Part shown: piece by piece, positions 1-64,000 of the stretch
Layout: each line of letters begins with the position of its first letter
Position numbering within the stretch: position 1 is the first letter of the stretch
Origin: Fabrea salina
Lineage: Eukaryota; Ciliophora; Heterotrichea; Heterotrichida; Fabreidae
DNA length: 64,000 nt
Assembly: GCA_022984795.1 (NCBI GenBank)
Contig: JALIHJ010000008.1
Location: 1-64,000 of the forward strand
Direction of reading: 5' to 3'
The notes under the pieces: model-generated
The model's database searches: none
The model's input: the letters and a program-made list of their open reading frames with translations, nothing else
Told to the model about the DNA's origin: nothing
Made by a program: the position numbers and the translations under genes

Positions 1-1844
1 AACACCCTAACACCCTAACACCCTAACACCCTAACACCCTAACACCCTAACACCCTAACACCCTAACACCCTAACACCCTAACACCCTAACACCCTAACA
101 CCCTAACACCCTAACACCCTAACACCCTAACACCCTAACACCCTAACACCCTAACACCCTAACACCCTAACACCCTAACACCCTAACACCCTAACACCCT
201 AACACCCTAACACCCTAACACCCTAACACCCTAACACCCTAACACCCTAACACCCTAACACCCTAACACCCTAACACCCTAACACCCTAACACCCCCTAA
301 CACCCTAACACCCTAACACCCTAACACCCTAACACCCTAACACCCTAACACCCTAACACCCTAACACCCTAACACCCTAACACCCTAACACCCTAACACC
401 CTAACACCCTAACACCCCTAACACCCTAACACCCTAACACCCTAACACCCTAACACCCTAACACCCTAACACCCTAACACCCTAACACCCTAACACCCTA
501 ACACCCTAACACCCTAACACCCTAACACCCTAACACCCTAACACCCTAACACCCTAACACCCTAACACCCTAACACCCTAACACCCTAACACCCTAACAC
601 CCTAACACCCTAACACCCTAACACCCTAACACCCTAACACCCTAACACCCTAACACCCTAACACCCTAACACCCTAACACCCTAACACCCTAACACCCTA
701 ACACCCTAACACCCTAACACCCTAACACCCTAACACCCTAACACCCTAACACCCTAACACCCTAACACCCTAACACCCTAACACCCTAACACCCTAACAC
801 CCTAACACCCTAACACCCTAACACCCTAACACCCTAACACCCTAACACCCTAACACCCTAACACCCTAACACCCTAACACCCTAACACCCTAACACCCTA
901 ACACCCTAACACCCTAACACCCTAACACCCTAACACCCTAACACCCTAACACCCTAACACCCTAACACCCTAACACCTCTAACACCCTAACACCCTAACA
1001 CCCTAACACCCTAACACCCTAACACCCTAACACCCTAACACCCTAACACCCTAACACCCTAACACCCTAACACCCTAACACCCTAACACCCTAACACCCT
1101 AACACCCTAACACCCTAACACCCTAACACCCTAACACCCTAACACCCTAACACCCTAACACCCTAACACCCTAACACCCTAACACCCTAACACCCTAACA
1201 CCCTAACACCCTAACACCCTAACACCCTAACACCCTAACACCCTAACACCCTAACACCCTAACACCCTAACACCCTAACACCCTAACACCCTAACACCCT
1301 AACACCCTAACACCCTAACACCCTAACACCCTAACACCCTAACACCCTAACACCCTAACACCCTAACACCCTAACACCCTAACACCCTAACACCCTAACA
1401 CCCTAACACCCTAACACCCTAACACCCTAACACCCTAACACCCTAACACCCTAACACCCTAACACCCTAACACCCTAACACCCTAACACCCTAACACCCT
1501 AACACCCTAACACCCTAACACCCTAACACCCTAACACCCTAACACCCTAACACCCTAACACCCTAACACCCTAACACCCTAACACCCTAACACCCTAACA
1601 CTAACACCCTAACACCCTAACACCCTAACACCCTAACACCCTAACACCCTAACACCCTAACACCCTAACACCCTAACACCCTAACACCCTAACACCCTAA
1701 CACCCTAACACCCTAACACCCTAACACCCTAACACCTAACACCCTAACACCCTAACACCCTAACACCCTAACACCCTAACACCCTAACACCCTAACACCC
1801 TAACACCCTAAACCCTAAAACTAACACCCTAACACCCTAACACT
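1..1844. repeat. telomeric repeat tract, (CCCTAACA)n
   Basis: About 230 tandem copies of the 8-mer AACACCCT run from base 1; the C-rich strand lies 5' to 3', as expected for a left chromosome end. The G strand reads TTAGGGTG. Rare variant units are visible: extra C's near 291-300 and 411-420, a CACCTCT unit near 971-980, a shortened CACTAA unit near 1600, an eroded unit near 1733, and a degenerate junction (AACCCTAAAA) at 1808-1821 before the last units. A poly-A tract at 1845 ends the array. The unit is known from heterotrich ciliates. Confidence 0.98.
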
Positions 1845-3789
1845 AAAAAAAAAAGGAAAAATAATAATACAAAGTTAGTAAGTATAGTGAAGAAGGTGCT
1901 AATACATACAGTGAATAAGTTAACTAAATAGTAATGGAGTATTGTAAGTTAGTTTATAGATCAAGTATGAGACATAGTTTAAATCAGTAAAGTAAATGAA
2001 GTAATTTCTGAGTACTTAGGGTAAGTAACACATGAACAACAGTGTTGGAACTAAGCAATGAATAAGTACATGGAATATGAATGACTTAAAGCATTCAATA
2101 GTCTGTGAGTAAACTAGAATGTCTGAATACAGTCTACAAGACTAAGTAGAATGCACAAGTAACAGAGAGGTAGATACAAGGTTGCTCATCACTCAGAATA
2201 ACCTGGTCACTAAATAAGAGTATTGGTATGTCTGTGAACTAAAGCAAGCACTGGAGTCTTAAGTAATGAGTTGTTAAGTAGTTACTTAGTAGATCACTAA
2301 GAAATAACTAAGGCAGTGTCTATTAGATGGTGAGTTCTGAATGTTACTCAGTAGAAGACACTCTAGTCATCAAGAATAATTGGTGTTTAATTGAAGTAGG
2401 ATTAAATTGAGTAGTGAATGGGAAGTCTAAACCCTAACAACCTTGAATATTTAGTCAACATAGTTCCTTCTAATGAATATGAGCAGTTTAGAGACTTAAA
2501 AAAGGAATCAATTAGTCAATGACTACTAAGTAGTAACCTTCAAAGCACTCACTTCAAACTTGACTCTATTAAATACCTCCAAAGAGTTCTTTAGAGTCTT
2601 GTTGGTTGATTGCTTTGACAATGCACTTCTCTCAGCAGTGAAGTACTTCTCCAGGATTAGTGTTCTTTGGTCTAAGTCTTTTAGTTGTCATCAATGCTCA
2701 ATGAAGTTAATTCAAAGTCTCTTCAGTTGTTCTGAGTATTGAAAGAAAGTATTCAAACACTTCAAAAGACTGCATTGGGTTGTTTGATTAGTACTCTTCA
2801 AGGGTTTTCTAGAGAACAAAAGTTAAGACTGTGAGTACCTTTAAACGTTATGCACCTTCAAAAACGAAAGTATTCAGTTAAAGTTTTAAACTAACATATT
2901 TTCTGCACACTAAGATCTTAGTACTTTTAGTCTCAGAAACTCTGGCAACAAAGATCATGATCCTGAAGAAGAACTCACTCAAAATCAAAGAGACTGAAGA
3001 AGTAACTACCATAAACAAGTAGTAAAGCATCTAGTTATCTGCATTCTGTTCTTTGAGTTGTGTAATGAATGCATTGCTACTAGACTTACAGTTAGACAAG
3101 AACAAAAACTACATAGTGTGTAATGTCCTAATTGGTAACTAGAAACAGAACACACACTAAAGGAATTCCAAGTTAGAGAAGTTTGGTAGATCTAAATGGT
3201 CCTTGATCTTAGAGTGAATTCAAAGGAAGTATCAAGTAACAATGCAACCTAAAATTATCTGAGTCTTCTAAAAGACAAGACCCAGGTACAGTCAATAATA
3301 GACTCCATAAGTACTTACTAGGTTTTCTAATTTTAGATGCTCCAAACAAGTACTTCTGAAGCTAGGATAGAAAGTGGTACTGAACAAAGCACACCATCAC
3401 AGACTTCTGGTGTATTATTAAGGGTAGGTAAATGAAGACTTTAAATGCAATTTCAGTTTTGGATAATCTGAACTCCTTAGAGATAAACTGGATGTAGCAT
3501 CCATAGGAGAACTCAAAATCAAAGCATGACAAAGAAGTTGCTGAGCTTAACAAAGAAGGACTCAGAAGTAACTGAAAAAGAACACTCAATACAACTTAGC
3601 AGTTAGGTTAAAGAATCCAAGTTGTGATATGCTACTTAAAGACTGCAGAGTCAAACACTTGTTATAGTAATGTTAGTTTAGTAATTTAATTAAATTGACC
3701 CAAGTAGTTGTTGCTGAATATCCCTAAATCATTATGCATCAAGACCCAGCAACCAAACAAGTTAATCAATAATTGGATAATTAATAAGA
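1845..3789. other. gene-free subtelomeric stretch
   Basis: About 1.9 kb of AT-rich DNA without a credible gene. Only short frames of 60-75 codons occur, and none has a recognisable motif or the A/T-tract start context seen elsewhere. The words GTAAGTA, AGTTA and AAGTAG recur, giving a monotonous texture unlike the coding part. A single decayed telomere-like word (AAACCCTAACAACC) lies near 2429. No tRNA or structured RNA was recognised. Confidence 0.75.
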
Positions 3790-5250
3790 TTAGTTATCTT
3801 GCTCGTTAATTAATTCTTTTAAGAACTCCGAGTCACCATGCTCTTCAAGATAAACTCTCATAGCTGATTCAGAGATTCTTGAGTTGAATTTAATATGGAA
3901 CTTGTCGTGTCTTCTGATAAGATTGTCTTCAAGCAACCACAAGAAAAAATCTTCCATTTCAAGAGGGAACTCAACCACAGAATCATTGAAAAGAGGCTTG
4001 AGCAGTTTTTTTAACTCAGGCTTATCAACCCGAAGTCTATTGGTTTGAATTCTTAGTGGAATTAAGAATTCTTTGATGCTTGACTTCAAATACTCCCTCA
4101 AACTGATGTCTTTGTAGTTAGAGCAGAAGTCCTTAAAATCTCTGAGTGAGCCATGGTACTTCAGGTACAACTGCAGGTCTTCATCTGTCACTGACCTGCT
4201 ATCCATTTCTGCTACTTGCTTCATCCAGTTGATGGCTTCTTCTCCTTCTTGATAACTGAATGGGAAACTCTTGACATCAGATCTTTCATCAATTATGCTG
4301 AGGGATTTAATTCGTGCTGGAAGGTGTTGATCGCTACTGACTAGAATCACTTTGGCTAATCCCTTTGCAGTGAAATCGAGTATCAGGTCTTTGATAAAGG
4401 AAGCCCCTTCTGAAGATTTGTAGTCGCCTTTTAGGATGTCTTGGACATTGTCGAAAATGAGGACCGGCTTCTTTCCTTCCTCAATCAAGTCTTTCAGGCA
4501 GTCTTCGAGGATAATTTTGTTATTTATTGAGTAGCCCTGGGCTCCTAATTTTGAGTAAAGGTTGAGCCATAGTTTCCCTTCTTGTTCTCTCAAGTCTACG
4601 TACACAGAAACAAACTGGGTCTTAGTGTCTGAGTACTTTTTGAGCATGTCAGGTTTGCTCAGCACATGGCAAAGTCTCTCCATAAAGGTAGACTTGCCTA
4701 TGCCTTTGGGTCCGTAGACCACGTCCACTCCTCTCTCAATGGGCTTTTCAAGGTGGTTAATCCATCTTTGAGTAAGTTCGGGGTTTTCAATCAAAGTCCC
4801 TTTAACTCTAGGTGTTAGCTTGGGCTGAGTCAGAGTCTCTTTGATTTTTCGGACGCTGGATTGAGGGTCTTTAAGCCCGAGATCTATCTTAGTGTTTTGA
4901 AGTTGTTCTTTGTTGAATTTCCTTTGGTTCATGTAGGTCAGGTAGGCTACAAAGACTGCGAGGAAGGATATAGCTGCATTCGGAGGAATAATTCTTAACC
5001 AAGGAGGGAAGTTGACGACTTCGTAGATTTCTGTACCTTCCTCAACAGTGAGGTTGTCTTGCTTGAGCTTTTTCCACACAATGCCGTCACCGCTTGCGAA
5101 TAAGGACTTTCCGCCTATTTCAGCGATACTCTCTCCCTGGGTGAACCTTTCGAATCTGACCTTGTAAAGTCTCAAGTCTCCGGAGTATCCCTGGGGAACT
5201 CTGAGCTTGTGGAAGTTGCGGACGACTCGACTGAACATTTTATTAGCCAT
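3790..5250 (-). CDS. membrane-anchored P-loop (STAND/archaeal-type) ATPase
   Basis: A 486-residue protein. A basic amphipathic N-terminus (MANKMFSRVVRNFHKLR) could be a mitochondrial presequence. One membrane segment lies near residues 92-110. The nucleotide-binding core follows: Walker A GPKGIGKST near residue 180 and Walker B KPVLIFDNVQD near 262, with a sensor-like strand (KVILVSSDQ) after it. The C-terminal third looks like a winged-helix lid. This order fits the STAND/archaeal ATPase class of P-loop proteins, which act as ATP-driven switches; the substrate is unknown. It is the gene nearest the telomere and stands alone between gene-free blocks. Mitochondrial placement is inference; the ATPase core is read directly. 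Confidence 0.75.
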   Translation of the reverse strand: MANKMFSRVVRNFHKLRVPQGYSGDLRLYKVRFERFTQGESIAEIGGKSLFASGDGIVWKKLKQDNLTVEEGTEIYEVVNFPPWLRIIPPNAAISFLAVFVAYLTYMNQRKFNKEQLQNTKIDLGLKDPQSSVRKIKETLTQPKLTPRVKGTLIENPELTQRWINHLEKPIERGVDVVYGPKGIGKSTFMERLCHVLSKPDMLKKYSDTKTQFVSVYVDLREQEGKLWLNLYSKLGAQGYSINNKIILEDCLKDLIEEGKKPVLIFDNVQDILKGDYKSSEGASFIKDLILDFTAKGLAKVILVSSDQHLPARIKSLSIIDERSDVKSFPFSYQEGEEAINWMKQVAEMDSRSVTDEDLQLYLKYHGSLRDFKDFCSNYKDISLREYLKSSIKEFLIPLRIQTNRLRVDKPELKKLLKPLFNDSVVEFPLEMEDFFLWLLEDNLIRRHDKFHIKFNSRISESAMRVYLEEHGDSEFLKELINEQDN

Positions 5251-5544
5251 TGAATTAGGGGGATATGAGTTTGACTGGGTTATAGCAACTAGGACTTGGT
5301 TGAATTAATCAATGGGTTAGGGTGATGTCTGAAAGATGATCTTAGAGTCTACGGGATTCTGATTAGCAATGTGAGTTTACTAAGTTAAAGTCTAGGACAT
5401 AGAAGGCTGGAGGCAGTGAGTAAACTTGGAAGGTTATGAGTGGACACCCATCAGAGAGAAGTCTGAAGAGAACATAGCTGTGAATAAGTAATTAGAACAT
5501 CTGCATACTAAGCTAGTAATCACAATGTTCATGCACAGTACAAA

Positions 5545-5880
5545 CAAAGCAAGAAATCAACGAAGACAACTCTGAGTCTCACCTAACAGAACTTAAAACT
5601 TAGACAACAGATTGATCCAAGAAGACGAATAGTTACTTCTCTGTATAGGTTGAATAATTCTTAAAGTAGTCAGAAATAAGAAATGATTTGATGGACTTTG
5701 CAATACTTAGACTTTGCTTTGTAAAGTGCAGTAGAGGAAAGGCAACACTCTGTAAATAGGTTGCTGATTAAGTAGCAGGGTTTGAAACCACTGGGAACTT
5801 CTTCATAATTTCTGGGTCAAACAGAAGTAGAGGAAAGTAACTAACATGCACACTGGAAAGAAAGGAGTCCAGAGTATCAA
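5545..5880 (+). repeat. subtelomeric diverged direct repeat, copy A
   Basis: Direct repeat partner of 7112-7505. Shared islands include GAAGACAACTCT, AATAAGAAATGATTT, TTTGCAATRYTTAGAC, GGTTTGAAA..CCACTG, GAACTTCTTCA and a final AACTAACxxxxATRCACA. Order and orientation are kept while spacing has drifted by small insertions and deletions. By eye the similarity is roughly 65-75 percent. No coding capacity is evident. Confidence 0.75.
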
Positions 5881-7111
5881 GTGAAGTAAATAATGAAGGA
5901 CAAGAAAAGCACCCTGAACACAGAATGAAAAACAATATAACAAGCACTTGAAAATTGGTAATGAAATGAAACTGGTTGTGGATCTAGGCAATGAGCTCAA
6001 ACTTAGGGATGGAACCAAACAGCAAAGGAATAGGGAAGGACTGGTACGGAATCAAAGTGTACTACATAGTGCTTTACGAATAAACTTCAGTGTCAGTGAC
6101 TCTGCGTCTTGTTGAGCACACTAACAAGTACATTCTCAAATTGAAGGAGTGTGCTAAACTGACTCCAAGTACCACTACAGCTTCCGAGTAGAAGAGTTTG
6201 GAAGCATTGCACAAACTAACTGTACAAATGGAGATATCTGGAAGGAGCGCAAAACCAGTAGTGACCATTGAAGACATTAAGTTTGAGCACAGTTGGATAG
6301 GTGACATTTCTAACTAGATCACAGCAGCAAGGGAGACATAGAACACGAAATAAACAAGTCAATTCAGGGTCACTCCAGAGTCTTTGTCTTCAATCAGTTT
6401 TTACTCGACAACTACCCACCGACTACTCACTTACTTCTGACCACATTGTCACAAACAACTACACTGAAATCTAAGCTCTGAAAATATTCATAGACACCAA
6501 CGACTACAACCCTCCTGTAAAAGCACCTACTTGCCAGACTTTGAAAGTAAAGAGAAACAAATCCAGATCATACTTACTGCTATACCTTGAACACAGGCTA
6601 TACTGAGCTTACAAAATAGACATAATCACCTATAACATTGCTGAACAAATGATTCCTTCTAGTTAAACTACTCCCTGGGAAAAAACACACTGGAATGTTT
6701 GTTAGTAAGGAAAAGACACCTAACTCAATATCCAGTGCTTTGTAGGACAAAGGACTCATTTAAGAAACTACTGACTTGAATAGTGAGTCAACACTGTGCT
6801 ATTTTCCAAAACTCAATAGAGTTCAACACCAGAGCAATTGTAAAGGACTGGGTTCTAGACGACTTGGAGGTAGAGTCATAAAGGTAGTGCAAAACACCCT
6901 AAACACTAGCATCGATATTAAAGGCCCTAAATCAACACTCAAATTTATCATTGAGGCTGCCTTACCTACTATTGACAAGAAGCTACAAGAAGGGATTCTT
7001 CTGTCCAACTCTAAAACTCTACTTACAACGAAGAAACAGTGTTATTGAAACTACAATCACAATGCCATGCGAAGAAAAGATTGTTGTTGATGCCTAGTGC
7101 TTTGAGAAGTC

Positions 7112-7505
7112 CAAAGCAAGAGATGAAGACAACTCTAAGAATGAGTGATCTCAATACGACTTAGCATTGCAAAACTTAGACAAGAGTAAACAGATCTAGG
7201 AAGACTGAATAGTTCACTTCTCTTTATTGGTTAAATAATTCATTAAAGTAGTTATTCCTAAGGTGTTAGTAGGAATAAGAAATGATTTTGATGGAATTTG
7301 CAATGTTTAGACCTTTTCTAGAGTGTATGCTTAGTTACTTAGTAGAGGAACTTGATGTCATGACTAGTTTGTGTGAAGGGCTATTGAGTTAAGTAACAAG
7401 GTTTGAAAACCACTGAACTTCTTCACAAAGAACAAAAGACAAACAAAAGCATGGAAAAGTAAAGGAAACTAACTATAATACACAACTAAGCACTAGAGTA
7501 TTGGA
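7112..7505 (+). repeat. subtelomeric diverged direct repeat, copy B
   Basis: Second copy of the repeat at 5545-5880, about 1.57 kb downstream in the same orientation and slightly longer because of insertions (one near 7255-7275). The same islands occur in the same order. It marks an old local duplication or two members of a subtelomeric repeat family. Confidence 0.75.
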
Positions 7506-8011
7506 ACAGTGGGAAACAACAATGTTGCTTAGGATACTTCTACCTAGACTGAACTCTAAAGTTCTTATTAGTTGAAAGAACTTACTAGGGGTTAGAGACC
7601 TAGTGGCAGCGTACTGACATCGAGTGTAAAGCCAGAACAACAACCAAGACTCAAAAAGACAGTTCATAAACAAACACCAGAATAACAACTCATTGCTAGT
7701 CTTAAAGCAGTAGTGTTGAATTAGCAGGTGTCTATAACTAAGGAATGCAAAGTACTCAAACAGATCAATCAAACTCTGAATACTTGTCTATTTAATTCTA
7801 GGCTGAGTAAGACTAGTTCTTTATACAAACAGAAACTCAGTGCTTGTAAGGAGTGACTAAAGAAACAACACCTAGTGACATCTTTTAAATAGTCAATCAC
7901 TAGACACTCAAGTGTTTAGGAACCAAACCTAGCTGAGTTTCTACTAGAAACAAGTCAGTCGAGCAAGGCATTACTTCCAAAACATAAACAGACAAAACAC
8001 TCTAATCATCT

Positions 8012-9715
8012 TTAATCATTAATCATTAAGCAGAATGGACGACCGTAGTGCTTGAGAGTCATGGTTTCTTGAGAAGTGTTTTTCTTTAAACTCTGGAACT
8101 CGTCAGCCACTCCTTCAGTCCAGTTGTCAGGAGCCAGAATGTACTCGGCAGCACTCATAGTTAGTGTCTGGGATTTCCCGAGGACTGGCTCCTTGAGCAG
8201 TTTGTATTCAATGTACTGCCCGTTCTCTACAAGGTTAGTGTTGTATTTGAAGTTTTGAGGGGAGTCGTACAACTTCACAAACTCTTCGGAGTTTCCTACT
8301 TTAGCCCTAGCAAGAATGTGGGCAAACTCGTGCAGGAAACAAATCAGTGTAGAAGCTTTGTAGAGTTGCTGACTAGGGTGTTCCTCAGACCTTCTCTTCT
8401 TTGGGACTTCAGAACTAGTAATGGACTTCACTAGTCTGTAGTCCTTGATCAGCACAGTTCTCGTCATCAAAGAAACTCCACAACCATCAAGTATGCCTGG
8501 GTTGCAGAGGTAAGTTTCTTGGAGAGTTGCTTCTAGAATGGATTCGTAGTTTTCTTGCAGATCCTCGTCTACTTCAGCACAGTAACTGGACTTCACAAAG
8601 GGAGTCAGCATAACAGCCCTGATGTTGTCTATGAACTCATCAGGCATCTTGACACTGAAAGTAGTTTCTTGAGCAAGGAAGTTGCTCATAGTGCTGGTAA
8701 AAAGGTGGATAGTTCCTGAACCTCTGAAATCAAAGAAGTACATCAGTCGGTCACAGAGGTATACTTGGATTTGCTTGTCCCCAGAAAGTTTCAGTTTGAG
8801 CCAGATTCCCATCAAACTGTTCATGGACAGGAAACTCCAGAGTTGCTTGAAGTCTTCTACAGCTGATAGGTTGAACTTCTCTTCATCTAGTAAAGCTTCA
8901 AACAGCACTTGGATGGATTCCTTAGTTGCTTCAGTGAAGTTGAATTCTGAACTGGGTTGGTACTTTGGAGGGTATTGGTAGAATCCAGGTTCTTGACTAA
9001 GAGTTTGAAGGTCTTGTTTCAAACTCTTGAACTCACTGGCCTTCTTCTCAATTCTAGAGTGTCCCTTTGTGATAGAATTCAGTTTATCCCAAACAAAGGA
9101 GTCCATTTTGTTGACTGCTTTGAGGAACTCCTTTTCTTGGGCAGTGAATCCTTGGGTAGAGCAAGAACTAAACTTTCCCCGGAGTTTAGCCTTTACTCTG
9201 AGAGGCCCTTCTTCATAGCAGTTCAAGCACCTTATAAGGGAACCAGATGCACTGTAGTAATTCCCGAAACATGAACCGCAGTTTTCGCATGGGATTTCTT
9301 TGATCTTGGCTTTTTCTTTGGCACAAAATGCACATTTTAGGTTCCCATAACAATCTGGAAACAAGAACTTCTTCAGGAATGGGAACTTGCACAGAGAGCA
9401 TTCAAACTTTTTTGATCTCAAGCACTGCTCACAAACTACTTCATCAGAAACATTGAAGTACAGGAGGGAACTTGGTTCTCTGCATAGATTGCAGGTTTTT
9501 AACAGCATATCTGTCCAAGAAAAGCATATCTGGCACTTGAAGGTTTGGTCTGAGCAATAGAAAATTTTAGATCTTGAATTTGTTCTATTGCATACACTGC
9601 AATGCTCCTCCTCAAGAAGCTTCTCTTCACAATAAAAGCACTTGAGACACAGTGTCTGGCCGTTGAACACAGCTCTGATGCTTTCGACCAAATATTTGCA
9701 ATTTGAGCACTCCAT
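8012..9715 (-). CDS. Cys-rich zinc-binding protein with HExxH metallopeptidase-like motif
   Basis: A 567-residue protein; I start it at the ATG at 9715, preceded by the usual A/T tract, because the longer frame begins at TTG. Residues 1-190 carry at least seven CxxC knuckles in a LIM/treble-clef-like array (CSNCKYLV, CLKCFYC, CSVC, CQIC, CNLC, CEQC, CSLC, CAFC, CENC, CLNC). A helical middle follows. A zincin-type motif HEFAH sits at about residue 462 inside a hydrophobic helix (ICFLHEFAHILA), with acidic residues about 70 further on (NWTEGVADE) that could supply the third ligand. Plant DA1 also joins zinc fingers to a peptidase, but the flanking sequence does not match DA1. Proteolysis is inference. 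Confidence 0.6.
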   Translation of the reverse strand: MECSNCKYLVESIRAVFNGQTLCLKCFYCEEKLLEEEHCSVCNRTNSRSKIFYCSDQTFKCQICFSWTDMLLKTCNLCREPSSLLYFNVSDEVVCEQCLRSKKFECSLCKFPFLKKFLFPDCYGNLKCAFCAKEKAKIKEIPCENCGSCFGNYYSASGSLIRCLNCYEEGPLRVKAKLRGKFSSCSTQGFTAQEKEFLKAVNKMDSFVWDKLNSITKGHSRIEKKASEFKSLKQDLQTLSQEPGFYQYPPKYQPSSEFNFTEATKESIQVLFEALLDEEKFNLSAVEDFKQLWSFLSMNSLMGIWLKLKLSGDKQIQVYLCDRLMYFFDFRGSGTIHLFTSTMSNFLAQETTFSVKMPDEFIDNIRAVMLTPFVKSSYCAEVDEDLQENYESILEATLQETYLCNPGILDGCGVSLMTRTVLIKDYRLVKSITSSEVPKKRRSEEHPSQQLYKASTLICFLHEFAHILARAKVGNSEEFVKLYDSPQNFKYNTNLVENGQYIEYKLLKEPVLGKSQTLTMSAAEYILAPDNWTEGVADEFQSLKKNTSQETMTLKHYGRPFCLMIND

Positions 9716-10039
9716 TTTATATCCTATTTTACAATTAGACTTATTCAAAATGCGACCCAAGAAAAGAAAACCCAATCAAAAAATTGCGGAAATTCAAGCT
9801 AGAGACCTAGGTGGCTTCACTAATTCCCATAAATAAATAAATGGGAGGTGGAAAAAGGCGGTAAATTAGGGACAAGAAGCATGAGATAATTCTGGGCGTA
9901 TTGGGAATGGCATTAATATATTTCTAAGACTTCTTGGGAAAATAACAAGATAGCTTGAGTAATTGGGACTAGCATTAAAAACTGCGAATTTCTAAGCCAG
10001 CTTACATTAGTTAAATAGGAGATTAAGTATGTTGTAAAA
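9716..10039. other. spacer with a small imperfect tandem repeat
   Basis: A 324-bp AT-rich spacer upstream of the zinc/HExxH gene and downstream of the WD40 gene. Two related units, near 9900-9935 and 9962-10003, share ATTGGGAMTRGCATTAA followed by TTTCTAAG. A TAAATAAATAAATG run lies at 9830-9843. A 28-codon frame starts at ATG 9750 but nothing supports it as a gene. Confidence 0.5.
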
Positions 10040-11080
10040 TTACACCAAGTTAACTGACCAAATTCTTGCATCATGGCCATCTAGTAACTGGGTTTGCTCC
10101 CTTGCTTCAAGACTCCAAACTCTGACTGAGTCATCTCCATTTCCGCCTCCAGAGACTATATAGGTATCATCTTTTGATATATTCACCGAAGTTACACCAC
10201 GGGTATGACCTTTGAAAATGTGAGTTTGTCTTCCAGAAGCAAGACTCCATACCCTGATAGTTTTATCGTTGCTTGCTGAAACAACGAATTGATCATTGCT
10301 AGAAATGGAAATTGAGTAAACATAACTAGTGTGGCCATTGAAAATTTGGGTTTGCTGTCCACTGCTGATATTCCAAACCCGAATAGTTCGATCCGAGCAG
10401 CCAGAAATGACCAAATTGCCATTAGTAGAAATAACCACTGATTCTACGCAGTGAGTATGCCCAGTAAAGACTCTAATTTGTTTTGCAGAAGTGAGACTCC
10501 ACACCCTGACAGTGTAATCCCAGCTCGCAGAAGCAATAAAATCACCTTTTTTAGAAATAGCTACCGACTCTACACACCCTGTGTGACCCTCTAGTAGTAA
10601 AGTTTGCTTCCCAGAGGCAACATTCCAGACTCTGATAGTTCTATCATTGCTTCCTGAGACAATGAGTTCATTATTGCTGGAAATAACTACTGACCATATC
10701 CAGTTATTGTGTCCTCTGAGCACTTGGGTTTGTTTTCCAGAAGAAAGGTTCCATACTCTGATGGTTTTGTCCGCGCTTCCGGAAACTATGAATTTCTTAT
10801 CGCTTGAGACAGCCACTGACTTAATTCCTCTGGTGTGTCCTTCCAGTACTTGGGTTTGTTTAAATGCAAGGACTTTTGGCATTTCGTGGTGAAAAGAAGC
10901 TTCGTAAAACTGAGTGCTGACTCTTGCGGTTCCGACCACTTCTGTGGGAGTCAAAAACTTAAACACTTCCAGCAGGGGCCTTAAGTTAGTTTTTACTTTG
11001 AAAGTGTATAACTTCTTAATAGGTCTCCACACTCTAATTGTTTTGTCGTCGCTTGCAGATAAGATTAGGTCAGAGTCCAT
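10040..11080 (-). CDS. WD40 propeller with inserted F-box-like helices
   Basis: A 346-residue WD40 protein. Six complete repeats of about 42 residues (GH ... SGS.DKTIRVW) follow one another. The seventh blade is split: the N-terminus supplies SASDDKTIRVW (residues 8-18) and the C-terminus ends with GHDARIWSVNLV, so the ring can close by the usual velcro. Between the first strand pair and the repeats, residues 30-65 form an F-box-like helical segment (LLEVFKFLTPTEVVGTARVSTQFY). If it binds SKP1 the protein would be a substrate receptor, but the F-box normally lies outside the propeller. The repeats are unusually alike, suggesting recent amplification. Target unknown. Confidence 0.8.
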   Translation of the reverse strand: MDSDLILSASDDKTIRVWRPIKKLYTFKVKTNLRPLLEVFKFLTPTEVVGTARVSTQFYEASFHHEMPKVLAFKQTQVLEGHTRGIKSVAVSSDKKFIVSGSADKTIRVWNLSSGKQTQVLRGHNNWIWSVVISSNNELIVSGSNDRTIRVWNVASGKQTLLLEGHTGCVESVAISKKGDFIASASWDYTVRVWSLTSAKQIRVFTGHTHCVESVVISTNGNLVISGCSDRTIRVWNISSGQQTQIFNGHTSYVYSISISSNDQFVVSASNDKTIRVWSLASGRQTHIFKGHTRGVTSVNISKDDTYIVSGGGNGDDSVRVWSLEAREQTQLLDGHDARIWSVNLV

Positions 11081-11140
11081 TTAACTTGCCACAGAGACTA
11101 TTTTTAACTTGCAAAAGGAGTTAGGGACCTGTAATCAAAG

Positions 11141-11683
11141 ATGTATTTAAGGAAAAAGTTTTTAAAAAGAGAAAGCAGAAGTCCTCTTGACAGCAAAGTG
11201 AGCAGTCTTAGGAGAACTCCAGTGCCTATGAGGAACTGTTCGCCGTACGCCAGGTCTCCAGTTCCTTCAAACATAAAGATTAAAAAGAGGCTTTCTCTTC
11301 TGCTTGAGAAAAAGTCAGAAACACAAAAACCCCACACTCGCAACAAAAGCACTATTATTTCTGACACGAATTTCAATGACCTCAAGTTTTACCCGTTTGG
11401 CCAAAGCAGAACTTCTAACAGATACGAAGGAACGGAAGAAAAGAACTTGGAAGAAAACTTGATATGTACTCCTACATCGTCTGAAAGCAACAACAACAAA
11501 AGCCAGATAATAGAAAAAAACATTCAAAGGTACTTCCGGCAAGAAATTGACCACCACTTGACAGACTCGTTTGAGGTTTCCAAACCAGTAAAGAAAAACT
11601 CTAAAATTAAGTTCCCTAAAATCACTACTAGGATTTACGAATCCGGGTTCAAAAAGAAAAAAAGGAACCTTTCAGTTTTGTAG
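11141..11683 (+). CDS. basic Ser/Lys-rich protein, unknown
   Basis: A 180-residue frame rich in Lys, Arg, Ser and Pro, with SP/TP motifs (RSPLDS, RTPVPMR, RSPVPS) and a lysine-rich tail (FKKKKRNLSVL). No domain recognised and it looks largely disordered. The ATG at 11141 lacks the usual A/T tract directly before it, which lowers confidence. It is convergent with the LIN9 gene, with 9 bp between the stops, the typical local spacing. The many SP/TP sites would suit a cell-cycle or cytoskeletal kinase substrate, but that is inference. Confidence 0.6.
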   Translation: MYLRKKFLKRESRSPLDSKVSSLRRTPVPMRNCSPYARSPVPSNIKIKKRLSLLLEKKSETQKPHTRNKSTIISDTNFNDLKFYPFGQSRTSNRYEGTEEKNLEENLICTPTSSESNNNKSQIIEKNIQRYFRQEIDHHLTDSFEVSKPVKKNSKIKFPKITTRIYESGFKKKKRNLSVL

Positions 11684-11692
11684 TAACATAAA

Positions 11693-13318
11693 TTAAGCTT
11701 TAGAAATGTTTTGTCTTAACTGAGCTACAGCAGAACAGACTTGTTGGTAAGAGTCTCGGTTGCTTTCACAAGCAGGTGCGAGTGCAGCTAATGTATCATC
11801 TAGAGTCTTGAACCATTTAGAGTCCCTGTCGTTGCGCAGGTTGCTGGCTGAGGCAAGTAGAAGTACGGCATTTGTAAGTGCTTGTCTCAGCCTGTGCATT
11901 TCGATGTCCGAAAAGTCAAGGTTAAAGAGTTGGTTTTCGTACTCTCTGACAAGAGCCAAAGCACTTTCTTTGAGCTCTTCAGTTCGGGGCTCAGGTCCAG
12001 CAGCTCGCAGTCTGAAAATTTCAAGGACCTTAGAAAGTGCTGTGTTGAAGGCCTGAATAGCTACGCAAATCCAAGCATACTGCTGCTGGAAGTCCATGTC
12101 GGGTTTCCAGTCAGGGCCCATGTTCCTGACTTCAGCGTTGTACTTCTTAAGAAGCTCAACCATAGCTTCTTTGCGTTCTAGTAGTTTCAAAAGGAAAGCC
12201 ATAGCGTAAATGTTGACTCCTGCTTTAAAAGTGACTCGAGCGGGTTCTTCTCGGGGTTCCTCTCCAGAGTACATAGGCACGAGTTGGGTGTCTGCTACAC
12301 TGGAGACTCCGAGGTCTGCTTTGTCGAACTGGACATGGTACTTGTTGGCGTCAAGTGTCAAAATACTTCCACTTCTCAGGTCTCCTGTGTGGGGGTGGAT
12401 TGCTAAGACTTTCTGGCCTACCCAAAGCCTAGAGGAAACGTTGCCTGGGTTCATTTTGATGTAAGGCAGCATGTCGTGGTAGGAACTAGGGAGTATTTTG
12501 CCTTGCTGCAATTCCTTGATGGCTTCTCTGTATTTGGTGAGCTTGTTTTTTTCTTCTTTGAGGAACTGAAGCGAGAACCTTCTTGGTTTGCCTACTGAAG
12601 ACTTCAATGCTCGCCAGTCCGAAAGTGACAAAACCTCAACACCTTCGATTCCTAGCGACTTCATGACTTCCTGGAACTCGTTGTAAGAAAAGAACCCCCT
12701 GTCGACGTAGGAGTAAAACCACTCGCACTTGCACCAATTCAATACTTTGGGAGAAACAGGGATGTCTGAGACTTGCTGAGCGTAGTCGTTGAGAAATATG
12801 TGGGGAGAGTAAACAAAATTTGGAAAAGTCCTGGTTTGTTTGGAGTCTTTGAACCTCCGAGTGTAGAGCAAAGAAGTGTCTGCAGGTTTGGAGATGAGGT
12901 CAAAGCCTTCTTTTTTAGGAGTTCGTCGCAAGGGGGTGCGGGGACTTTGCATTTTGCGTCTTCTGTAGTCTTCGTCTTGAGGGGAACTTTTGGCGGGGGT
13001 GCTCCAGACGCGGCAAAAGTCTTCATCGAATCCCGGGGGCTTTAGTGAATTTATGTTTGCATGGAAGTCTTGCATCACGAGACTCAAGTCTTGTGAGTTG
13101 CAATTGGGGGAACTCAAGTAGTGCTTATTAATAGAATACAGTGTTTCTAGCATGTCTGGAGTGCGAGTATTTACTTGTGAGTCCAAAAGCGGGTTCTGTT
13201 CTGAAAATTCGGAAGAAATGCAGTGCCAGTCGTGGCCGTATTTTGCTAAGCCTTCAAGGAAAACTTCAAGTTCTTTTTCTGACCACTTTGGTCCCAAACG
13301 ATCTTCAATAGAAGCCAT
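11693..13318 (-). CDS. LIN9: LIN9 / Always Early (DREAM-MuvB subunit)
   Basis: A 541-residue protein started at ATG 13318 (TATATTATG context); upstream codons of the longer frame lack a good start. Residues 5-40 form a SANT-type helix bundle (GPKWSEKELEVFLEGLAKYGHDW). The DIRP domain follows near residues 185-300 with hallmarks NWCKCEWFYSYVDRGFF, GKPRRFSLQFLKEEK and VGQKVLAIHPHTGDL..GSILTLD..YHVQFD. LIN9/Mip130/ALY is the MuvB core subunit that binds promoters with LIN54 and switches cell-cycle genes. An N-terminal SANT before DIRP is the plant ALY-type architecture; the C-terminal part is helical. It follows CCZ1 on the same strand after 52 bp. Confidence 0.9.
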   Translation of the reverse strand: MASIEDRLGPKWSEKELEVFLEGLAKYGHDWHCISSEFSEQNPLLDSQVNTRTPDMLETLYSINKHYLSSPNCNSQDLSLVMQDFHANINSLKPPGFDEDFCRVWSTPAKSSPQDEDYRRRKMQSPRTPLRRTPKKEGFDLISKPADTSLLYTRRFKDSKQTRTFPNFVYSPHIFLNDYAQQVSDIPVSPKVLNWCKCEWFYSYVDRGFFSYNEFQEVMKSLGIEGVEVLSLSDWRALKSSVGKPRRFSLQFLKEEKNKLTKYREAIKELQQGKILPSSYHDMLPYIKMNPGNVSSRLWVGQKVLAIHPHTGDLRSGSILTLDANKYHVQFDKADLGVSSVADTQLVPMYSGEEPREEPARVTFKAGVNIYAMAFLLKLLERKEAMVELLKKYNAEVRNMGPDWKPDMDFQQQYAWICVAIQAFNTALSKVLEIFRLRAAGPEPRTEELKESALALVREYENQLFNLDFSDIEMHRLRQALTNAVLLLASASNLRNDRDSKWFKTLDDTLAALAPACESNRDSYQQVCSAVAQLRQNISKA

Positions 13319-13370
13319 AATATAAAGAGGCATTAGCGCTCTTAGATTAGCTACTCTTGTTAAGTTAGGG

Positions 13371-14687
13371 TTAGAAACAAGTAAAAATGTTATGGAAGTA
13401 GTGCTGGGCAAACCTAATGATTTCTTCTTCAACTTTGTTTGCAGGGGAAGACGAGGGAGGCAGTATCACAAATATTTCGCGCGAGTCCAGGATCTTGACT
13501 CCCATGACCCAACCTATTTGGGTTTTCAAAAGTGTCCTTACCATAGCGTCGGTTTTGCTGGAGTTCTGCATTTCAGCTGACGCACTTAATATCAGTTTGT
13601 AGAGGGCTTCGTCAATAGTGGCTAAGCGCGAACTTTGTTTTATGGCTAAGTTCATTCTGTTGTAGTACAAAAACTTGTAGTTGTCTTCTTGCATGATGGC
13701 GCGTTGGAACTGAGGAGCGATGGTTCCAGCAAGTTCACTTCCAGAGCATTCTAAAAAGCTACTTGTTTGGTCGCAGAAGCTGTCTTGGACTGTTTTGTTA
13801 AGCAACAACACCAAAAGTAAGTTTTCCTGGACCCAAACCATGAGTCTGTAAGGCGGGTGTTCTGGCAAGTAGATTTCTGGCATAAAAACTAAGTCCTCTT
13901 GTTTTCCATAAAGAAAACCCTTTTCGGGGAAGTCAAACAGCCTTGCGTAGCGACAGGCGTGGGGCACAGGGTCTCTTTTGATTGTTGCAAGTCTTTTCCA
14001 CTGTTTTCCTTGTGAAAAGTAAGAGTACAGAATGGACGAAGGAATTTGAGTTAAACTGGTGTAAACAAGGTGGCCTTCGTAAATGACTAGGGAGTGCTCA
14101 ATCTCGGGGTGGGTAGAAGTTAAGTTGTTTATTGTGTAGAGGACACTTAAGTAAGACTTTTTGTCCAAAGGACAATAAAAGAACCCATCGAAGGGGTCTT
14201 CCTTGGAACTCAACTCAAATAAGAAAAGAGTAGTGTAGTCCCCAAGCAAGACACCAAGGCCAGGGTAGTCCTCTGGGTACGAAAACTCAGAAAAAGCTCC
14301 ATGGAACAAGTAAAACCCTCTGTAAAAGGTCTCTGCAATGCTTTTAAGGACTTCAGGGTGGGTTTGGAGGTCTTGAGTTCTCAAAAAGCCTTCGCCAGAA
14401 GAGTGCTGAAGCACTATGCAGATCCAAACGTTGGGTTCGCAAGGGTACAGGATGTGTGTGTGCTTTTCAGTGTGGATGCTTTCTAAAGGTTCGTTTGAAA
14501 ATTGGTCCACGAACATGCACATGCCTTCAGCAAGTCCGACGTGGGATTGTTTTTCGTAAGGGGGAGCAGACTCAGGGTAGTAGTAAAGTAACTTGCAAAG
14601 TGCATAGTCTTCTTCAGCAGGGTTTTCCCAAGCTGGTTTAAGAGTGGTGTTAAAAACAAACAAACTAGAAACTACTGCGTCTCGCAT
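13371..14687 (-). CDS. CCZ1: CCZ1, Rab7 GEF subunit
   Basis: A 438-residue protein. Its N-terminus matches the first longin domain of CCZ1: LFVFNTTLKP, then KLLYYYPESAPPYEKQSHVGLAEGM and SIHTEKHTHILYPCEPNVWICIV. CCZ1 forms the MON1-CCZ1 heterodimer that activates Rab7 on late endosomes and vacuoles. Two further longin-like segments can be placed in the middle and at the C-terminus (TQIGWVMGVKILDSREIFVIL). The ATG at 14687 lies one nucleotide after the seipin stop, so its transcript must start inside the seipin coding region or be shared with it. No MON1 gene is present in this window. Confidence 0.85.
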   Translation of the reverse strand: MRDAVVSSLFVFNTTLKPAWENPAEEDYALCKLLYYYPESAPPYEKQSHVGLAEGMCMFVDQFSNEPLESIHTEKHTHILYPCEPNVWICIVLQHSSGEGFLRTQDLQTHPEVLKSIAETFYRGFYLFHGAFSEFSYPEDYPGLGVLLGDYTTLFLFELSSKEDPFDGFFYCPLDKKSYLSVLYTINNLTSTHPEIEHSLVIYEGHLVYTSLTQIPSSILYSYFSQGKQWKRLATIKRDPVPHACRYARLFDFPEKGFLYGKQEDLVFMPEIYLPEHPPYRLMVWVQENLLLVLLLNKTVQDSFCDQTSSFLECSGSELAGTIAPQFQRAIMQEDNYKFLYYNRMNLAIKQSSRLATIDEALYKLILSASAEMQNSSKTDAMVRTLLKTQIGWVMGVKILDSREIFVILPPSSSPANKVEEEIIRFAQHYFHNIFTCF

Positions 14688-14688
14688 G

Positions 14689-15600
14689 TTAGTTATTCTT
14701 TTTAAAGATGCGCTTATAGAAAGGAAGGGGTTTTGGTTTGAGTAAGTGGGAAAAGTCCTTTGGAACCAACTCCGAGTTGTTGTTAGTGTTAGGAACTATC
14801 CACTCAACAGTGGGTTTGGGGGTTTCTTTTGGAGTGTCAGTTTTTGAGAACGACACATATTTCCAAGCAGTTGCTAGTAGTTCTAGCAAAAATATAACTA
14901 AACTCCCCAGAACCCAAGAAGAGTAGAAGTAGTAGTGCATTAAGTACCGAATTCCGAAGAGTTGGACTTCTAAGTTGAAGTAAGCTTTGTAAACCTGGAG
15001 TTCGGGAGGATTAATGGTTATGTTGATTTGCTTCACTGAAGAAGCATCAGGAATACTGTGGTATAAGTCAACCTTGATTTCCTGACTCTCTTGGGTCAGA
15101 CCTACTAAAATCAGCCAAAATTTAAATAAGCTCCGGAGAGTTCTCACAGGTTTGCTGTAGTAAGTCATCATGCCGATTCCTTTGCACTTCAAATCCTCAG
15201 AAAAGTCTACTTCAACGTTTACGTTTCCAACTTCAAAGTTGACTTCGGACTCAGGAACAACCAGCACTAAAGAAACTAAGTAGTCTTCGTTTTCAACAAC
15301 CAATTGAGAACCTACAGGAATGAATCCTTTTTTGCTCCTAAGTAAAGTTTACTCTGGGGTAGCATACAAGTGGAGGGGGACTTTTTGGTTGGCGAAGGGC
15401 ATGACTGAGAAATAAAAACCTCCATAAATCACGAAAGCTAGTGTAAACATTCCAGCTAAAGCAAGCAGAAGCAGCAACCCTTTTCCGAAATAGCTCATTG
15501 ACTTGAAGAAGGTGGCTTTGCACATTGAAACCACTGAAGACTTGATTAGTTTGAACTCGTTTGCAAGGTTCCGGACTGGATTAGGCAAGAGGCTAAACAT
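14689..15600 (-). CDS. BSCL2: seipin, ER lipid-droplet protein (one 15-nt intron)
   Basis: Two exons, 15600-15353 and 15337-14689, give 298 residues. The first exon holds an N-terminal helix and a first membrane segment (GLLLLLALAGMFTLAFVIYG). The second holds the lumenal seipin fold: VSLVLVVPESEVN, an MTYYSKPVRTLRSL segment and FNLEVQLFGIRYLMHYY, then a second membrane helix (WVLGSLVIFLLELLATAW). Seipin oligomers organise lipid-droplet formation at the ER. Without splicing the frame stops right after LYATPE, and the spliced frame continues as ESKKGFIPVGSQLVVENEDY. It is divergent from the next gene, with 18 bp between the start codons. Confidence 0.9.
15338..15352 (-). other. 15-nt intron in seipin gene
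   Basis: Sense sequence GTAAACTTTACTTAG. It splits a Glu codon (GA/G, phase 2); reading through gives an immediate TAA. Removal joins a membrane helix to the conserved lumenal domain in frame. Confidence 0.93.
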
Positions 15601-15618
15601 ATTTTAATTGCAGGCAAA

Positions 15619-15987
15619 ATGAACAAAAGACCCAGCAACACTCCAGAACGTAAGTTGTAGTCAGCCAGAAGAATCTTCATCCAACTGAAAATGAACGAAA
15701 AGGGAGAACCTTTGCTCGTCAGACACCAAGTTGAAGAAACTGCAAGGAACCTTTCAATCGACTCGCCTCGCAAAAAGTCCCTAGACTCCAGTCAAAACTT
15801 TGCTAAATTTTCGCCCACCAAAAAAAGCAACACTTCTCAAAGGAGAGATAACTTAAGACAGTTATCTACCAACTTCTGTATACATAAAGACCAAATGCAA
15901 CAGTATGTAAAAAAAGACCAAGCACTAGAAAAAAGATGGGAACAGTCAGAATTGGAAAGCAAAGTGGTTAGGTTAGGTAGTAACTAA
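15619..15987 (+). CDS. small Ser-rich protein, unknown (one 15-nt intron)
   Basis: Exons 15619-15649 and 15665-15987 encode 117 residues beginning MNKRPSNTPEPRR. The first ATG lies 18 bp from the seipin start codon on the other strand. Without splicing the frame ends at TAG; splicing joins it to a longer frame with SIDSPRKKSLDSS and SPTKKSNTSQRRD (SP-rich, probably disordered) and a charged helical tail ending KRWEQSELESKVVRL. No family recognised. An internal ATG at 15691 would give a 98-residue form, but the intron matches the other five closely, so I prefer the longer product. It ends 2 bp before the convergent gene's stop. Confidence 0.7.
15650..15664 (+). other. 15-nt intron
   Basis: GTAAGTTGTAGTCAG, phase 1, with an in-frame TAG when retained and A at position 10. 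It matches the end pattern GTCAG of the carrier-gene intron. Confidence 0.75.
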
Positions 15988-15989
15988 AC

Positions 15990-16706
15990 TTAAATGTAGT
16001 GAGCAAGTCCTTGGTACACTACTTGTGTTGGGTGGTTAAAGACGCACACGTTAATTTGGACCTGTTTTTGTGAGATTGAGTGGTAAATCAGTCGGTCGTC
16101 ACCAATTACAGGGTCTAGAATACTAAAGCTAGTGTCGAAGAGTTTACTAGTAGAAGCCGAGTCGTAGTGGTAGAACTCAAACTCGGAAGCCTTGATTTTG
16201 TGTCTTTTGGGAAAGTGTTCTTTTTTCGCAATGATGCCAATGGTTCCGAACTCTTCTTTGATTGCAAGGAGGGAGTCGTGCATCATTTTAGCAAGTAAAG
16301 CAGGTGCAAGCACTTGCTTTTTGGACTCTTTGCTGAAATCTAAGTGGTCGTTGTGGAGGAAAGTGTTGAAAGAGTCCAGTATCAAACAAGCTTTGGCCCG
16401 GGTGTTCCTAAGTAACTCAGGCAAAGCACACACCCGCATAACCATTTCCGGGAGTGAAAAAACTTGGAAAACTTTAACTCCTTCTAAAAGAGGAGCATCC
16501 ATGTTAGCGTCTATCCAAATAACTAAGTCACAAGAACTCAGTGCTTCTTGGCACAAGTGTTGGAGCACTAGCCTTTTGGAACTGTTGAAGACGTAACTCA
16601 GTTCGGCAAACTGGGCTTCAAAGACTTCACAAAAGCCCAAGTTCAGTCTGGTGGGCTTTGCTTGGATCCAGTCTTTTAAGTCACAGTCAAACTCTTTTAT
16701 TTCCAT
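15990..16706 (-). CDS. RecA/RAD51-paralogue-like protein without a clear Walker A (tentative)
   Basis: A 238-residue protein. The strand-helix order recalls small RAD51 paralogues such as XRCC2: a hydrophobic strand ending in acid (SCDLVIWIDANMD), then KVFQVFSLPEMVMRV, a Walker B-like strand (KACLILDSFNTFLHND) and a later strand after a long helix (GTIGIIAKKEHFPK). I see no GxxxxGKT/S motif near the N-terminus, so ATP binding may be lost, or the resemblance may be to ELP6-like pseudo-ATPases. The assignment rests on pattern only. It is convergent with the small gene at 15619 (2 bp apart) and 11 bp downstream of the next same-strand gene. Confidence 0.4.
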   Translation of the reverse strand: MEIKEFDCDLKDWIQAKPTRLNLGFCEVFEAQFAELSYVFNSSKRLVLQHLCQEALSSCDLVIWIDANMDAPLLEGVKVFQVFSLPEMVMRVCALPELLRNTRAKACLILDSFNTFLHNDHLDFSKESKKQVLAPALLAKMMHDSLLAIKEEFGTIGIIAKKEHFPKRHKIKASEFEFYHYDSASTSKLFDTSFSILDPVIGDDRLIYHSISQKQVQINVCVFNHPTQVVYQGLAHYI

Positions 16707-16717
16707 TTTCTGACTTA

Positions 16718-17179
16718 TTACTTGTTATAGTCAGAGACTTCCATGGCTCTCCTGTAAGTCAAATTGTCAATGCTTTCTGCCCTTTTGGCAAACCGCTTTT
16801 TGAGGGCCAAGTTCTCCAAAACCCAGTGAGGACATTCTTCAAAGATGAGATTCTTCCAATGGTTGCATTGGGGAACGTCGTCGGCGGGACTATAGACGTT
16901 GTAGTTGTGCTTGCAGAAAGCCAACTTGCTGATTTGTTTGGAACACTCACGGGGGTAGGGGACATCGTAGGGTTGCTTGTAAAGTCTTGCGTGCTTCCTG
17001 AACTGACTAGGGGCTTTGGTTTCGTGACTGAAATCGTGGGAGTCTACTTCAGGGTGGTCGAAGTGTTCACGACGCACCATTCCTTGCCTGAACTTAGAGT
17101 CCTTATAGTTGGTGTACCAAAACTTAAAGTTGTTTTCGCTGTAGCTGGGCTCACTTTCCCACAAACCTCGCGTTGACAT
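16718..17179 (-). CDS. twin-Cys helical protein, possibly mitochondrial complex I-type subunit
   Basis: A 153-residue protein rich in aromatic residues and His, without membrane segments. The C-terminal half has a helix with a CX9C spacing (ECSKQISKLAFCKHN) and a second with CX10C (CNHWKNLIFEEC), close to the coiled-coil-helix (CHCH) fold of intermembrane-space proteins such as NDUFB10 and NDUFA8. The closing helix (HWVLENLALKKRFAKRAE) is basic. Family membership is uncertain because the second spacing is 10 rather than 9. Its start codon lies only 7 bp from the divergent start at 17187. Confidence 0.45.
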   Translation of the reverse strand: MSTRGLWESEPSYSENNFKFWYTNYKDSKFRQGMVRREHFDHPEVDSHDFSHETKAPSQFRKHARLYKQPYDVPYPRECSKQISKLAFCKHNYNVYSPADDVPQCNHWKNLIFEECPHWVLENLALKKRFAKRAESIDNLTYRRAMEVSDYNK

Positions 17180-17186
17180 ATTTTAA
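17180..17186. promoter_or_regulatory. 7-bp spacer between divergent start codons
   Basis: ATTTTAA is all that separates the ATG codons of the genes starting at 17179 (-) and 17187 (+). If both starts are right, each promoter and 5' UTR must lie within the neighbour's coding sequence or be nearly absent. Confidence 0.6.
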
Positions 17187-17648
17187 ATGGATAGTAGACG
17201 TAGATGGGCAGACGCTGAGTCCGAGGAAGAGGAAGAACCCGAGTCCTCTGAAAAAGTTATTACTTCCATTCCGAACCTTGGGCAGACAGAAACCCAACCT
17301 GTGCCTCAGAAGAAAAAGCGCTCCAAACCCAAGCAAGAGGGAGACAAACCTGACCCCAATGTAACTACAAAACTCAATCCTAAAAAGGAAACTCCAGTTG
17401 ACCAGCCTAATCTTTCTAAAAAGGAGAAAAAACAAAAGGAAATGCAGGAACTAGATGCCATTTTAAATGAGTTCGGTTTGGAACCCCAAGCAGAAGGACC
17501 TAGTAAAGAGGAAGTTAAAAGCAACCAGTCTGCCAAACAAAAGGCCAAAACTTCTGACAAAAAACAGATCTTCCAGTCAGTGCGAGAAGAAATCAACGCT
17601 CGGCAGTCCAAAAAGAAAAAGAAGGATAAAAACAAATTCCCTAAATAA
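17187..17648 (+). CDS. small acidic/lysine-rich protein, unknown
   Basis: A 153-residue, highly charged protein. It opens with MDSRRRWADAESEEEEE, has poly-Lys stretches, and a short conserved-looking helix LSKKEKKQKEMQELDAILNEFG near residue 75. The tail is a lysine-rich segment (SKKKKKDKNK) typical of nuclear or RNA-associated proteins. No named family can be given. It starts 7 bp from a divergent gene and ends 5 nt before the RpiB start codon on the same strand. Confidence 0.75.
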   Translation: MDSRRRWADAESEEEEEPESSEKVITSIPNLGQTETQPVPQKKKRSKPKQEGDKPDPNVTTKLNPKKETPVDQPNLSKKEKKQKEMQELDAILNEFGLEPQAEGPSKEEVKSNQSAKQKAKTSDKKQIFQSVREEINARQSKKKKKDKNKFPK

Positions 17649-17653
17649 TCAAA

Positions 17654-18085
17654 ATGGTCAGAATAGCTTTGGCCTGCGACCATGCAGGATTCTCCCTGAA
17701 AAAAAATTTAGCAGTTTTTCTAGAGCAAAAGCAGTACGAGTTACTCGACGTAGGAACTCACACAAAAGAGCCATCCGACTACCCTGATTTTGTGCACAGA
17801 GCCTGCAAACTAGTTGTCTCCAAAGAAGCTACTTTTGGAGTGGTGATTTGCGGAACTGGAATAGGGTCTTGCATTGCTGCAAACAAAGCCAAGGGTATAA
17901 GGAGTGGAGTGTGCTGGAATGAAGAAGTTGCTAGGTTAGCAAGAGAACACAATGATTGCAATGTGTTGGCTTTGCCTGGGAAACACCTAAACTGTCAAGA
18001 CTCGCAGAGCATAGTTTGGACTTTCCTCAACACCCAGTTTTCATTTGAAGAAAGACATGTGCGTAGAATCTTTAAACTTGAGTAA
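17654..18085 (+). CDS. rpiB: ribose-5-phosphate isomerase B (RpiB/LacAB)
   Basis: A 143-residue single-domain enzyme of normal RpiB length. It interconverts ribose 5-phosphate and ribulose 5-phosphate in the pentose phosphate pathway. Motifs: IALACDHAGFSLKK at the N-terminus (phosphate and substrate site), DVGTHT, then VICGTGIGSCIAANKAKGIRSG holding the catalytic Cys and anion hole, and HNDCNVLALPGKHL. RpiB is bacterial by origin but widespread in protists. The ATG follows the previous stop by 5 nt, and the stop codon directly abuts the stop of the SIAH-like gene on the other strand. Confidence 0.93.
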   Translation: MVRIALACDHAGFSLKKNLAVFLEQKQYELLDVGTHTKEPSDYPDFVHRACKLVVSKEATFGVVICGTGIGSCIAANKAKGIRSGVCWNEEVARLAREHNDCNVLALPGKHLNCQDSQSIVWTFLNTQFSFEERHVRRIFKLE

Positions 18086-18880
18086 TTAATTACAACTTGC
18101 TTGCAGTGAAAGTTTCATTTGGAGAGACTGAACTCCGTTATAAAAGATTGCGTCGGTTTTTGTAAGCACAAACATAAAGCAACTGAACAAGTCGGACCTT
18201 AGTCCAAGCGTAACTTTGCTTAGTGTCAAAGGCGACTCAGTGTTAGTTCCGAACTTCACTTCGATTTTGCGGGGCTTGCTGAGTTCTATTGGAGTAACTA
18301 CAAACTCGAAGTGCTCGTAAAACCTAATTAAAGTCACAAGTACTAGAACTTGAGACACCTTTACTAGTCTGGTCTTTTGTATTACATTTTCGTAGTGGAA
18401 GCAAACGCGACCCCAGTCAATTTGGACTTCTTTAGTTCCTTCAGTCTTAATTTGGAGGTTATGGTACAACGCGTGGTCTTCGAACTGGTCTACTTGGCCT
18501 TGCCAGGGACAAGAAGTGTGTTGGACTTGTCTTAAAAGCAACACAGGACAGTCTATTAAGCGGTTATGCATACAGTAGCGTTCGTGGACTCTTTTGTCAG
18601 CAAGGGAGGGTGTGCTTTGACAGCCCTGGTGGGAACACTCTAAGTAAATACTTCCTAAGAGTTCTTCCAAAGCTAGATTGCGTCCAGGTTCTGAGGAGTA
18701 AACACTCCTACAAGTAGGGCACTTGGGAGGGTAGGGAAGTTTTTGGAAGCAAGTGTTGCACAAGGAATGGCCCTTCATGCACTCCAGCACAGGCTTAGAA
18801 AAGTATTCTAAGCAAATAGAGCAAGTTAGCAACTCAAGCAACTCAGCCCTTTTGGATTTGAGAGATCTGCGAGTTCCCAT
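18086..18880 (-). CDS. SINA/SIAH-type RING E3 ubiquitin ligase
   Basis: A 264-residue protein. A RING finger spans residues 18-55 (CSICLEYFSKPVLECMKGHSLC...CPTC) and is followed by the SIAH zinc-finger region (CSHQGCQSTPSLADKRVHERYC..., then CPWQGQVDQFEDHALYH). The C-terminal 120 residues are the likely substrate-binding beta-sandwich of the SIAH/TRAF class. It would ubiquitinate bound targets for proteasomal decay. Its stop directly abuts that of RpiB (0 bp). Substrate cannot be inferred. Confidence 0.88.
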   Translation of the reverse strand: MGTRRSLKSKRAELLELLTCSICLEYFSKPVLECMKGHSLCNTCFQKLPYPPKCPTCRSVYSSEPGRNLALEELLGSIYLECSHQGCQSTPSLADKRVHERYCMHNRLIDCPVLLLRQVQHTSCPWQGQVDQFEDHALYHNLQIKTEGTKEVQIDWGRVCFHYENVIQKTRLVKVSQVLVLVTLIRFYEHFEFVVTPIELSKPRKIEVKFGTNTESPLTLSKVTLGLRSDLFSCFMFVLTKTDAIFYNGVQSLQMKLSLQASCN

Positions 18881-18905
18881 TACCCGCGCTTAATTTATAA
18901 ATGGA

Positions 18906-19559
18906 TTAGTAACTTAAAAATGAACCATAGAACAATTCTGCGGACTTAGAATGCGACTTTCTGAATTTAGGAGTTGAGTTGCCTGAAGTAGCACTGAAGT
19001 CGAGTTTACTCTCGTTAAAAGGGTCGGAGTGCTTGCCTTGCTTTGAAATTTGGGAACAAAGTCTGCAAATCCTTACTTTATCACTGTAAGCTAGTGACTT
19101 TAGACTCGAGAAATAGGGAGAGCACTTGCCACAAACTACTTGGCCGCAACTTCTGCAGTGGTGTTGTCGAGTTACGAGACTGAACTTGGTTTTGCAAAGG
19201 CTGCAGAACTTTTGGTAAGCCCAAGTAGGTCTCATAGATACTATCATTGAGTACTTCCATTCAATGAACTCGCCTATGTTGGGGGCTTTTAAGTGGAGGG
19301 TTTTGGTTTCTGATGAAAGGATGATAACGTTGCTTAAGTTTTTTGGAGAACTCAAAGAAAGGCTTGGACACAAGTCAATGGTTTCCTGGGGTCTTTGTTT
19401 AGGGTGTATTTTTAACTGAGAATTGTACAATACAACAGTGGCTTCTTCCCAAGGACTTTCTTGGTCGGGAAGAACATCTTTAACCATAAAAGTAGACTCT
19501 AAAGTTCTAGACTTTACCTTAGAGGTGTAAAGCAGTTCCTTTGAAGAAGATTTTCCCAT
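18906..19559 (-). CDS. PH-like + FYVE zinc-finger protein, myristoylation signal
   Basis: A 217-residue protein. MGKSSSKE is a good N-myristoylation sequence. Residues 22-110 resemble a PH domain (ATVVLYNSQLKIH ... EFIEWKYSMIVSM, with the C-terminal Trp-containing helix). The FYVE finger follows near residues 118-170: FCSLCKTKFSL, RQHHCRSCGQVVCGKCS and VRICRLC. FYVE domains bind PI3P on endosomes. The basic RQHHCR patch is kept, but the WxxD motif reads WAYQ, so PI3P affinity may be altered. The tail is Ser-rich. Start chosen at the only N-terminal ATG. Confidence 0.85.
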   Translation of the reverse strand: MGKSSSKELLYTSKVKSRTLESTFMVKDVLPDQESPWEEATVVLYNSQLKIHPKQRPQETIDLCPSLSLSSPKNLSNVIILSSETKTLHLKAPNIGEFIEWKYSMIVSMRPTWAYQKFCSLCKTKFSLVTRQHHCRSCGQVVCGKCSPYFSSLKSLAYSDKVRICRLCSQISKQGKHSDPFNESKLDFSATSGNSTPKFRKSHSKSAELFYGSFLSY

Positions 19560-19612
19560 TTATTTCTAATTACCTCATAAAAAAACTTAGTCTAGTTATA
19601 ATTTAGGGTTTA

Positions 19613-20719
19613 ATGGAAGTTGCTTCACAAATAGGAAGGGTTCGTTTGCTAGCTCCACTTTACAGACAAAGTGGTCTTGCAGACATTGAGTACAATAAAG
19701 TGAACGAAAACACTAAGTCTAAACCCTTGTTTAAACGCATGAAGTCCCAAAAGTCCATAGAAATCGCAGATTCCACTTTGACCCACAAAAAGCTCATGGA
19801 GCTACACAACAGCCTTAAAAGAAGACTGAAGCCCGAAGCAGAGTCACTGAAGAGTTGCCAAACTCCCTCTGAACTGTTCCATTTAAACAGAAGAGTAAAG
19901 CAACAACACAACCACTTCCTCCACCGTCTAGGGTTTCCTGTTGGAAGTGACTTTAAAGTCTACTTGAAAAAGGCCCCAGAAGTCAGAATTCTAGGCCAAG
20001 CTTTGAGGAGTCTTTTAGAAACTCCAGGACCTGTGTTTTTGTCAGCTAAGTTGTGGGAAGGAATCATTTCAGCTGACAAGTGGCACACCAAAGGAATAGC
20101 TGTGGAAGGGCTGAATGAACCTATCTACCCTCTTTATGGAGTCTGGGCACCTACTTGCCAGGACTACCTAAAACTCTTCAAAGAGTATCAACCTGAAGGT
20201 TCTTGGACTGACGTTGGCTGCGGAACAGGAGTTCTTTCGCTTCTTTTAGCCAAAAAAGAACTTAAAGTGGTTGCTTTGGACTCTTCCAAACATGCAGCAA
20301 AATGCACAGCACTCAATGCACGCCACCAGGGTTTAGACGTCGAAGTTCTGCACGCAGACATAAACGACCTAGAACTGAAGACCCAAAACATAATTTGCAA
20401 CCCCCCTTGGGTTCCTGTTGCCAAAGCCACTATGCTTGACGAGGGTTCTTACGATCCCAATGAACAGTTGCTGGTGGGTACGTTCAAAAAGGCTTCTGAA
20501 CTCAAGAAAGGAGGAAGGCTTGTTTTGATTTACAGTGACCTTGCACACAACTTAGGACTCCAAAAGCAAGGAAGAGTCCAAGAGTTGGCTGAAGAGTCTG
20601 GATTGAAGTTGACGAACCAACTCAGCAGACCACTGCCTTTGACTCTTGACACAGAAAACCCTCTCAAGCCCTTCAAAGACAACTCCAGTATGTTTCTTTA
20701 CGAGTTCACGAAATTGTAG
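19613..20719 (+). CDS. class I SAM-dependent methyltransferase (NPPW type)
   Basis: A 368-residue protein. The SAM-binding motif DVGCGTGVLSLLLA is near residue 203, an acidic loop ends the next strand (VVALDSS), and the catalytic NPPW of the HemK/RsmC-like N-methyltransferases follows (IICNPPWVP), then KKGGRLVLIYSDL. NPPY/W enzymes methylate amide or base nitrogens; the target here is unknown. About 190 N-terminal residues form a helical extension. A GT..AG 15-mer overlaps its stop codon but lacks the GTAA start and A10 of real introns here, so I end the gene at 20719. Confidence 0.8.
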   Translation: MEVASQIGRVRLLAPLYRQSGLADIEYNKVNENTKSKPLFKRMKSQKSIEIADSTLTHKKLMELHNSLKRRLKPEAESLKSCQTPSELFHLNRRVKQQHNHFLHRLGFPVGSDFKVYLKKAPEVRILGQALRSLLETPGPVFLSAKLWEGIISADKWHTKGIAVEGLNEPIYPLYGVWAPTCQDYLKLFKEYQPEGSWTDVGCGTGVLSLLLAKKELKVVALDSSKHAAKCTALNARHQGLDVEVLHADINDLELKTQNIICNPPWVPVAKATMLDEGSYDPNEQLLVGTFKKASELKKGGRLVLIYSDLAHNLGLQKQGRVQELAEESGLKLTNQLSRPLPLTLDTENPLKPFKDNSSMFLYEFTKL

Positions 20720-20771
20720 TTAATGGGTAGTGTTACAGTGACTTGTAATAGTTCTACATTCATCTTAATAA

Positions 20772-22298
20772 ATGTTGTCGGGAATCAAAATAGCACTTGC
20801 AGCAATATTCACTATGAATCTTGCTCTGAATTACTTCGTAAAAGAAATGAGTCTCCAAAACTTTCTGAGGGAAAGTGCAGTGGAAGTCCTTGAGTTTGAA
20901 GATGCTCCAAGAGTTCCCTTGGAAGATTCAGAGCCCTGGAACGAGTACTTAGAAAAACTCGAACTCAACAAAAAAGACCTTAACTTACTTGACGACGAAG
21001 AGTATTGCAACAAGGTCCGAGAGTACAGGGAAAAAAACCCCATCCAATTCGATTCGCGGGGATTACCTACAAAAGAGTACAGAACTGTGTTTTCTGAGTT
21101 TCCACGCTCTGATTTTGTGGGAAACGTTCTTTCTAACTACACAACTCTTGTAAATAAAAAGCACATCCTCGGAGCTAACAAAGACAAAATCCCCTATGAG
21201 CCTATCAGTCCTGCTGCAACTATTTTCTTCCACATAAGACCCACTTGGCACTACAAACACCAAATGGGAGTCCACTTTCTTTGCGAAGGCCAGCGCTACA
21301 ACCACATCCATGGAAACCTTTGGCTTAGCTTCAAAGACATCACAGCTAACAAGATAAGAGAGTACTCTCAGTACTACAAGGGAAGAGAAGACTGTTTCGA
21401 CCCCTGGAAAGTCGTCCCCTACACTCTAGACATCACTGACTATGAACAGTGCCAGCATTTCAAAACCCTCCTTTTAGACGACCAGTATGAGTACGACGTT
21501 AAGTGGATGCTCAAAAAAGGACGCTATGCTCATAACGGAGTAGGTGTTGTTCCTGTCGACCAAGAAAAAGCCAGGGAAATCATCAATGAAGTCGAATGCC
21601 CCTACGGAAATTACTACTTAGCCCAAAGATACATAAAGAACCCCATGCTTATACACAACCGCAAGTTTGACTTCAGAACCTATTTGGCCATTGCTAACAT
21701 GGATCCCCTCATAGTTCTTTACCATGACGGGTTCATCAGAATGTCTATGAGCGAATATGACCCACACAGCGGCGACAGGTCAACTCACCTGACTAACCTG
21801 AAAGTGGCCCAGAAAACTATGGACACTCGCAACCTCACTAAGTCCGAACAAGAAATGCTCCTCAAAGACCAGAGTTGGTCTTACACCCACCTCCACAACT
21901 ACCTCACGAACTTAGGTTTAGTTGGTGAAGACTGGCTGGACACCTACCTCCGAAAGAAACTCAAAGAAAACATGTTCCACATTGTAAGGATGAACTTAGA
22001 CAAGTTAATGAAGCACCCCCAGGTGTTTGAGTTGTTTGGGCTGGACTTTTTGCTAGACACAGACCTGAACCTTTGGTACATAGAAGCCAACCTGACACCA
22101 AGCATCAGTGGCACTTCTGACGAGAAAAGAGAGTTAAACACTAAGCTTATTACGGACTTGATTGACCTTGAGTACGCTTTGATGTACAATGGAGACTTTG
22201 ATGAAATACTAAAAGGGACCAACTATGAAGTAATATTTGACGGGAGGAAGAAAGGCCTGGACAGGTACTCAGGAGTGATTGAAAAAAGGTGTTTATAA
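20772..22298 (+). CDS. tubulin-tyrosine-ligase-like enzyme with N-terminal anchor, copy 1
   Basis: A 508-residue protein. A hydrophobic segment at residues 3-22 (SGIKIALAAIFTMNLALNYF) looks like a signal peptide or type II anchor. The TTL-type ATP-grasp domain follows: YLAQRYIKNPMLI, KFDFRTYLAIANMDPLI, HLTNLKVA, LFGLDFLLDTDLNLWYIEAN with the metal-binding E and N. TTLLs ligate Glu, Gly or Tyr to tubulin and other proteins in the cytosol; an N-terminal anchor is unusual. Cysteines in YCNK, FLCEGQR, DCFDPWK, EQCQH and ECPYG are also present in the neighbouring paralogue, which would suit a lumenal, disulphide-bonded enzyme. Activity is not predictable from sequence alone. Confidence 0.8.
   Translation: MLSGIKIALAAIFTMNLALNYFVKEMSLQNFLRESAVEVLEFEDAPRVPLEDSEPWNEYLEKLELNKKDLNLLDDEEYCNKVREYREKNPIQFDSRGLPTKEYRTVFSEFPRSDFVGNVLSNYTTLVNKKHILGANKDKIPYEPISPAATIFFHIRPTWHYKHQMGVHFLCEGQRYNHIHGNLWLSFKDITANKIREYSQYYKGREDCFDPWKVVPYTLDITDYEQCQHFKTLLLDDQYEYDVKWMLKKGRYAHNGVGVVPVDQEKAREIINEVECPYGNYYLAQRYIKNPMLIHNRKFDFRTYLAIANMDPLIVLYHDGFIRMSMSEYDPHSGDRSTHLTNLKVAQKTMDTRNLTKSEQEMLLKDQSWSYTHLHNYLTNLGLVGEDWLDTYLRKKLKENMFHIVRMNLDKLMKHPQVFELFGLDFLLDTDLNLWYIEANLTPSISGTSDEKRELNTKLITDLIDLEYALMYNGDFDEILKGTNYEVIFDGRKKGLDRYSGVIEKRCL
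21780..22156 (+). repeat. 377-bp tract identical to 23295-23671
   Basis: By reading both tracts base by base I see no difference over 377 bp (constant offset 1515). Flanking coding sequence of the two genes is far more diverged. It covers the HLTN-to-TPS half of the TTL domain. Confidence 0.9.
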
Positions 22299-22355
22299 TG
22301 TATTTAAAAGGTGTTTATATACAAATTGTTAACCGATAAAAGTTCCATATATATA

Positions 22356-23813
22356 ATGTATTTTCCGAGAAACTTTTTGGTACTTTGTATCTTTGCAGTG
22401 AATTCACTGCTGATATATATATATGACACCCAGAACTATTCCTCTGGGGAGTCTTTACAAAGCAGCTCACCAAATTTCCGGAAACTAGTGAATTTTAGCG
22501 AGCCAAACAATTACTTCACTCAGTATGGATTATCTTACTGTGATGAAGTTGCAGAGTACCAAAAAAGGAAAGGAATAGTTTTTGACAGAAGAGGTTTACC
22601 CACTCTAGAACACAGAAAGGTCTTTACGAGTTACTCAAAGGGGAAACTCGTAGGAGATGCACTTTGGAACAACACCAATGTTGTCACTGACTGGGGAGCT
22701 TCAAGGACCAACAGGCCACCAATCAGTCCCTCTGCTGACATGTTCTTCATTAAAAGAGAGTTTTGGTATAAAAGAAGGACGATTGGCAAAGACTTCCTTT
22801 GCGAGGGACAAAGGTTTAATCACATTATAGGGAACAACTACATTGGAGGCAAGAAGCACACAGTTACGCAAATCCAAAAGTACGCAGAGTACTATAAGGG
22901 CCGGGAGCACTGCTTCGACCCCTGGAAAGTAATGCCTTACACACTTGACATGACAGACAAAAAACAATGCAAGGAGTTCTTAGAAATTCTAAGGTCTCGG
23001 AACACCTTTGAAGGCATTAACTGGATGCTTAAACTAGGAGGAAACATCCACAATGGAAAAGGAGTCAGTCCTGTTGACCAAGACTTAGCAAGCAAATTGC
23101 TAAACAAGACCTGTCCATTTAAGTACGACTACTTAGCCCAAAGATACATAAAGAACCCTATGCTTATACACAACCACAAGTTTGACTTCAGGGCTTACTT
23201 AGTCATTGCTAACATGGATCCCCTCATAGTTCTTTACCATGACGGGTTCATCAGAATGTCTATGAATGAGTATGATCTGAATAGTAATGATAAATCAACT
23301 CACCTGACTAACCTGAAAGTGGCCCAGAAAACTATGGACACTCGCAACCTCACTAAGTCCGAACAAGAAATGCTCCTCAAAGACCAGAGTTGGTCTTACA
23401 CCCACCTCCACAACTACCTCACGAACTTAGGTTTAGTTGGTGAAGACTGGCTGGACACCTACCTCCGAAAGAAACTCAAAGAAAACATGTTCCACATTGT
23501 AAGGATGAACTTAGACAAGTTAATGAAGCACCCCCAGGTGTTTGAGTTGTTTGGGCTGGACTTTTTGCTAGACACAGACCTGAACCTTTGGTACATAGAA
23601 GCCAACCTGACACCAAGCATCAGTGGCACTTCTGACGAGAAAAGAGAGTTAAACACTAAGCTTATTACGGATCTTGTAGATATAGAATACGCTTTGATGT
23701 ACAAAGCAGACCTAGATAGCATACTGAAAGACACTAACTTTGAGGTGGTGTTTGACGAAAGACAAGAAGGAATGAAGCAGTATGCAGGACTAATTAGCGA
23801 AGAGTGTGTATAA
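22356..23813 (+). CDS. tubulin-tyrosine-ligase-like enzyme with N-terminal anchor, copy 2
   Basis: A 485-residue paralogue of the preceding gene, started at ATG 22356 (TATATATAATG context); the longer frame begins with GTG. The N-terminus again has a hydrophobic anchor (FLVLCIFAVNSLLIYIY). The N-terminal half is only moderately like copy 1, yet keeps all the notable cysteines (YCDE, FLCEGQR, HCFDPWK, KQCKE, TCPFK). The catalytic half is almost identical, including a perfect 377-bp DNA tract. Tandem duplication followed by recent gene conversion explains this. It sits 57 bp after copy 1 on the same strand. Confidence 0.8.
   Translation: MYFPRNFLVLCIFAVNSLLIYIYDTQNYSSGESLQSSSPNFRKLVNFSEPNNYFTQYGLSYCDEVAEYQKRKGIVFDRRGLPTLEHRKVFTSYSKGKLVGDALWNNTNVVTDWGASRTNRPPISPSADMFFIKREFWYKRRTIGKDFLCEGQRFNHIIGNNYIGGKKHTVTQIQKYAEYYKGREHCFDPWKVMPYTLDMTDKKQCKEFLEILRSRNTFEGINWMLKLGGNIHNGKGVSPVDQDLASKLLNKTCPFKYDYLAQRYIKNPMLIHNHKFDFRAYLVIANMDPLIVLYHDGFIRMSMNEYDLNSNDKSTHLTNLKVAQKTMDTRNLTKSEQEMLLKDQSWSYTHLHNYLTNLGLVGEDWLDTYLRKKLKENMFHIVRMNLDKLMKHPQVFELFGLDFLLDTDLNLWYIEANLTPSISGTSDEKRELNTKLITDLVDIEYALMYKADLDSILKDTNFEVVFDERQEGMKQYAGLISEECV
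23295..23671 (+). repeat. 377-bp tract identical to 21780-22156
   Basis: Second copy of the converted tract. Identity breaks at TAAATCAACT on the left and at GGATCTT versus GGACTTG on the right. Shorter identical stretches occur upstream (the ATGGATCCCCTCATAG region), consistent with more than one conversion patch. Confidence 0.9.
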
Positions 23814-23826
23814 CTAAGATTATTAA

Positions 23827-24039
23827 ATGGAGTTGAGTAAGAAAGAGTCTCCAGAGTCTTCTAAGGAGTATTATACGCCCAAAGGGTGCTCTTCACAAAG
23901 TTTCTTTTCTGCAACAGAGTCGCTACCAAGCAGTCAGTCAACCGCGCAAACACTAATGATGGAGGACTTTGAAACACAAGAAGCGAAGAACTACTTAAGT
24001 CTGATCTTAGCAGCAAAAATTATTAAGAGTGATTACTAA
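23827..24039 (+). CDS. small Ser-rich protein, unknown
   Basis: A 70-residue frame with the local start context (ATTAAATGG), 13 bp after the preceding stop and 7 bp before a convergent stop, i.e. exactly the spacing of real genes here. It is Ser/Glu-rich at the start (MELSKKESPESSKEYY) and has a hydrophobic helix at the end (NYLSLILAAKIIKSDY). No family recognised. Support is positional more than compositional. Confidence 0.55.
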   Translation: MELSKKESPESSKEYYTPKGCSSQSFFSATESLPSSQSTAQTLMMEDFETQEAKNYLSLILAAKIIKSDY

Positions 24040-24046
24040 TAGGTGA

Positions 24047-25099
24047 TTAAACATTTCTTGAAACAGGTTTTCCGTTTTGCCAAACTCCAGTTTTTTTGTT
24101 TCCTTTTGCGTCAATCAACACACCTTCTCCATGTTGTTTCCCGTTGACCCACTGTCCCTGGTACTTTTTGCCTTTTTTGGGCCAGTAAAATTCTCCGTAG
24201 CCGTGCTTTTTGTCTTCAGAGTACTCGCCTCGGTAGTACCTTCCATCGTCCCAACGGAAGCTCCCTTTGCCGTGCATTTTGTTGTTTTTCCATTCACCTT
24301 CGTAACTCCGTCCAGTGACCCACTCGTACTTGCCGTAGCCTTCAATTTCATTGTTGACGAAGTCTCCTTCGTACTTACTTCCGTCTTCCCACTCAAAGAC
24401 TCCTTTCCCATTCTTCATTCCGTCTTTGTAGACTCCTGTGAACTTGGAACCGTTCAACCAAGTTTCGATTCCTTGGCCTTCTTGTTTGTCGTTTTTCCAG
24501 TCTCCACTATACTTGCTTCCGTCTTTTGTGACTAGATCTCCTTTGCCTTCCATTTTTCCTTCAAAAAAGTCTCCTTCGTAGTAGTCTCCGTTGGGGTACA
24601 CTCTTCTTCCCTTACCGTGGAACTTAGCTTCTTTCCACTCTCCTTCGTAGATTCCTCCGTCTGTGAAGTACATAGTTCCTTTACCGTGTGGTTGATGCTT
24701 TCTGTTCCACTCTCCTTCGTAAACATTCCCGTTTTTGAGTTGCACAGGACCTCTTTTCGTGAACTCTGAGTGGTAGGGCTTAGCAAGTTTGAAGCTCCCT
24801 AGTTCCTGGAGCATTTGTTCAGCTTGTGCAGAAATCATTTTGGGAACTGAGTTGAGTTCGTTGAGTTCGAACTCAGACAAGTTTTTAGGGATTGCTTCGC
24901 GTGAAAGGTACCCTTTGAAGACTGCTTGGGCTTGGCACAAGTAACTAGGGTCTGGCTTGGTTAGAATGGAAATTTCAGGGGAGTTGATGTTTTCAGTAGG
25001 TGAGGTGGCTTGTTGTTTGGCCAAGTTGCTTCTTTGTCTTTCTTCAACTATGACTCCCCCGTCTTCATTCTTGCCTTCTTTGCAGTTGCATGTTCCCAT
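24047..25099 (-). CDS. MORN-repeat protein, dual-acylation N-terminus
   Basis: A 350-residue protein. MGTCNCKEG is a classic myristoylation plus palmitoylation signal. From about residue 120 to 345 there are ten MORN repeats of 23 residues (for example NGNVYEGEWNRKHQPHGKG and DGSKYEGDFVNNEIEGYGK). MORN proteins bind membranes and scaffold cortical and ciliary structures; a lipid-anchored MORN protein in a ciliate suggests a role at the cell cortex or basal bodies. The N-terminal 110 residues are helical and unassigned. It is divergent from the thioredoxin/ZZ gene with 39 bp between the start codons. Confidence 0.9.
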   Translation of the reverse strand: MGTCNCKEGKNEDGGVIVEERQRSNLAKQQATSPTENINSPEISILTKPDPSYLCQAQAVFKGYLSREAIPKNLSEFELNELNSVPKMISAQAEQMLQELGSFKLAKPYHSEFTKRGPVQLKNGNVYEGEWNRKHQPHGKGTMYFTDGGIYEGEWKEAKFHGKGRRVYPNGDYYEGDFFEGKMEGKGDLVTKDGSKYSGDWKNDKQEGQGIETWLNGSKFTGVYKDGMKNGKGVFEWEDGSKYEGDFVNNEIEGYGKYEWVTGRSYEGEWKNNKMHGKGSFRWDDGRYYRGEYSEDKKHGYGEFYWPKKGKKYQGQWVNGKQHGEGVLIDAKGNKKTGVWQNGKPVSRNV

Positions 25100-25138
25100 T
25101 ATTAATTATAACTCAGGTACCGTTTGTGTCTTATAAAT

Positions 25139-26725
25139 ATGTTAGCACCTTACCAACACTTTGCTTCAGGCATTCTTGAAGTGGCTCTGCAAAGTGGAGT
25201 CAAGTCCCCAAAGGTAAGTGTGGACTTTTACTCTAAGTTCCACCAAAACAAAGAAAAGGTAGTAAGTACTTTCCAAGGCCAGGCACCTGAAAGACTCAAG
25301 AACCTTTTTGTTTCAAGTCTTAAGGAACTCCCCGACCAGGTGCAAATCGACACTTCAGTTCAAAAAGGAGACACTCTAACACCTATTTCAGTAAACAACT
25401 CTCAAAAGGAACTGAGTTGGGACTCCAAGTGTGTTGTTTTCATCTGGGGAAGTTGGTCCCAAACTTGCCAGAAGTACTTCCAAAAACTCAAACACTTAGC
25501 AAGGAAAACTTCAGGGCTAAGACTAATTAGTATTTGTCTAGACGAAAACTTGCCAGAGCACACAGAAGGAATTGAGTCTTATTGGGTAAAGGGTTTCCAG
25601 CAACTCTCTGAACAAGCACTAGACCTTGCAGAAATACCCACTTACTTACTTGTCCAGGACTCAGTAGTTATTGAAAAAAGAGACCCTATACAAACTAGTC
25701 TCAAAAGTGACCTGTTTTGCTTTTCACACAACGTGCCTCTCAAGCAAGTTCCGGAAAGAGGAGGGTACTTAGAAAACCTAAACTTGGAAACTTATCAAGG
25801 CCGAGAGTACACTCTAGACTTTACTTCTGGAAAGTTCTTTTTGCTGGTGTTTGCAAAAAGTAAATCCATTGACTCCTTTATGCACCACTTAGCCCAGGTT
25901 TTTAAGTCCCACCCAATGTGGCACTCTCAGTTAGAAGTGTTTTTACTTTCCTCAAAAAAACTCAACTCAACGCTGGAGTACTTTGGTAAACTAGTTTACC
26001 AGGAGTTGCCTTTTGTGTGCAAAAAGGAAATGTGTGTGCTTGTGAAAGACAACCGTGTTTTGCTGAACTGCAGCACCAACTCTGCTTTAGAAAAGCATTT
26101 AAAGGAGTTCTTCGAACCTCAATCAATCATCACCCAGACCTTGTATGAGTCAGCCAAGGCTGAAATCTTTGACTACTTTGAAATGTTGCCTAAGTCTGAA
26201 TTCTGTCCCTTTCCAAGTGTGCTCATGACAGTTTCGAAAACCTTTGACTTGAACCACACTTCCTCCCAATCACACTCAGTTTCAATGTTTGGGACTTACC
26301 TTAAAACTCACCGCTCTACAATTGAAGAGTTTTACTCCTGTCTTGTTTCAATTTTTCCTTCTGCTGAAAACTATTCCCAGTTCCAAGAAGGCTACCAAAT
26401 TGAACCAGGGGTCAAGTGCAGCTTTTGTGGAGTATGTTTAAGTACTCCTTATTACGTGTGTTGTGTGTGCAAACCCCAAATCAATGTATGTAGCAACTGT
26501 GTACATGCACATCCTTGTTACTTAGTAGAAGAAACCAGTAAAGGCCTTGGAGAGCTTTGGTGGGGAGGCGAACTCAAGTTTGGAGAGGCTTGTTGTGATG
26601 AGTGTTCAGAAAAAGTGTCACTTACCAGATTTAAGTGTGCACACTGCAAGGACTTTGACTTATGTGGGAGTTGTTTTGGCTCAAGAAGTCATGACTCCTC
26701 CCACATTTTTATTTGTAGTTCATAA
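25139..26725 (+). CDS. thioredoxin-like/nucleoredoxin-like protein with C-terminal ZZ fingers
   Basis: A 528-residue protein started at ATG 25139 (TATAAATATG); the longer frame starts at TTG. Residues 85-190 form a thioredoxin-like fold (KCVVFIWGSWSQTCQKYFQKLKH, then IPTYLLVQDS); the active site is WSQTC instead of WCxxC, so only the second Cys remains. A second Trx-like segment follows at about 210-330 (GKFFLLVFAKSK). The last 100 residues hold two Cys-rich ZZ-type modules (CSFCGVCLSTPYYVCCVC, then CDECSEKVSLTRFKCAHCKDFDLC, ending SHDSSHIF). The fusion resembles nucleoredoxin plus ZZ; it is more likely a redox-dead scaffold than an oxidoreductase, by inference. Confidence 0.75.
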   Translation: MLAPYQHFASGILEVALQSGVKSPKVSVDFYSKFHQNKEKVVSTFQGQAPERLKNLFVSSLKELPDQVQIDTSVQKGDTLTPISVNNSQKELSWDSKCVVFIWGSWSQTCQKYFQKLKHLARKTSGLRLISICLDENLPEHTEGIESYWVKGFQQLSEQALDLAEIPTYLLVQDSVVIEKRDPIQTSLKSDLFCFSHNVPLKQVPERGGYLENLNLETYQGREYTLDFTSGKFFLLVFAKSKSIDSFMHHLAQVFKSHPMWHSQLEVFLLSSKKLNSTLEYFGKLVYQELPFVCKKEMCVLVKDNRVLLNCSTNSALEKHLKEFFEPQSIITQTLYESAKAEIFDYFEMLPKSEFCPFPSVLMTVSKTFDLNHTSSQSHSVSMFGTYLKTHRSTIEEFYSCLVSIFPSAENYSQFQEGYQIEPGVKCSFCGVCLSTPYYVCCVCKPQINVCSNCVHAHPCYLVEETSKGLGELWWGGELKFGEACCDECSEKVSLTRFKCAHCKDFDLCGSCFGSRSHDSSHIFICSS

Positions 26726-26728
26726 TAT

Positions 26729-27136
26729 ATGTCTTCAGTAGCAAATGTTGTTTCCTTAAACATATCTGTTTCGAGCTGGAAGGCTTACCGTCTGCCGCAG
26801 CACTTAGTAGGATTGACCAAAGTCCAAGGACTAATCAGAGGGTTCTTAGTTAGAAGAAGGTTTTTAAGGTACTTGGTTTACTTAAAAGCGGCAATTTGCA
26901 TCCAAAGACACATAAAAGGGCACTTAACTCGAAAGAGAAACAAGCCAAAGTGCAAGGACTGCTTGAAATTCAGGACTTTTTTCAAAAAAGAACTTACTGC
27001 AGTGAGGCAACAACTTCAAGAACTAACAAAACAGCAAGAGTACTTAGTTAGTACTTCTTACAAGTATGACAAGGCTTTTCGGTACTTGTTTGACCAAGTT
27101 GCAAGCATACAACAGCAGCTTGGGTCTGGATGTTAA
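26729..27136 (+). CDS. IQ-motif protein (calmodulin-binding)
   Basis: A 135-residue basic protein with two IQ motifs, VQGLIRGFLVRRRF (near residue 33) and CIQRHIKGHLTRKR (near 56), followed by a coiled coil (ELTAVRQQLQELTKQQEYLV). It should bind calmodulin or centrin, abundant in the contractile cortex of large ciliates. The ATG follows the preceding stop after 3 nt (TAATATATG), and the next gene starts 6 nt after its stop, so it is the middle of a very tight three-gene run. Confidence 0.7.
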   Translation: MSSVANVVSLNISVSSWKAYRLPQHLVGLTKVQGLIRGFLVRRRFLRYLVYLKAAICIQRHIKGHLTRKRNKPKCKDCLKFRTFFKKELTAVRQQLQELTKQQEYLVSTSYKYDKAFRYLFDQVASIQQQLGSGC

Positions 27137-27142
27137 TGATAA

Positions 27143-28456
27143 ATGGAAGATAACCAGTTTGAGTTCCAAAGAGGTTCAGTCCAGAAGTCTTACGGCAAAA
27201 CCCAGAAGTTCAGAGGTCCCTTTACACAACTTCCAGACAGCCACAAAGCCCAGGCTTACTTTGACCTTTACGACGAAAACCGCCAACTCAAAGAAAAGGA
27301 AAACGAACTTGAAGGGAAAATCAAACAACTAACTACCCAACTCACTCGGATCACTAGGGACCTTAAGCACGAGAAGCAAAACAACCCTGACGAAGAAAAA
27401 CAAAAGTTACAACAAGAAAACCAACAACTCAAAAGCAAAATCAAAACTATCAGAAACACCAACTCTTCTACCAAGAAAAAACCCCCGAACAAAGAAGTCC
27501 AGAACTTAAGCACTGACAACATAATAGCTGAAAAAAACAACTTAATCCAAAGACTAAGAGATCAACTACAAGCTACTGAAGTGGAGTTGTTGAGAGTCAA
27601 GGGAGAAAAAGGAGTTAACGAAGACGAGTTGACCCAAGACTACAAAGAAAAAGCTTACTACTTAGTTGAACTCGAAAGCAAGTTTAGTGTTTTGGAAGAA
27701 AACTACGTTTCACTTAAGTCCTACCTAAGCCACACCCAACAACTCCTCAAAGAGTCCCAAAGTTCACTTAGAGACGAAAAGGTCAAAAACGCTGAACTCA
27801 AAATAAGCTTGAAAGCAGTTGAGTTGGCAGCCCAGGGCTCAAAGGACCTACTTTTGAAGATTCAGGAACTTTCAAGTGAAAACAAGCACATGGAAGAACA
27901 AATCAAAGAACTCTGCAAGTCACCTTTTATGCTGGACGCTGCCAACAGACTGGCTTCTGGAGAAAAACTCACAAAAGCAGTGAATGACCTCCACTCCAAA
28001 CTAGAAGAAGTCAACCACTTAAAAGAAAGAATCCTGAAATTAGAGGCTGAGAAAGTTTCTTTAGAAGAACAAGTGCGCAAAGTCAGCATCGAAAAGAACC
28101 AACACAAAGAAGAGGCTGCAACTCTTAAGTCAGAGTTAAACCACAGAGCACAGACTGTAAAGGCTTATGAAGACCAACTAAAGCGTGTTTCCGAACAAGA
28201 TGCTGACAATTTCATGCGTGCTGTGGGGAACGTTAAACTTCAAGAGGAGTACGACCCCTCTGACCTCTACGCTTTGCAAAAGGAAATCGACAGACTCAAG
28301 CACGAAAAGAAAGAACTGACCACTGAACTCGACAAAGCCAAAAGGTTGTTGATTCTCAAAGCTGACTTAGAGTCTGAAAAGGTGACTGTTCTGGAACGCG
28401 AAAACCAGTCCCTGAAGCAGTTCATAGAAAGACTCAAAACAACTGGTAACATGTAA
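27143..28456 (+). CDS. long coiled-coil protein
   Basis: A 437-residue protein. A short non-coiled N-terminus (QKFRGPFTQLPDSHKAQAYFDLYDENRQL) precedes about 380 residues of nearly continuous heptads rich in Lys, Glu, Gln and Leu. No domain can be assigned; such proteins are usually centriolar, ciliary or cytoskeletal in ciliates. It starts 6 nt after the IQ gene's stop (TAATGATAAATG) and ends 3 bp before the convergent gene's stop. The A-rich sense strand is due to Lys/Gln/Asn codons. Confidence 0.75.
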   Translation: MEDNQFEFQRGSVQKSYGKTQKFRGPFTQLPDSHKAQAYFDLYDENRQLKEKENELEGKIKQLTTQLTRITRDLKHEKQNNPDEEKQKLQQENQQLKSKIKTIRNTNSSTKKKPPNKEVQNLSTDNIIAEKNNLIQRLRDQLQATEVELLRVKGEKGVNEDELTQDYKEKAYYLVELESKFSVLEENYVSLKSYLSHTQQLLKESQSSLRDEKVKNAELKISLKAVELAAQGSKDLLLKIQELSSENKHMEEQIKELCKSPFMLDAANRLASGEKLTKAVNDLHSKLEEVNHLKERILKLEAEKVSLEEQVRKVSIEKNQHKEEAATLKSELNHRAQTVKAYEDQLKRVSEQDADNFMRAVGNVKLQEEYDPSDLYALQKEIDRLKHEKKELTTELDKAKRLLILKADLESEKVTVLERENQSLKQFIERLKTTGNM

Positions 28457-28459
28457 TTA

Positions 28460-29119
28460 TTAAAATGATATTATGTCTTCAACAGTAGATTGGGTAGAGT
28501 CTAACTTAGACAGCAAAGTTTGCAAAATTCTACTGTGTGCAGAACTGTAAGCAGCACTCTGAATTGCTTGGATGTTGTCTTGGGCAAACTCTTTGTAGCT
28601 TTCGTAGTCACTAACTAGTCTATCCAGATAGTGCAACGCTTTTAGCGCTCTTTGTCTGTCTTGCAGAGTTTCTAGAAAGTAATTCCCAATAATATTGGAC
28701 TGCAGGAACTTAACTTTAGAACTGAATTCAGCAAGGTCCTTTTCAGGAGGACGTGGACGGGCTCCGCCTGGCATAGTGGCTTCTTCAACTAAACGTCTTT
28801 CGTACAAACCAGGTTCTGTGGAAGTCAGAAGTGCAGGAGGTTGGGGAGGCTGGGGAGCTGGAGCAACTGGAGCAACTGGAGCAACTGAAGGAGCAACTGG
28901 AGGAGTGGGCTCTGAGTACGTTGGGTTTACTGGGACCCGAGTTTTGTTAATTCGAATAGGTTCATCATCAACATCCCAACTGCCACCTGGCACTCCAGGA
29001 CGATGTTTTTGAGGCTGGTTTTTTTGGCCTGAAGGAGGCTCGAAGCCACCAGGCTTGTAGTTGAAAGAAGTGTACTGAGGGTTCACACCTGCAGGCGGAG
29101 GATTGGTGTTCCAGTTCAT
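28460..29119 (-). CDS. proline-rich protein with helical C-terminus (possibly tepsin/MTV1-like)
   Basis: A 219-residue protein. The first half is Pro/Gly-rich with a VAP repeat (VAPSVAPVAPVAPAP) coded by 12-bp units near 28860-28890. The C-terminal half starts PGLYERRLVEEATMPGGARPRPPEKDL and continues as a helical solenoid (RQRALKALHYLDRLVSDYES). The pattern Y-E-x2-L-V-x3-PGGxRxxPP recalls the segment after the VHS-like domain of tepsin/MTV1-type adaptors, but I cannot confirm this. WDVDDEPIRI near residue 49 could be a short binding motif for a trafficking partner. Confidence 0.5.
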   Translation of the reverse strand: MNWNTNPPPAGVNPQYTSFNYKPGGFEPPSGQKNQPQKHRPGVPGGSWDVDDEPIRINKTRVPVNPTYSEPTPPVAPSVAPVAPVAPAPQPPQPPALLTSTEPGLYERRLVEEATMPGGARPRPPEKDLAEFSSKVKFLQSNIIGNYFLETLQDRQRALKALHYLDRLVSDYESYKEFAQDNIQAIQSAAYSSAHSRILQTLLSKLDSTQSTVEDIISF

Positions 29120-29149
29120 TTATAAATAGACTTTTCGACTACTTAACTA

Positions 29150-30349
29150 TTAAGTTATTATGAAGTTGTCTAAAATGATGCAAAAGACGCTTGAAAGTAT
29201 AATAGCTGAAGAGTTTATGCACAAGTTTTGGTTCATTGCTGCTTCTTTGTAGCTCTGGGGCATTTCTTTGTTAGTGAGGATCAAGTAAGCTACGTTTACA
29301 TAGATTATTCCCCCCATGCAGCCTACCCAAATCATCAAAATAAACTCTAGCCAAGTTCCCAAGAAGATCGTTTCTGCTTCAATCCACCAAAGCACGAAGT
29401 TCAAGGCTTGGAGTGAAGTCACAATCCAGACCCTCTTGATTTTAAAACAGCTCAGTGAAGACCTTGAAATCATCACTCCGAACTGGTAACAAAACTGCAA
29501 TATAACGTAAGCGTTTGCTTTAAAGTAGTCTGAACTTCCACTGTTCTGGTTAGTAGCTCTGTCTGCAAAACCAGTGATTATGCAGTACTCCAAAAAGTAG
29601 ACCAAACCTAAGTTTGTACTGAGGAACCAAGCCTTCTTCCACACATACTTAAGCTGTTCCATACTGAACAAAGCGTTCCCTGAAGAACTAGACACTTTTT
29701 TACCTTCAGACTCCTCAGTTGGTATTGGTTCTCCCTGCAAATTTGATTCTCCCTGCGAAACTAGCAGGCTCTTTGAACTCCAGTCAGTTTTGGCTTTTTT
29801 CCAAAGCCAAATAAACGAAACAAGGTATGCTCCGAACAAAGGAAGCACACACAAGTAAATAACTGTATAGGAAAGACCAGCAAGCTTCAAAAGCAAAATG
29901 ATTCCAGCTCCGGCTACTCCTGCAAACCCAGTTCCAGAGGAGAACCCCGAAACATACTCAGGAGGAAACGACTTTGTGAACCCCAGCATAACACATTCCC
30001 CCCAAGACTGAAATATCCCCATGATCACAGTTGCTACTAGTGCCACCCCAAAACCCCATTTGTCACTAGTAGCGGAACAAATGGAGATCAGAACAAATGA
30101 AAAAGCCATGCCCCCAATTATTAAACAGACACGGAGCATAGTGTTCATGGCTGATAAGTATCTGTAGTTTAGGACCAAAATTAATACGCTGAAGATCACG
30201 AGCATTAACTGAAACATTGCCATAAAGTTCTCTTCGTCAAACTGCTTTGCTAGGGCTTGTGCTCCACTTGCTATCATCACGTAGCCTAAGTTGTTCACCA
30301 GACCTATCGTGAACAACGCCGTAAAATAAGCGTAGAATTTCTTCACCAT
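29150..30349 (-). CDS. CLN3: CLN3/battenin-type lysosomal membrane protein
   Basis: A 399-residue polytopic protein with about 11 membrane helices. Family signatures: GLVNNLGYVMIASGA in the first helix, a GECVMLGFTKSFPPEYVSGF loop and the diagnostic SSGTGFAGVAGAG. CLN3 is a late endosomal/lysosomal protein, needed in mammals for clearing glycerophosphodiesters. A hydrophilic loop of about 45 residues lies mid-protein (residues 190-235). The C-terminal half has the paired helices ending IILDNFIIT. Length is close to the animal protein. Starts at MVKKFYAY, next to an A/T tract. Confidence 0.88.
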   Translation of the reverse strand: MVKKFYAYFTALFTIGLVNNLGYVMIASGAQALAKQFDEENFMAMFQLMLVIFSVLILVLNYRYLSAMNTMLRVCLIIGGMAFSFVLISICSATSDKWGFGVALVATVIMGIFQSWGECVMLGFTKSFPPEYVSGFSSGTGFAGVAGAGIILLLKLAGLSYTVIYLCVLPLFGAYLVSFIWLWKKAKTDWSSKSLLVSQGESNLQGEPIPTEESEGKKVSSSSGNALFSMEQLKYVWKKAWFLSTNLGLVYFLEYCIITGFADRATNQNSGSSDYFKANAYVILQFCYQFGVMISRSSLSCFKIKRVWIVTSLQALNFVLWWIEAETIFLGTWLEFILMIWVGCMGGIIYVNVAYLILTNKEMPQSYKEAAMNQNLCINSSAIILSSVFCIILDNFIIT

Positions 30350-30378
30350 CTATTATAAAAAACCTAGTTATTGTACAC

Positions 30379-31236
30379 TTAAAAAGTGGAGCGGCGGAAG
30401 TAAGAGTTTATTTGTCTTACGGTGGCAGACATCTCCTGCAGGGTTCTTTGGTAAAAGTCAGTGTCTTTGGGCACTTTGGGGTCTTTTTGTTCCACCAAAA
30501 CCACGTTTAGGGCTTCTTCGTCCTTTTCAATGACAGTGACTCCAAAAATAGTTTGGGCAAAGCCTTCAGAAACTTGAGGGGAAACCACTCCAATGATTGC
30601 GTTGTCTTCTTTCACAGTAGTGAGTTTGTCTTTGAAGCTCACAGACTGACCATTGAACCTTTTGGAGTAAGATATCACACAACCACTTTGGAGTTCTCCT
30701 TCAAAAGAAGAAACTGAACCAATGCTTCTTCTCAACAAAACTGCTTCTACTGCGTGCTTGAGTGGTAAGTTTTTACTGAAAGTGAACTCAGCTTTGAACA
30801 TAGGTTGTTCTTGATTGAAGATGCTTCCATCCGAGTAACTGAGTAAAAGGTTGTCTTGACTAAGCACCTCTTGCCAATCTTTGCTTTTCAGTAACTCGGG
30901 CAAGTACTCCATTACTTCCCACACAAAGGGTTCAGAGCAACTCTGCAAGTCGGGGAAACTTTCGAAGTAAACTTCATCTTCGGCGTCGGAGTAAACAGCT
31001 TCTTCATCAAAAGGGTGGGTGTCTGCTGTGACTTTGGTAATGTTGCTTTCTTCTGACTGGAAGTAAGGAGCTATGTTTACCTTTCCAGGAGAAAAAACAA
31101 AAACCTGGGAATCTTGCAAGGGTTCAGTCCAAGAAGGAGGACAATACAGCAGGTCGTCAGTTTGGACTTCTTTGTCCGAAAACTGCTTTTCTTGCTTTTC
31201 GGGCTTGTCTTTAGTTCTGCTTTCTGCGCAACCCAT
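30379..31236 (-). CDS. acylated acidic protein, unknown
   Basis: A 285-residue acidic protein. MGCAESRTKDK is a strong myristoylation/palmitoylation signal, so plasma-membrane or endomembrane attachment is likely. Then comes an acidic linker (YSDAEDEVYFESF) and a compact domain from about residue 105 to 260 with alternating strands (QPMFKAEFTFSKNLPL, AIIGVVSPQVSEGFAQTIFGVTVIEKDEEALNVVLVEQK). No family recognised. It is divergent from the coiled-coil gene at 31328 with 91 bp between, one of the larger promoters in the region. Confidence 0.7.
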   Translation of the reverse strand: MGCAESRTKDKPEKQEKQFSDKEVQTDDLLYCPPSWTEPLQDSQVFVFSPGKVNIAPYFQSEESNITKVTADTHPFDEEAVYSDAEDEVYFESFPDLQSCSEPFVWEVMEYLPELLKSKDWQEVLSQDNLLLSYSDGSIFNQEQPMFKAEFTFSKNLPLKHAVEAVLLRRSIGSVSSFEGELQSGCVISYSKRFNGQSVSFKDKLTTVKEDNAIIGVVSPQVSEGFAQTIFGVTVIEKDEEALNVVLVEQKDPKVPKDTDFYQRTLQEMSATVRQINSYFRRSTF

Positions 31237-31327
31237 TTTTAATAAGTGCTGAACTTACTAGCTTTGGAGTTTAGTCCATATTTGAGAGTGTAGTAAGTGG
31301 AAGTTTATTGTCTATAATAAATTTAAC

Positions 31328-33706
31328 ATGTTTAAAAGTTCTAGCTCCCGGTACGATTCTGTTGACTACTTCAATCCCATCCATTTAGACGACTTACTCA
31401 GGAAGTCCCACGAATGGCGTGACATCCAGGAAATCATTAGAGAAACCTTCACTAGTTTGACTGAAGTAGTAAAGGCCCAAGGAAAATCACTCAGGGACTT
31501 AGAGCGCCAACTCAGTTTGAAACTCAACAAGTCCGAGTTCCACGCTGCACTTTCGCATAAAGCTGACTACACGCAGGTTTCTGAACAACTTGCAGAGTTA
31601 AGAAACGTTGCAGAAAGCAGAAGCAGTTTGATTGACATGCAGTCACGAATAGACGAAAAGGTTTCCCAAACCGAACTAAGACACCTCTTAAGCAGTAAAG
31701 CCACAGTGCAGGACTTGAACTCTTTGAGGGAGTCAACAACTTCCCAAAAAGAATTTGAAGCTGCGGTGCAAGACATCTACGAAAGACTGGACCAAGTCCA
31801 AAACCAAAAAGGAGTGAACTTTGCTTCCCAAGAATACGAGGACCTACTCAACAGACTCAAGTCCAAAGCTGAAGTCTCTGAGGTAGAAAGAATGCTTAAC
31901 TACTTAGAAGAAAGCCAAAGCAACTTGATGAGCAAAAAGGCAACCAGGGCTGAAGTTGAAAACTTGCTTTCTAGAAAAGCTGACTTGTGTGAACTGGACA
32001 AAGCTTTTAGTTTGCTGGAAACTAAAGCTAACTCTAAGTCTATGGAACAACTAGCTAGGGAGTTAGAAACCAAAGTGAACACACAAGACTTGGAACAAAA
32101 CGTTCTCCAGCCTCTCTACTACAAAGCCGACACCCGGGACGTTGAGTCTTTAAACCAGAAACTCCGAGAAGTCCAACTTGAGTCCCAGAAAGCCATACAG
32201 AAGAACAGTGACGAAATGCAAGAATTCACTAAGAAACTAAACGAAGAACAAGAAGTCTTGAGGAACCAACTGACTTCTTCTATAGCCACAAAAGCTGAAA
32301 ACAAAGAAATCGACCAAATCCTTGGAATCATCCACAAAAAAGTAGACTACGAAACCTACATGGAAAGACTAGAAACCAACAACAAAGAAATGCAGGACTC
32401 TTTTAACTACAAAGTCAAAACTCTAAAGCAACAGTTAAGTGAACAAGAAAGCCTCTTTGAAGGAAAAGCTTCTGAGAACTACAACTACTGCACCCAACTA
32501 GACTCTGAACTCAAACAACTCCAAGAAAACCTGAAAAAAGCAGTGGACAAAAGCAACTACCTTTACGAAGAAAACATTAAGTTCTGCAAGTCTCTTTGTG
32601 ACGACTACAACACTGAACTAAGTAACCAAATCCACCTTTTGTCTGAAGAAGTTGAAAAGAACCAAAGTTACATTAGAGAAGTTTCAAACGAAAAAGTTTC
32701 AAAAGAAGAACTCAACCAACTCCAAGTCAACTTAACCAAGTGGATCAAAGAAAAAGCCAACCAAAGCGAACTAGAAAAAGCTGTTTGTGCTTTGCAAAAA
32801 GACTACACCAAAAACAACCAAGAACTAGGCTCGGACTTCAAAACTAAGCTCTACAAACTCGAAAGCGAAATACTTAACAAAACCGACCAAAAAGTAAGTT
32901 ACTCAGAACTCCACTCTTACTTGAGCGAAAAAGCTGACATCACCCAAATCAAAAGACTACTCAGCGGCAAAGCTTCTCAAGACGAAGTCACTGAAATCAA
33001 AAAAGCCCAAGAAAAACTCTCCACAGAACTCAAAGTGCGAGCAGGCAAAGAAGACCTTGAAAAACACATTGAATCCACCAAAAACGCCCTTGAAGAAGTC
33101 GGAAAGGACATTTTGCTAAAAGCCAGCATTAAAGACGTGTGCTCCCTCATGGACCAAAAGGCAAACGTTGAAGACGTCAACAACGCCCTCAGTGATGTCC
33201 ACAAAGAACTTGACTTCAAAGCAGACAGCACTGAGTTCGAGGACTTCCAAAACGAACAACGCCTTATAAACGAAGCTTTGTGTTCAGAAAACACTGTCGG
33301 AAGGTGGGTTTGGAAAACCGCAGACATGAAACCAGGCTCTGGAGTTCCCTGGGAAATCCAGAGTGTCAACACTTGTCCTGAAAACTTTTTGTGGGAACCT
33401 TACTCAACAAGCATAGTGATTGTGGCACCAGGTCTCTATGAAATCATGTTTGGTTTTTACAGTAAGAAAAAGCCTACAGTACAGTTACTGATAAACGGAG
33501 AGCCTGTGCTTTCAGCAGTAAACAACGCTTCTTACGTAATTCACCACAGTTCTGGACGCCTCAAAAACACTGGACACCACTCCAGCGGGAACGTCACAGG
33601 CCTTACGCTAATTGACTTTTTGGCTTTGCCCAGTCGAGCCAGAGTTTCAGTGTCTTACAACGGAGACACCCAAGCAGAAGGATTTTTAGGTTTAAGGAAA
33701 CTTTAA
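31328..33706 (+). CDS. coiled-coil protein with repeated KAD units and C-terminal C1q-like domain
   Basis: A 792-residue protein. Residues 20-660 are coiled coil built from a loose repeat of 25-35 residues in which KAD/KAT/KVD (LSHKADYTQVSEQL, LSRKADLCELDKAF, LYYKADTRDVESL, LSEKADITQIKRLL) precedes a leucine heptad. The last 130 residues are beta-rich and read like a C1q/TNF jelly roll: GRWVWKTADMKPGSGVPWEIQ, IVIVAPGLYEIMFGFYSKKKPTVQLLING, SGNVTGLTLIDFLALPSRARVSVSY and a closing GFLGLRKL. A stalk with a C1q-like head inside the cell usually means a structural ciliary or basal-body part; partners unknown. Confidence 0.75.
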   Translation: MFKSSSSRYDSVDYFNPIHLDDLLRKSHEWRDIQEIIRETFTSLTEVVKAQGKSLRDLERQLSLKLNKSEFHAALSHKADYTQVSEQLAELRNVAESRSSLIDMQSRIDEKVSQTELRHLLSSKATVQDLNSLRESTTSQKEFEAAVQDIYERLDQVQNQKGVNFASQEYEDLLNRLKSKAEVSEVERMLNYLEESQSNLMSKKATRAEVENLLSRKADLCELDKAFSLLETKANSKSMEQLARELETKVNTQDLEQNVLQPLYYKADTRDVESLNQKLREVQLESQKAIQKNSDEMQEFTKKLNEEQEVLRNQLTSSIATKAENKEIDQILGIIHKKVDYETYMERLETNNKEMQDSFNYKVKTLKQQLSEQESLFEGKASENYNYCTQLDSELKQLQENLKKAVDKSNYLYEENIKFCKSLCDDYNTELSNQIHLLSEEVEKNQSYIREVSNEKVSKEELNQLQVNLTKWIKEKANQSELEKAVCALQKDYTKNNQELGSDFKTKLYKLESEILNKTDQKVSYSELHSYLSEKADITQIKRLLSGKASQDEVTEIKKAQEKLSTELKVRAGKEDLEKHIESTKNALEEVGKDILLKASIKDVCSLMDQKANVEDVNNALSDVHKELDFKADSTEFEDFQNEQRLINEALCSENTVGRWVWKTADMKPGSGVPWEIQSVNTCPENFLWEPYSTSIVIVAPGLYEIMFGFYSKKKPTVQLLINGEPVLSAVNNASYVIHHSSGRLKNTGHHSSGNVTGLTLIDFLALPSRARVSVSYNGDTQAEGFLGLRKL

Positions 33707-33748
33707 TGATGGATATAAGAAGTGTGTTAGGAGATTAGAACTTAACCA

Positions 33749-33821
33749 GCAAGTGTAGTGTAGCGGTAATCACATCTGCCTAACACGCAGAAGGTCATGG
33801 GTTCGAACCCCATCACTTGTA
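33749..33821 (+). tRNA. tRNA-Val (anticodon AAC)
   Basis: A 73-nt cloverleaf without intron. Acceptor GCAAGTG pairs with CACTTGT (one G-U), D arm GTGTAGCGGTAATCAC, anticodon stem TCTGC/GCAGA with loop CTAACAC (anticodon AAC, Val), variable AGGTC, T arm ATGGG-TTCGAAC-CCCAT, discriminator A. Internal A and B boxes (TAGTGTAGCGG, GGTTCGAACCC) are intact. CCA is not encoded. The next protein gene starts 9 nt after it. Confidence 0.97.
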
Positions 33822-33822
33822 C

Positions 33823-33827
33823 TTTTT
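33823..33827 (+). terminator. Pol III terminator of tRNA-Val
   Basis: TTTTT directly after the tRNA 3' end, overlapping the A/T tract (TTTTTATAATG) that precedes the next start codon. Confidence 0.85.
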
Positions 33828-33830
33828 ATA

Positions 33831-34571
33831 ATGAAAAAATTCAACCCTGACCCTCGTAACTTAGGAGGGCGCAAAACGATTTTGGACCTTATGACCAAGC
33901 ACTACAAGTCCATGACCAACATCAAGCCAACCATCAACACTCGTCCAACAACTGCTAAACAAAGGCCTAGAACGCCTGCTCAAAACGACTTTTCTGAAGT
34001 GCACCACGCTTTCCGCAAAGCAGCTTCCAAAAAGTCCCGAATTGACAACTCAGAACCCCACACCTTCCAAATGTCCCAAAAACTCAGCAAAAACAAAGCT
34101 GCCAAAGCCAAGTCAGTGCACTCAGAACACTTAAACAACATCAAGCACATGCAAAGAAGAATCAGTGACATAGGGAAGTTTTCCGAAAGGAAGAAAAACC
34201 AGTTTGACCCCCTAGCCAACCCAGTGATGCTGTTCAGAAGTCCAGGTTCAAAAGAAAACTCCTCTAAAAAGTTCAAAGCAACTATAGTTAAAAGAAACAC
34301 TTCAAGCGACTTTAATTTTTTGCAGAAGAGTTCCAGTCGGCCTGCTTCAGCTAAGCCCCAGTACCAAGTTCCTTTTGTAGCTACTTACAACTCTTCTTCT
34401 GAACTTCTTCTGAAAAAAATGCTTTTCGAAGTCATCACGACAAACAAGATTTACTCAGATAAAGCACTGGAAGACTTGTACCAGAAAACAAGGGAGTCCA
34501 ACAACCACTTACCTCAGGAACTAGTTGAAAAAGTCATTAACTACATCAAGTGCACATTAGATTTTTTATAA
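33831..34571 (+). CDS. basic protein with conserved-looking C-terminal helices, unknown
   Basis: A 246-residue protein. The first 180 residues are basic and low in complexity (KPTINTRPTTAKQRPRTPAQ, SSRPASAKPQ), like microtubule-binding linkers. The last 60 form a compact helical unit (ELLLKKMLFEVITTNKIYSDKALEDLYQ ... LVEKVINYIKCTLDFL). No family recognised. The ATG lies 9 nt after the tRNA-Val, so any protein-gene promoter must lie in or before the tRNA. It is the first of a run of six plus-strand genes. Confidence 0.7.
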   Translation: MKKFNPDPRNLGGRKTILDLMTKHYKSMTNIKPTINTRPTTAKQRPRTPAQNDFSEVHHAFRKAASKKSRIDNSEPHTFQMSQKLSKNKAAKAKSVHSEHLNNIKHMQRRISDIGKFSERKKNQFDPLANPVMLFRSPGSKENSSKKFKATIVKRNTSSDFNFLQKSSSRPASAKPQYQVPFVATYNSSSELLLKKMLFEVITTNKIYSDKALEDLYQKTRESNNHLPQELVEKVINYIKCTLDFL

Positions 34572-34582
34572 GTTTCATATAA

Positions 34583-35887
34583 ATGGAAAAGGTCCTTCCT
34601 GAACTAGTTGTGAAGCACCGCTTCGACTTTCCTAGAGTAGCAGAGGAACTAGGTGTCTCTGAAGAAGTTGTGCGCAAAAAGTGGACTGAGTTCTACATCC
34701 AAAAAACTAAAAAACCAGAACCTAAAAAACCTAAAAAACTAGAAACTAAGCCAAACTTGTCCATTCCTGAAGTCACTGCAACTGAGTTTCTGCAGTCTTT
34801 TCGGCCCAGAAAAAACTACTTAGACAGGTCTGGAGTTGACTTTACCAAACAAAAGTCAATTTCTGTGACGGGGGAAGAAATCACTCCCTCGGGCTTCTGT
34901 GTGCTCAAGCATTCACTCAAAGACACTTTTTCCCAAATCAGAAACCGCGTTCAAGAGTACCTTCCAGACATCGACATCGACATTACTGACGAAGACGAGG
35001 AACTCACTGAATTCAAAGTAGCTATTTCTGGGGACAAAGCTGTTTTCCAAAGCAAAGCTGGAAGCAACTGGGAAGATACCAAGCCTTCAGTCCCCCTTCC
35101 CAACTTCGACGACATCAAAGTAATTCCTGACGAGGACGTTCCCCAAGCCAACAAAGCAACTGCAGAACCTCTTTTAGAAGAGGACACTCGGGGCATAGTG
35201 GTGCTTAAGCAGGAAGCACTTACTATGTTTTTTGACCTCATGAGTTGTTACTCTATACAAATAGAAAGGGCCAGTTTGTCTAACTTGAAAAAGAACCACC
35301 TAGAGAATATGTTTGCAGAACTGGGTGGAGTTGACTGGGACTTGTTTTGGCAAAGTTGGAAAGGAAGGGCTTTTGTGTTTGAAATAAAGGGAGTGGAACT
35401 GAGTGACCAGTTGCTTGACATGGCAGGCCACAGCAACCCTCAAGTGGCATCAGAAGGCTCTATTAGGAAAGCTGTAGGCACCAGTCAAGAAGACAACAAG
35501 TTTTTTTACTCAGTGAGCCAAGAGTTCATTAGAAAGAACTTAGAAACTATGTTGCGAGAAGAAACTGTGTTTATAAGCCAAGGTCCTCAGTACGAAGTTA
35601 CTACTTTAGCAAGCAGTCTCAACGAAATGATTGCTTCTGACTTTTTCGAACTTTTTGAAAAACTAAACAACAGTGGGTTCAAAGTCATTAAGTTCAAAAT
35701 TGCAGACTTGCCACTGAGTGTCAAAAAGCAACTAGACAGTTCTTTCCAAGTAGCTGGAAAAAGTTTGGTAGTTGGAGTCGAAAGAACAGAGGGCTTTGCA
35801 CAAGCAGAGTACGTCCAGTCCCTTTTGGAATTCCATCTTTCTGTTTCTTCAGACCAAAAACTTTTTTTCCAGCTATTTCCTAATTAA
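34583..35887 (+). CDS. protein with N-terminal HTH/SANT-like helices, unknown
   Basis: A 434-residue protein. Residues 1-40 look like a Myb/SANT-type three-helix unit (ELVVKHRFDFPRVAEELGVSEEVVRKKWTEFY). A Lys/Pro linker follows, then a conserved-looking segment (TPSGFCVLKHSLKDTFSQIRNRVQEYLP), an acidic stretch (DIDIDITDEDEEL) and a C-terminal mixed alpha/beta domain of about 230 residues (NKFFYSVSQEFIRKNLETMLREETVFIS). I do not recognise the family. The SANT-like start need not mean DNA binding. Next gene follows after 3 nt (TAAATAATG). Confidence 0.7.
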   Translation: MEKVLPELVVKHRFDFPRVAEELGVSEEVVRKKWTEFYIQKTKKPEPKKPKKLETKPNLSIPEVTATEFLQSFRPRKNYLDRSGVDFTKQKSISVTGEEITPSGFCVLKHSLKDTFSQIRNRVQEYLPDIDIDITDEDEELTEFKVAISGDKAVFQSKAGSNWEDTKPSVPLPNFDDIKVIPDEDVPQANKATAEPLLEEDTRGIVVLKQEALTMFFDLMSCYSIQIERASLSNLKKNHLENMFAELGGVDWDLFWQSWKGRAFVFEIKGVELSDQLLDMAGHSNPQVASEGSIRKAVGTSQEDNKFFYSVSQEFIRKNLETMLREETVFISQGPQYEVTTLASSLNEMIASDFFELFEKLNNSGFKVIKFKIADLPLSVKKQLDSSFQVAGKSLVVGVERTEGFAQAEYVQSLLEFHLSVSSDQKLFFQLFPN

Positions 35888-35890
35888 ATA

Positions 35891-36679
35891 ATGAGTTCCC
35901 AAAACACTTCAGAAGTAACAGAGTTCGACTCAATAAGGCACGCAATAAAAGAACTCCAACTCAAAGACGCCGTAACTAGACAGTCACTTATGAAGTCTCA
36001 AAGGGTGCAGTCAGACCTGAACTCGGAAATTGAAAAGCTCAGCTCTGAAATCCAAAAGTTAGAAAAGGAAATCTCCCAAGACGAAAGACTCTTGCTCAAG
36101 CAAGAAGAAGACATTGTCAAAGTCAAAACAGCTTCTTTGCGGCAACCCAAAAACTGCTCCCAACTTGAGTCTGCAATTAACAGACACAAGGAGTGGCACA
36201 AGTCCCTGAAAGACCGCCACGAAGATGAAAAAGCTATGTACAGAAAAATCAACTCTAGCATGCAAAGGATACTAAAAACTCCTGGTGACCTAGAGTTGAT
36301 CAAAGACGCTATCAATAGTTTTGAAGAACTGACCCAGCAAAAAGACTACGTTCTTAGGTTCGAAGAAAAAGCTAGTAGTTTGCAGTTAGATTACCTTGAA
36401 AACCACCGCAAATCCCTTGAGGAAGAGTATCAACAAATTAACGACGGAAGAGTCAAGGACCTGCAGAAGATGTACCACTTAGAAAAAGCAATTAGTATGT
36501 ATGAAGGAGCCACCGAACCCTGCTTTGGGACTGAAGACCAAGAAACCCAAAACGAAGCTGTAGAAGCTGCACAGGAAATACTTGGCAGACTCAGACTTAA
36601 ACTGGGTTCTTCCCAAGACTCCCAGCCTTTTCTGTCACAACTCAACAGGAAAATCACTAAAAGCAAAGTAACACAATAA
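35891..36679 (+). CDS. coiled-coil protein, unknown
   Basis: A 262-residue protein of heptad coiled coil from about residue 35 to 210 (LNSEIEKLSSEIQKLEKEIS, DYLENHRKSLEEEYQQI), with an acidic hinge (GTEDQETQNEAVEAAQEIL) near the C-terminus. No motif gives a function. It starts 3 nt after the preceding stop and ends 3 nt before the next start (TAATAAATG). Confidence 0.7.
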   Translation: MSSQNTSEVTEFDSIRHAIKELQLKDAVTRQSLMKSQRVQSDLNSEIEKLSSEIQKLEKEISQDERLLLKQEEDIVKVKTASLRQPKNCSQLESAINRHKEWHKSLKDRHEDEKAMYRKINSSMQRILKTPGDLELIKDAINSFEELTQQKDYVLRFEEKASSLQLDYLENHRKSLEEEYQQINDGRVKDLQKMYHLEKAISMYEGATEPCFGTEDQETQNEAVEAAQEILGRLRLKLGSSQDSQPFLSQLNRKITKSKVTQ

Positions 36680-36682
36680 TAA

Positions 36683-37114
36683 ATGAAAAACGTTTACTTG
36701 CTAGCCCAAACTCTTTCAGTGTTTAAGCTCACACAAAACTATTTGTACGACTTCCGGGTTTCAGTAGGGCCTTCTATGCTTCCAACCTTGACAGAAGCAG
36801 GGGACTTGCTTTTCATTGACAAAATGAACCCTAGATTCAAAGGCTACCAAAAAGGCGACATCATCCTTGCCAAGTCGCCCTTGAAACCTGACACACACCT
36901 GTGCAAGCGAGTAGTGGCTTGTGGAGGAGAAGTAGTGCATAGCGACGAAGCGATTATAGAAGTGCCCCCTGGACACTTGTGGGTTGAAGGGGACAACAAA
37001 ACGCACTCTTTGGACTCCAGACACTTCGGGCCTATTTCTGAAGGGCTTGTGGAAGGCCGTGTGAAAGTGCGTCTCTGGCCTAGGTTCGAAGTCTTTAGTA
37101 ATAATGCCACTTAA
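36683..37114 (+). CDS. IMMP1L: mitochondrial inner membrane protease subunit 1-like (signal peptidase I family)
   Basis: A 143-residue signal peptidase I family protein. Catalytic Ser31 lies in VGPSMLPTL (box B) and the general base Lys75 in CKRVVACGG (box D); box C-like QKGDIILAKSP and box E-like GDNKTHSLDSRHFGPI are present. Size and the short N-terminal helix match IMP1 of the inner-membrane protease, which cuts sorting signals of intermembrane-space proteins. The KRV triplet favours IMP1/IMP2 over the ER signal peptidase. The next gene encodes a likely intermembrane-space protein, an apt but perhaps accidental neighbour. Confidence 0.9.
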   Translation: MKNVYLLAQTLSVFKLTQNYLYDFRVSVGPSMLPTLTEAGDLLFIDKMNPRFKGYQKGDIILAKSPLKPDTHLCKRVVACGGEVVHSDEAIIEVPPGHLWVEGDNKTHSLDSRHFGPISEGLVEGRVKVRLWPRFEVFSNNAT

Positions 37115-37132
37115 CAGCTCTAACCATTTATA

Positions 37133-37525
37133 ATGAACCCTTACATCGACAAAGTCAACAAACAAGTAGAAACCGAGTGCCAAAACATGTTCCAAACGCT
37201 AAACGCAGAATTCATCCAACTCAAATACAAAGCTGCACGCTGTGCGCAGAAGTGCTTCCAGTTGATGAACCTGCCTGAAGCCTTTGAGTGCGAAAAGGAG
37301 TGCATGAAAAGCATTCCAGCAGTAGAAACAGTAGTCAAAGCCCAGAGCGAATCAGTGTCCCAGAAATTCACAGAATGCATAGAAAGAGTAGAGTCTATGC
37401 TAGAAGGGACTAACGAAGAGACTGAGGATCTTGAGTCTGCAGTTGCTAGTTGTTACCAGCAGTTCACTAAAGACCTTGCAGAAGCCAAGCAGAAAATAGT
37501 GGAAGAGTTCAGTTATTACGAGTAA
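37133..37525 (+). CDS. FAM136A-like (DUF842) mitochondrial Cys protein
   Basis: A 130-residue helical protein with paired cysteines: ARCAQKCF (CxxxC), FECEKECMKS (CxxxC) and later CIERVES and ASCYQQF. Spacing and the LPEAFECEKEC / AQSESVSQKFTECIE arrangement resemble FAM136A, an intermembrane-space protein of unclear function. No presequence, as usual for such Cys-motif imports. It follows the IMP1-like gene after 18 bp and has a standard TTATAATG start context. Confidence 0.6.
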   Translation: MNPYIDKVNKQVETECQNMFQTLNAEFIQLKYKAARCAQKCFQLMNLPEAFECEKECMKSIPAVETVVKAQSESVSQKFTECIERVESMLEGTNEETEDLESAVASCYQQFTKDLAEAKQKIVEEFSYYE

Positions 37526-37546
37526 CTGTGTTAATTCTTAATATAA

Positions 37547-38899
37547 ATGCACTCTCGCAAAAGAAGAACTACAGAGCCCAGTTCTGAAGAAGTACAGAAC
37601 GAAAAACTCCGACTCCAGAAAATACAAAACTTGCACAGTCAGATTTTCGAAGCCAAAGAAAACGAAGACTTGTCAGAGTCAGCTTTGGAACTCACAAGCA
37701 AAGCCATTTCGCTTTCGCCAGATATTTACTCGTTTTTTAACTACAGAAGGAAAATACTCCAACATGTGCTGTCGCAAAGTCCTTCTTCACAGCTGGCAAG
37801 CATTTTGAAAGACGAACTTACTTTCTTAGGCAGAGTTATCAAAGAAAACCCTAAAAGCTACAGTGCCTGGTACCACCGAATGTGGGTCCTTGAAAAGTGC
37901 AAGGGCGAAGAAGCTATACTCAACAAGGAACTGGAACTCTGTCAGTACATGCTCAGACAAGACCAACGCAACTTCCACTGCTGGAACTACAGAACCTGGC
38001 TCGTCAAACTCACTCAACTCCAGTCACCTAACGAAGAACTGGCTTTCACTCAAAGCATGATTCTCAGAGACTTCTCTAACTACAGTGCTTGGCACTACAG
38101 AACCAAAGTAGTGCGCCAACTCTACCCAGAAACCTTGCCACTTGACTTCGTAAAAAAGGAACTTGACATGCTCAAGAACGCCTACTTTACTTGTCCTAGC
38201 GACCAAAGCATTTGGAACTACCACAGGTGGCTTCTACTACAGCAAGAACCCATCAAAATCACTAGCATTTCACCCCGCGAGTACACTTCTGCTCCTGCTT
38301 ACTTTTTAGTAGGGTTTTCGCACAACGTAAGTAGAGTAGGCGAGGAGTCCATTGGGGTTTCTCAGGGCTGGGAACCCCTTTCTGGGAACTGGGAACCTTT
38401 AGAAACTGCTCCTTTTTCTTACATTTGGAAGTTCACTCCTTCCTGTGAACCCCAAGGTCCAGTAGAGCTGCGCCTTAATCCCCTTAACTCGACTCTTTGC
38501 GACATCAACGGACAGCTAAGACTAGCTTCGCTTAAGTACAAGTACATAGAAACTGAAGGTGTAAAGAAACTAGAAGTCCACGAAGAAGAAGAAGTTGAGT
38601 TGTTGGAAATGGAACTTAGCAACTTGGAAGAACTCCTCAGCATCGAAGACAGTCCTAAGGACAGAATCCAGCCCTTGCTGCGCAAAGCCCAGATGCTAGA
38701 AACTGTGCACTTTATGAAGCCAGGAGCAACAAACCTGCAAGGAATCGTTGAGTGTTACGAAGAACTTTTGAGAATCAGTCCTTCAGATGCCTTTTACGAA
38801 GAGTGCTTAAGGACCTTCCAGACTCTGAAAACCCAAGTTCCGCCTCAAAAGGAAGTTCTTTCAAGAAAAATGAAAGCTAAGTTGTTAGGCATAATATAA
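37547..38899 (+). CDS. RABGGTA: Rab geranylgeranyltransferase alpha subunit
   Basis: A 450-residue protein with prenyltransferase alpha repeats: FFNYRRKIL, SYSAWYHRMWVLEKC, NFHCWNYRTWLVK, NYSAWHYRTKVVR and QSIWNYHRWLLLQ. The N-terminal MHSRKRRTT... RLQKIQNLHSQIF matches RabGGTase alpha rather than farnesyltransferase alpha, and the beta-rich insert after repeat 5 (AYFLVGFSHNVSRV...PVELRLNPL) matches the Ig-like domain. With the beta subunit it attaches geranylgeranyl groups to Rab GTPases. The leucine-rich C-terminus of the animal protein appears short or replaced by helices. Confidence 0.9.
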   Translation: MHSRKRRTTEPSSEEVQNEKLRLQKIQNLHSQIFEAKENEDLSESALELTSKAISLSPDIYSFFNYRRKILQHVLSQSPSSQLASILKDELTFLGRVIKENPKSYSAWYHRMWVLEKCKGEEAILNKELELCQYMLRQDQRNFHCWNYRTWLVKLTQLQSPNEELAFTQSMILRDFSNYSAWHYRTKVVRQLYPETLPLDFVKKELDMLKNAYFTCPSDQSIWNYHRWLLLQQEPIKITSISPREYTSAPAYFLVGFSHNVSRVGEESIGVSQGWEPLSGNWEPLETAPFSYIWKFTPSCEPQGPVELRLNPLNSTLCDINGQLRLASLKYKYIETEGVKKLEVHEEEEVELLEMELSNLEELLSIEDSPKDRIQPLLRKAQMLETVHFMKPGATNLQGIVECYEELLRISPSDAFYEECLRTFQTLKTQVPPQKEVLSRKMKAKLLGII

Positions 38900-38902
38900 A
38901 AA

Positions 38903-39178
38903 TGTCTGTGGTCTGTGATGAGTTTCTTCACGTCAGACAATGAAGAAGGATCTTCTCTGAACTATACACTTATTTGGACCTGGGTTCGCAACTGCGGAAC
39001 TGGGTCCTAAACTAAGCAGGACTGGCAATAGTGGTTCCTTTGGACCTAGCTAATCACAATCCTGGACATGACTCAGAAAGGGGTGTATCTCAGAGGACTG
39101 AGACTTTTCAAAGTCCTCTTACAAGCACCCAAAAGCAAAGGGGATGTGGAGGGACTAACTCTTTAGCTTAGTCTTTTT
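38903..39178 (+). ncRNA. structured non-coding RNA candidate, class unknown
   Basis: A 276-nt region between two genes with no open frame, far richer in G/C than other spacers, and full of strong hairpins: TGTCTG/CAGACA (38903/38934); GAAGA/TCTTC (38942/38951); GGACC/GGTCC (38976/39003) enclosing GTTCGC/GCgGAAC; GGGTG/CACCC (39081/39126) enclosing a perfect 8-bp stem AGAGGACT/AGTCCTCT (39092/39112); GACTAA/TTAGTC (39153/39168) followed at once by TTTTT. A C-box-like GTGATGA lies at 38915 and CTGA at 38957. I checked for U1-U6, U3, SRP, RNase P and telomerase template motifs and found none. The plus strand is favoured by the terminal hairpin plus T-run. Confidence 0.7.
39174..39178 (+). terminator. 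Pol III-type T-run after terminal hairpin
   Basis: TTTTT immediately after the GACTAA/TTAGTC stem; the likely 3' end of the structured RNA. Confidence 0.6.
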
Positions 39179-39190
39179 ATTCCTAAACAT

Positions 39191-39739
39191 TTACTTTCTT
39201 AGATAATTCTTGTAGTCAGGGCTGTACTTGAAATTGCCTAAAGAACTGTAAATTTCTGAAACGCTTCTTTGTCTAGGCAGCATTTTCTCGCACTTCTTGA
39301 ACTTTTGGTTGATTCTGAGTATTTTCCTAGTCATTTTGGACTTAGTGACTTTGTTCTCTAAGTTCAAGCGATGAATTTTGTCAAGGAGTTGGTTGTAGTC
39401 CTGCTTGAATTCTTCTTGGAAAACAGAATGGGACTCGTCTACGCTTAACTTAGACTTGGGGTGCAGGTTTAGGGGCGAAGTTAGTCTGGGTTTAGCAAAG
39501 GTTTTGAGATGGGACTCGCTGAAGTTTTTTCTATGAAGTGGTCTAGCTAAGTAGCTGAGTTTTTTCTTCTCTTTGTTGGAAGGGTTGACTTTGTACTTGT
39601 CCCGACAGAACTTTGGAGACTTAGTGAAGTACCTTAAATCAGGAGAAACTTCTTTGCTGGAAAACTTGAGTTTGGTTACTTTTTCAGCTTTTTCAATAGC
39701 CTTGTAGAGACTGAACTTGCCTTTTTTCTTAGACTGCAT
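39191..39739 (-). CDS. basic protein, unknown
   Basis: A 182-residue lysine-rich protein started at ATG 39739 (TATTAATATG on the sense strand would fit the A/T context); the longer frame begins at TTG. Basic low-complexity N-terminus (MQSKKKGKFSLYKAIEKAEK), then a helical stretch near residues 110-150 (FKQDYNQLLDKIHRLNLENKVTKSKM). No family recognised. Composition resembles microtubule- or chromatin-associated linkers. Confidence 0.65.
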   Translation of the reverse strand: MQSKKKGKFSLYKAIEKAEKVTKLKFSSKEVSPDLRYFTKSPKFCRDKYKVNPSNKEKKKLSYLARPLHRKNFSESHLKTFAKPRLTSPLNLHPKSKLSVDESHSVFQEEFKQDYNQLLDKIHRLNLENKVTKSKMTRKILRINQKFKKCEKMLPRQRSVSEIYSSLGNFKYSPDYKNYLRK

Positions 39740-40029
39740 ATTAATACTATTACTCAAAGTGAAAATTAAAAGTCTGGACTTTTTGGGTCTTTTTTTGAGT
39801 TTTGATTCTTTTATTCCTGCATTAGAGTACTTTTCTAAAAAAGATATAAAGCTATCTCAAACACCCAAGTTGCTCAAAAGGCATCAGTAAAATCCAGAGC
39901 AAATTATTAATGAGCAAGTTGTTTTGAATGCCAACAGTAGCCACTGGTTTGCTTAGTATCCATTTTTACAAAATGTTTTTATCAAGACTTACTGCACTAA
40001 TTCATCAAAAAAAGATATTTAACCAAGCG
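39740..40029. other. AT-rich spacer
   Basis: A 290-bp spacer upstream of the basic-protein gene and downstream of the 40030 gene. It contains T-runs near 39779-39797 but no gene, stable hairpin or repeat that I can support. It is one of the longest spacers in the gene-dense part. Confidence 0.5.
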
Positions 40030-40905
40030 TTACTTCTTAAACCTCACCAGAGGGTTTGCGTTGAGTATGTCGTTCATGTCAGTAACTATCCAAGTTTCAG
40101 GCTTGAACTTAGCCATCCACTCCATGTAGGACTCGTGTTTATTTTCGTTAGTCACCCACTCAGGTTGCAGGCACTGAGACTCAAAAATCCACTGTTGCTT
40201 GTAAGTGTACTCACTTGTGTACTCCGAAACTTCTTGGTTTTCTTTGTAGAGTTTAATCTTCCAAGGAGACTTTATGGAAACTAAGCACTGCACCAGTGTT
40301 TGTCTGTTTTTGGAGTGGAGGTCTTCTATGTGGGCTTGATTCACGTACGCAAGGGGGTTGGAAAGGTCTAGGTGCGTGAAGCACACCACTCCTAGGTCTG
40401 AGTCGTTGTAAACGTGGTACTTGTCAAGGTGGTCGTTGTTTTCCCGGTTAACATTGACTCCTCTGTAAACTACAGCATCAGTTATGTCCAGAGTGGGTTT
40501 GCCTGAAGAGTCAGGAAAGTCTTCGTGCACCTCAGACTTGAGGGAAATGCCTTGTGCTTTGAGGTTCTGCAGCGAGTAAGTCAAAGCATTGTACAAGTTA
40601 GGTTCCAGTAAGTGCTTGATTTCTGAAAGGTCTGGAGAGTTGATAGTTGACATCACCTTTTCAAAGATCTCGTAGAACTGAGAAAGCACTCTATTGACTG
40701 GGATTTTGTTTTGTATAAGCATTCGATCTGCAAGGAATCTGAGGTTGGCTTCTTTTTCTGGAACTCCTTTGAAGCTCCAGGGAAGTCCAAACGTTTCTTC
40801 CTTAGCTTCGTTAAGCCGCCTCATTCGGTCCACAGCTGTTTCGTCGAAAGAGTAAGTTAAATTGGAAATAGAAAACCATCTAGAAACTCTTGTACACTTT
40901 AGCAT
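40030..40905 (-). CDS. putative mitochondrial protein, Tim44/mL45-like (tentative)
   Basis: A 291-residue protein. The N-terminus (MLKCTRVSRWFSISNLTYSF) is basic, free of acids and looks like a mitochondrial presequence. Residues 60-270 form an alpha+beta fold with ILSQFYEIFEKVM-like helices followed by strands (LVQCLVSIKSPWKIKLYKEN, YKQQWIFESQC, KPETWIVTDMND), an order seen in the NTF2-like domain of Tim44 and the ribosomal protein mL45. No diagnostic motif settles it. It lies 12 bp downstream of the start region... of the TBC1D31 gene's end, on the same strand. Confidence 0.4.
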   Translation of the reverse strand: MLKCTRVSRWFSISNLTYSFDETAVDRMRRLNEAKEETFGLPWSFKGVPEKEANLRFLADRMLIQNKIPVNRVLSQFYEIFEKVMSTINSPDLSEIKHLLEPNLYNALTYSLQNLKAQGISLKSEVHEDFPDSSGKPTLDITDAVVYRGVNVNRENNDHLDKYHVYNDSDLGVVCFTHLDLSNPLAYVNQAHIEDLHSKNRQTLVQCLVSIKSPWKIKLYKENQEVSEYTSEYTYKQQWIFESQCLQPEWVTNENKHESYMEWMAKFKPETWIVTDMNDILNANPLVRFKK

Positions 40906-40917
40906 TTATTATAATGA

Positions 40918-43900
40918 CTAGTCAGAGTAGTCTCCATTCAGTGACTCATCTGAGTAGCAGTTGCAAGAACACTGACTTGAAGCGCAACTCGAACAACTGC
41001 AAGACACTTCGCTTTCAGAGTACTCTCTGGAAGACTCTTGGTATGAAACTACTTGGGACTCCTTGGAGTCTTCAGAGTAGTCTTTAGACTGGGGTCTTTC
41101 GTAAACTTCTTCAGAGTAGTCTTTGGACTGGAGTCTTTCGTGGGAAACATCTTCACTTGAGGACCGCCTTACTTCGCTGGTGTGGGGTCTGGGTCTAGAG
41201 AACTTTTCTGTGATGGCTTCGTTGACAGGGGTTTTGGACTCTTCTTCAGCTTTGAAGGACTTTTCCCAGAGCATTTCAAGTTCTTTTTCGCGCTGTCTTT
41301 GGATGGTGTCGAGTTTCATGTGGTGGGCACGTGACCGAGCGACTTCGATTTCTTGGCTTTCTCTGCGGAAGTTGTCGACTTCTTGGTAGAACTTAGTTCT
41401 TTCGTCCTGGAGTTGTTTGTCTTCTTCTTCGAAGAGTCTTTGTTGGAAGGCAAGTTTTTCTTCGAGGTTCCTTTCTTTGTTTTCGAGTTCTTGTTGGTAC
41501 TGTCTTTGGAGTTCCCTTTCTTCTTCGATTTTGAGAAGCATGTCTTGGAACTGTTTTTCTTCTTCAACTGCTTTCAGTTCGTTTTCCCGGCGGATTTCTC
41601 TTATTTTGTCGTAGTAAGCTTCTTTTTCGAACTGGCGTTTCATTTCTTCGATTTCTGCTTTGTTCCTTTGCATTTCGGCGTTTTGTTTTTCTCTTTCTTG
41701 TTGGAGTATTTGCATGCGTTCTTCAGTGAGTTTGCGGGCTCTTTGGTGTTCTTCGTCAAGTAGTCTTTGGAACTGCTTTTCGTCGTACTCGCGCAGGTAA
41801 GAGTACTTTTCGCGGATTTGAGCCAAAGCTTCTTCGTTGCGAAGAGCTTCTTCCTCTGCGACTTGTCGAAGTCTTCTTTCTTTTTCGATTTCTTGTTTGT
41901 TGAGTTCTCTTTCTAGTACTTGTATGCGCTGCATTTTCTCCAATTTGAGTTTGTCGTTCAGTTGGGCTTTTTCTTGGACTTCTTTAAGTTTGGTTTCGCG
42001 TGCCATTTCTAGTCGGAGTCTCCGTTCTTCGTCTTCAATCCGCCACTGTTGTTGTTGCAGTCTGTCTTTGGACTCAAGTTCTTTTTCCCAGTTTTCTTTG
42101 GCCAACCGTAGGTTGCGCACGGCTTCTTCGCTTTGGCGAGCCCTCATGAGTTCAAGTAGTCTTTGAGTGGCTTTGAACTCCACCAAACTAAGGGCTTCTT
42201 CTTCAGTTCTGTTCTGCATGTAGTACTTGTCTTCTTCTTGTTTCCTGCTGAGTTCTTCTTCGAGTTTGCGCATTTCGATTTCTTTGAGTTTTTCTTGGTT
42301 TCTTAGAGAAGACTCTACTGTTTCTTCGATCCTTTTGATTTGCTCAAGTCTTTTTTCCCGCATTTGGTTGTCTAGTTTCCTTTTTTCTTCAAAACGCACT
42401 TGTTCTTCAATCTGGACTTTTTTCCTCCGGTCTTGTTCAGCAGCAATCTGGGCTTCTTGTTCTCTGCGGAACCTAAATTCGTCTTCTTCGAGTTTAGAGA
42501 GTCTTTCAGTTATTTTTTCTAAGTACTGGTTTTTCAGTTGGATTTCTTGGGTTTCTTTAAAGATCCTTTCCCGGACTTGTTCTTGGTACTTGATAGCGAA
42601 CTCTGGGTAGTTAGTGAACAAGGGGTACTCTCCCCTAGTCAAAGGCACTTTTATTTCGAAACTCGGAAGTTTCACTTGGTCTTTAAGTGAGTGCAACTCC
42701 TTGGCTAGTTTAATTAACTGCTTCACAGAAACTGGGTTTTGTTTGTGCAAGAAGTAATTGAGTTCGTATGGAGTGTAAATACTCAGAACTGTACTTTTGA
42801 AGTAAACGAAGTAAGCTGCTGTGACAAACACCAGAAACTCAGGCTTGCCTCTTTCGGCTAACAAGTGGTCAACAAGTGAAAGCCACTCCTCCTGAGTCAT
42901 CACTTCTATAAACAAGTTCTGCAGCACTGGCCAAACCCACACTGAACAGTTTCCTAAACTTTTAAGGTGGTTCCACAACCCAGAATCGTACTTCTGGATG
43001 CACTCCTCTACAGCCAGTATGTAATTAATAGGGGGTTCTGGGTACTTTTCAAACCAGTGTTGCATCCACTCCACCAAAAGACTCAAACTGAACTCAAAAG
43101 CTGTAAGTAGTTCCCCTGTTAGCTTCACAAAAGGGAAAACTACTGCTGGCACAAACTCTGCTTCACTAAATATCGGACAGTGGTGGGCCAAACAACTCAT
43201 AACTGTTTCTAACTTCGAAAGGAGTTGCTTGTCTTTAAGTGGGTACTTGTGTTCTAGGTTTGTTACACAAGAGTGAGTTCCTTTTTCACGTAACTTTTGA
43301 AAAGCCAGTTGGTTGTCAGGGGTGCCTAAAAGACGTTTCCAAAGAGTGATTCTGTACTTGTAGGGAAACTCCCCGTACTCTTCAAGCAGTTTTTTTATTC
43401 TAGCTAAACTGAGTTTGGGTTCTTCGTACTTAGTTTGGGGTTCAAAAGTTTGGGGTTGTTCTTTGGTGATTCTGGGTTTGTGAGTGGTTTCTGGAGTGCA
43501 GTTTAAGTCGTATACAGTAACGTTGCCTTTAGGCTGCACAGCAGCTATTTTCCCGGAAGCTTCTGAGTAGTCCACCCAGTGGGCTTTGTCTTGGATTTTA
43601 GACTTGATTCTGGCGTTTTTTGTGTCTAGAATGTAAAAAACTCCGTTGTTTCCCAAAACTCCTACTTGGTGGGCTTTTAAGCAGTCCATCTTTTTGGCTC
43701 CAGTGGGCAAGTCAATCACAGTTTCTAAAAGGGTTTCTCTAGCAGTGTCGTAGATGTGGACTGAAGAGTTGCCAGCAAGGTAAATTCTGTTGAAATCACA
43801 AGCAAAGGACTCAGGTTTGGGTGTTTGGAATTTTCTAACTAGTTCATAAGAGGTGCAACTCCACTCAAACAAAATTCCTTCAGAAAACAGAGTTAGGATA

Positions 43901-44421
43901 GAGTTGCCCTGTGCTGAAAAAGAAGCCTTTACAAACAACCCTGCCTGGGCATACAAAGACCTGACTCTTGCCCAACTTTGAGAGTCCCAAAGCACACAGT
44001 CTTCTTCAGTGTAAGACAAAAACAGCCCTTTTGCGTAGTCGCACCCCAGAATGTCTGACTTGTGCCCTCTTAAAGTAGAAATGAGTCTTCCTGAGACTTG
44101 GTAGATTTCTAGTGTTTTGTTTGCCATTCCAACAGCAAGTTCAAGAGGGCGACTAGGTATGATTTGCAAACAGGTAGCTCCCATGCACCCCCTTGCTATT
44201 ACTCCGAACTTGTTTGCTTTCAAGTTAAACTGAGTTAGGCTTCCACTTGAGTCAGCCACAACCAAGATTTGGGCGTAGGGGTCCCAAGCAACTAGTCTTG
44301 CTTGTGCACGTGGTTTGGACACTGAGTAGTCGATTTCAAGGAGTTGCCCTTCTTTGGTTTGTCTAGTTTTCCGGTTAAAGATTTTTCCTGAAGAAGCTGT
44401 GAGTGCAAGACTTACCGCCAT
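40918..44421 (-). CDS. TBC1D31: TBC1D31 (WDR67)-type centrosomal/ciliary protein
   Basis: The longest gene here, 1167 residues without intron. Residues 1-300 are WD40-like repeats (QARLVAWDPYAQILVVADSSGSLTQF, STLRGHKSDILGCDYAKG). The TBC domain spans about 345-570 (FPYKYRITLWKRLLGTPDN, HHCPIFSEAEFVPAVVFPFVKL, YTPYELNYFLHKQNP). A highly charged coiled coil covers residues 620-1080. TBC1D31 is a pericentriolar scaffold of the same order and size. The TBC catalytic Arg and Gln fingers are not apparent, as in animal TBC1D31. Unusual tail: two near-identical RPQSKDYSE units and a Cys/Ser-rich end (CSCSSCASSQCSCNC). Confidence 0.93.
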   Translation of the reverse strand: MAVSLALTASSGKIFNRKTRQTKEGQLLEIDYSVSKPRAQARLVAWDPYAQILVVADSSGSLTQFNLKANKFGVIARGCMGATCLQIIPSRPLELAVGMANKTLEIYQVSGRLISTLRGHKSDILGCDYAKGLFLSYTEEDCVLWDSQSWARVRSLYAQAGLFVKASFSAQGNSILTLFSEGILFEWSCTSYELVRKFQTPKPESFACDFNRIYLAGNSSVHIYDTARETLLETVIDLPTGAKKMDCLKAHQVGVLGNNGVFYILDTKNARIKSKIQDKAHWVDYSEASGKIAAVQPKGNVTVYDLNCTPETTHKPRITKEQPQTFEPQTKYEEPKLSLARIKKLLEEYGEFPYKYRITLWKRLLGTPDNQLAFQKLREKGTHSCVTNLEHKYPLKDKQLLSKLETVMSCLAHHCPIFSEAEFVPAVVFPFVKLTGELLTAFEFSLSLLVEWMQHWFEKYPEPPINYILAVEECIQKYDSGLWNHLKSLGNCSVWVWPVLQNLFIEVMTQEEWLSLVDHLLAERGKPEFLVFVTAAYFVYFKSTVLSIYTPYELNYFLHKQNPVSVKQLIKLAKELHSLKDQVKLPSFEIKVPLTRGEYPLFTNYPEFAIKYQEQVRERIFKETQEIQLKNQYLEKITERLSKLEEDEFRFRREQEAQIAAEQDRRKKVQIEEQVRFEEKRKLDNQMREKRLEQIKRIEETVESSLRNQEKLKEIEMRKLEEELSRKQEEDKYYMQNRTEEEALSLVEFKATQRLLELMRARQSEEAVRNLRLAKENWEKELESKDRLQQQQWRIEDEERRLRLEMARETKLKEVQEKAQLNDKLKLEKMQRIQVLERELNKQEIEKERRLRQVAEEEALRNEEALAQIREKYSYLREYDEKQFQRLLDEEHQRARKLTEERMQILQQEREKQNAEMQRNKAEIEEMKRQFEKEAYYDKIREIRRENELKAVEEEKQFQDMLLKIEEERELQRQYQQELENKERNLEEKLAFQQRLFEEEDKQLQDERTKFYQEVDNFRRESQEIEVARSRAHHMKLDTIQRQREKELEMLWEKSFKAEEESKTPVNEAITEKFSRPRPHTSEVRRSSSEDVSHERLQSKDYSEEVYERPQSKDYSEDSKESQVVSYQESSREYSESEVSCSCSSCASSQCSCNCYSDESLNGDYSD

Positions 44422-44447
44422 TTGAATTATGAAATATACTTAGCAAG

Positions 44448-44909
44448 TTAGTCGTATCCCTTTTTGGGAAAAAGTGTTTGCAAAACATTCACAAAAGTAG
44501 CTCGGGGAATGGGAGTTTCAGGGCTAAGTTCAGGGAACTCTTCGCTGAGTGCTTGTTGGGGGTTCTTGACTCCAGCTACAGTTAAAGCGTGCAGGAGTTC
44601 TTCGAAGTCTACTTTGCTTTCTGCTTCTTCGTAGTTGTCGTACATGAGTTCGAATTCTTCTGCGTTGAAGTAAACAGGTTGTTCCATGTCTGGGTGGCTT
44701 TGGTAGTACTTGATTTGGTTGAGTTGCTGCATGAGGTACTGCTTTACGTCTGGAGGGCGGTCGTGAATCAGTTGAGTCAGAAGTCTGTTGAAGAGTTGGG
44801 GTAACTGTTTTTCTTGGAGGTAGTTTTGGATTTTAGTGTATTCTTCTTCTTGCTGAGGAGGCAGTGGAGGTTCGTTTTTGCCTTTGCCTGCTTTTAAAAG
44901 CCGAACCAT
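44448..44909 (-). CDS. RIIa/DPY30-fold ciliary protein, EFCAB10-like
   Basis: A 153-residue protein. Residues 22-66 form a dimerisation-docking helix pair of the RIIa/DPY-30 type (IQNYLQEKQLPQLFNRLLTQLIHDRPPDVKQYLMQQL). The C-terminal half has EF-hand-like helices (VDFEELLHALTVAGV) but no complete calcium loop. EFCAB10-type proteins join these two parts and occur in cilia, often at radial spokes. Lying 26 bp upstream of TBC1D31 on the same strand, it strengthens a ciliary neighbourhood. Its start codon is 7 bp from the VPS36 start. Confidence 0.75.
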   Translation of the reverse strand: MVRLLKAGKGKNEPPLPPQQEEEYTKIQNYLQEKQLPQLFNRLLTQLIHDRPPDVKQYLMQQLNQIKYYQSHPDMEQPVYFNAEEFELMYDNYEEAESKVDFEELLHALTVAGVKNPQQALSEEFPELSPETPIPRATFVNVLQTLFPKKGYD

Positions 44910-44916
44910 TTATATA
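44910..44916. promoter_or_regulatory. 7-bp spacer between divergent start codons
   Basis: TTATATA is the entire interval between ATG 44909 (-) and ATG 44917 (+). Both protein N-termini match their families' starts, so the coding boundaries are credible; the palindromic TATATA could act as a shared initiator. Confidence 0.65.
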
Positions 44917-46038
44917 ATGCAAGTTAGTCTTAGTGAAAGCAAAAGACCCATTTTAGTTCAGTTTGAAGTAGTCATTAAAGAACAAAGCCAGGTTGAAGTC
45001 CACTCAGTTGCAGGGTTGTTGGGCAAGTACCACCTGTACTTGACTTCACACACCCTTATTTTTGTAGGTGACAAAAACTCTTTCCAAGTCCCACTGTGTT
45101 ACGTTGGTAACTTAAAAAAGTCAGGTGGGTTCTTGTCTTCCAAGAAACTTGAAGTGATTACAAGGAAGTCCAGCACTCTGCCCAACTACATCAAAGAAAC
45201 CTGTGAACTCCAAAACAAACCCCTTCCTCCCGTTCCTGAATTCCCTAAGTTCTTTTTGCTTAAGTTCCGTTCTGAAGGCAGGGATGAAGTCCACAAAAAA
45301 CTCGAAGAAGCTCTTCACAACAGAATTTGGGAACGACCCACTAAACACCAAAAAAAGGAAAAACAAGTCCAGGGCTACGGAATCTCGGCCATCAAGCAGT
45401 CTTTGCGCCAAGAAACCCAAGAAGCCACACAAACAATTTCTTCTTTCGGAGACCTTAAAACTCTTTTTGAAAACTCTCGCGAACTAGCTGAACTTGCAAA
45501 CAAACTAAAAACCCTAGACAACTCTGACCCTGAAATACTTGAAATCCAACAACAAATGGAATCGTTGGGGTTTGCTTCAGGAGTTACTAAACAAACAGCT
45601 GGCAAAAACTACTACCAACAACTTGCAAGGGAGATTTCAGACTTCATTTATCCTCACTTAGAAGAAAAAGGAGGAGCCCTTCCATTAGTTGACGCTTACA
45701 GTTTGTACAACAGAGCAAGAGGGGACTTGGTTTCTCCTCACGACATGAAACAAGCCTCCAGCATCATGAAGAAACTCAGTCTTCCTGTGCAGCTCAATCA
45801 ACTCCCTTCAGGAGTAAATATCCTCCAAATTGGAGAAGACTCCATTAAGCAACTACTTCACAGTGCTCTTGTTCAAGTCCAAGAAGCTGGTAGCTTAACA
45901 GCTGTGCAACTTGCTGAAGCTATGCAAATAAATGTACTCATAGCAAAGCAACTCTTGCTGGAAGGAGAAGCCAAAGGGGACTTAGCTAGAGACGAAGGAG
46001 TTGAAGGACTGCACTTCTACATTAACATTCTTAAGTAA
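44917..46038 (+). CDS. VPS36: VPS36, ESCRT-II subunit
   Basis: A 373-residue protein started at ATG 44917. The GLUE domain spans residues 1-125 (GLLGKYHLYLTSHTLIFVGDKNSFQVPLCYV, FFLLKFRSEGRDEVHKKLEEAL). A linker helix (QGYGISAIKQSLRQETQEATQTI) precedes two winged-helix domains (KNYYQQLAREISDFIYPHLEEKGGALPLVDAYSLYNRARG and AGSLTAVQLAEAMQINVLIAKQLL). ESCRT-II sorts ubiquitinated cargo into multivesicular bodies; the GLUE domain binds phosphoinositide and ubiquitin. No zinc-finger insertion as in yeast. Confidence 0.93.
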   Translation: MQVSLSESKRPILVQFEVVIKEQSQVEVHSVAGLLGKYHLYLTSHTLIFVGDKNSFQVPLCYVGNLKKSGGFLSSKKLEVITRKSSTLPNYIKETCELQNKPLPPVPEFPKFFLLKFRSEGRDEVHKKLEEALHNRIWERPTKHQKKEKQVQGYGISAIKQSLRQETQEATQTISSFGDLKTLFENSRELAELANKLKTLDNSDPEILEIQQQMESLGFASGVTKQTAGKNYYQQLAREISDFIYPHLEEKGGALPLVDAYSLYNRARGDLVSPHDMKQASSIMKKLSLPVQLNQLPSGVNILQIGEDSIKQLLHSALVQVQEAGSLTAVQLAEAMQINVLIAKQLLLEGEAKGDLARDEGVEGLHFYINILK

Positions 46039-46042
46039 TCTT

Positions 46043-46690
46043 TTATTCATGCTGGGGAAAACTTAAGTTACTTTGGTCTTGCATGAGAACTTTGTAGTAC
46101 ATTTCAAGAGCTTCGTTGGTTTTAGAAGTTCTGCAGCACCGTGAAAAGTTAACTTCTTTCAAGCACCTTTCAGAACACACGTAGTAATTCTTCAGGTTCC
46201 TAAAAAGTCCACTTCCAGTTACGTAGTGGAACTCCGAAAGGAACCCCTCAGCTTTGCAGAAGTGGTGGTTAGAACATCTGATCTTTCTGAACCCACAAGT
46301 TTTTTGGTGCACTAAGAGTTCTTTTAACTCAAAGAACTGACTGCAACCAATGTGCTTGCACTCTACTTTGAGTTCATTGATCATTTCGTTGACTACTCTG
46401 CTTACACTTCTTTTTTTCTGGTAAGACTTGCAAACTTGGCACCAGATCTCAAACTGCAGTGAACTCCTTGCATTTATGATGCAGCCTGTGCAGTACAGAG
46501 TGCCGCACGCACAACACTCTACAGGGACTCTAACAAGCTTCTCACACAGACTACACAGAAAGTCCTCTGAAGGAACTGACTCTAGTCTTTCTAAGGGGTA
46601 ACCTTCTTGGTGCTTTCTTTTTCTGGGAAGCGAAGACTCCAGAATGTTGATTACTCCCAAAAAGCTTTCTAATGTCTCTGCATGGTCCAT
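46043..46690 (-). CDS. RING/TRAF-type zinc-finger protein
   Basis: A 215-residue Cys-rich protein. A RING-like finger at residues 43-85 (FLCSLCEKLVRVPVECCACGTLYCTGCI...WCQVC) is followed by a TRAF-type finger (VECKHIGCSQFFELKELLVHQKTCGFRKIRC) and a third cluster (CSNHHFCKAEGF...YYVCSERCLKEVNFSRCC). It is probably an E3 ligase related to the TRAF/SIAH groups. The first zinc ligands are spaced CxxC, then C-x-C-GTLYCTGC, slightly off canonical RING. Convergent with VPS36 (4 bp) and divergent from the RRM gene (9 bp). Confidence 0.75.
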   Translation of the reverse strand: MDHAETLESFLGVINILESSLPRKRKHQEGYPLERLESVPSEDFLCSLCEKLVRVPVECCACGTLYCTGCIINARSSLQFEIWCQVCKSYQKKRSVSRVVNEMINELKVECKHIGCSQFFELKELLVHQKTCGFRKIRCSNHHFCKAEGFLSEFHYVTGSGLFRNLKNYYVCSERCLKEVNFSRCCRTSKTNEALEMYYKVLMQDQSNLSFPQHE

Positions 46691-46699
46691 CTTTTAACT

Positions 46700-47209
46700 A
46701 TGGAATTTCAAAGTATCCTGGTTAAAAACATTTCTCCCCAAGCCACTGAAACTGAGCTCTTTGAGTTCTTTTCTCAGTTCGGACAAGTAAAGGACTTAGA
46801 GTTCCCCCAAACTAAGTACCCTGAAACTCCTAAGTACGCTTACATTTCTTACCAAGATGCTCAACAAGCTGAACTAGCAAAGTCCCAAGCTGAAGGAACT
46901 AAATTCCACAACCTTGCAATCAAGGTGGAAAGCAGCTTAAGAACAGACTACACAAAGATCAACCAGTTAGTAGACTCAGTTTACCACTTTGCAGTTGAGC
47001 ACGCCAGTAAGTTCACTCCTATTACCACTTTGAGTGCAGAAGAGTCTTTCCACAGAATCAGACAGTACGTTAAAACTTACCACCCTTTTTCGACTCCGAA
47101 GCTCATGCACCACTTCAGGTGCGAACTTGAAATAGAAAGTGTCACTGAACTTGCAGCTGACACAGACAAGCTTGAAGAATACATTCAGAAAGTTGAAAGT
47201 TTAGCTTAA
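46700..47209 (+). CDS. RRM RNA-binding protein
   Basis: A 169-residue protein started at ATG 46700; an ATG at 46682 would overlap the divergent gene's coding start. Residues 5-78 form an RRM: RNP2 SILVKNISP, helix ETELFEFFSQFGQVKDLEFP and RNP1-like PKYAYISYQDAQQAELA. The aromatic RNP1 positions are Tyr-Tyr rather than Phe-Phe. The remaining 90 residues are helical. It contains GTAAAGGACTTAGAG, a GT..AG 15-mer, but that codes the conserved RRM segment and is not an intron. Its last 9 bases overlap the convergent methyltransferase gene. Confidence 0.85.
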   Translation: MEFQSILVKNISPQATETELFEFFSQFGQVKDLEFPQTKYPETPKYAYISYQDAQQAELAKSQAEGTKFHNLAIKVESSLRTDYTKINQLVDSVYHFAVEHASKFTPITTLSAEESFHRIRQYVKTYHPFSTPKLMHHFRCELEIESVTELAADTDKLEEYIQKVESLA

Positions 47210-48199
47210 ACCACTTATCATATAAGAATCTGAAACAGGGACAAACTCAACAGTCTGGAACCCTGCTTGGCCGAAAAGAGCCTGGAACTGCTCTTTGGTC
47301 CTTTCTTTGCCTCCAAACTGCATCATCATTTCAATGTCTTTGAGTCTTTGCAAAGGGTAGTTTGGGCTGTTTCTGTCTACTAAAGTTTCGACTGCTAAGA
47401 GTTTGCCTCCGTTTTCTATGCTTTCTTTGCAGTTCTTCAGCAAACACAAGCACTTTTCGTCGTTTATGTAGTGAAGTGTTTCCTTAATAAGTATAGTGTC
47501 GAACTTTTGGGGAAAGGGTTCTACTAAGTCAGACTCAACTACTTGAACTCTTTGAGTCAAGCCGCCTTTTTGGATGGTTTCAGAGGACAGTGGAGCGAAC
47601 TGGGGTGTTTGCAAAAGACAAGCTGAAACTTGGGGGAACTTTTGCAACAGGCCCATTAACAAGTTAGGAAACGACTCACTTATATACAAAAGGTTTTGGG
47701 TTTGGTTTAAGTCAATTGACTCTAAGAACTCTTCAAGGCCTTTTTGACTTTCAGCAGTAATTAAGTCAAGGTAGCATCTGTACTGGTCTGGGTGTTCTTT
47801 AAGGGCTTCAGGTAAGGACTTGTTTTTGCTGATTTCTAGTGCAGACTTGTTTTGACTCAAAGACTCAGGGAAGTGGGCTATAGTTTCGTAGTTAATAGGA
47901 AGAGCAGAAAACTCTGTAAGAGTTCTGTTGGGTTCACTAAGTAACTCAAGACTTTTTTGAGAGTTACTCCAGGTGTTAGAGTCAATATCCCTTTTAAAGT
48001 ACCCATAGCACTCCAAACTCAGAAGAATCCCTTCTAGTCTGTTTGGAATAGTTCCATTTTGGGTAGCTAAGTCTTCAACTGTTTTGGGAGAATCTGCTAA
48101 AGCTTCTGGAATTCTGAGTCTCAAAGCTGTTGAAACCAATGCCCCTATCAAGGGACTCATTCGGATCATGTTGAGTCTTTGCTCTACTATAGAGTTCAT
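47201..48199 (-). CDS. COMT/HIOMT-family O-methyltransferase with altered SAM motif
   Basis: A 332-residue protein started at ATG 48199. The N-terminal winged-helix dimerisation domain (LRIPEALADSPKTVEDLATQNG, NRLEGILLSLECYGYFKRD) and C-terminal catalytic features (FDTILIKETLHYINDEKCLCLLKNCKESIENGGKLLAVETLVD, MMMQFGGKERTKEQF, AGFQTVEFVPV) are those of plant/bacterial type O-methyltransferases, with the catalytic His in LHYINDE. The glycine-rich motif I (normally DVGGGxG) instead reads NLLYISESFPN, so SAM binding may be changed or lost. It is divergent from the MysC-like gene, 27 bp between the starts, and may share its promoter. Confidence 0.85.
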   Translation of the reverse strand: MNSIVEQRLNMIRMSPLIGALVSTALRLRIPEALADSPKTVEDLATQNGTIPNRLEGILLSLECYGYFKRDIDSNTWSNSQKSLELLSEPNRTLTEFSALPINYETIAHFPESLSQNKSALEISKNKSLPEALKEHPDQYRCYLDLITAESQKGLEEFLESIDLNQTQNLLYISESFPNLLMGLLQKFPQVSACLLQTPQFAPLSSETIQKGGLTQRVQVVESDLVEPFPQKFDTILIKETLHYINDEKCLCLLKNCKESIENGGKLLAVETLVDRNSPNYPLQRLKDIEMMMQFGGKERTKEQFQALFGQAGFQTVEFVPVSDSYMISGLS

Positions 48200-48226
48200 T
48201 TTAGGTTTTGTTGGAATTAGTTTTAA

Positions 48227-49708
48227 ATGGCAGAAATCCACACTTTGCCTAGAACAAGGGCTGCCTTGACTTTGTTTGTTTTGCTAGTCACCATTCCGGT
48301 TTCTTTGTTTCTAGTGCTGTGTTCAGTAGCATCTGGAATTCTAAACTCAGTCCGCAAACCACTTACCACAGGAGTTATTCCTCAGTTGGTGTTTTGTGTT
48401 GGAGTTGCTTCGCTCACATACTTAAACTCTGGGGTTTGTGCAAGTGTGTTTTTCACTGGACTTTCAGTGGTGGCTTTTTATTTTTCAAAGGACATAAAAC
48501 CAACTGAGGCAACAGTGATGGTGACAGGAGGCAAAATGTCTAAGTCACTTCACTTTGCAAGGTGGTTTTGGAAGTGTGGGTACCGAGTGGTGTTAGTAGA
48601 GACTTCAGACTTTTGGTGTTCAGGGTCTCGGTTTTCAAGAGCAGTCTCAGCATTTTACACAGTGACTCCTCCAACCTTAAACAGACAAGCCTACATTTCT
48701 GAGCTCTCAAGCATTGCCCAGAAAGAGTCAGTCAAGTACTTTGTCCCTGTTTCAAGTGCCTTAGACTCTGTTAACGACTCTTACGCCAAAACTGCACTTG
48801 AGAAACTAGGTTGTGTTGGGTTGCACTTTTCCCCAGAGATCACTGAAATTCTTGACCAAAAACACAGTTTTTCAAAGTTCGTAGAAGAAAAACTGCCGCT
48901 CAGAGTGCCTAGGTCTTACAAAGTGGAGTCCAACTCAGAGGTTCATTCGCTGAATGAGTCTTTGAAAGGGGAATTTATACTTAAAAACTTAGCTTATGAC
49001 CAAATTCACAGACTAGACATGTTCAAATTGCCTTGCTCCAAAGAAGAACTACAGCAGTACTTAAATTCTTTAGAAACTCCTATAAGCAAAGAACACCCCT
49101 GGCAAGTCCAAGAGTTCATAAAGGGAACCGAATACGCTGCCTTTGCTGTGTTGCGTGAAGGAAACATCCGAGCTATTGTAGTTTCTGAATCTTCTTCTTC
49201 GCAACTCAACTATTCCCACAAAGAAGTTCCTCAAATCGAGGAGTGGCTAGAAGGCTTTGCAAAGGGCACTAAGTTGACAGGGCAAGTTAGCTTTGACTTC
49301 ATAGTAGACAGCTCCCAAACTGCTTACTGCATTGAATGCAACCCTAGAGTACACTCGCAGTGCTCAGTGTTTCTGGACAAAGAAGAGTTTGGAGAGGCTG
49401 TGCTTGCAGAGCACTGGGAGTGTACTTTGAAGCCTTCCAAGAATTCACCTGAAGCTTACTGGTTTTACAACGAGTTTTTCAAGTTACTGCCTAACTGGGT
49501 GTTTAACTATGGGTCTAAAAGTTTGAAGGAAGTAACCACTACACTGAAGGGCAAAGAAGCAATACTTGAAAGTGAAGACCCCCTGCCCTTTTTGATGATG
49601 AATCACTTCCAAGCTTTTCTTTTAGTCCTGAGTACCTTTGTGAGGGGAAGGCCCTGGAAAAAGATTGACTTCTGCATAGGCAAGGTGGTAGAACTTAATA
49701 GTCACTAA
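48227..49708 (+). CDS. MysC-family ATP-grasp ligase (mycosporine pathway type)
   Basis: A 493-residue protein. Hydrophobic helices occupy residues 10-85. Then comes an ATP-grasp enzyme: VMVTGGKMSKSLHFARWFWKCG, RVVLVETSDFW, RFSRAVSAFYTVTPP, ILDQKHSFSKF, EFILKNLAYD (ATP-binding Lys), WQVQEFIKGTEYA, GQVSFDFIVDSS and metal-binding IECNPRVHSQ. The C-terminal YWFYNEFFKL, EDPLPFLMMNHFQ and KIDFCIGKVVE match what I recall of cyanobacterial MysC, which joins glycine to 4-deoxygadusol to make mycosporine-glycine, a UV screen. The membrane N-terminus also fits MysC. Substrate identity here is inference; the partner synthase (MysA/DHQS type) is not in the window. Confidence 0.8.
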   Translation: MAEIHTLPRTRAALTLFVLLVTIPVSLFLVLCSVASGILNSVRKPLTTGVIPQLVFCVGVASLTYLNSGVCASVFFTGLSVVAFYFSKDIKPTEATVMVTGGKMSKSLHFARWFWKCGYRVVLVETSDFWCSGSRFSRAVSAFYTVTPPTLNRQAYISELSSIAQKESVKYFVPVSSALDSVNDSYAKTALEKLGCVGLHFSPEITEILDQKHSFSKFVEEKLPLRVPRSYKVESNSEVHSLNESLKGEFILKNLAYDQIHRLDMFKLPCSKEELQQYLNSLETPISKEHPWQVQEFIKGTEYAAFAVLREGNIRAIVVSESSSSQLNYSHKEVPQIEEWLEGFAKGTKLTGQVSFDFIVDSSQTAYCIECNPRVHSQCSVFLDKEEFGEAVLAEHWECTLKPSKNSPEAYWFYNEFFKLLPNWVFNYGSKSLKEVTTTLKGKEAILESEDPLPFLMMNHFQAFLLVLSTFVRGRPWKKIDFCIGKVVELNSH

Positions 49709-49746
49709 GTGTACATAATATTCCTAGAAGTTTCTAAGTTTCTAAA

Positions 49747-50319
49747 ATGTCTATTCCGAACTACTGTGATGTGAACTACTGGAACAAAAGGTACCAAGAA
49801 CAAAGCAAAACTACCTTTGACTGGCTTGAAAACTTTGAAGGCTTGAAGGACTACTTACTTCCTTTGGTGTCAAGTGAGTCCAAAGTCCTCATACCAGGAT
49901 GCGGCAACTCGCAACTAGGAGAACATTTGTACCAAAAAGGAATTGAAAGGGTGTTTAACGTTGACTTTTCAGAGTCTGTGATAGAAATTATGAATCAGAC
50001 CCACAGAGACAAGCTTTGCATGAAGTGGGAAGTTATGGACGTCCAAAGTCTTTCTTACCCTTCTGAGTACTTCGACCTTGTGCTTGACAAAAGCACTCTG
50101 GACACTCTTCTTTGTGAAGTAAAGCCCTCTGCTGAGTTGGCCTTGGCTCAGTACTTCAGAGTTTTAAGGAAGGGTGGCAAGTGCTTAATCGTAAGTTTCA
50201 ACGAGCCCAGAACTATGCTTCCTTTGGTTTCCCAGCAAACTAGGGCCTTCACAGTTACTCGGACTGGGAGTGAGGCTTTTCCAAACTACATTTACTGTCT
50301 TCAGAAAGAGGCTGAATGA
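49747..50319 (+). CDS. EEF1AKMT4/METTL13-like methyltransferase
   Basis: A 190-residue class I methyltransferase. It starts with the family hallmark DVNYWNKRYQEQSKTTFDWLENFEGL, then motif I VLIPGCGNSQLGEHLYQKG, VDFSESVIEIMNQ, WEVMDVQSLSYPSEYFDLVLDKSTLDTLLC and RVLRKGGKCLIVSFNEPR. Relatives methylate lysines of translation factor eEF1A or other proteins; the substrate here is unproven. It ends with TGA, evidence for a standard code. GTAAGTTTCAACGAG within it resembles an intron but fits the protein and preserves family spacing, so it is kept as coding. Confidence 0.85.
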   Translation: MSIPNYCDVNYWNKRYQEQSKTTFDWLENFEGLKDYLLPLVSSESKVLIPGCGNSQLGEHLYQKGIERVFNVDFSESVIEIMNQTHRDKLCMKWEVMDVQSLSYPSEYFDLVLDKSTLDTLLCEVKPSAELALAQYFRVLRKGGKCLIVSFNEPRTMLPLVSQQTRAFTVTRTGSEAFPNYIYCLQKEAE

Positions 50320-50370
50320 CAAAGAGTTTATACTATTATAAAGAAACAAATTAACAGTATAATAATCGAA

Positions 50371-51195
50371 ATGGTGGAAGCGTTATCAGGGCTATGCATG
50401 GGGCTGACGTCTGTGTTAAGTGCATACCCCATTGAGTAATTTTTAGTCAGCACCATCAAAGTCAGAATGCAGTCAGGAAATTTTCCAAGCATAACAGCAT
50501 GCTTAATTCAATCCTTAAAAAAAGAAGGAATTCGAGGCATGTACAGTGGAGTGTCGACTCTGCTCTACATGGCACCACTCAGGGGGTCTTTGGTGTTCAG
50601 TACTTACAGAAGAGCTTACGACCTAGCCCCTTTTGAGAGTTCTGTGTGGAAAGGAATGTGCGGAGGACTGGCTGCAGGATCGGTGATTTCAATGGTTGCG
50701 TGTCCTTTTGAAATCATCAAGTGCAGGATGCAAGTTAGAACTCCAGAAGGCTCCAAGCACTACAGTTCAATTTGGCAGTGCGTTAAAGCAATCTATTCTA
50801 CAAGGGGAGTGCCTGGGTTCTTTGTGGGGTTCTACATGACGGGACTGAGAGAAATACCTGGAGCTGGACTGTTTTTTGCAGTGTACGAGTATGGAAATAG
50901 CAAACTGAAAGAAAAGTACGGACAGATTCCTTGGTGGGGGTTTTCACTAAGCGGAGCAGCAGGAGGACTTGCTTTTTGGGGGGTTTTTTACCCAATAGAC
51001 ACAGTTAAGACCCTGGCACAAATCACTGAACCTCCTTCTTCGCCAAAAGTGATTTGGAAAATGATAATGGAGAAGGAGGGTGTTCTGGGGTTCTACAAAG
51101 GAGTTACTTCTACAGCTGTGAGGACATGCATTTCATGTGCAACAGGCTACTTCACCTACGAGCACGTCAGAAAGGCTTTAATGAGTTACGACTAA
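50371..51195 (+). CDS. mitochondrial carrier (SLC25 family), one 15-nt intron
   Basis: Exons 50371-50435 and 50451-51195 encode 269 residues. Splicing restores the first carrier signature, PIDTIKVRMQ; the second is PFEIIKCRMQ and the third PIDTVKTLAQ, one per repeat of about 90 residues, giving six membrane helices. Without splicing the gene stops after PIE. Closest in style to the carnitine/ornithine branch (SLC25A20/A15), but the substrate contact residues do not let me choose. The stop abuts the RPC5 stop on the opposite strand with no base between. Confidence 0.92.
50436..50450 (+). other. 15-nt intron in carrier gene
   Basis: GTAATTTTTAGTCAG, phase 2 (GA/C). Its removal creates the invariant Asp of the PxDxxK carrier motif, the strongest proof in this window that 15-nt introns are spliced. 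Confidence 0.97.
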
Positions 51196-52194
51196 CTATT
51201 TAAGAGTCCAAACAGCTCCTGTTTTGTGTGCGAACTTCGGAAGGATTTCGTCGAGTAAGTGTTTAGGAATGTGTTGTTGCATTCTAAGTAAGTCTTACTT
51301 TGGTTTGTCTAAGTAGCCCTGGGCTTGCAGGGTTTCTAAACAGAGGTCCCTGGCTTTTTGTCGGTGGTCTTGGTAAATTAGTTCTGACTTGCAAACCCAC
51401 TTGTCTTGTATTAAGTGGCACTTCTGGGACAGGATGGCTGTGAGTTTCTTTTCATCTTTAGAGTTTACTAGTTCCAGAAAGAACTCAGTAGTTCCGACTT
51501 CTGCCCGGGCAAGTACTTCCTCCACTTGCAAACTAAGAGGCAACTCCAGGTACTTTTCCCGGATGCCTGCAACCTCGGGTCTGGGGGGCATTATTCTTTG
51601 TTGGTAAGTTTCTTCGTCCAAAGTACCTACTGGGTCTAGAGTTGTGTTGAAAAGTGACTGGAAGAGTTGGCGGGAACTTTCTTCTTTGGAAGAAAAGTAC
51701 TTCACTTCAGTAGTTTCTTCTTGCTGAGGTTTAGTTTCAGGTTTTTGTTTTTTGTAAACTCGGAGTTTGCGTGCTTCTTTTTCGGCTTTGACTTCTTGGT
51801 CTTCTTGGGGGTCTTGGATTACTTTTTGCTGGGTTTCTTTGTCCACGTAGTCCATAGCTGGTCTCATCTGGTACAGGTAGTTAATAGGCACCATGTAGAG
51901 TTTGTTATTTTGGATGACTGCTACACAGTAGTTAGTTAGGGGGTTTACTTTTTGACTTTTAAGAGTTTGTTGAGACACTGAAAAGTCCGATGCAGTTTTG
52001 TCGTAGTTGGGAGAAGCTTTTTGCAGGTCGTAAGTGAGTTCAAGCGAGTTAGCAGAAACACTGGCTTTGGAGATAGGCCCTTGGTCTCCGTAAGGTCTGT
52101 AGCGGGGTCTCAGGGGGTACTGGAGGAGGGCCAGTTCTTCTTCAAAGGTTTTATTAAGCACTACTTCTAGTTCCAGTTCTACTTGGTCTTCCAT
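51196..52194 (-). CDS. POLR3E: RNA polymerase III subunit RPC5 (Sin-like), one 15-nt intron
   Basis: Exons 52194-51299 and 51283-51196 encode 327 residues. The RPC5/Sin_N region is clear: VELELEVVLNKTFEEELALLQYPLRPRYRPYG, SLELTYDLQKASPNYDKTASDF and NYCVAVIQNNKLYMVPINYLYQMRPAMDYVD. A charged linker and helical C-terminus follow, and exon 2 adds MQQHIPKHLLDEILPKFAHK up to TAG. RPC5 pairs with RPC4 in Pol III and assists initiation and termination. I started at ATG 52194 since upstream codons are spacer. After splicing the stop codon exactly abuts the carrier gene's stop. Confidence 0.88.
51284..51298 (-). other. 15-nt intron in RPC5 gene
   Basis: Sense GTAAGACTTACTTAG, phase 2 (AA/A). Read-through gives an immediate TAA; splicing adds 29 residues and brings the stop to the gene boundary. 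Confidence 0.85.
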
Positions 52195-52216
52195 TTTAAG
52201 GATTAATTGTGTGTTA

Positions 52217-52723
52217 CTAAAACAAGTTGGGGTGGTCCATATTGTAGCAGTTGATGCTGCAGTACTCATAAACACTCCCATTCAAGTAGTATCTGTCGTT
52301 ATTGCAACCAGACCTTTTGCACTTAATATCTACAGAGTGAGGAGAACTCAGTCTGAAAGGCGTGACCAAAGGTTTGGAGTCGGGACTTTCATCAAAGCCC
52401 AGCAACTTAGCACTTGGTCCAGGCGTGAAGGCGTAGTTAGGAGCTGGACTTACTTCTCTGGGAGCAGGGGGCGTGAGTGGTCCTGTGTAAGTGGTTCTGG
52501 AAAGAAGGTCTAGAATAGCTTTGTTTTTAGGAAGGTCTTTTACAATAGAGAAGTTCAGTTCTTGGGAGTCTTTGCAGCGAGGACACTGAGTCATTGTAGT
52601 GCCTAAGTAACACTCTGAAATCAGGCAATGCATACACAAAGTGTCCCCGCACTTCAAAACTAAAGGAACTTTGTTGATGTTGTCAAAGTTGTTCCCGCAT
52701 TTTGGGCAAACTAATGTATTCAT
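52217..52723 (-). CDS. RING-finger protein
   Basis: A 168-residue protein. The RING finger is at residues 6-50 (CPKCGNNFDNINKVPLVLKCGDTLCMHCL...CPRC), of the kind in small E3 ligases. A Pro-rich linker (TGPLTPPAPREVSPAPN) precedes a second small Cys cluster at the C-terminus (IKCKRSGCNNDRYYLNGSVYEYCSINC) that may bind another zinc. No transmembrane segment. Function as an E3 is inferred from the RING alone. Confidence 0.75.
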   Translation of the reverse strand: MNTLVCPKCGNNFDNINKVPLVLKCGDTLCMHCLISECYLGTTMTQCPRCKDSQELNFSIVKDLPKNKAILDLLSRTTYTGPLTPPAPREVSPAPNYAFTPGPSAKLLGFDESPDSKPLVTPFRLSSPHSVDIKCKRSGCNNDRYYLNGSVYEYCSINCYNMDHPNLF

Positions 52724-52747
52724 TACAAAACTAATTTAGCATTAAAT

Positions 52748-53731
52748 TTACTGGGTTTGTTCGTGAATTTCTTTGATGATTATGTCAGAGTTGTCCTTAG
52801 TTTTAGTAGTGGACATTTCGCAAGGTGCAAGTTCCTTAAGTAAGCTGTCTATGGGAAACAAGTTGTAAAGGCCTTCTAAGACTCCCAAGAACTTCTTTAC
52901 TCTTTCGTAGAGTTCCCTTCTGAACTCCGTTTCTATGTTTTCGTGGTTGGCTCCTTGAACCCACCAAGGCTCGCAAGGCATGTAGAAGTTCTTAAGCAAA
53001 GACTCACTGTGCTCAATTGGAATGTCAGTGTCGTCTGTTCCGTGTATCAGAAACACAGGAGCCCTGATGTTAGGCGCTTTGTCGATGTTCCTAAAAATAT
53101 CAAACCAAGGAGACTTTTGTAACCGACTCGCAATAATGCGATAGCCAGAAGCCATAGGGCTTTGCAAAACAATGCCCCCTACTGGCATTTCTGAAGCCAA
53201 GTCACAGGAGCAAGCTGTTCCTATGCTGTGCCCGTAAAGCACCACCTTGTTCCAGGGAATTCCTAGTTCTTTCAAAGCATAGTCGTAAACTGCCCTAATG
53301 TCTGCAAAGATGTTTTTTTCACTGGGCTTCCCGGTAGCGTAGCCGTAACCTGAGTAGTCGTAAACTAAAACACTCACTCCCAAAAAAGTGGCAAAGTCAA
53401 GGATGTAGTTGTAAATTCCCCCTAGGTCAGTTGAGTTCCCGTGGCTAAAGATGACTGTGAAGTTGGAACTGGTGTGCTGCACGTAAAGGGCCGGGATTCT
53501 GTTCCTTCGAGAAGTAGTCAGGAACAAGAAAGAAATCTGCAGCCAAGGGAGTTCTGGAGGAAGGTGGTCTTCCTTCCCTTTAGTGACTAAGTAAAAGTTA
53601 GGAGTTTCTTCTGTGTAGTGGACTGAGTATGTTGGAGACTTAGGGGGATAAAAGGCCACACTTCGGGTTAAGATATCTTTGCACCCACAAATAGCTATGC
53701 ATGCGAAGCAGCACCTTGTCAATATTCCCAT
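52748..53731 (-). CDS. ABHD17-type alpha/beta hydrolase (protein depalmitoylase)
   Basis: A 327-residue protein. The Cys-rich N-terminus (MGILTRCCFACIAICGCKD) is a palmitoylation site cluster as in ABHD17 proteins, which strip palmitate from Ras- and PSD95-like proteins at membranes. Core motifs: VIFSHGNSTDLGGIY (oxyanion), DYSGYGYATGKPSE, nucleophile elbow YGHSIGTACS, then Asp in HGTDDTDIPIEHS and His in GANHENIE. Triad complete. The gene fits the BEM46/ABHD17 family in length and order. The 113-bp promoter shared with the NDR kinase is among the largest here. Confidence 0.88.
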   Translation of the reverse strand: MGILTRCCFACIAICGCKDILTRSVAFYPPKSPTYSVHYTEETPNFYLVTKGKEDHLPPELPWLQISFLFLTTSRRNRIPALYVQHTSSNFTVIFSHGNSTDLGGIYNYILDFATFLGVSVLVYDYSGYGYATGKPSEKNIFADIRAVYDYALKELGIPWNKVVLYGHSIGTACSCDLASEMPVGGIVLQSPMASGYRIIASRLQKSPWFDIFRNIDKAPNIRAPVFLIHGTDDTDIPIEHSESLLKNFYMPCEPWWVQGANHENIETEFRRELYERVKKFLGVLEGLYNLFPIDSLLKELAPCEMSTTKTKDNSDIIIKEIHEQTQ

Positions 53732-53844
53732 TTTCCTAGATTCCTAATTTAAACACGGTGCCAATTAAGCCAGGCTTTAAGTTAGTTAAAACAAGTTTGA
53801 GAGGAGTTAACGAAACTTTCATTTATTAACTAGATAAATTTCAA

Positions 53845-55299
53845 ATGGCAACGCAAACTTCACCAAGCCGCAAACGAGAAGCTAAAGACACTCCCCAAGT
53901 TTCAAATAGCTCAAGAGAACGTGCAGAAGCTGCAAAGGCCTATATTGAGCATAAATACTCTAAACTCAAAAGAGAAGAGTCTGAGAAAAAGGAATGCTGG
54001 GATGAACTTGGTCGAAAGATGCTGGAACTCAACCTTTCACAAACTGAACAAAACATGATCCGCCAAAACATACTCCACAACGAAGCCGAACTCATGCGGC
54101 AGCGCAGAAAACGAGTCACTGTTTACGACTTCGAGCCTGTAAGTATCATTGGTAGAGGAGCCTTTGGCGAAGTAAGGTTAGTCCGCCACAAAGAAACCAA
54201 CGAAGTACTTGCTATGAAAAAGATGAACAAAAGCGAAATGCTCCACAAGAACCAAGTGCAGCATGTAAGGGCTGAACGAAATGTACTGGCAATGGCTGAC
54301 AATCCCTGGATAGTGCAGTTAAGGTACAGTTTCCAGGACGAACACTTCTTGTACTTAGCTATGGAGTACTTGCCAGGAGGCGACTTAATGACGATTTTGA
54401 TGAAAAGAGACATTTTGCCAGAAGACGAAGCTAGGTTCTACATTGCAGAAACTATCCTTGCCGTGGAAAGCGTTCACAAGATGAACTACATCCACAGGGA
54501 CCTGAAGCCCGACAACGTGCTCATTGGGAGCGACGGACACGTTAAACTTTCGGACTTCGGACTTTGCAAGCACTCCGACGTAACTGCCAACAACCCCTAC
54601 TCGAACCTCAGGAAACTCGAAATAGACGCTAAGCACAAAGCCTACATGGACAAAAAGTCCGAGTTCAGAAGAAGCAGGAAACTGGCTTTTTCAACTGTAG
54701 GAACTCCAGACTACATAGCTCCTGAAGTATTCAGAAGAGCTGGTTACGACGAAACGGTAGACTGGTGGTCAGTAGGAGTTATCTTTTTTGAAATGGTGGT
54801 GGGCTACCCTCCTTTTTTTGCAGACGAGCCTTCAATAACCTGCCAAAAGATCCTTCACTGGAAACAAACCTTGCAGATCCCCAAAGAGGCTTGTTTGTCT
54901 AGAGCAGCAACTGACTTAATTGAGAAACTTGTGTGTGACCCTCAGGACAGACTGGGAGCCAGAGGAGTTGAAGAAATAAAGAACCACCCCTTCTTTTTGG
55001 GAATCAGGTGGGACAGGCTGCGCAAATCCAAGGCTCCTTGGATTCCTGAAGTGGACAGTGACGTGGACACGAGGAACTTCGACAATTTTGAAGAAACTGA
55101 ACCTTTTTACCCAGAAGAAAACTCCCAAAAAAGAAAGGTCAGGAAAGACCCCAACTTCATAGGTTACACTTATAAAAGAGAAGACGAGAACCAAAGGGCT
55201 AGTTTGGTAACTGCTTTGCAAGAATTAGAAGCTGTTAAGAACTCTTCTAGCAGAAAGCCAGTTTCAAGGCACCAGTCCAAAGACATTTATTTAGCTTAA
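53845..55299 (+). CDS. NDR/LATS-family AGC kinase
   Basis: A 484-residue kinase. Residues 20-90 are the N-terminal MOB-binding region (SRERAEAAKAYIEHKYSKLK). The kinase core has IGRGAFGEVRLVRHK, AMKKMNK, HRDLKPDNVLI, DFGLCK, an insert with basic residues before the activation segment (KLAFSTVGTPDYIAPEVF, holding the autophosphorylation Ser) and WWSVGVIFFEMVVGYPPFFAD. The AGC tail ends with the hydrophobic motif FIGYTYKR, whose Thr is the MST/Hippo-type kinase target. NDR kinases with MOB proteins control polarity, centrosome duplication and cytokinesis. No MOB gene is present in this window. Confidence 0.95.
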   Translation: MATQTSPSRKREAKDTPQVSNSSRERAEAAKAYIEHKYSKLKREESEKKECWDELGRKMLELNLSQTEQNMIRQNILHNEAELMRQRRKRVTVYDFEPVSIIGRGAFGEVRLVRHKETNEVLAMKKMNKSEMLHKNQVQHVRAERNVLAMADNPWIVQLRYSFQDEHFLYLAMEYLPGGDLMTILMKRDILPEDEARFYIAETILAVESVHKMNYIHRDLKPDNVLIGSDGHVKLSDFGLCKHSDVTANNPYSNLRKLEIDAKHKAYMDKKSEFRRSRKLAFSTVGTPDYIAPEVFRRAGYDETVDWWSVGVIFFEMVVGYPPFFADEPSITCQKILHWKQTLQIPKEACLSRAATDLIEKLVCDPQDRLGARGVEEIKNHPFFLGIRWDRLRKSKAPWIPEVDSDVDTRNFDNFEETEPFYPEENSQKRKVRKDPNFIGYTYKREDENQRASLVTALQELEAVKNSSSRKPVSRHQSKDIYLA

Positions 55300-55346
55300 T
55301 CTGTTTCATTCATATTGGTGAATAAATGTTTGCTTATATTACTTAA

Positions 55347-55991
55347 ATGGAACGCACCCAAGAAGGGCTATTCCGGTCTGTAAGCATAGTTATGCTAATA
55401 GTAGTGACAAGCATAGTCCTAGTTAGATGGGACTTAGAAATGCTGCAAAACTTGTCTGTGTCGCTTTTTCCTCCAGAAGTGTGGTCGCTAGGGATGTGTT
55501 TCACCATAACTAGCGCCTGGTTGTGTATTCCAGTTTTCGCGTTTTGTCTGGCCTGCAACAAGGTCGCTTGCGCAAAGTGCATAGGTGCAGTCCTGCTGTT
55601 TCTTGGAGGACCTAACCTTTTAATTTGGAACATAGTAGGCACCAGTGTGGACGCACTGCAGTTTAAAGAACTACCTAGGTTCAATGAGGTGTGCATTTTA
55701 GTGGTGATTTGGGGAGCACTTTACACAATCTCAGTGTCCTGCAACTGGGCCCTTGGAGGACTAGTGTGGAGGCACTTAAAGGCCCGCAGCCTTGCCAAAA
55801 AGATCTCAAAATGGAAGTCTCGTAAAGCCCAGGAAGCCTTACTAGAGGGCCTGTGCGCCATTTGTATGGACGGGTATGCTTCGGCAGAGGGGGTTAGGGT
55901 TTTGAAGTGCAGCCACTCTTTCCATAAAGACTGTGTTGGTGTTTGGCTGAGTCAGTGTAAGTCATGCCCTGTGTGCAGGTGTGAAGTGTAA
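55347..55991 (+). CDS. membrane RING-H2 E3 ligase
   Basis: A 214-residue protein with about four membrane helices in residues 10-150 (SIVMLIVVTSIVLV, SLGMCFTITSAWLCIPVFAFCLA, IGAVLLFLGGPNLLIWNIVG, VCILVVIWGALYTISV) and a C-terminal RING-H2: CAICMDGYASAEGVRVLKCSHSFHKDCVGVWLSQCKSCPVC. All eight zinc ligands are present (C3H2C3 pattern). Such proteins ubiquitinate membrane or ER/Golgi targets. Substrates unknown. Confidence 0.85.
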   Translation: MERTQEGLFRSVSIVMLIVVTSIVLVRWDLEMLQNLSVSLFPPEVWSLGMCFTITSAWLCIPVFAFCLACNKVACAKCIGAVLLFLGGPNLLIWNIVGTSVDALQFKELPRFNEVCILVVIWGALYTISVSCNWALGGLVWRHLKARSLAKKISKWKSRKAQEALLEGLCAICMDGYASAEGVRVLKCSHSFHKDCVGVWLSQCKSCPVCRCEV

Positions 55992-55995
55992 ATTG

Positions 55996-57580
55996 TCACT
56001 TTTTAAGGTTATTAATGTGTAGAGACGACTTAGGAACTTGGTAGTTGGTAATAATGAACTTAGAAACTTCTGTAGAGTGGTTGCCTTGCACGTGCAGCAC
56101 GTTTACTGTTTTAGAGTCTTTTTTGGCTTGCTCGACCGTAGCACTGGCAGCCAGCATCTTCCTGCAGGCTTGGCTGAGTTCTTTGTAGTCGATTTCGTAG
56201 TGTTCGCAGCCTTTGACGATAGTGACTGTTTTGTTCTTCCTGCCTTTGAGTCTTTCAACTTTGATTTCAATTGAAGGAATGCTTCCGTGCTTGAGTGAAG
56301 GTTCAAACATTCCTAGGGTGTATTCTTTGATGTAGCCTTCTTTGAAACTTTCCTGGAACTTTTTCACTAGGTCTGACTTAGGGTGCTCTTCAGAAGGAAT
56401 CTTAAGTGCCTGTGCAAGCAGTTCGTCAACTCTGGACATTTGTTTGGCTGAAACGTTTTGGTCCAGTTGGTTGGCTTTTATGTACTCCATTAGGATCTTG
56501 TTGGTTTCTGGCTTCTCTATGAACTGTGGAGTGCTTTCTAGAGCCTTTTGCAAAAATGGCTTGATGGCACTAGTGGGAATCAACACGGAGTGGTAAACTA
56601 CTTTGGGGTAGTCTGTGGGTTCGGACTCTGTTTCTTGGGGCAAGAGGTTTGGGTTTGTTAACTAAGGGTCGGAACTGTGTTATCATGGGGTGGCTGGAGT
56701 TAACACCTGTTACTAGTTTGTGGTCGAATCCTTTGGGTTGTTCGTACTTGATGAGTTCAAGTTCGCTTGCGTGTTCCATGAGTTTGCCTATCTTTTTGAA
56801 AGGCGAGTTCTTTAAGTTAAAAGGCAGGTCTTTTTTGCACATCTGCATGGTTTTTTGGAGTTGGCTGGGTTCTAGAGGTAACTCAGTCACTCCTACTTTA
56901 AGGGCTGTGAGTAGTATAGACATAACCATGTCTTCTGTCATTTCAAGGGGTTCTTTGGACTCTTCTGGAGTCTCTTCTGGAGTTTCTTCTGGGGTTTCTT
57001 CTGGAGTTTCTTGTTCTTCCTGCAAAGGGACTACTATGTCAACTCCGTACCCTTCATTAGGCACTTCTTGCCAAGCTAGCCAAAGACCGTCTCTGTAAGC
57101 ATTGACTACTTTTACACACACTCCAGTCATTTCTGAAGTAGGAAACTCAGACAAAACACCTACTCCTACAGGCGAAGGATTCCCCTTGATTTGTACAGCT
57201 ACAGGAAGTCCTGGTTTGAACCAAGACAAAACTTCTTGTTTGTTAGTGACTCCTGGCCACATCAGGTCTGCTCCGTTCAGCAGAAACTGAGAAACTTGAG
57301 AGTGAGTTTCAACCTTCGGAAGCAGTTCAGGATGCTCCCAAACAGCGTAAATACTTGGAAGAGCCTTGCCACTTCCTGTGTCAATCAGCACTGGAACCCA
57401 AGTAGACTCTAGCTGAGTTAAGTAAAGCAAAGCTTTGGAGTTTGTGAGTTTTTGGAGTTTAAGAGGAGTTGACTTGTCAAAAAGCACACTGCAGGACTCA
57501 GGCAACCCAGAAAGCAACTTCTTTTTGACCTTGCCAGACACTAAGTTTTCTGTTCCCAACTCTACCTTTTTCCTAAACAT
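55996..57580 (-). CDS. EIF2D: eIF2D (ligatin), coding region split between two frames
   Basis: Two overlapping frames together carry eIF2D. The first (57580 to about 56640) has the N-terminal domain (MFRKKVELGTENLVSGKVKKKL) and PUA domain (SKALLYLTQLESTWVPVLIDTGSGKALPSIYAVWEHPELLPKVETHS, NGADLMWPGV), an acidic repeat (PEETPEETPEETPEES) and a winged helix ending HPMITQFRPLVNK. The second (to 55996) has the SWIB/MDM2-like part (SAIKPFLQKALESTPQFIE) and SUI1 domain (RKNKTVTIVKGCEHYEIDYKELSQACRKMLAASATV, VQGNHSTEVSKFI). eIF2D helps recycle ribosomes and deliver tRNA. The frames differ by +1 and no 15- or 16-nt GT..AG intron fits the junction, so the joint is unexplained. Confidence 0.85.
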
Positions 57581-57586
57581 TATACA

Positions 57587-59389
57587 CTACTTTAGGTTAT
57601 TTTTGAACAATTTGTACTTTTTTAAGTGGTGTTTGTGGAGTTTCCTCAGCAGTTCTTTAGCTTGGGGCAACTTTTGTATTTTGTACAGAATAGTAAACAC
57701 TATTAAAACCACTCCTTCGTCGTCTAAGTCAAGTGCCCTCAAAATAAAGTTCTCTTGACTAAGTATGTTGACCAACTCAAGTTTGCTGTTTTCGTCTGTA
57801 AGTTGGTTGTTTAGTTTCTCGTACACACCCAACAGTGAACTGCTGTCTTCAGTGGCTTGTTTAAGCATAGCTTGCATGGAGAACCTGTAGACTTCAGAAG
57901 GATCTGAACAATTAGAAGCTTTAAAGTACTTGTAAAGTAGAGTTCTGTTTTCAGTGTTAATTAAGTTTTGGGTGTACTTTATGAACTCAAGTCTCAGAGT
58001 GTCTTCAGTGTGGTTGTCGAGATCCAAAAGCACTCTAGACAGGAAGCACTGGTCTTGTTCAGTGAGTTCTTGATTGTAGTTGGTGCTTAGGGTGTTTTCG
58101 TCTAAGTCCAGCAGTAAGTCCCACCACTCAGAATTCACTCTAAACACAGGGTTGGCTGCCCCTGCTACATACACTCTGGACAAAAAACTTAGGTCTTCTA
58201 AGTTCACGTAAGGGTGCAGGTGGAACTCCAAAAGGCCTTTTAGAGGTTTTACGAGTCTGGCTACTCCACAAGTAGTGCAGATTACTTTCCACACAGTAGA
58301 CTTACTTCCGAGAACTAAAACTCTTTTGTCACTAAGTAGTGCTTTGTAAACGGTCATTGCGTGTTTCTCGTAAACTCGCAGAAAGTTTACTAGGGAAAAA
58401 GGAATGTGTTCTAAAATGTCTTTGAAGGGTTCTAGTTCTAGGTACACAGGAGTGGTTTTGAACCTAACGTTGAACCTGCGCTTCATTTTTTCAGACTTCA
58501 AACTAAGTAAGACTTACGCTTTGGCTACTTTAAGCTCTAAGAACTTAGGGAAGTTTTTGTGTTCATTTGAAACAAAAGGCACTACGCGTGTGTGGAGTCG
58601 CACCATGTTGTGGTACAGACTCATGACTATTTCAGTTTTGTTTTGGTAGTTCTTTTGGATTTCGTCCAGAGTGAGTTCTAAAAATTCCTGTGTAGAGTTT
58701 ACTTTGTAAATGTGTAAGTAACTAGACTTAGAAGCTATCCCTAAAGACTTGTAAGTAACTCCTCTGTCGTAACTTTGGTGACGGAAAGTCTTAACTACAC
58801 TTAGACAAGGAAGTCTGTGTTCTTGCATTATGTAAGAAAGGGTGCTTTGCACTTGCAACTGAGAAAACAACCAACTCCCAGTAAGCAGTTCTTCGAGTTG
58901 TTCACTGGTTGGGCTTAAAAACTTAAAGCCTACTTTTTGGTTTTGTTCGCTGTCCACCGTCACGAAGTCTGGACTTAGGCGTTTGAAGTTAATGTTTTCG
59001 TGGACTCCTAAACTAAGAAGCACTTTTCCGTTGCCTTTAACGTAAAGCAACCACTGGTTGTCTTCAGGACGGATTCTTAAGCTGAGCGAACTGCCTAAAG
59101 TTGGCTGGTTAGGTAGTTGCTCCCAGTTAGTTTCTAACACGTAAACGTGGACTTTGTGCTTTTTGAAGTCAACTAACTTGGGGTCTCCAGAACAAGTTGC
59201 TGGGCGGTAGTGTTTAAAAGGTATATAGAACAGAGTGGTGTCTTGGTGGTTGTTATGAATGTTATCTGGGATCATGTAAGAAGCAATGTCTCTTTGTGAG
59301 AATTACTGTGTAATGGAGTACGGGTACTGGAGTGTGACCTGGGCTCCTTTGGAACTGTGGAACTCTGTGAAGAAAATGAACTCTACCAT
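57587..59389 (-). CDS. AVL9: AVL9-type DENN-domain protein (two 15-nt introns)
   Basis: Three exons (59389-59307, 59291-58518, 58502-57587) encode 590 residues. Exon 1 supplies the uDENN start FFTEFHSSKGAQVTLQYPYSITQ; exon 2 continues DIASYMIPDNIHNNHQDTTLFYIPFKH and YKSLGIASKSSYLHIYK; exon 3 holds the central DENN core (PFSLVNFLRVYEKHAMTVYKALLSDKRVLVLGS, FHLHPYVNLEDLSFLSRVYVAGAANPVF, WWDLLLDLDEN). AVL9 acts in late secretory traffic and, as a DENN protein, may activate a Rab. Read without splicing, this looks like two truncated genes. The three pieces sum to an exact multiple of three. eIF2D starts 6 nt downstream of the stop. Confidence 0.82.
58503..58517 (-). other. 15-nt intron 2 of AVL9-type gene
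   Basis: Sense GTAAGTCTTACTTAG, phase 2 (GC/T), immediate TAA if retained. It is nearly identical to the RPC5 intron. Confidence 0.9.
59292..59306 (-). other. 15-nt intron 1 of AVL9-type gene
   Basis: Sense GTAATTCTCACAAAG, phase 2 (CA/A), A at position 10, immediate TAA if retained. Splicing joins the 28-residue uDENN start to the rest. Confidence 0.85.
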
Positions 59390-59399
59390 GGTTATTTTT

Positions 59400-59741
59400 T
59401 TAGGCATTATTCGAAAACAAGCTTGCATCGGAGTCTTCACTTTCACTGCTAGGTAGAGGTTTTCGCTTCTGGGGTTCGTTTTTGGGGGGTTGTTTGTTTG
59501 CTTGGTCTTTTAGTACAAGTTCTAAGTAGTCGTTGTGTTCAAGGGCTTCTTCAACTAAGTAGTTTTCAGGGATCACGTACCCATTCACCTTTATTCTGAG
59601 GAACTCCTTTGAGTCCCCGAAGCACCGGAAGTAGACTTTCTCAAGCTTCTTAAGCATTTGCTTGATGTTAGAGTTGCTCCTAACTACAGCTATGAACTTG
59701 CGTTCAGCAGCTTTTACGTAAACCCTAAAGTATTGTTCCAT
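59400..59741 (-). CDS. small ubiquitin-like-fold protein
   Basis: A 113-residue protein. Residues 1-78 follow the ubiquitin-like beta-grasp order: RVYVKAAERKFIAVVRSNSNIKQMLKKLEKVYFRCF, then LRIKVNGYVIPENYLVEEALEHNDYLELVL. No C-terminal GG. A charged tail (KRKPLPSSESEDSDASL) carries CK2-type sites. The fold resembles the N-terminal ubiquitin-like domains of coilin or of ciliary/kinase proteins; not assignable. It lies 10 nt upstream of the AVL9-type start codon on the same strand, and 5 nt after the stop of the following coiled-coil gene's frame. Confidence 0.6.
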   Translation of the reverse strand: MEQYFRVYVKAAERKFIAVVRSNSNIKQMLKKLEKVYFRCFGDSKEFLRIKVNGYVIPENYLVEEALEHNDYLELVLKDQANKQPPKNEPQKRKPLPSSESEDSDASLFSNNA

Positions 59742-59746
59742 TTACA

Positions 59747-61156
59747 TTAGAATCCTAACTTGCGGCGCTCTAAGTAAAGTTCGTGTTCGCGCCGGCGGGT
59801 GTTAATGATGGACGAGTCAAAGGAGTAGTTGAGTCTTTGTGTAGCGTTGGGTGAACTAAAAGTTGTTTGGTTCCTCCTAGCTAAGTTGCAAAGGGCGTCC
59901 CTAAGGGCTTTAGCTTTGCTTGGAATTTGAGAAGGTCCTTTGAAGTTCTTTTCAAGGTACTCTTTTACTAGGTTGCTGGGTTCGAAAGGGTTTGTTTTGT
60001 CTTGGTCAAGGATGTTTTTGGCAGTCTGGGTCAAAAGAGCGTCTAAAAAGTAATGAAAGGCAAAGGGGTCCTTTTTAGGGGTGGTTTTTGCTAGGTCGTT
60101 TTTGTGTTTGTTGACTCTTTCTCTCTCTTTAGAAGTGTGGATTAGTTCCGTTTCTAGGATGTTGCAAGCTTTGTGGATGTCTTTGAGTTCTTGTTGGAGA
60201 GTTTCTGTGGTGGTTTCTGCGTCCTTGACCAGAACACTCATGTCTCCGTAACCGCCTTTCCAGACACCCTGGATTTTTTCAATCTCTTCTTCGAGGAGTT
60301 TGTTTTGCTTAGTGATGCTTTCGCATTCTTTCTGGAGGAGTTCTGTTTGTTTGTTGTCTGCAGTAGTTAGTTCTTGCTGCATGAGTTCTACGTTTTTCAA
60401 GAGTTGGTTTTCTTTGTGGGAAAACTTGCACTGGCTTTCCTGGATGTCTTTTTCCAGCAAAGCAATGGTTTGGGAAAGGGTGTCCTTTTCACTGTAGATT
60501 TCGTTCAGTTGGGACTCTATTTCTGAAACCTCTTGTTTGAGTTTCTGCATCTCAGTTATTTCTTCTGTTTCTGTTCGGGACTGGATGCTGTTTTTCCTCA
60601 TTTTGTTCTCGAGTTGGGCGTTTTTGCTGGCGAGTTCTTCTATTTCTAGATTTTCTTGGTGGATTTTGTCCTTCCAAGTGGAGAGTGTTTTTTCAAGTTG
60701 TTGGCTGTGGAGTTTCTGGACTTGTTCTCTGAGGTTGGTTTCGTAAGTTGCTGAGTTTTCAATTGAGAAGTCTTGGAGGCTTTGCTTGGCTTGTTCCAAA
60801 AGACTCAGGTACTTAGGAAAGTCTTCGGTGTCTTGGCTGGAAACTGTTCCGTAAGACTCTTGGACTCTTCGGAGTCTTTTGGCAACGTAGCCCTGGTTGA
60901 ACTTGTTGAAAGTTTCAGGGGGTTTCAAAGGGCCTTTAGGACTGCTTTCAATGGAAATGGGAGAAACAGCTCTGTTGTCTTCAGAGTCTCCAGAGTTCTT
61001 TTTGAAAAGTGCTCGGTACTGCATGTTGATGACCTTCCACTTCTCAAGGTCGGTGTCGTCGAACTCTGACTGCTGCAGAGGAGGAGGTTTGGAGACTTTT
61101 TGTTGGGGCTGTTCTCTTTTTTGCCTTCTTTCGAGCAGTTTGGGTTTTCTATTCAT
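59747..61156 (-). CDS. coiled-coil protein, unknown
   Basis: A 469-residue protein. A basic/disordered start (MNRKPKLLERRQKREQPQQK) and short motif (DLEKWKVINMQYRALFKK) precede about 240 residues of coiled coil (residues 125-360), then a helical C-terminal part (FAFHYFLDALLTQTAKNILDQ, PSNLVKEYLEKNFKG) and a basic end (RRREHELYLERRKLGF). No family recognised; a centriolar or ciliary role is plausible only from composition. Divergent from the kinase at 61171, with 14 bp between start codons. Confidence 0.7.
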   Translation of the reverse strand: MNRKPKLLERRQKREQPQQKVSKPPPLQQSEFDDTDLEKWKVINMQYRALFKKNSGDSEDNRAVSPISIESSPKGPLKPPETFNKFNQGYVAKRLRRVQESYGTVSSQDTEDFPKYLSLLEQAKQSLQDFSIENSATYETNLREQVQKLHSQQLEKTLSTWKDKIHQENLEIEELASKNAQLENKMRKNSIQSRTETEEITEMQKLKQEVSEIESQLNEIYSEKDTLSQTIALLEKDIQESQCKFSHKENQLLKNVELMQQELTTADNKQTELLQKECESITKQNKLLEEEIEKIQGVWKGGYGDMSVLVKDAETTTETLQQELKDIHKACNILETELIHTSKERERVNKHKNDLAKTTPKKDPFAFHYFLDALLTQTAKNILDQDKTNPFEPSNLVKEYLEKNFKGPSQIPSKAKALRDALCNLARRNQTTFSSPNATQRLNYSFDSSIINTRRREHELYLERRKLGF

Positions 61157-61170
61157 TGCTGTTAAAAATT

Positions 61171-62571
61171 ATGGAATTAAGTAGTGCAGTGCCTGGACTC
61201 CCAGAATCGACCTCAGGGCTGAAAAAAACAGCTTCTACACTAGACAACTTTGAAGTAGTCAGGACGTTAGGAAGTGGGTACAGCGGGAAGGTGAAGCTAG
61301 TGCTTGACTACACAACTGGGGTGTTTGCAGCTAAGATATTTAAGAGTCCTAGTTTGGAACTGAAAAGTAGGTTTGAGGAGATGATTGCTAACGAAGTAAA
61401 CAACTTGAGGAAAGTTGAGCACCCCAATGTTTTAAAGATCATTTCTGTGCATCCAAACGGAAAGTACGTCAGAAAAGGCACTTTGCAGTCCTACACTTGT
61501 TTTTACGTGCTCATGGAGTTCTGTCCCAACGGCTCTTTGTTTGACTTAATAGCTCAGAACGGAGCTCTTTCTGAAAGTGCAGCTCGTTACTACTTCCACC
61601 AGTTAATATCTGCAATAGAAACCTGCCACTCACACGGCTTTGCCCACAGAGACCTGAAACTTGAAAACATGCTTTTGGACTCAGAGTTCAACTTGAAACT
61701 AGCAGACTTTGGCTTTTCTTTTAACTTAGAAGCAAGAGATGGTTCGGGCTTTATGAGGACCAACTTAGGAACGAACCAGTACAAAGCTCCAGAAATACAC
61801 TTAAACCAGCCCTACTCAGGGGTTGCTGTGGACATCTTTTCAGCAGGAATCATTCTGTTCATTATGCAGAGGTACAACCCTCCGTTTTACCAAGCAGCTC
61901 GCTCTGACCTTCTTTTTAAGTACCTTTCAGAGCAACCTGGCAAATTCTGGCAAGTCCACGAGTCCCAAAGCAAACTTGGAAGTTCTTCCTCTTTCAAAGA
62001 CATAGTAACCAAAATGATGGCCTCTGACCCCTCCATGCGTTTGTCTATTTACGGGATTAAAGTTCACGAGTGGTTCAATGGCCAAGTAACTATTCCTAAG
62101 CAAGTAGGTTCAGCCATTATTGAAGAAAAAAGAACCCAAAAAGAAAAAGCTAGAGAGTGCAGACGCCAAGGACTCAAAGGACCCCGTCTTTACAGAGGAA
62201 TTTCTCAAGAGGACTCTTTGTCACTTTCTTTGACTTCAGAAAACAGTTACATTTCACCCACCAAAGTCCGGGAACCCTTTGACAGCATTCGAGTATTTGG
62301 AGATTTCTGGACAGGTTTAGAAATTGAGCACCTGTGGACACTGGTTACTGCTGCACTGAGTGACTTAAGTGCTGAGTACGCAACTGTTTCACAAGACGAA
62401 ATTATTGTTACTTACGTAGGACTTAACGAGCACGCAGACTTCAAGATCAAACTCAAGTCCACTGAAGAGATGAATTTGCCCCAGTTCAAACTGAAACAAG
62501 GCAACTCTTTTGAGTACCGAGAAGCAGTTAAAGTCATTTTAGGAGTGGTTCAAGAAGCAAGTGGCACTTAA
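61171..62571 (+). CDS. CIPK/CAMK-like Ser/Thr kinase with KA1-like C-terminus
   Basis: A 466-residue kinase started at ATG 61171 (longer frame starts TTG). Catalytic elements: LGSGYSGKVKLVLD, AAKIF (VAIK Lys), HRDLKLENMLLD, ADFGFSF, and GTNQYKAPEI in place of GTPxYxAPE. The core ends near residue 310. The last 100 residues (RVFGDFWTGLEIEHLWTLVTAALSDLSAEYATV ... QFKLKQGNSFEYREAVKVILGV) look like a KA1/NAF-PPI-type domain of CIPK, MARK and CHK1 kinases, which binds lipids or inhibits the kinase. Ciliates have large expansions of such kinases. One base separates its stop from the convergent gene's stop. Confidence 0.88.
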   Translation: MELSSAVPGLPESTSGLKKTASTLDNFEVVRTLGSGYSGKVKLVLDYTTGVFAAKIFKSPSLELKSRFEEMIANEVNNLRKVEHPNVLKIISVHPNGKYVRKGTLQSYTCFYVLMEFCPNGSLFDLIAQNGALSESAARYYFHQLISAIETCHSHGFAHRDLKLENMLLDSEFNLKLADFGFSFNLEARDGSGFMRTNLGTNQYKAPEIHLNQPYSGVAVDIFSAGIILFIMQRYNPPFYQAARSDLLFKYLSEQPGKFWQVHESQSKLGSSSSFKDIVTKMMASDPSMRLSIYGIKVHEWFNGQVTIPKQVGSAIIEEKRTQKEKARECRRQGLKGPRLYRGISQEDSLSLSLTSENSYISPTKVREPFDSIRVFGDFWTGLEIEHLWTLVTAALSDLSAEYATVSQDEIIVTYVGLNEHADFKIKLKSTEEMNLPQFKLKQGNSFEYREAVKVILGVVQEASGT

Positions 62572-62572
62572 A

Positions 62573-63673
62573 CTAGTTAAAAATTAAAGATTTAATTTCA
62601 TCAAGAACTTCAGAAGTTTCAGTGTTAAAAGGCAGTTTCAGGGTCCTCCTCATCACGTTTACGAAGGATTTGATTTCATGGAAAAACAAAAAAAGACTGT
62701 CAGCTTCCTTAACTAAGTCTCCTTTGAGATCAAACAAGCTTTTCAGGTAGCCTAGAGATTTGCAGGTGGAAACTGTACCTTGGAGACTAGTTTGGTTGTC
62801 TAAGTCAAGAGCTGTTTGAATGTCTTCTTTGAAAGAGTCAAATTCCTTTTTGGAGTTAACGAGGTAAGCTACCTCCGAAAAAAGCAAGTCAGCTTCACTG
62901 AGTTCTGAGTTAAACAGGTCCTTGTAAATGTTATTTACACTGTTTTGGAACTCAGCTGACTTCTTGCTGGTTTGCTGCATTTCTTTAATTTTAGAAACAA
63001 GGTTTTCTGAGTTCACACTTAACTCAGCACAGAGACTCGAAACTATATGTTGAGAGTCTTTGAAGTTTTTTCCTTTGAGTTGTTTTTTAAGGACTTTCTT
63101 TTCTTCTTCGTACATAGTGATGATTCCCATAACTTGTTTGTCTTCTTCTTTGTTGGGGTTGAACTGTCTGTTCATGAAAGCTTGGAACATAGACTCTTCT
63201 TCACACCCAATGAAGGTCCTAGAAGCTACTTCGAAGTCTGTCATTGGAGTGGTCGACCTAGTGGCCAGAGGAGTTTCTTGCTTTCTAGACAACACGTCTA
63301 AAAGTTTGTCGAGCAAAGCTTCGTAGTGTCCTTCTCTGAGTTCAGAGTACCCTTGCTTCTTCAGCAAAGAGTTAATCATTACCCACTTGGAGTCTTTTTT
63401 TTTCTGAGGTCCAACTTCCATGGACAATGATTTTTTTTGGTGAACAAGTGGGGATTGTTGCTTGCAAAGGGATGAAAGTTTATAGAGTTCTTGCTGGATC
63501 TCAGTTGTTTGTCTAATGAAATCTGTTTTATAGTAAGAAGGTTTTTCTATTTGGGGGAGTCCAGGTGACTGAGTAAATGATGGCTCCCTTGAAGCTGGAG
63601 TTGACTTCCAGTAGCCAACTTGTTGTGAGTGGAAACTAAAGTTTTCGGGCAGTCCATAATTAGTCAAATCCAT
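62573..63673 (-). CDS. coiled-coil protein, possibly CEP70-like
   Basis: A 366-residue protein. The segment DSKWVMINSLLKKQGYSELREGHYEALLDKLLDVL recalls the W-x2-IN-x-LL-x3-G start of the CEP70 coiled coil, and DKQVMGIITMYEEEKKVLKKQL its later AYEEE motif; the end FFHEIKSFVNVMRRTLKLP is also CEP70-like. CEP70 is a centrosomal protein that organises microtubules. The match is from memory of short motifs only, so treat as tentative. The N-terminal 50 residues are Pro/Ser-rich. It is divergent from the last gene with 28 bp between the starts. Confidence 0.5.
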   Translation of the reverse strand: MDLTNYGLPENFSFHSQQVGYWKSTPASREPSFTQSPGLPQIEKPSYYKTDFIRQTTEIQQELYKLSSLCKQQSPLVHQKKSLSMEVGPQKKKDSKWVMINSLLKKQGYSELREGHYEALLDKLLDVLSRKQETPLATRSTTPMTDFEVASRTFIGCEEESMFQAFMNRQFNPNKEEDKQVMGIITMYEEEKKVLKKQLKGKNFKDSQHIVSSLCAELSVNSENLVSKIKEMQQTSKKSAEFQNSVNNIYKDLFNSELSEADLLFSEVAYLVNSKKEFDSFKEDIQTALDLDNQTSLQGTVSTCKSLGYLKSLFDLKGDLVKEADSLFLFFHEIKSFVNVMRRTLKLPFNTETSEVLDEIKSLIFN

Positions 63674-63701
63674 TATAAATCTTTATAGTGTATAAAGTTA
63701 A

Positions 63702-63980
63702 ATGGAGTGCAGTCAGCTTGAAATAGAAGGCAAAGCTATGCTGCTAGACATTCCCCTAGACAAACTCAAGGACTTCATTTCCAAGTTCAACTCAGAAATC
63801 AGGTCGCGCTTCAGAAGACACCACAGTCACCAAGTAACTTACGAAGCAGACGTAAACGACATCACTCGGGAATCAGGAGTGCTCAGTTTGAAGTGGAGCG
63901 TGGCAGAAGAAAACTCTACTTCAAAGGGAGAAGCTAAGTACCACCTTGACTCTTCCGCCCTTTTCATCAACTACTTCTAA
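63702..63980 (+). CDS. small protein, unknown
   Basis: A 92-residue complete frame with the usual A/T start context (AGTTAAATGG). Mixed alpha/beta sequence (MLLDIPLDKLKDFISKFNSEIRSRFRR, then GVLSLKWSVAEENSTSKGEAKYHLDSSALFINYF). No family recognised. Only 20 bases of the window remain after its stop, so its downstream neighbour is not visible; a further exon is possible but there is no GTAA at its end. Confidence 0.65.
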   Translation: MECSQLEIEGKAMLLDIPLDKLKDFISKFNSEIRSRFRRHHSHQVTYEADVNDITRESGVLSLKWSVAEENSTSKGEAKYHLDSSALFINYF

Positions 63981-64000
63981 TGTACATTCCCTAACTCTGA

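Follow-up and report, generated by a model that had tools for sequence, protein, structure and literature searches.

The window analysed here, 64,000 nucleotides of the ciliate Fabrea salina, is the start of contig C81 (JALIHJ010000008.1) in an assembly of 18,328,466 bases and 103 contigs. Because telomere repeats are found at both of its ends, C81 looks like a whole chromosome (Table 1). The window contains mysC1, a gene for a MysC-type ATP-grasp ligase; its reading frame, pointed out in the first-pass annotation, is confirmed as real, intact (ATG to TAA, no internal stop) and belonging to the MysC family. It is surrounded by genes for an O-methyltransferase, for a small methyltransferase that by resemblance is probably a housekeeping lysine methyltransferase, and for a mitochondrial-carrier-like protein, in which excision of the intron restores the motif PIDTIKVRM. 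Such a telomere unit and introns of so small a size are in keeping with a heterotrich ciliate. The location of mysC1 on a ciliate chromosome, as the first-pass annotation had it, was borne out by telomeres at both ends, by the nearby 15-nt intron and by ciliate-like codon usage.

Table 1. Features of the mysC1 locus and related features elsewhere in the assembly. Plain positions refer to the window.
Feature	Position	Strand	Remarks
Telomere, (CCCTAACA)n	1..1800 (about)	.	window start, C81
O-methyltransferase (Methyltransf_2; weak dimerisation domain)	47201..48199	-	head-to-head with mysC1, 27 bp between chosen ATGs
mysC1, MysC-type ATP-grasp ligase	48227..49708	+	493 aa, without intron; profile, BLASTP, tree, column and structure-model evidence
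Small class I methyltransferase (Methyltransf_11)	49747..50319	+	profile match
Mitochondrial-carrier-like gene	50371..51195	+	15-nt intron 50436-50450; 0.7 kb downstream of mysC1
mysC2, MysC paralogue of mysC1	C81:327209-328738		60% identical to mysC1; 4.7 kb from contig end
Telomere, (TTAGGGTG)n	other end of 333,450-bp contig C81		sequence
Relatives of the 47201-48199 O-methyltransferase	G000:C35:34530, C45:128426, C37:188908, C16:60884, C16:61948		

The MysC1 protein scores 304 bits (E 1.8e-90) with the NCBIfam model PRK06849, below its curated cut-off of 406, and matches Pfam ATP-grasp_3 weakly (18.2 bits; cut-off 23.2). In BLASTP, query residues 80-492 align with mysC from a mysA-mysB-mysC cluster of Nostoc (287 bits; 40% identity in 421 columns). 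Alignments of MysC relatives from 51 loci to MysC1 mostly begin around residue 96, three of them at residue 15, and reach the IDFxIGKxVE end. The likeness to cyanobacterial MysC, which had been claimed for the whole length, therefore stands for the body and for the C-terminus through IDFxIGKxVE; the N-terminus shares the hydrophobic character but aligns poorly. Among solved structures the sequence found a single match (E 0.18) and none clearly related. An AlphaFold2 model built from 14 sequences has a mean pLDDT of 74.4, with block means of 69-97 for residues 91-410 and low confidence in the N-terminal helix and the C-terminal part. Its best PDB matches in Foldseek are biotin carboxylases, a CPS-like protein and PurK-type and L-amino-acid ligases, and the protein is predicted by this model to have the ATP-grasp fold. 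K253, E370, C371, N372, P373 and R374 of MysC are invariant across 12 rows; the conserved lysine and the ECNPR motif presumably play their roles known from ATP-grasp ligases.

A MysC2 query matches 11 plasmid records, of which the gene of the Nostoc mys cluster is 42% identical and the other ten 22-29%. Upstream of the Nostoc plasmid mysC lie a 3-dehydroquinate synthase-like gene, then an O-methyltransferase gene, and a D-Ala-D-Ala ligase-like gene is nearby. We built a MysC tree of 38 rows (the two from the ciliate and 36 chosen by hand from the 86 extracted), in which both ciliate copies group with 30 cyanobacterial rows and one Nocardioides row, against five ATP-grasp relatives from plasmids (100/100). 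The proposed MysC-type identity is thereby upheld for both copies. Within the MysC clade the branch of the ciliate pair is long (1.64), which the tool warns of, and the tree resolves no sister to it. Conserved columns were taken from 71 mys-type rows (one Nocardioides row and some genomes twice included; 10 of 81 rows, of at most 400 aa, were dropped). MysC1 and MysC2 each match 88 of 128 near-invariant columns, the five outgroups 40% on average, and of the 48 columns never seen in these outgroups they keep 26 and 25, respectively. With this degree of retention a shift of substrate is possible. Judged by its sequence, the product of mysC1 is a MysC by descent, though diverged (ciliate MysC, 34-47%). 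Duplication of MysC is also seen in cyanobacteria: one Nostoc cluster holds adjacent copies (L059:8331-9677 and 9827-11188) and genome G177 has three MysC matches.

Of 185 pattern matches obtained by scanning 84,980 species genomes, 51 encode a MysC relative, 50 in cyanobacteria and one in Nocardioides. Matches to mysA and mysB accompany it in 47 of the 51 loci and a mysD match in 36; some of the four loci without mysA (L034, L041, L050, L056) are cut by contig ends. No MysC relative occurs among 106 pattern matches in viral contigs. When 386 cyanobacterial genomes were searched with MysC2 at E<=1e-30, 41 gave a match. Each of the 41 also has a MysA-type match of at least 150 bits, which starts within 5 kb in 38 of them.

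The first-pass annotation had proposed a search of the full genome for mysA as a check on its reading. Such a gene is indeed present and encodes a full-length MysA that shares 71% identity with its counterpart in a Halothece-like cyanobacterium; a mysD is there as well. The DHQ_synthase model PF01761 finds two cyclase genes only. One of them (contig C61) lies in a frame of 1401 codons with an EPSP-synthase-like part behind and appears AROM-like by eye. The other (C11) is the MysA, 580 aa long with an N-terminal extension of about 150 residues; its best matches among solved structures are 5tpr (249 bits) and 4p53 (178 bits), presumably Anabaena DDGS and ValA. It is 65-71% identical, from residue 1 to 569-578 and thus with the extension included, to proteins in six of the 386 cyanobacterial genomes, 43-46% to MysA of the Crocosphaera/Okeania type and 35-38% to MysA of the Nostoc type. 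The MysA tree, made of 36 of 101 extracted rows with the ciliate row from residue 151 on, contains three other sedoheptulose 7-phosphate cyclases and five DHQS-like rows. In it, the ciliate MysA and the six N-extended cyanobacterial rows form one clade (100/100; internal order not resolved), and this clade groups with a second MysA subtype (100/99). By bits and tree alike, the C11 cyclase is nearer to the MysA of mys clusters than to DHQS or any other cyclase compared. The second subtype is itself 38-41% identical to Nostoc MysA and occurs with mysB, mysC and mysD at L019, L022, L024, L030, L040, L045, L049 and L058.

Near relatives of the ciliate MysA do not always occur together with MysC. 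At E<=1e-30, MysC is matched in three of the six genomes with N-extended MysA (G378, G131 and G080), which are also the only three of the 41 where it is unlinked to mysA; G225, G180 and G221 (L118, L119, L121) gave no match at this threshold. The latter might use the N-extended cyclase as an orphan or make a product without MysC. Among the six, the MysD subtype described below is present only in G378 and G131.

With a Nostoc MysD query one gene was found in the ciliate genome, on contig C1 (41%). This gene shares 55-61% identity with a second subtype of MysD, known from seven of the 386 cyanobacterial genomes and from loci of Okeania and Prochloron, among others. The ciliate MysD has retained all 65 near-invariant columns (over 61 of 65 rows), as well as 27 of the 31 columns typical of the subtype, some of them gap columns. 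In a tree of 35 of 65 extracted rows it falls into the subtype clade with mys-cluster Ddl homologues (13 rows, 89/83; subtype 1, 96/92). A search of the ciliate genome for MysH, which we take to be the palythine-type dioxygenase, gave only one match (24%, E 3.1e-5). The loop of the ciliate subtype looks different in the alignment, so we did not extend the omega-loop rule for MysD (PMC11983340) to it, and the product is therefore not firmly predicted.

An orthologue of MysB was not found in the ciliate assembly with two queries, MysB of Nostoc and of G378. The only sizeable match is a generic O-methyltransferase on C48 (39% and 37%), which is 47% identical to a Nostoc O-methyltransferase (L057) and 34-49% to the best 30 of 127 plasmid records. 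As a MysB it was rejected, since a tree of 24 rows (18 of 78 MysB rows, five generic ones and C48) places it outside MysB (100/100), on a long branch with a warning from the tool. The O-methyltransferase that is divergently oriented to mysC1 shows no likeness to MysB, and by position only it is a candidate for the missing methylation step. Its 27-bp gap to mysC1 is ordinary, because short divergent gaps are common in the window: six hand-picked divergent pairs, the mysC1 pair included, have gaps of 60, 7, 53, 91, 27 and 113 bp. A relationship to the methyltransferases beside mysC in some cyanobacteria was not supported (19-23% and 52-85 bits to those of L048, L052 and L065; a Streptomyces plasmid gene reaches 114 bits). 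There are five weaker relatives in the ciliate genome (27-35%), two of them adjacent (Table 1).

The codon score, which compares ciliate with Halothece-like usage, is 0.18 to 0.31 per codon for mysA, mysC1, mysC2 and mysD. The range of 0.13 to 0.40 for 23 reference genes of the window and that of -0.22 to -0.36 for three cyanobacterial genes are partly built in, because the scored genes helped to make the models: the model applied to the reference genes was built from those same genes, and three of the four genes behind the Halothece-like model are the ones scored. GC3 of mysD (0.388) is about 1.9 SD below the reference genes (0.465, SD 0.040). The neighbour of mysD is an enkurin gene; near mysC2 there are genes for choline kinase, an amine oxidase-like protein, inositol monophosphatase and PIP5K, and near mysA genes for a flavin monooxygenase, GH16 and an SfsA-domain protein and two without family. 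Contamination of the assembly by a cyanobacterium could account for a MysA with 71% identity to a cyanobacterial protein, and the telomere evidence comes from the MysC contig. Nevertheless, telomeres at either end of that contig and an intron 0.7 kb from mysC1, with PIP5K and choline kinase near mysC2, all but rule contamination out for mysC1 and mysC2, and it is unlikely for mysA and mysD in view of their codon usage and of neighbours such as enkurin; for the mys genes as a whole we regard its probability as negligible. The SfsA-domain gene adjoining mysA (L007:5747-6922) belongs to a mostly prokaryotic family and is possibly another transferred gene.

Several known systems can be compared with the ciliate genes. 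In Halothece sp. PCC 7418, mysA (PCC7418_1590) and mysB-mysD (PCC7418_1078-1076), expressed in Synechococcus, yield mycosporine-2-glycine (PMC12981126). Our genome G378 has mysA between glutamate-synthase-like and transporter-like genes (assigned by eye), and mysB, mysC and mysD together about 0.57 Mb away on a contig of 4,179,170 bp. Because this arrangement matches the published one (PMC12981126), we take G378 to be Halothece PCC 7418, which it resembles. Its proteins are 71% (MysA, full length), 57.5% (MysD) and 41-44% (MysC) identical to those of the ciliate. In G378, too, mysA stands apart from the other mys genes; the ciliate differs in having two MysC, no MysB orthologue found and its mys genes spread over three contigs. 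Nostoc-type mysABC(D) clusters, like that on the plasmid of Nostoc sp. HK-01, are more distant: MysC is 40% identical over 421 columns, whereas MysA (38%) and MysD (41%) represent other subtypes. Among eukaryotes, green algae have been proposed to use a mosaic route to mycosporine-like amino acids (MAAs) with another cyclase and an extra methyltransferase, and as in the ciliate an ATP-grasp gene related to MysC shares its neighbourhood with a gene for an O-methyltransferase; they are reported with EEVS and MT-Ox (PMC7826186), while the ciliate matches to DHQ_synthase are MysA and the AROM-like gene only. Dinoflagellates carry MAA gene clusters and, likened by description, are alveolates as the ciliate is, but photosynthetic and with clustered genes (PMC9298759).

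We consider it probable that mysC1 and its paralogue mysC2 both serve an MAA pathway that a heterotrich ciliate gained by horizontal transfer. In MAA chemistry, as given in PMC11983340, MysA and MysB convert sedoheptulose 7-phosphate to 4-deoxygadusol, MysC adds glycine and MysD a second amino acid. The ciliate genes are intact members of their families with ciliate codon usage, MysC has its modelled fold and lies on a telomere-capped chromosome, and the relatives co-occur in other genomes. Catalysis, substrates and product, as well as expression, regulation, the methylation step and the donor, are inferred. MysA would cyclise sedoheptulose 7-phosphate and an O-methyltransferase other than MysB would methylate the ring. 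MysC1 and MysC2 would then join glycine to 4-deoxygadusol at the expense of ATP, giving mycosporine-glycine, to which MysD would attach another amino acid; this may be glycine, as it is in Halothece. The product might be a sunscreen absorbing near 330 nm and possibly an osmolyte as well. Going further, a heterotrophic ciliate may make its own mycosporine-2-glycine (or a close relative) with cyanobacterial genes from salt ponds, an unrelated host O-methyltransferase, perhaps that at 47201-48199, replacing MysB; this fuller version we put forward tentatively, with confidence well short of even. The points against the pathway are the missing MysB orthologue, the diverged MysC columns, the occurrence of N-extended MysA without MysC in three of six genomes and the spread of the genes over three contigs.

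Four other explanations have to be weighed. The enzymes might make a different C7-cyclitol amino acid conjugate, unmethylated or methylated elsewhere, instead of a standard MAA. That MysC is found in only three of the six genomes with N-extended MysA lowered our confidence in the MAA pathway and in its fuller version and raised it for this explanation. Each ciliate MysC also departs at 40 of 128 conserved columns, MysB was not found and a mosaic route with other enzymes has been proposed for green algae (PMC7826186). The complete set of near-invariant columns in MysD, on the other hand, argues for the usual mycosporine-glycine substrate, and we hold a different conjugate to be unlikely. Alternatively, MysC and MysD might only modify 4-deoxygadusol or mycosporine-glycine salvaged from prey, the core not being made by the cell. 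The lack of a MysB orthologue in the assembly would suit such salvage. Bursaridium is a ciliate reported to contain MAAs from its diet, in a paper that assumes food or algal symbionts as the source of MAAs in ciliates (PMC5478918); the same text does not exclude up-regulation by ciliates themselves. A full-length MysA, kept with ciliate codon usage and 71% identity to its cyanobacterial counterpart, speaks against salvage, which appears quite improbable. Least credible of the functional alternatives is an ATP-grasp ligase with an unrelated substrate, alike to MysC at the superfamily level only. Although the PRK06849 score lies under the curated cut-off, weak matches to this model occur in 8 of 14 control genomes and plasmids carry ATP-grasp relatives outside mys clusters, ten of the 11 plasmid matches to MysC2 reach just 22-29% against 42% for the mys-cluster gene, and the tree, the co-occurrence and the presence of mysA and mysD in the same genome make this very improbable.

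The fourth explanation concerns the origin only. A eukaryotic alga, either eaten as prey or once harboured as a symbiont, might have passed on genes that it had itself received from cyanobacteria. Dinoflagellates with MAA gene clusters (PMC9298759) and green algae with MysC relatives (PMC7826186) provide possible intermediates, and the MysC tree gives the ciliate pair no resolved place among cyanobacteria. Against this, the nearest MysA rows are cyanobacterial, 65-71% identical over the full length, in a comparison confined to non-eukaryotic sequences besides the ciliate's own, and an algal donor seems to us possible, yet rather unlikely. Transfer from a cyanobacterium or an alga had been suggested as the origin of mysC1: cyanobacterial affinity is evident in MysA, MysD and MysC, and for each of the genes the donor may have been either.

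The enzyme classes and the pathway are known; what is new is that a ciliate carries such genes, scattered over its genome, with MysC doubled and MysB missing. Fabrea salina is a UV-hardy organism, and if the proposed pathway exists, a sunscreen or osmolyte of its own would underlie this hardiness. Relatives of three of the four enzymes that cyanobacteria use for MAAs are encoded in the ciliate's own genome. This suggests that captured genes may let it produce a sunscreen of its own, and it becomes directly testable where a grazer of salterns gets its UV protection. The metabolic route would also have been put together bit by bit, from genes transferred between organisms that share a habitat. 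The dominant biota of salterns include Fabrea salina, at 184-203 psu, and a cyanobacterium, Aphanothece sp., at 190-476 psu (PMC10303847), and the Halothece genes were first described as those of Aphanothece halophytica (a title cited in PMC12981126). MAAs are known from ciliates, where algal symbionts or food are regarded as their source, and according to a paper of 2017 the pathways of MAA synthesis had yet to be identified for ciliates (PMC5478918). In agreement with the first-pass annotation, which knew of no ciliate mycosporine pathway, no report of MAA genes in a ciliate was found among the listed titles and abstract openings of the ciliate and mycosporine literature, a collection with few subscription journals; in passages of papers linking Fabrea and mycosporine, Fabrea figures only in references or as a grazer.

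A separate observation concerns another part of the window. A tandem pair at 20772-22298 and 22311-23813 has 3' parts that are 92.7% identical over 631 bp, the only other match being 77.5% over 80 bp, which looks like gene conversion of one half.
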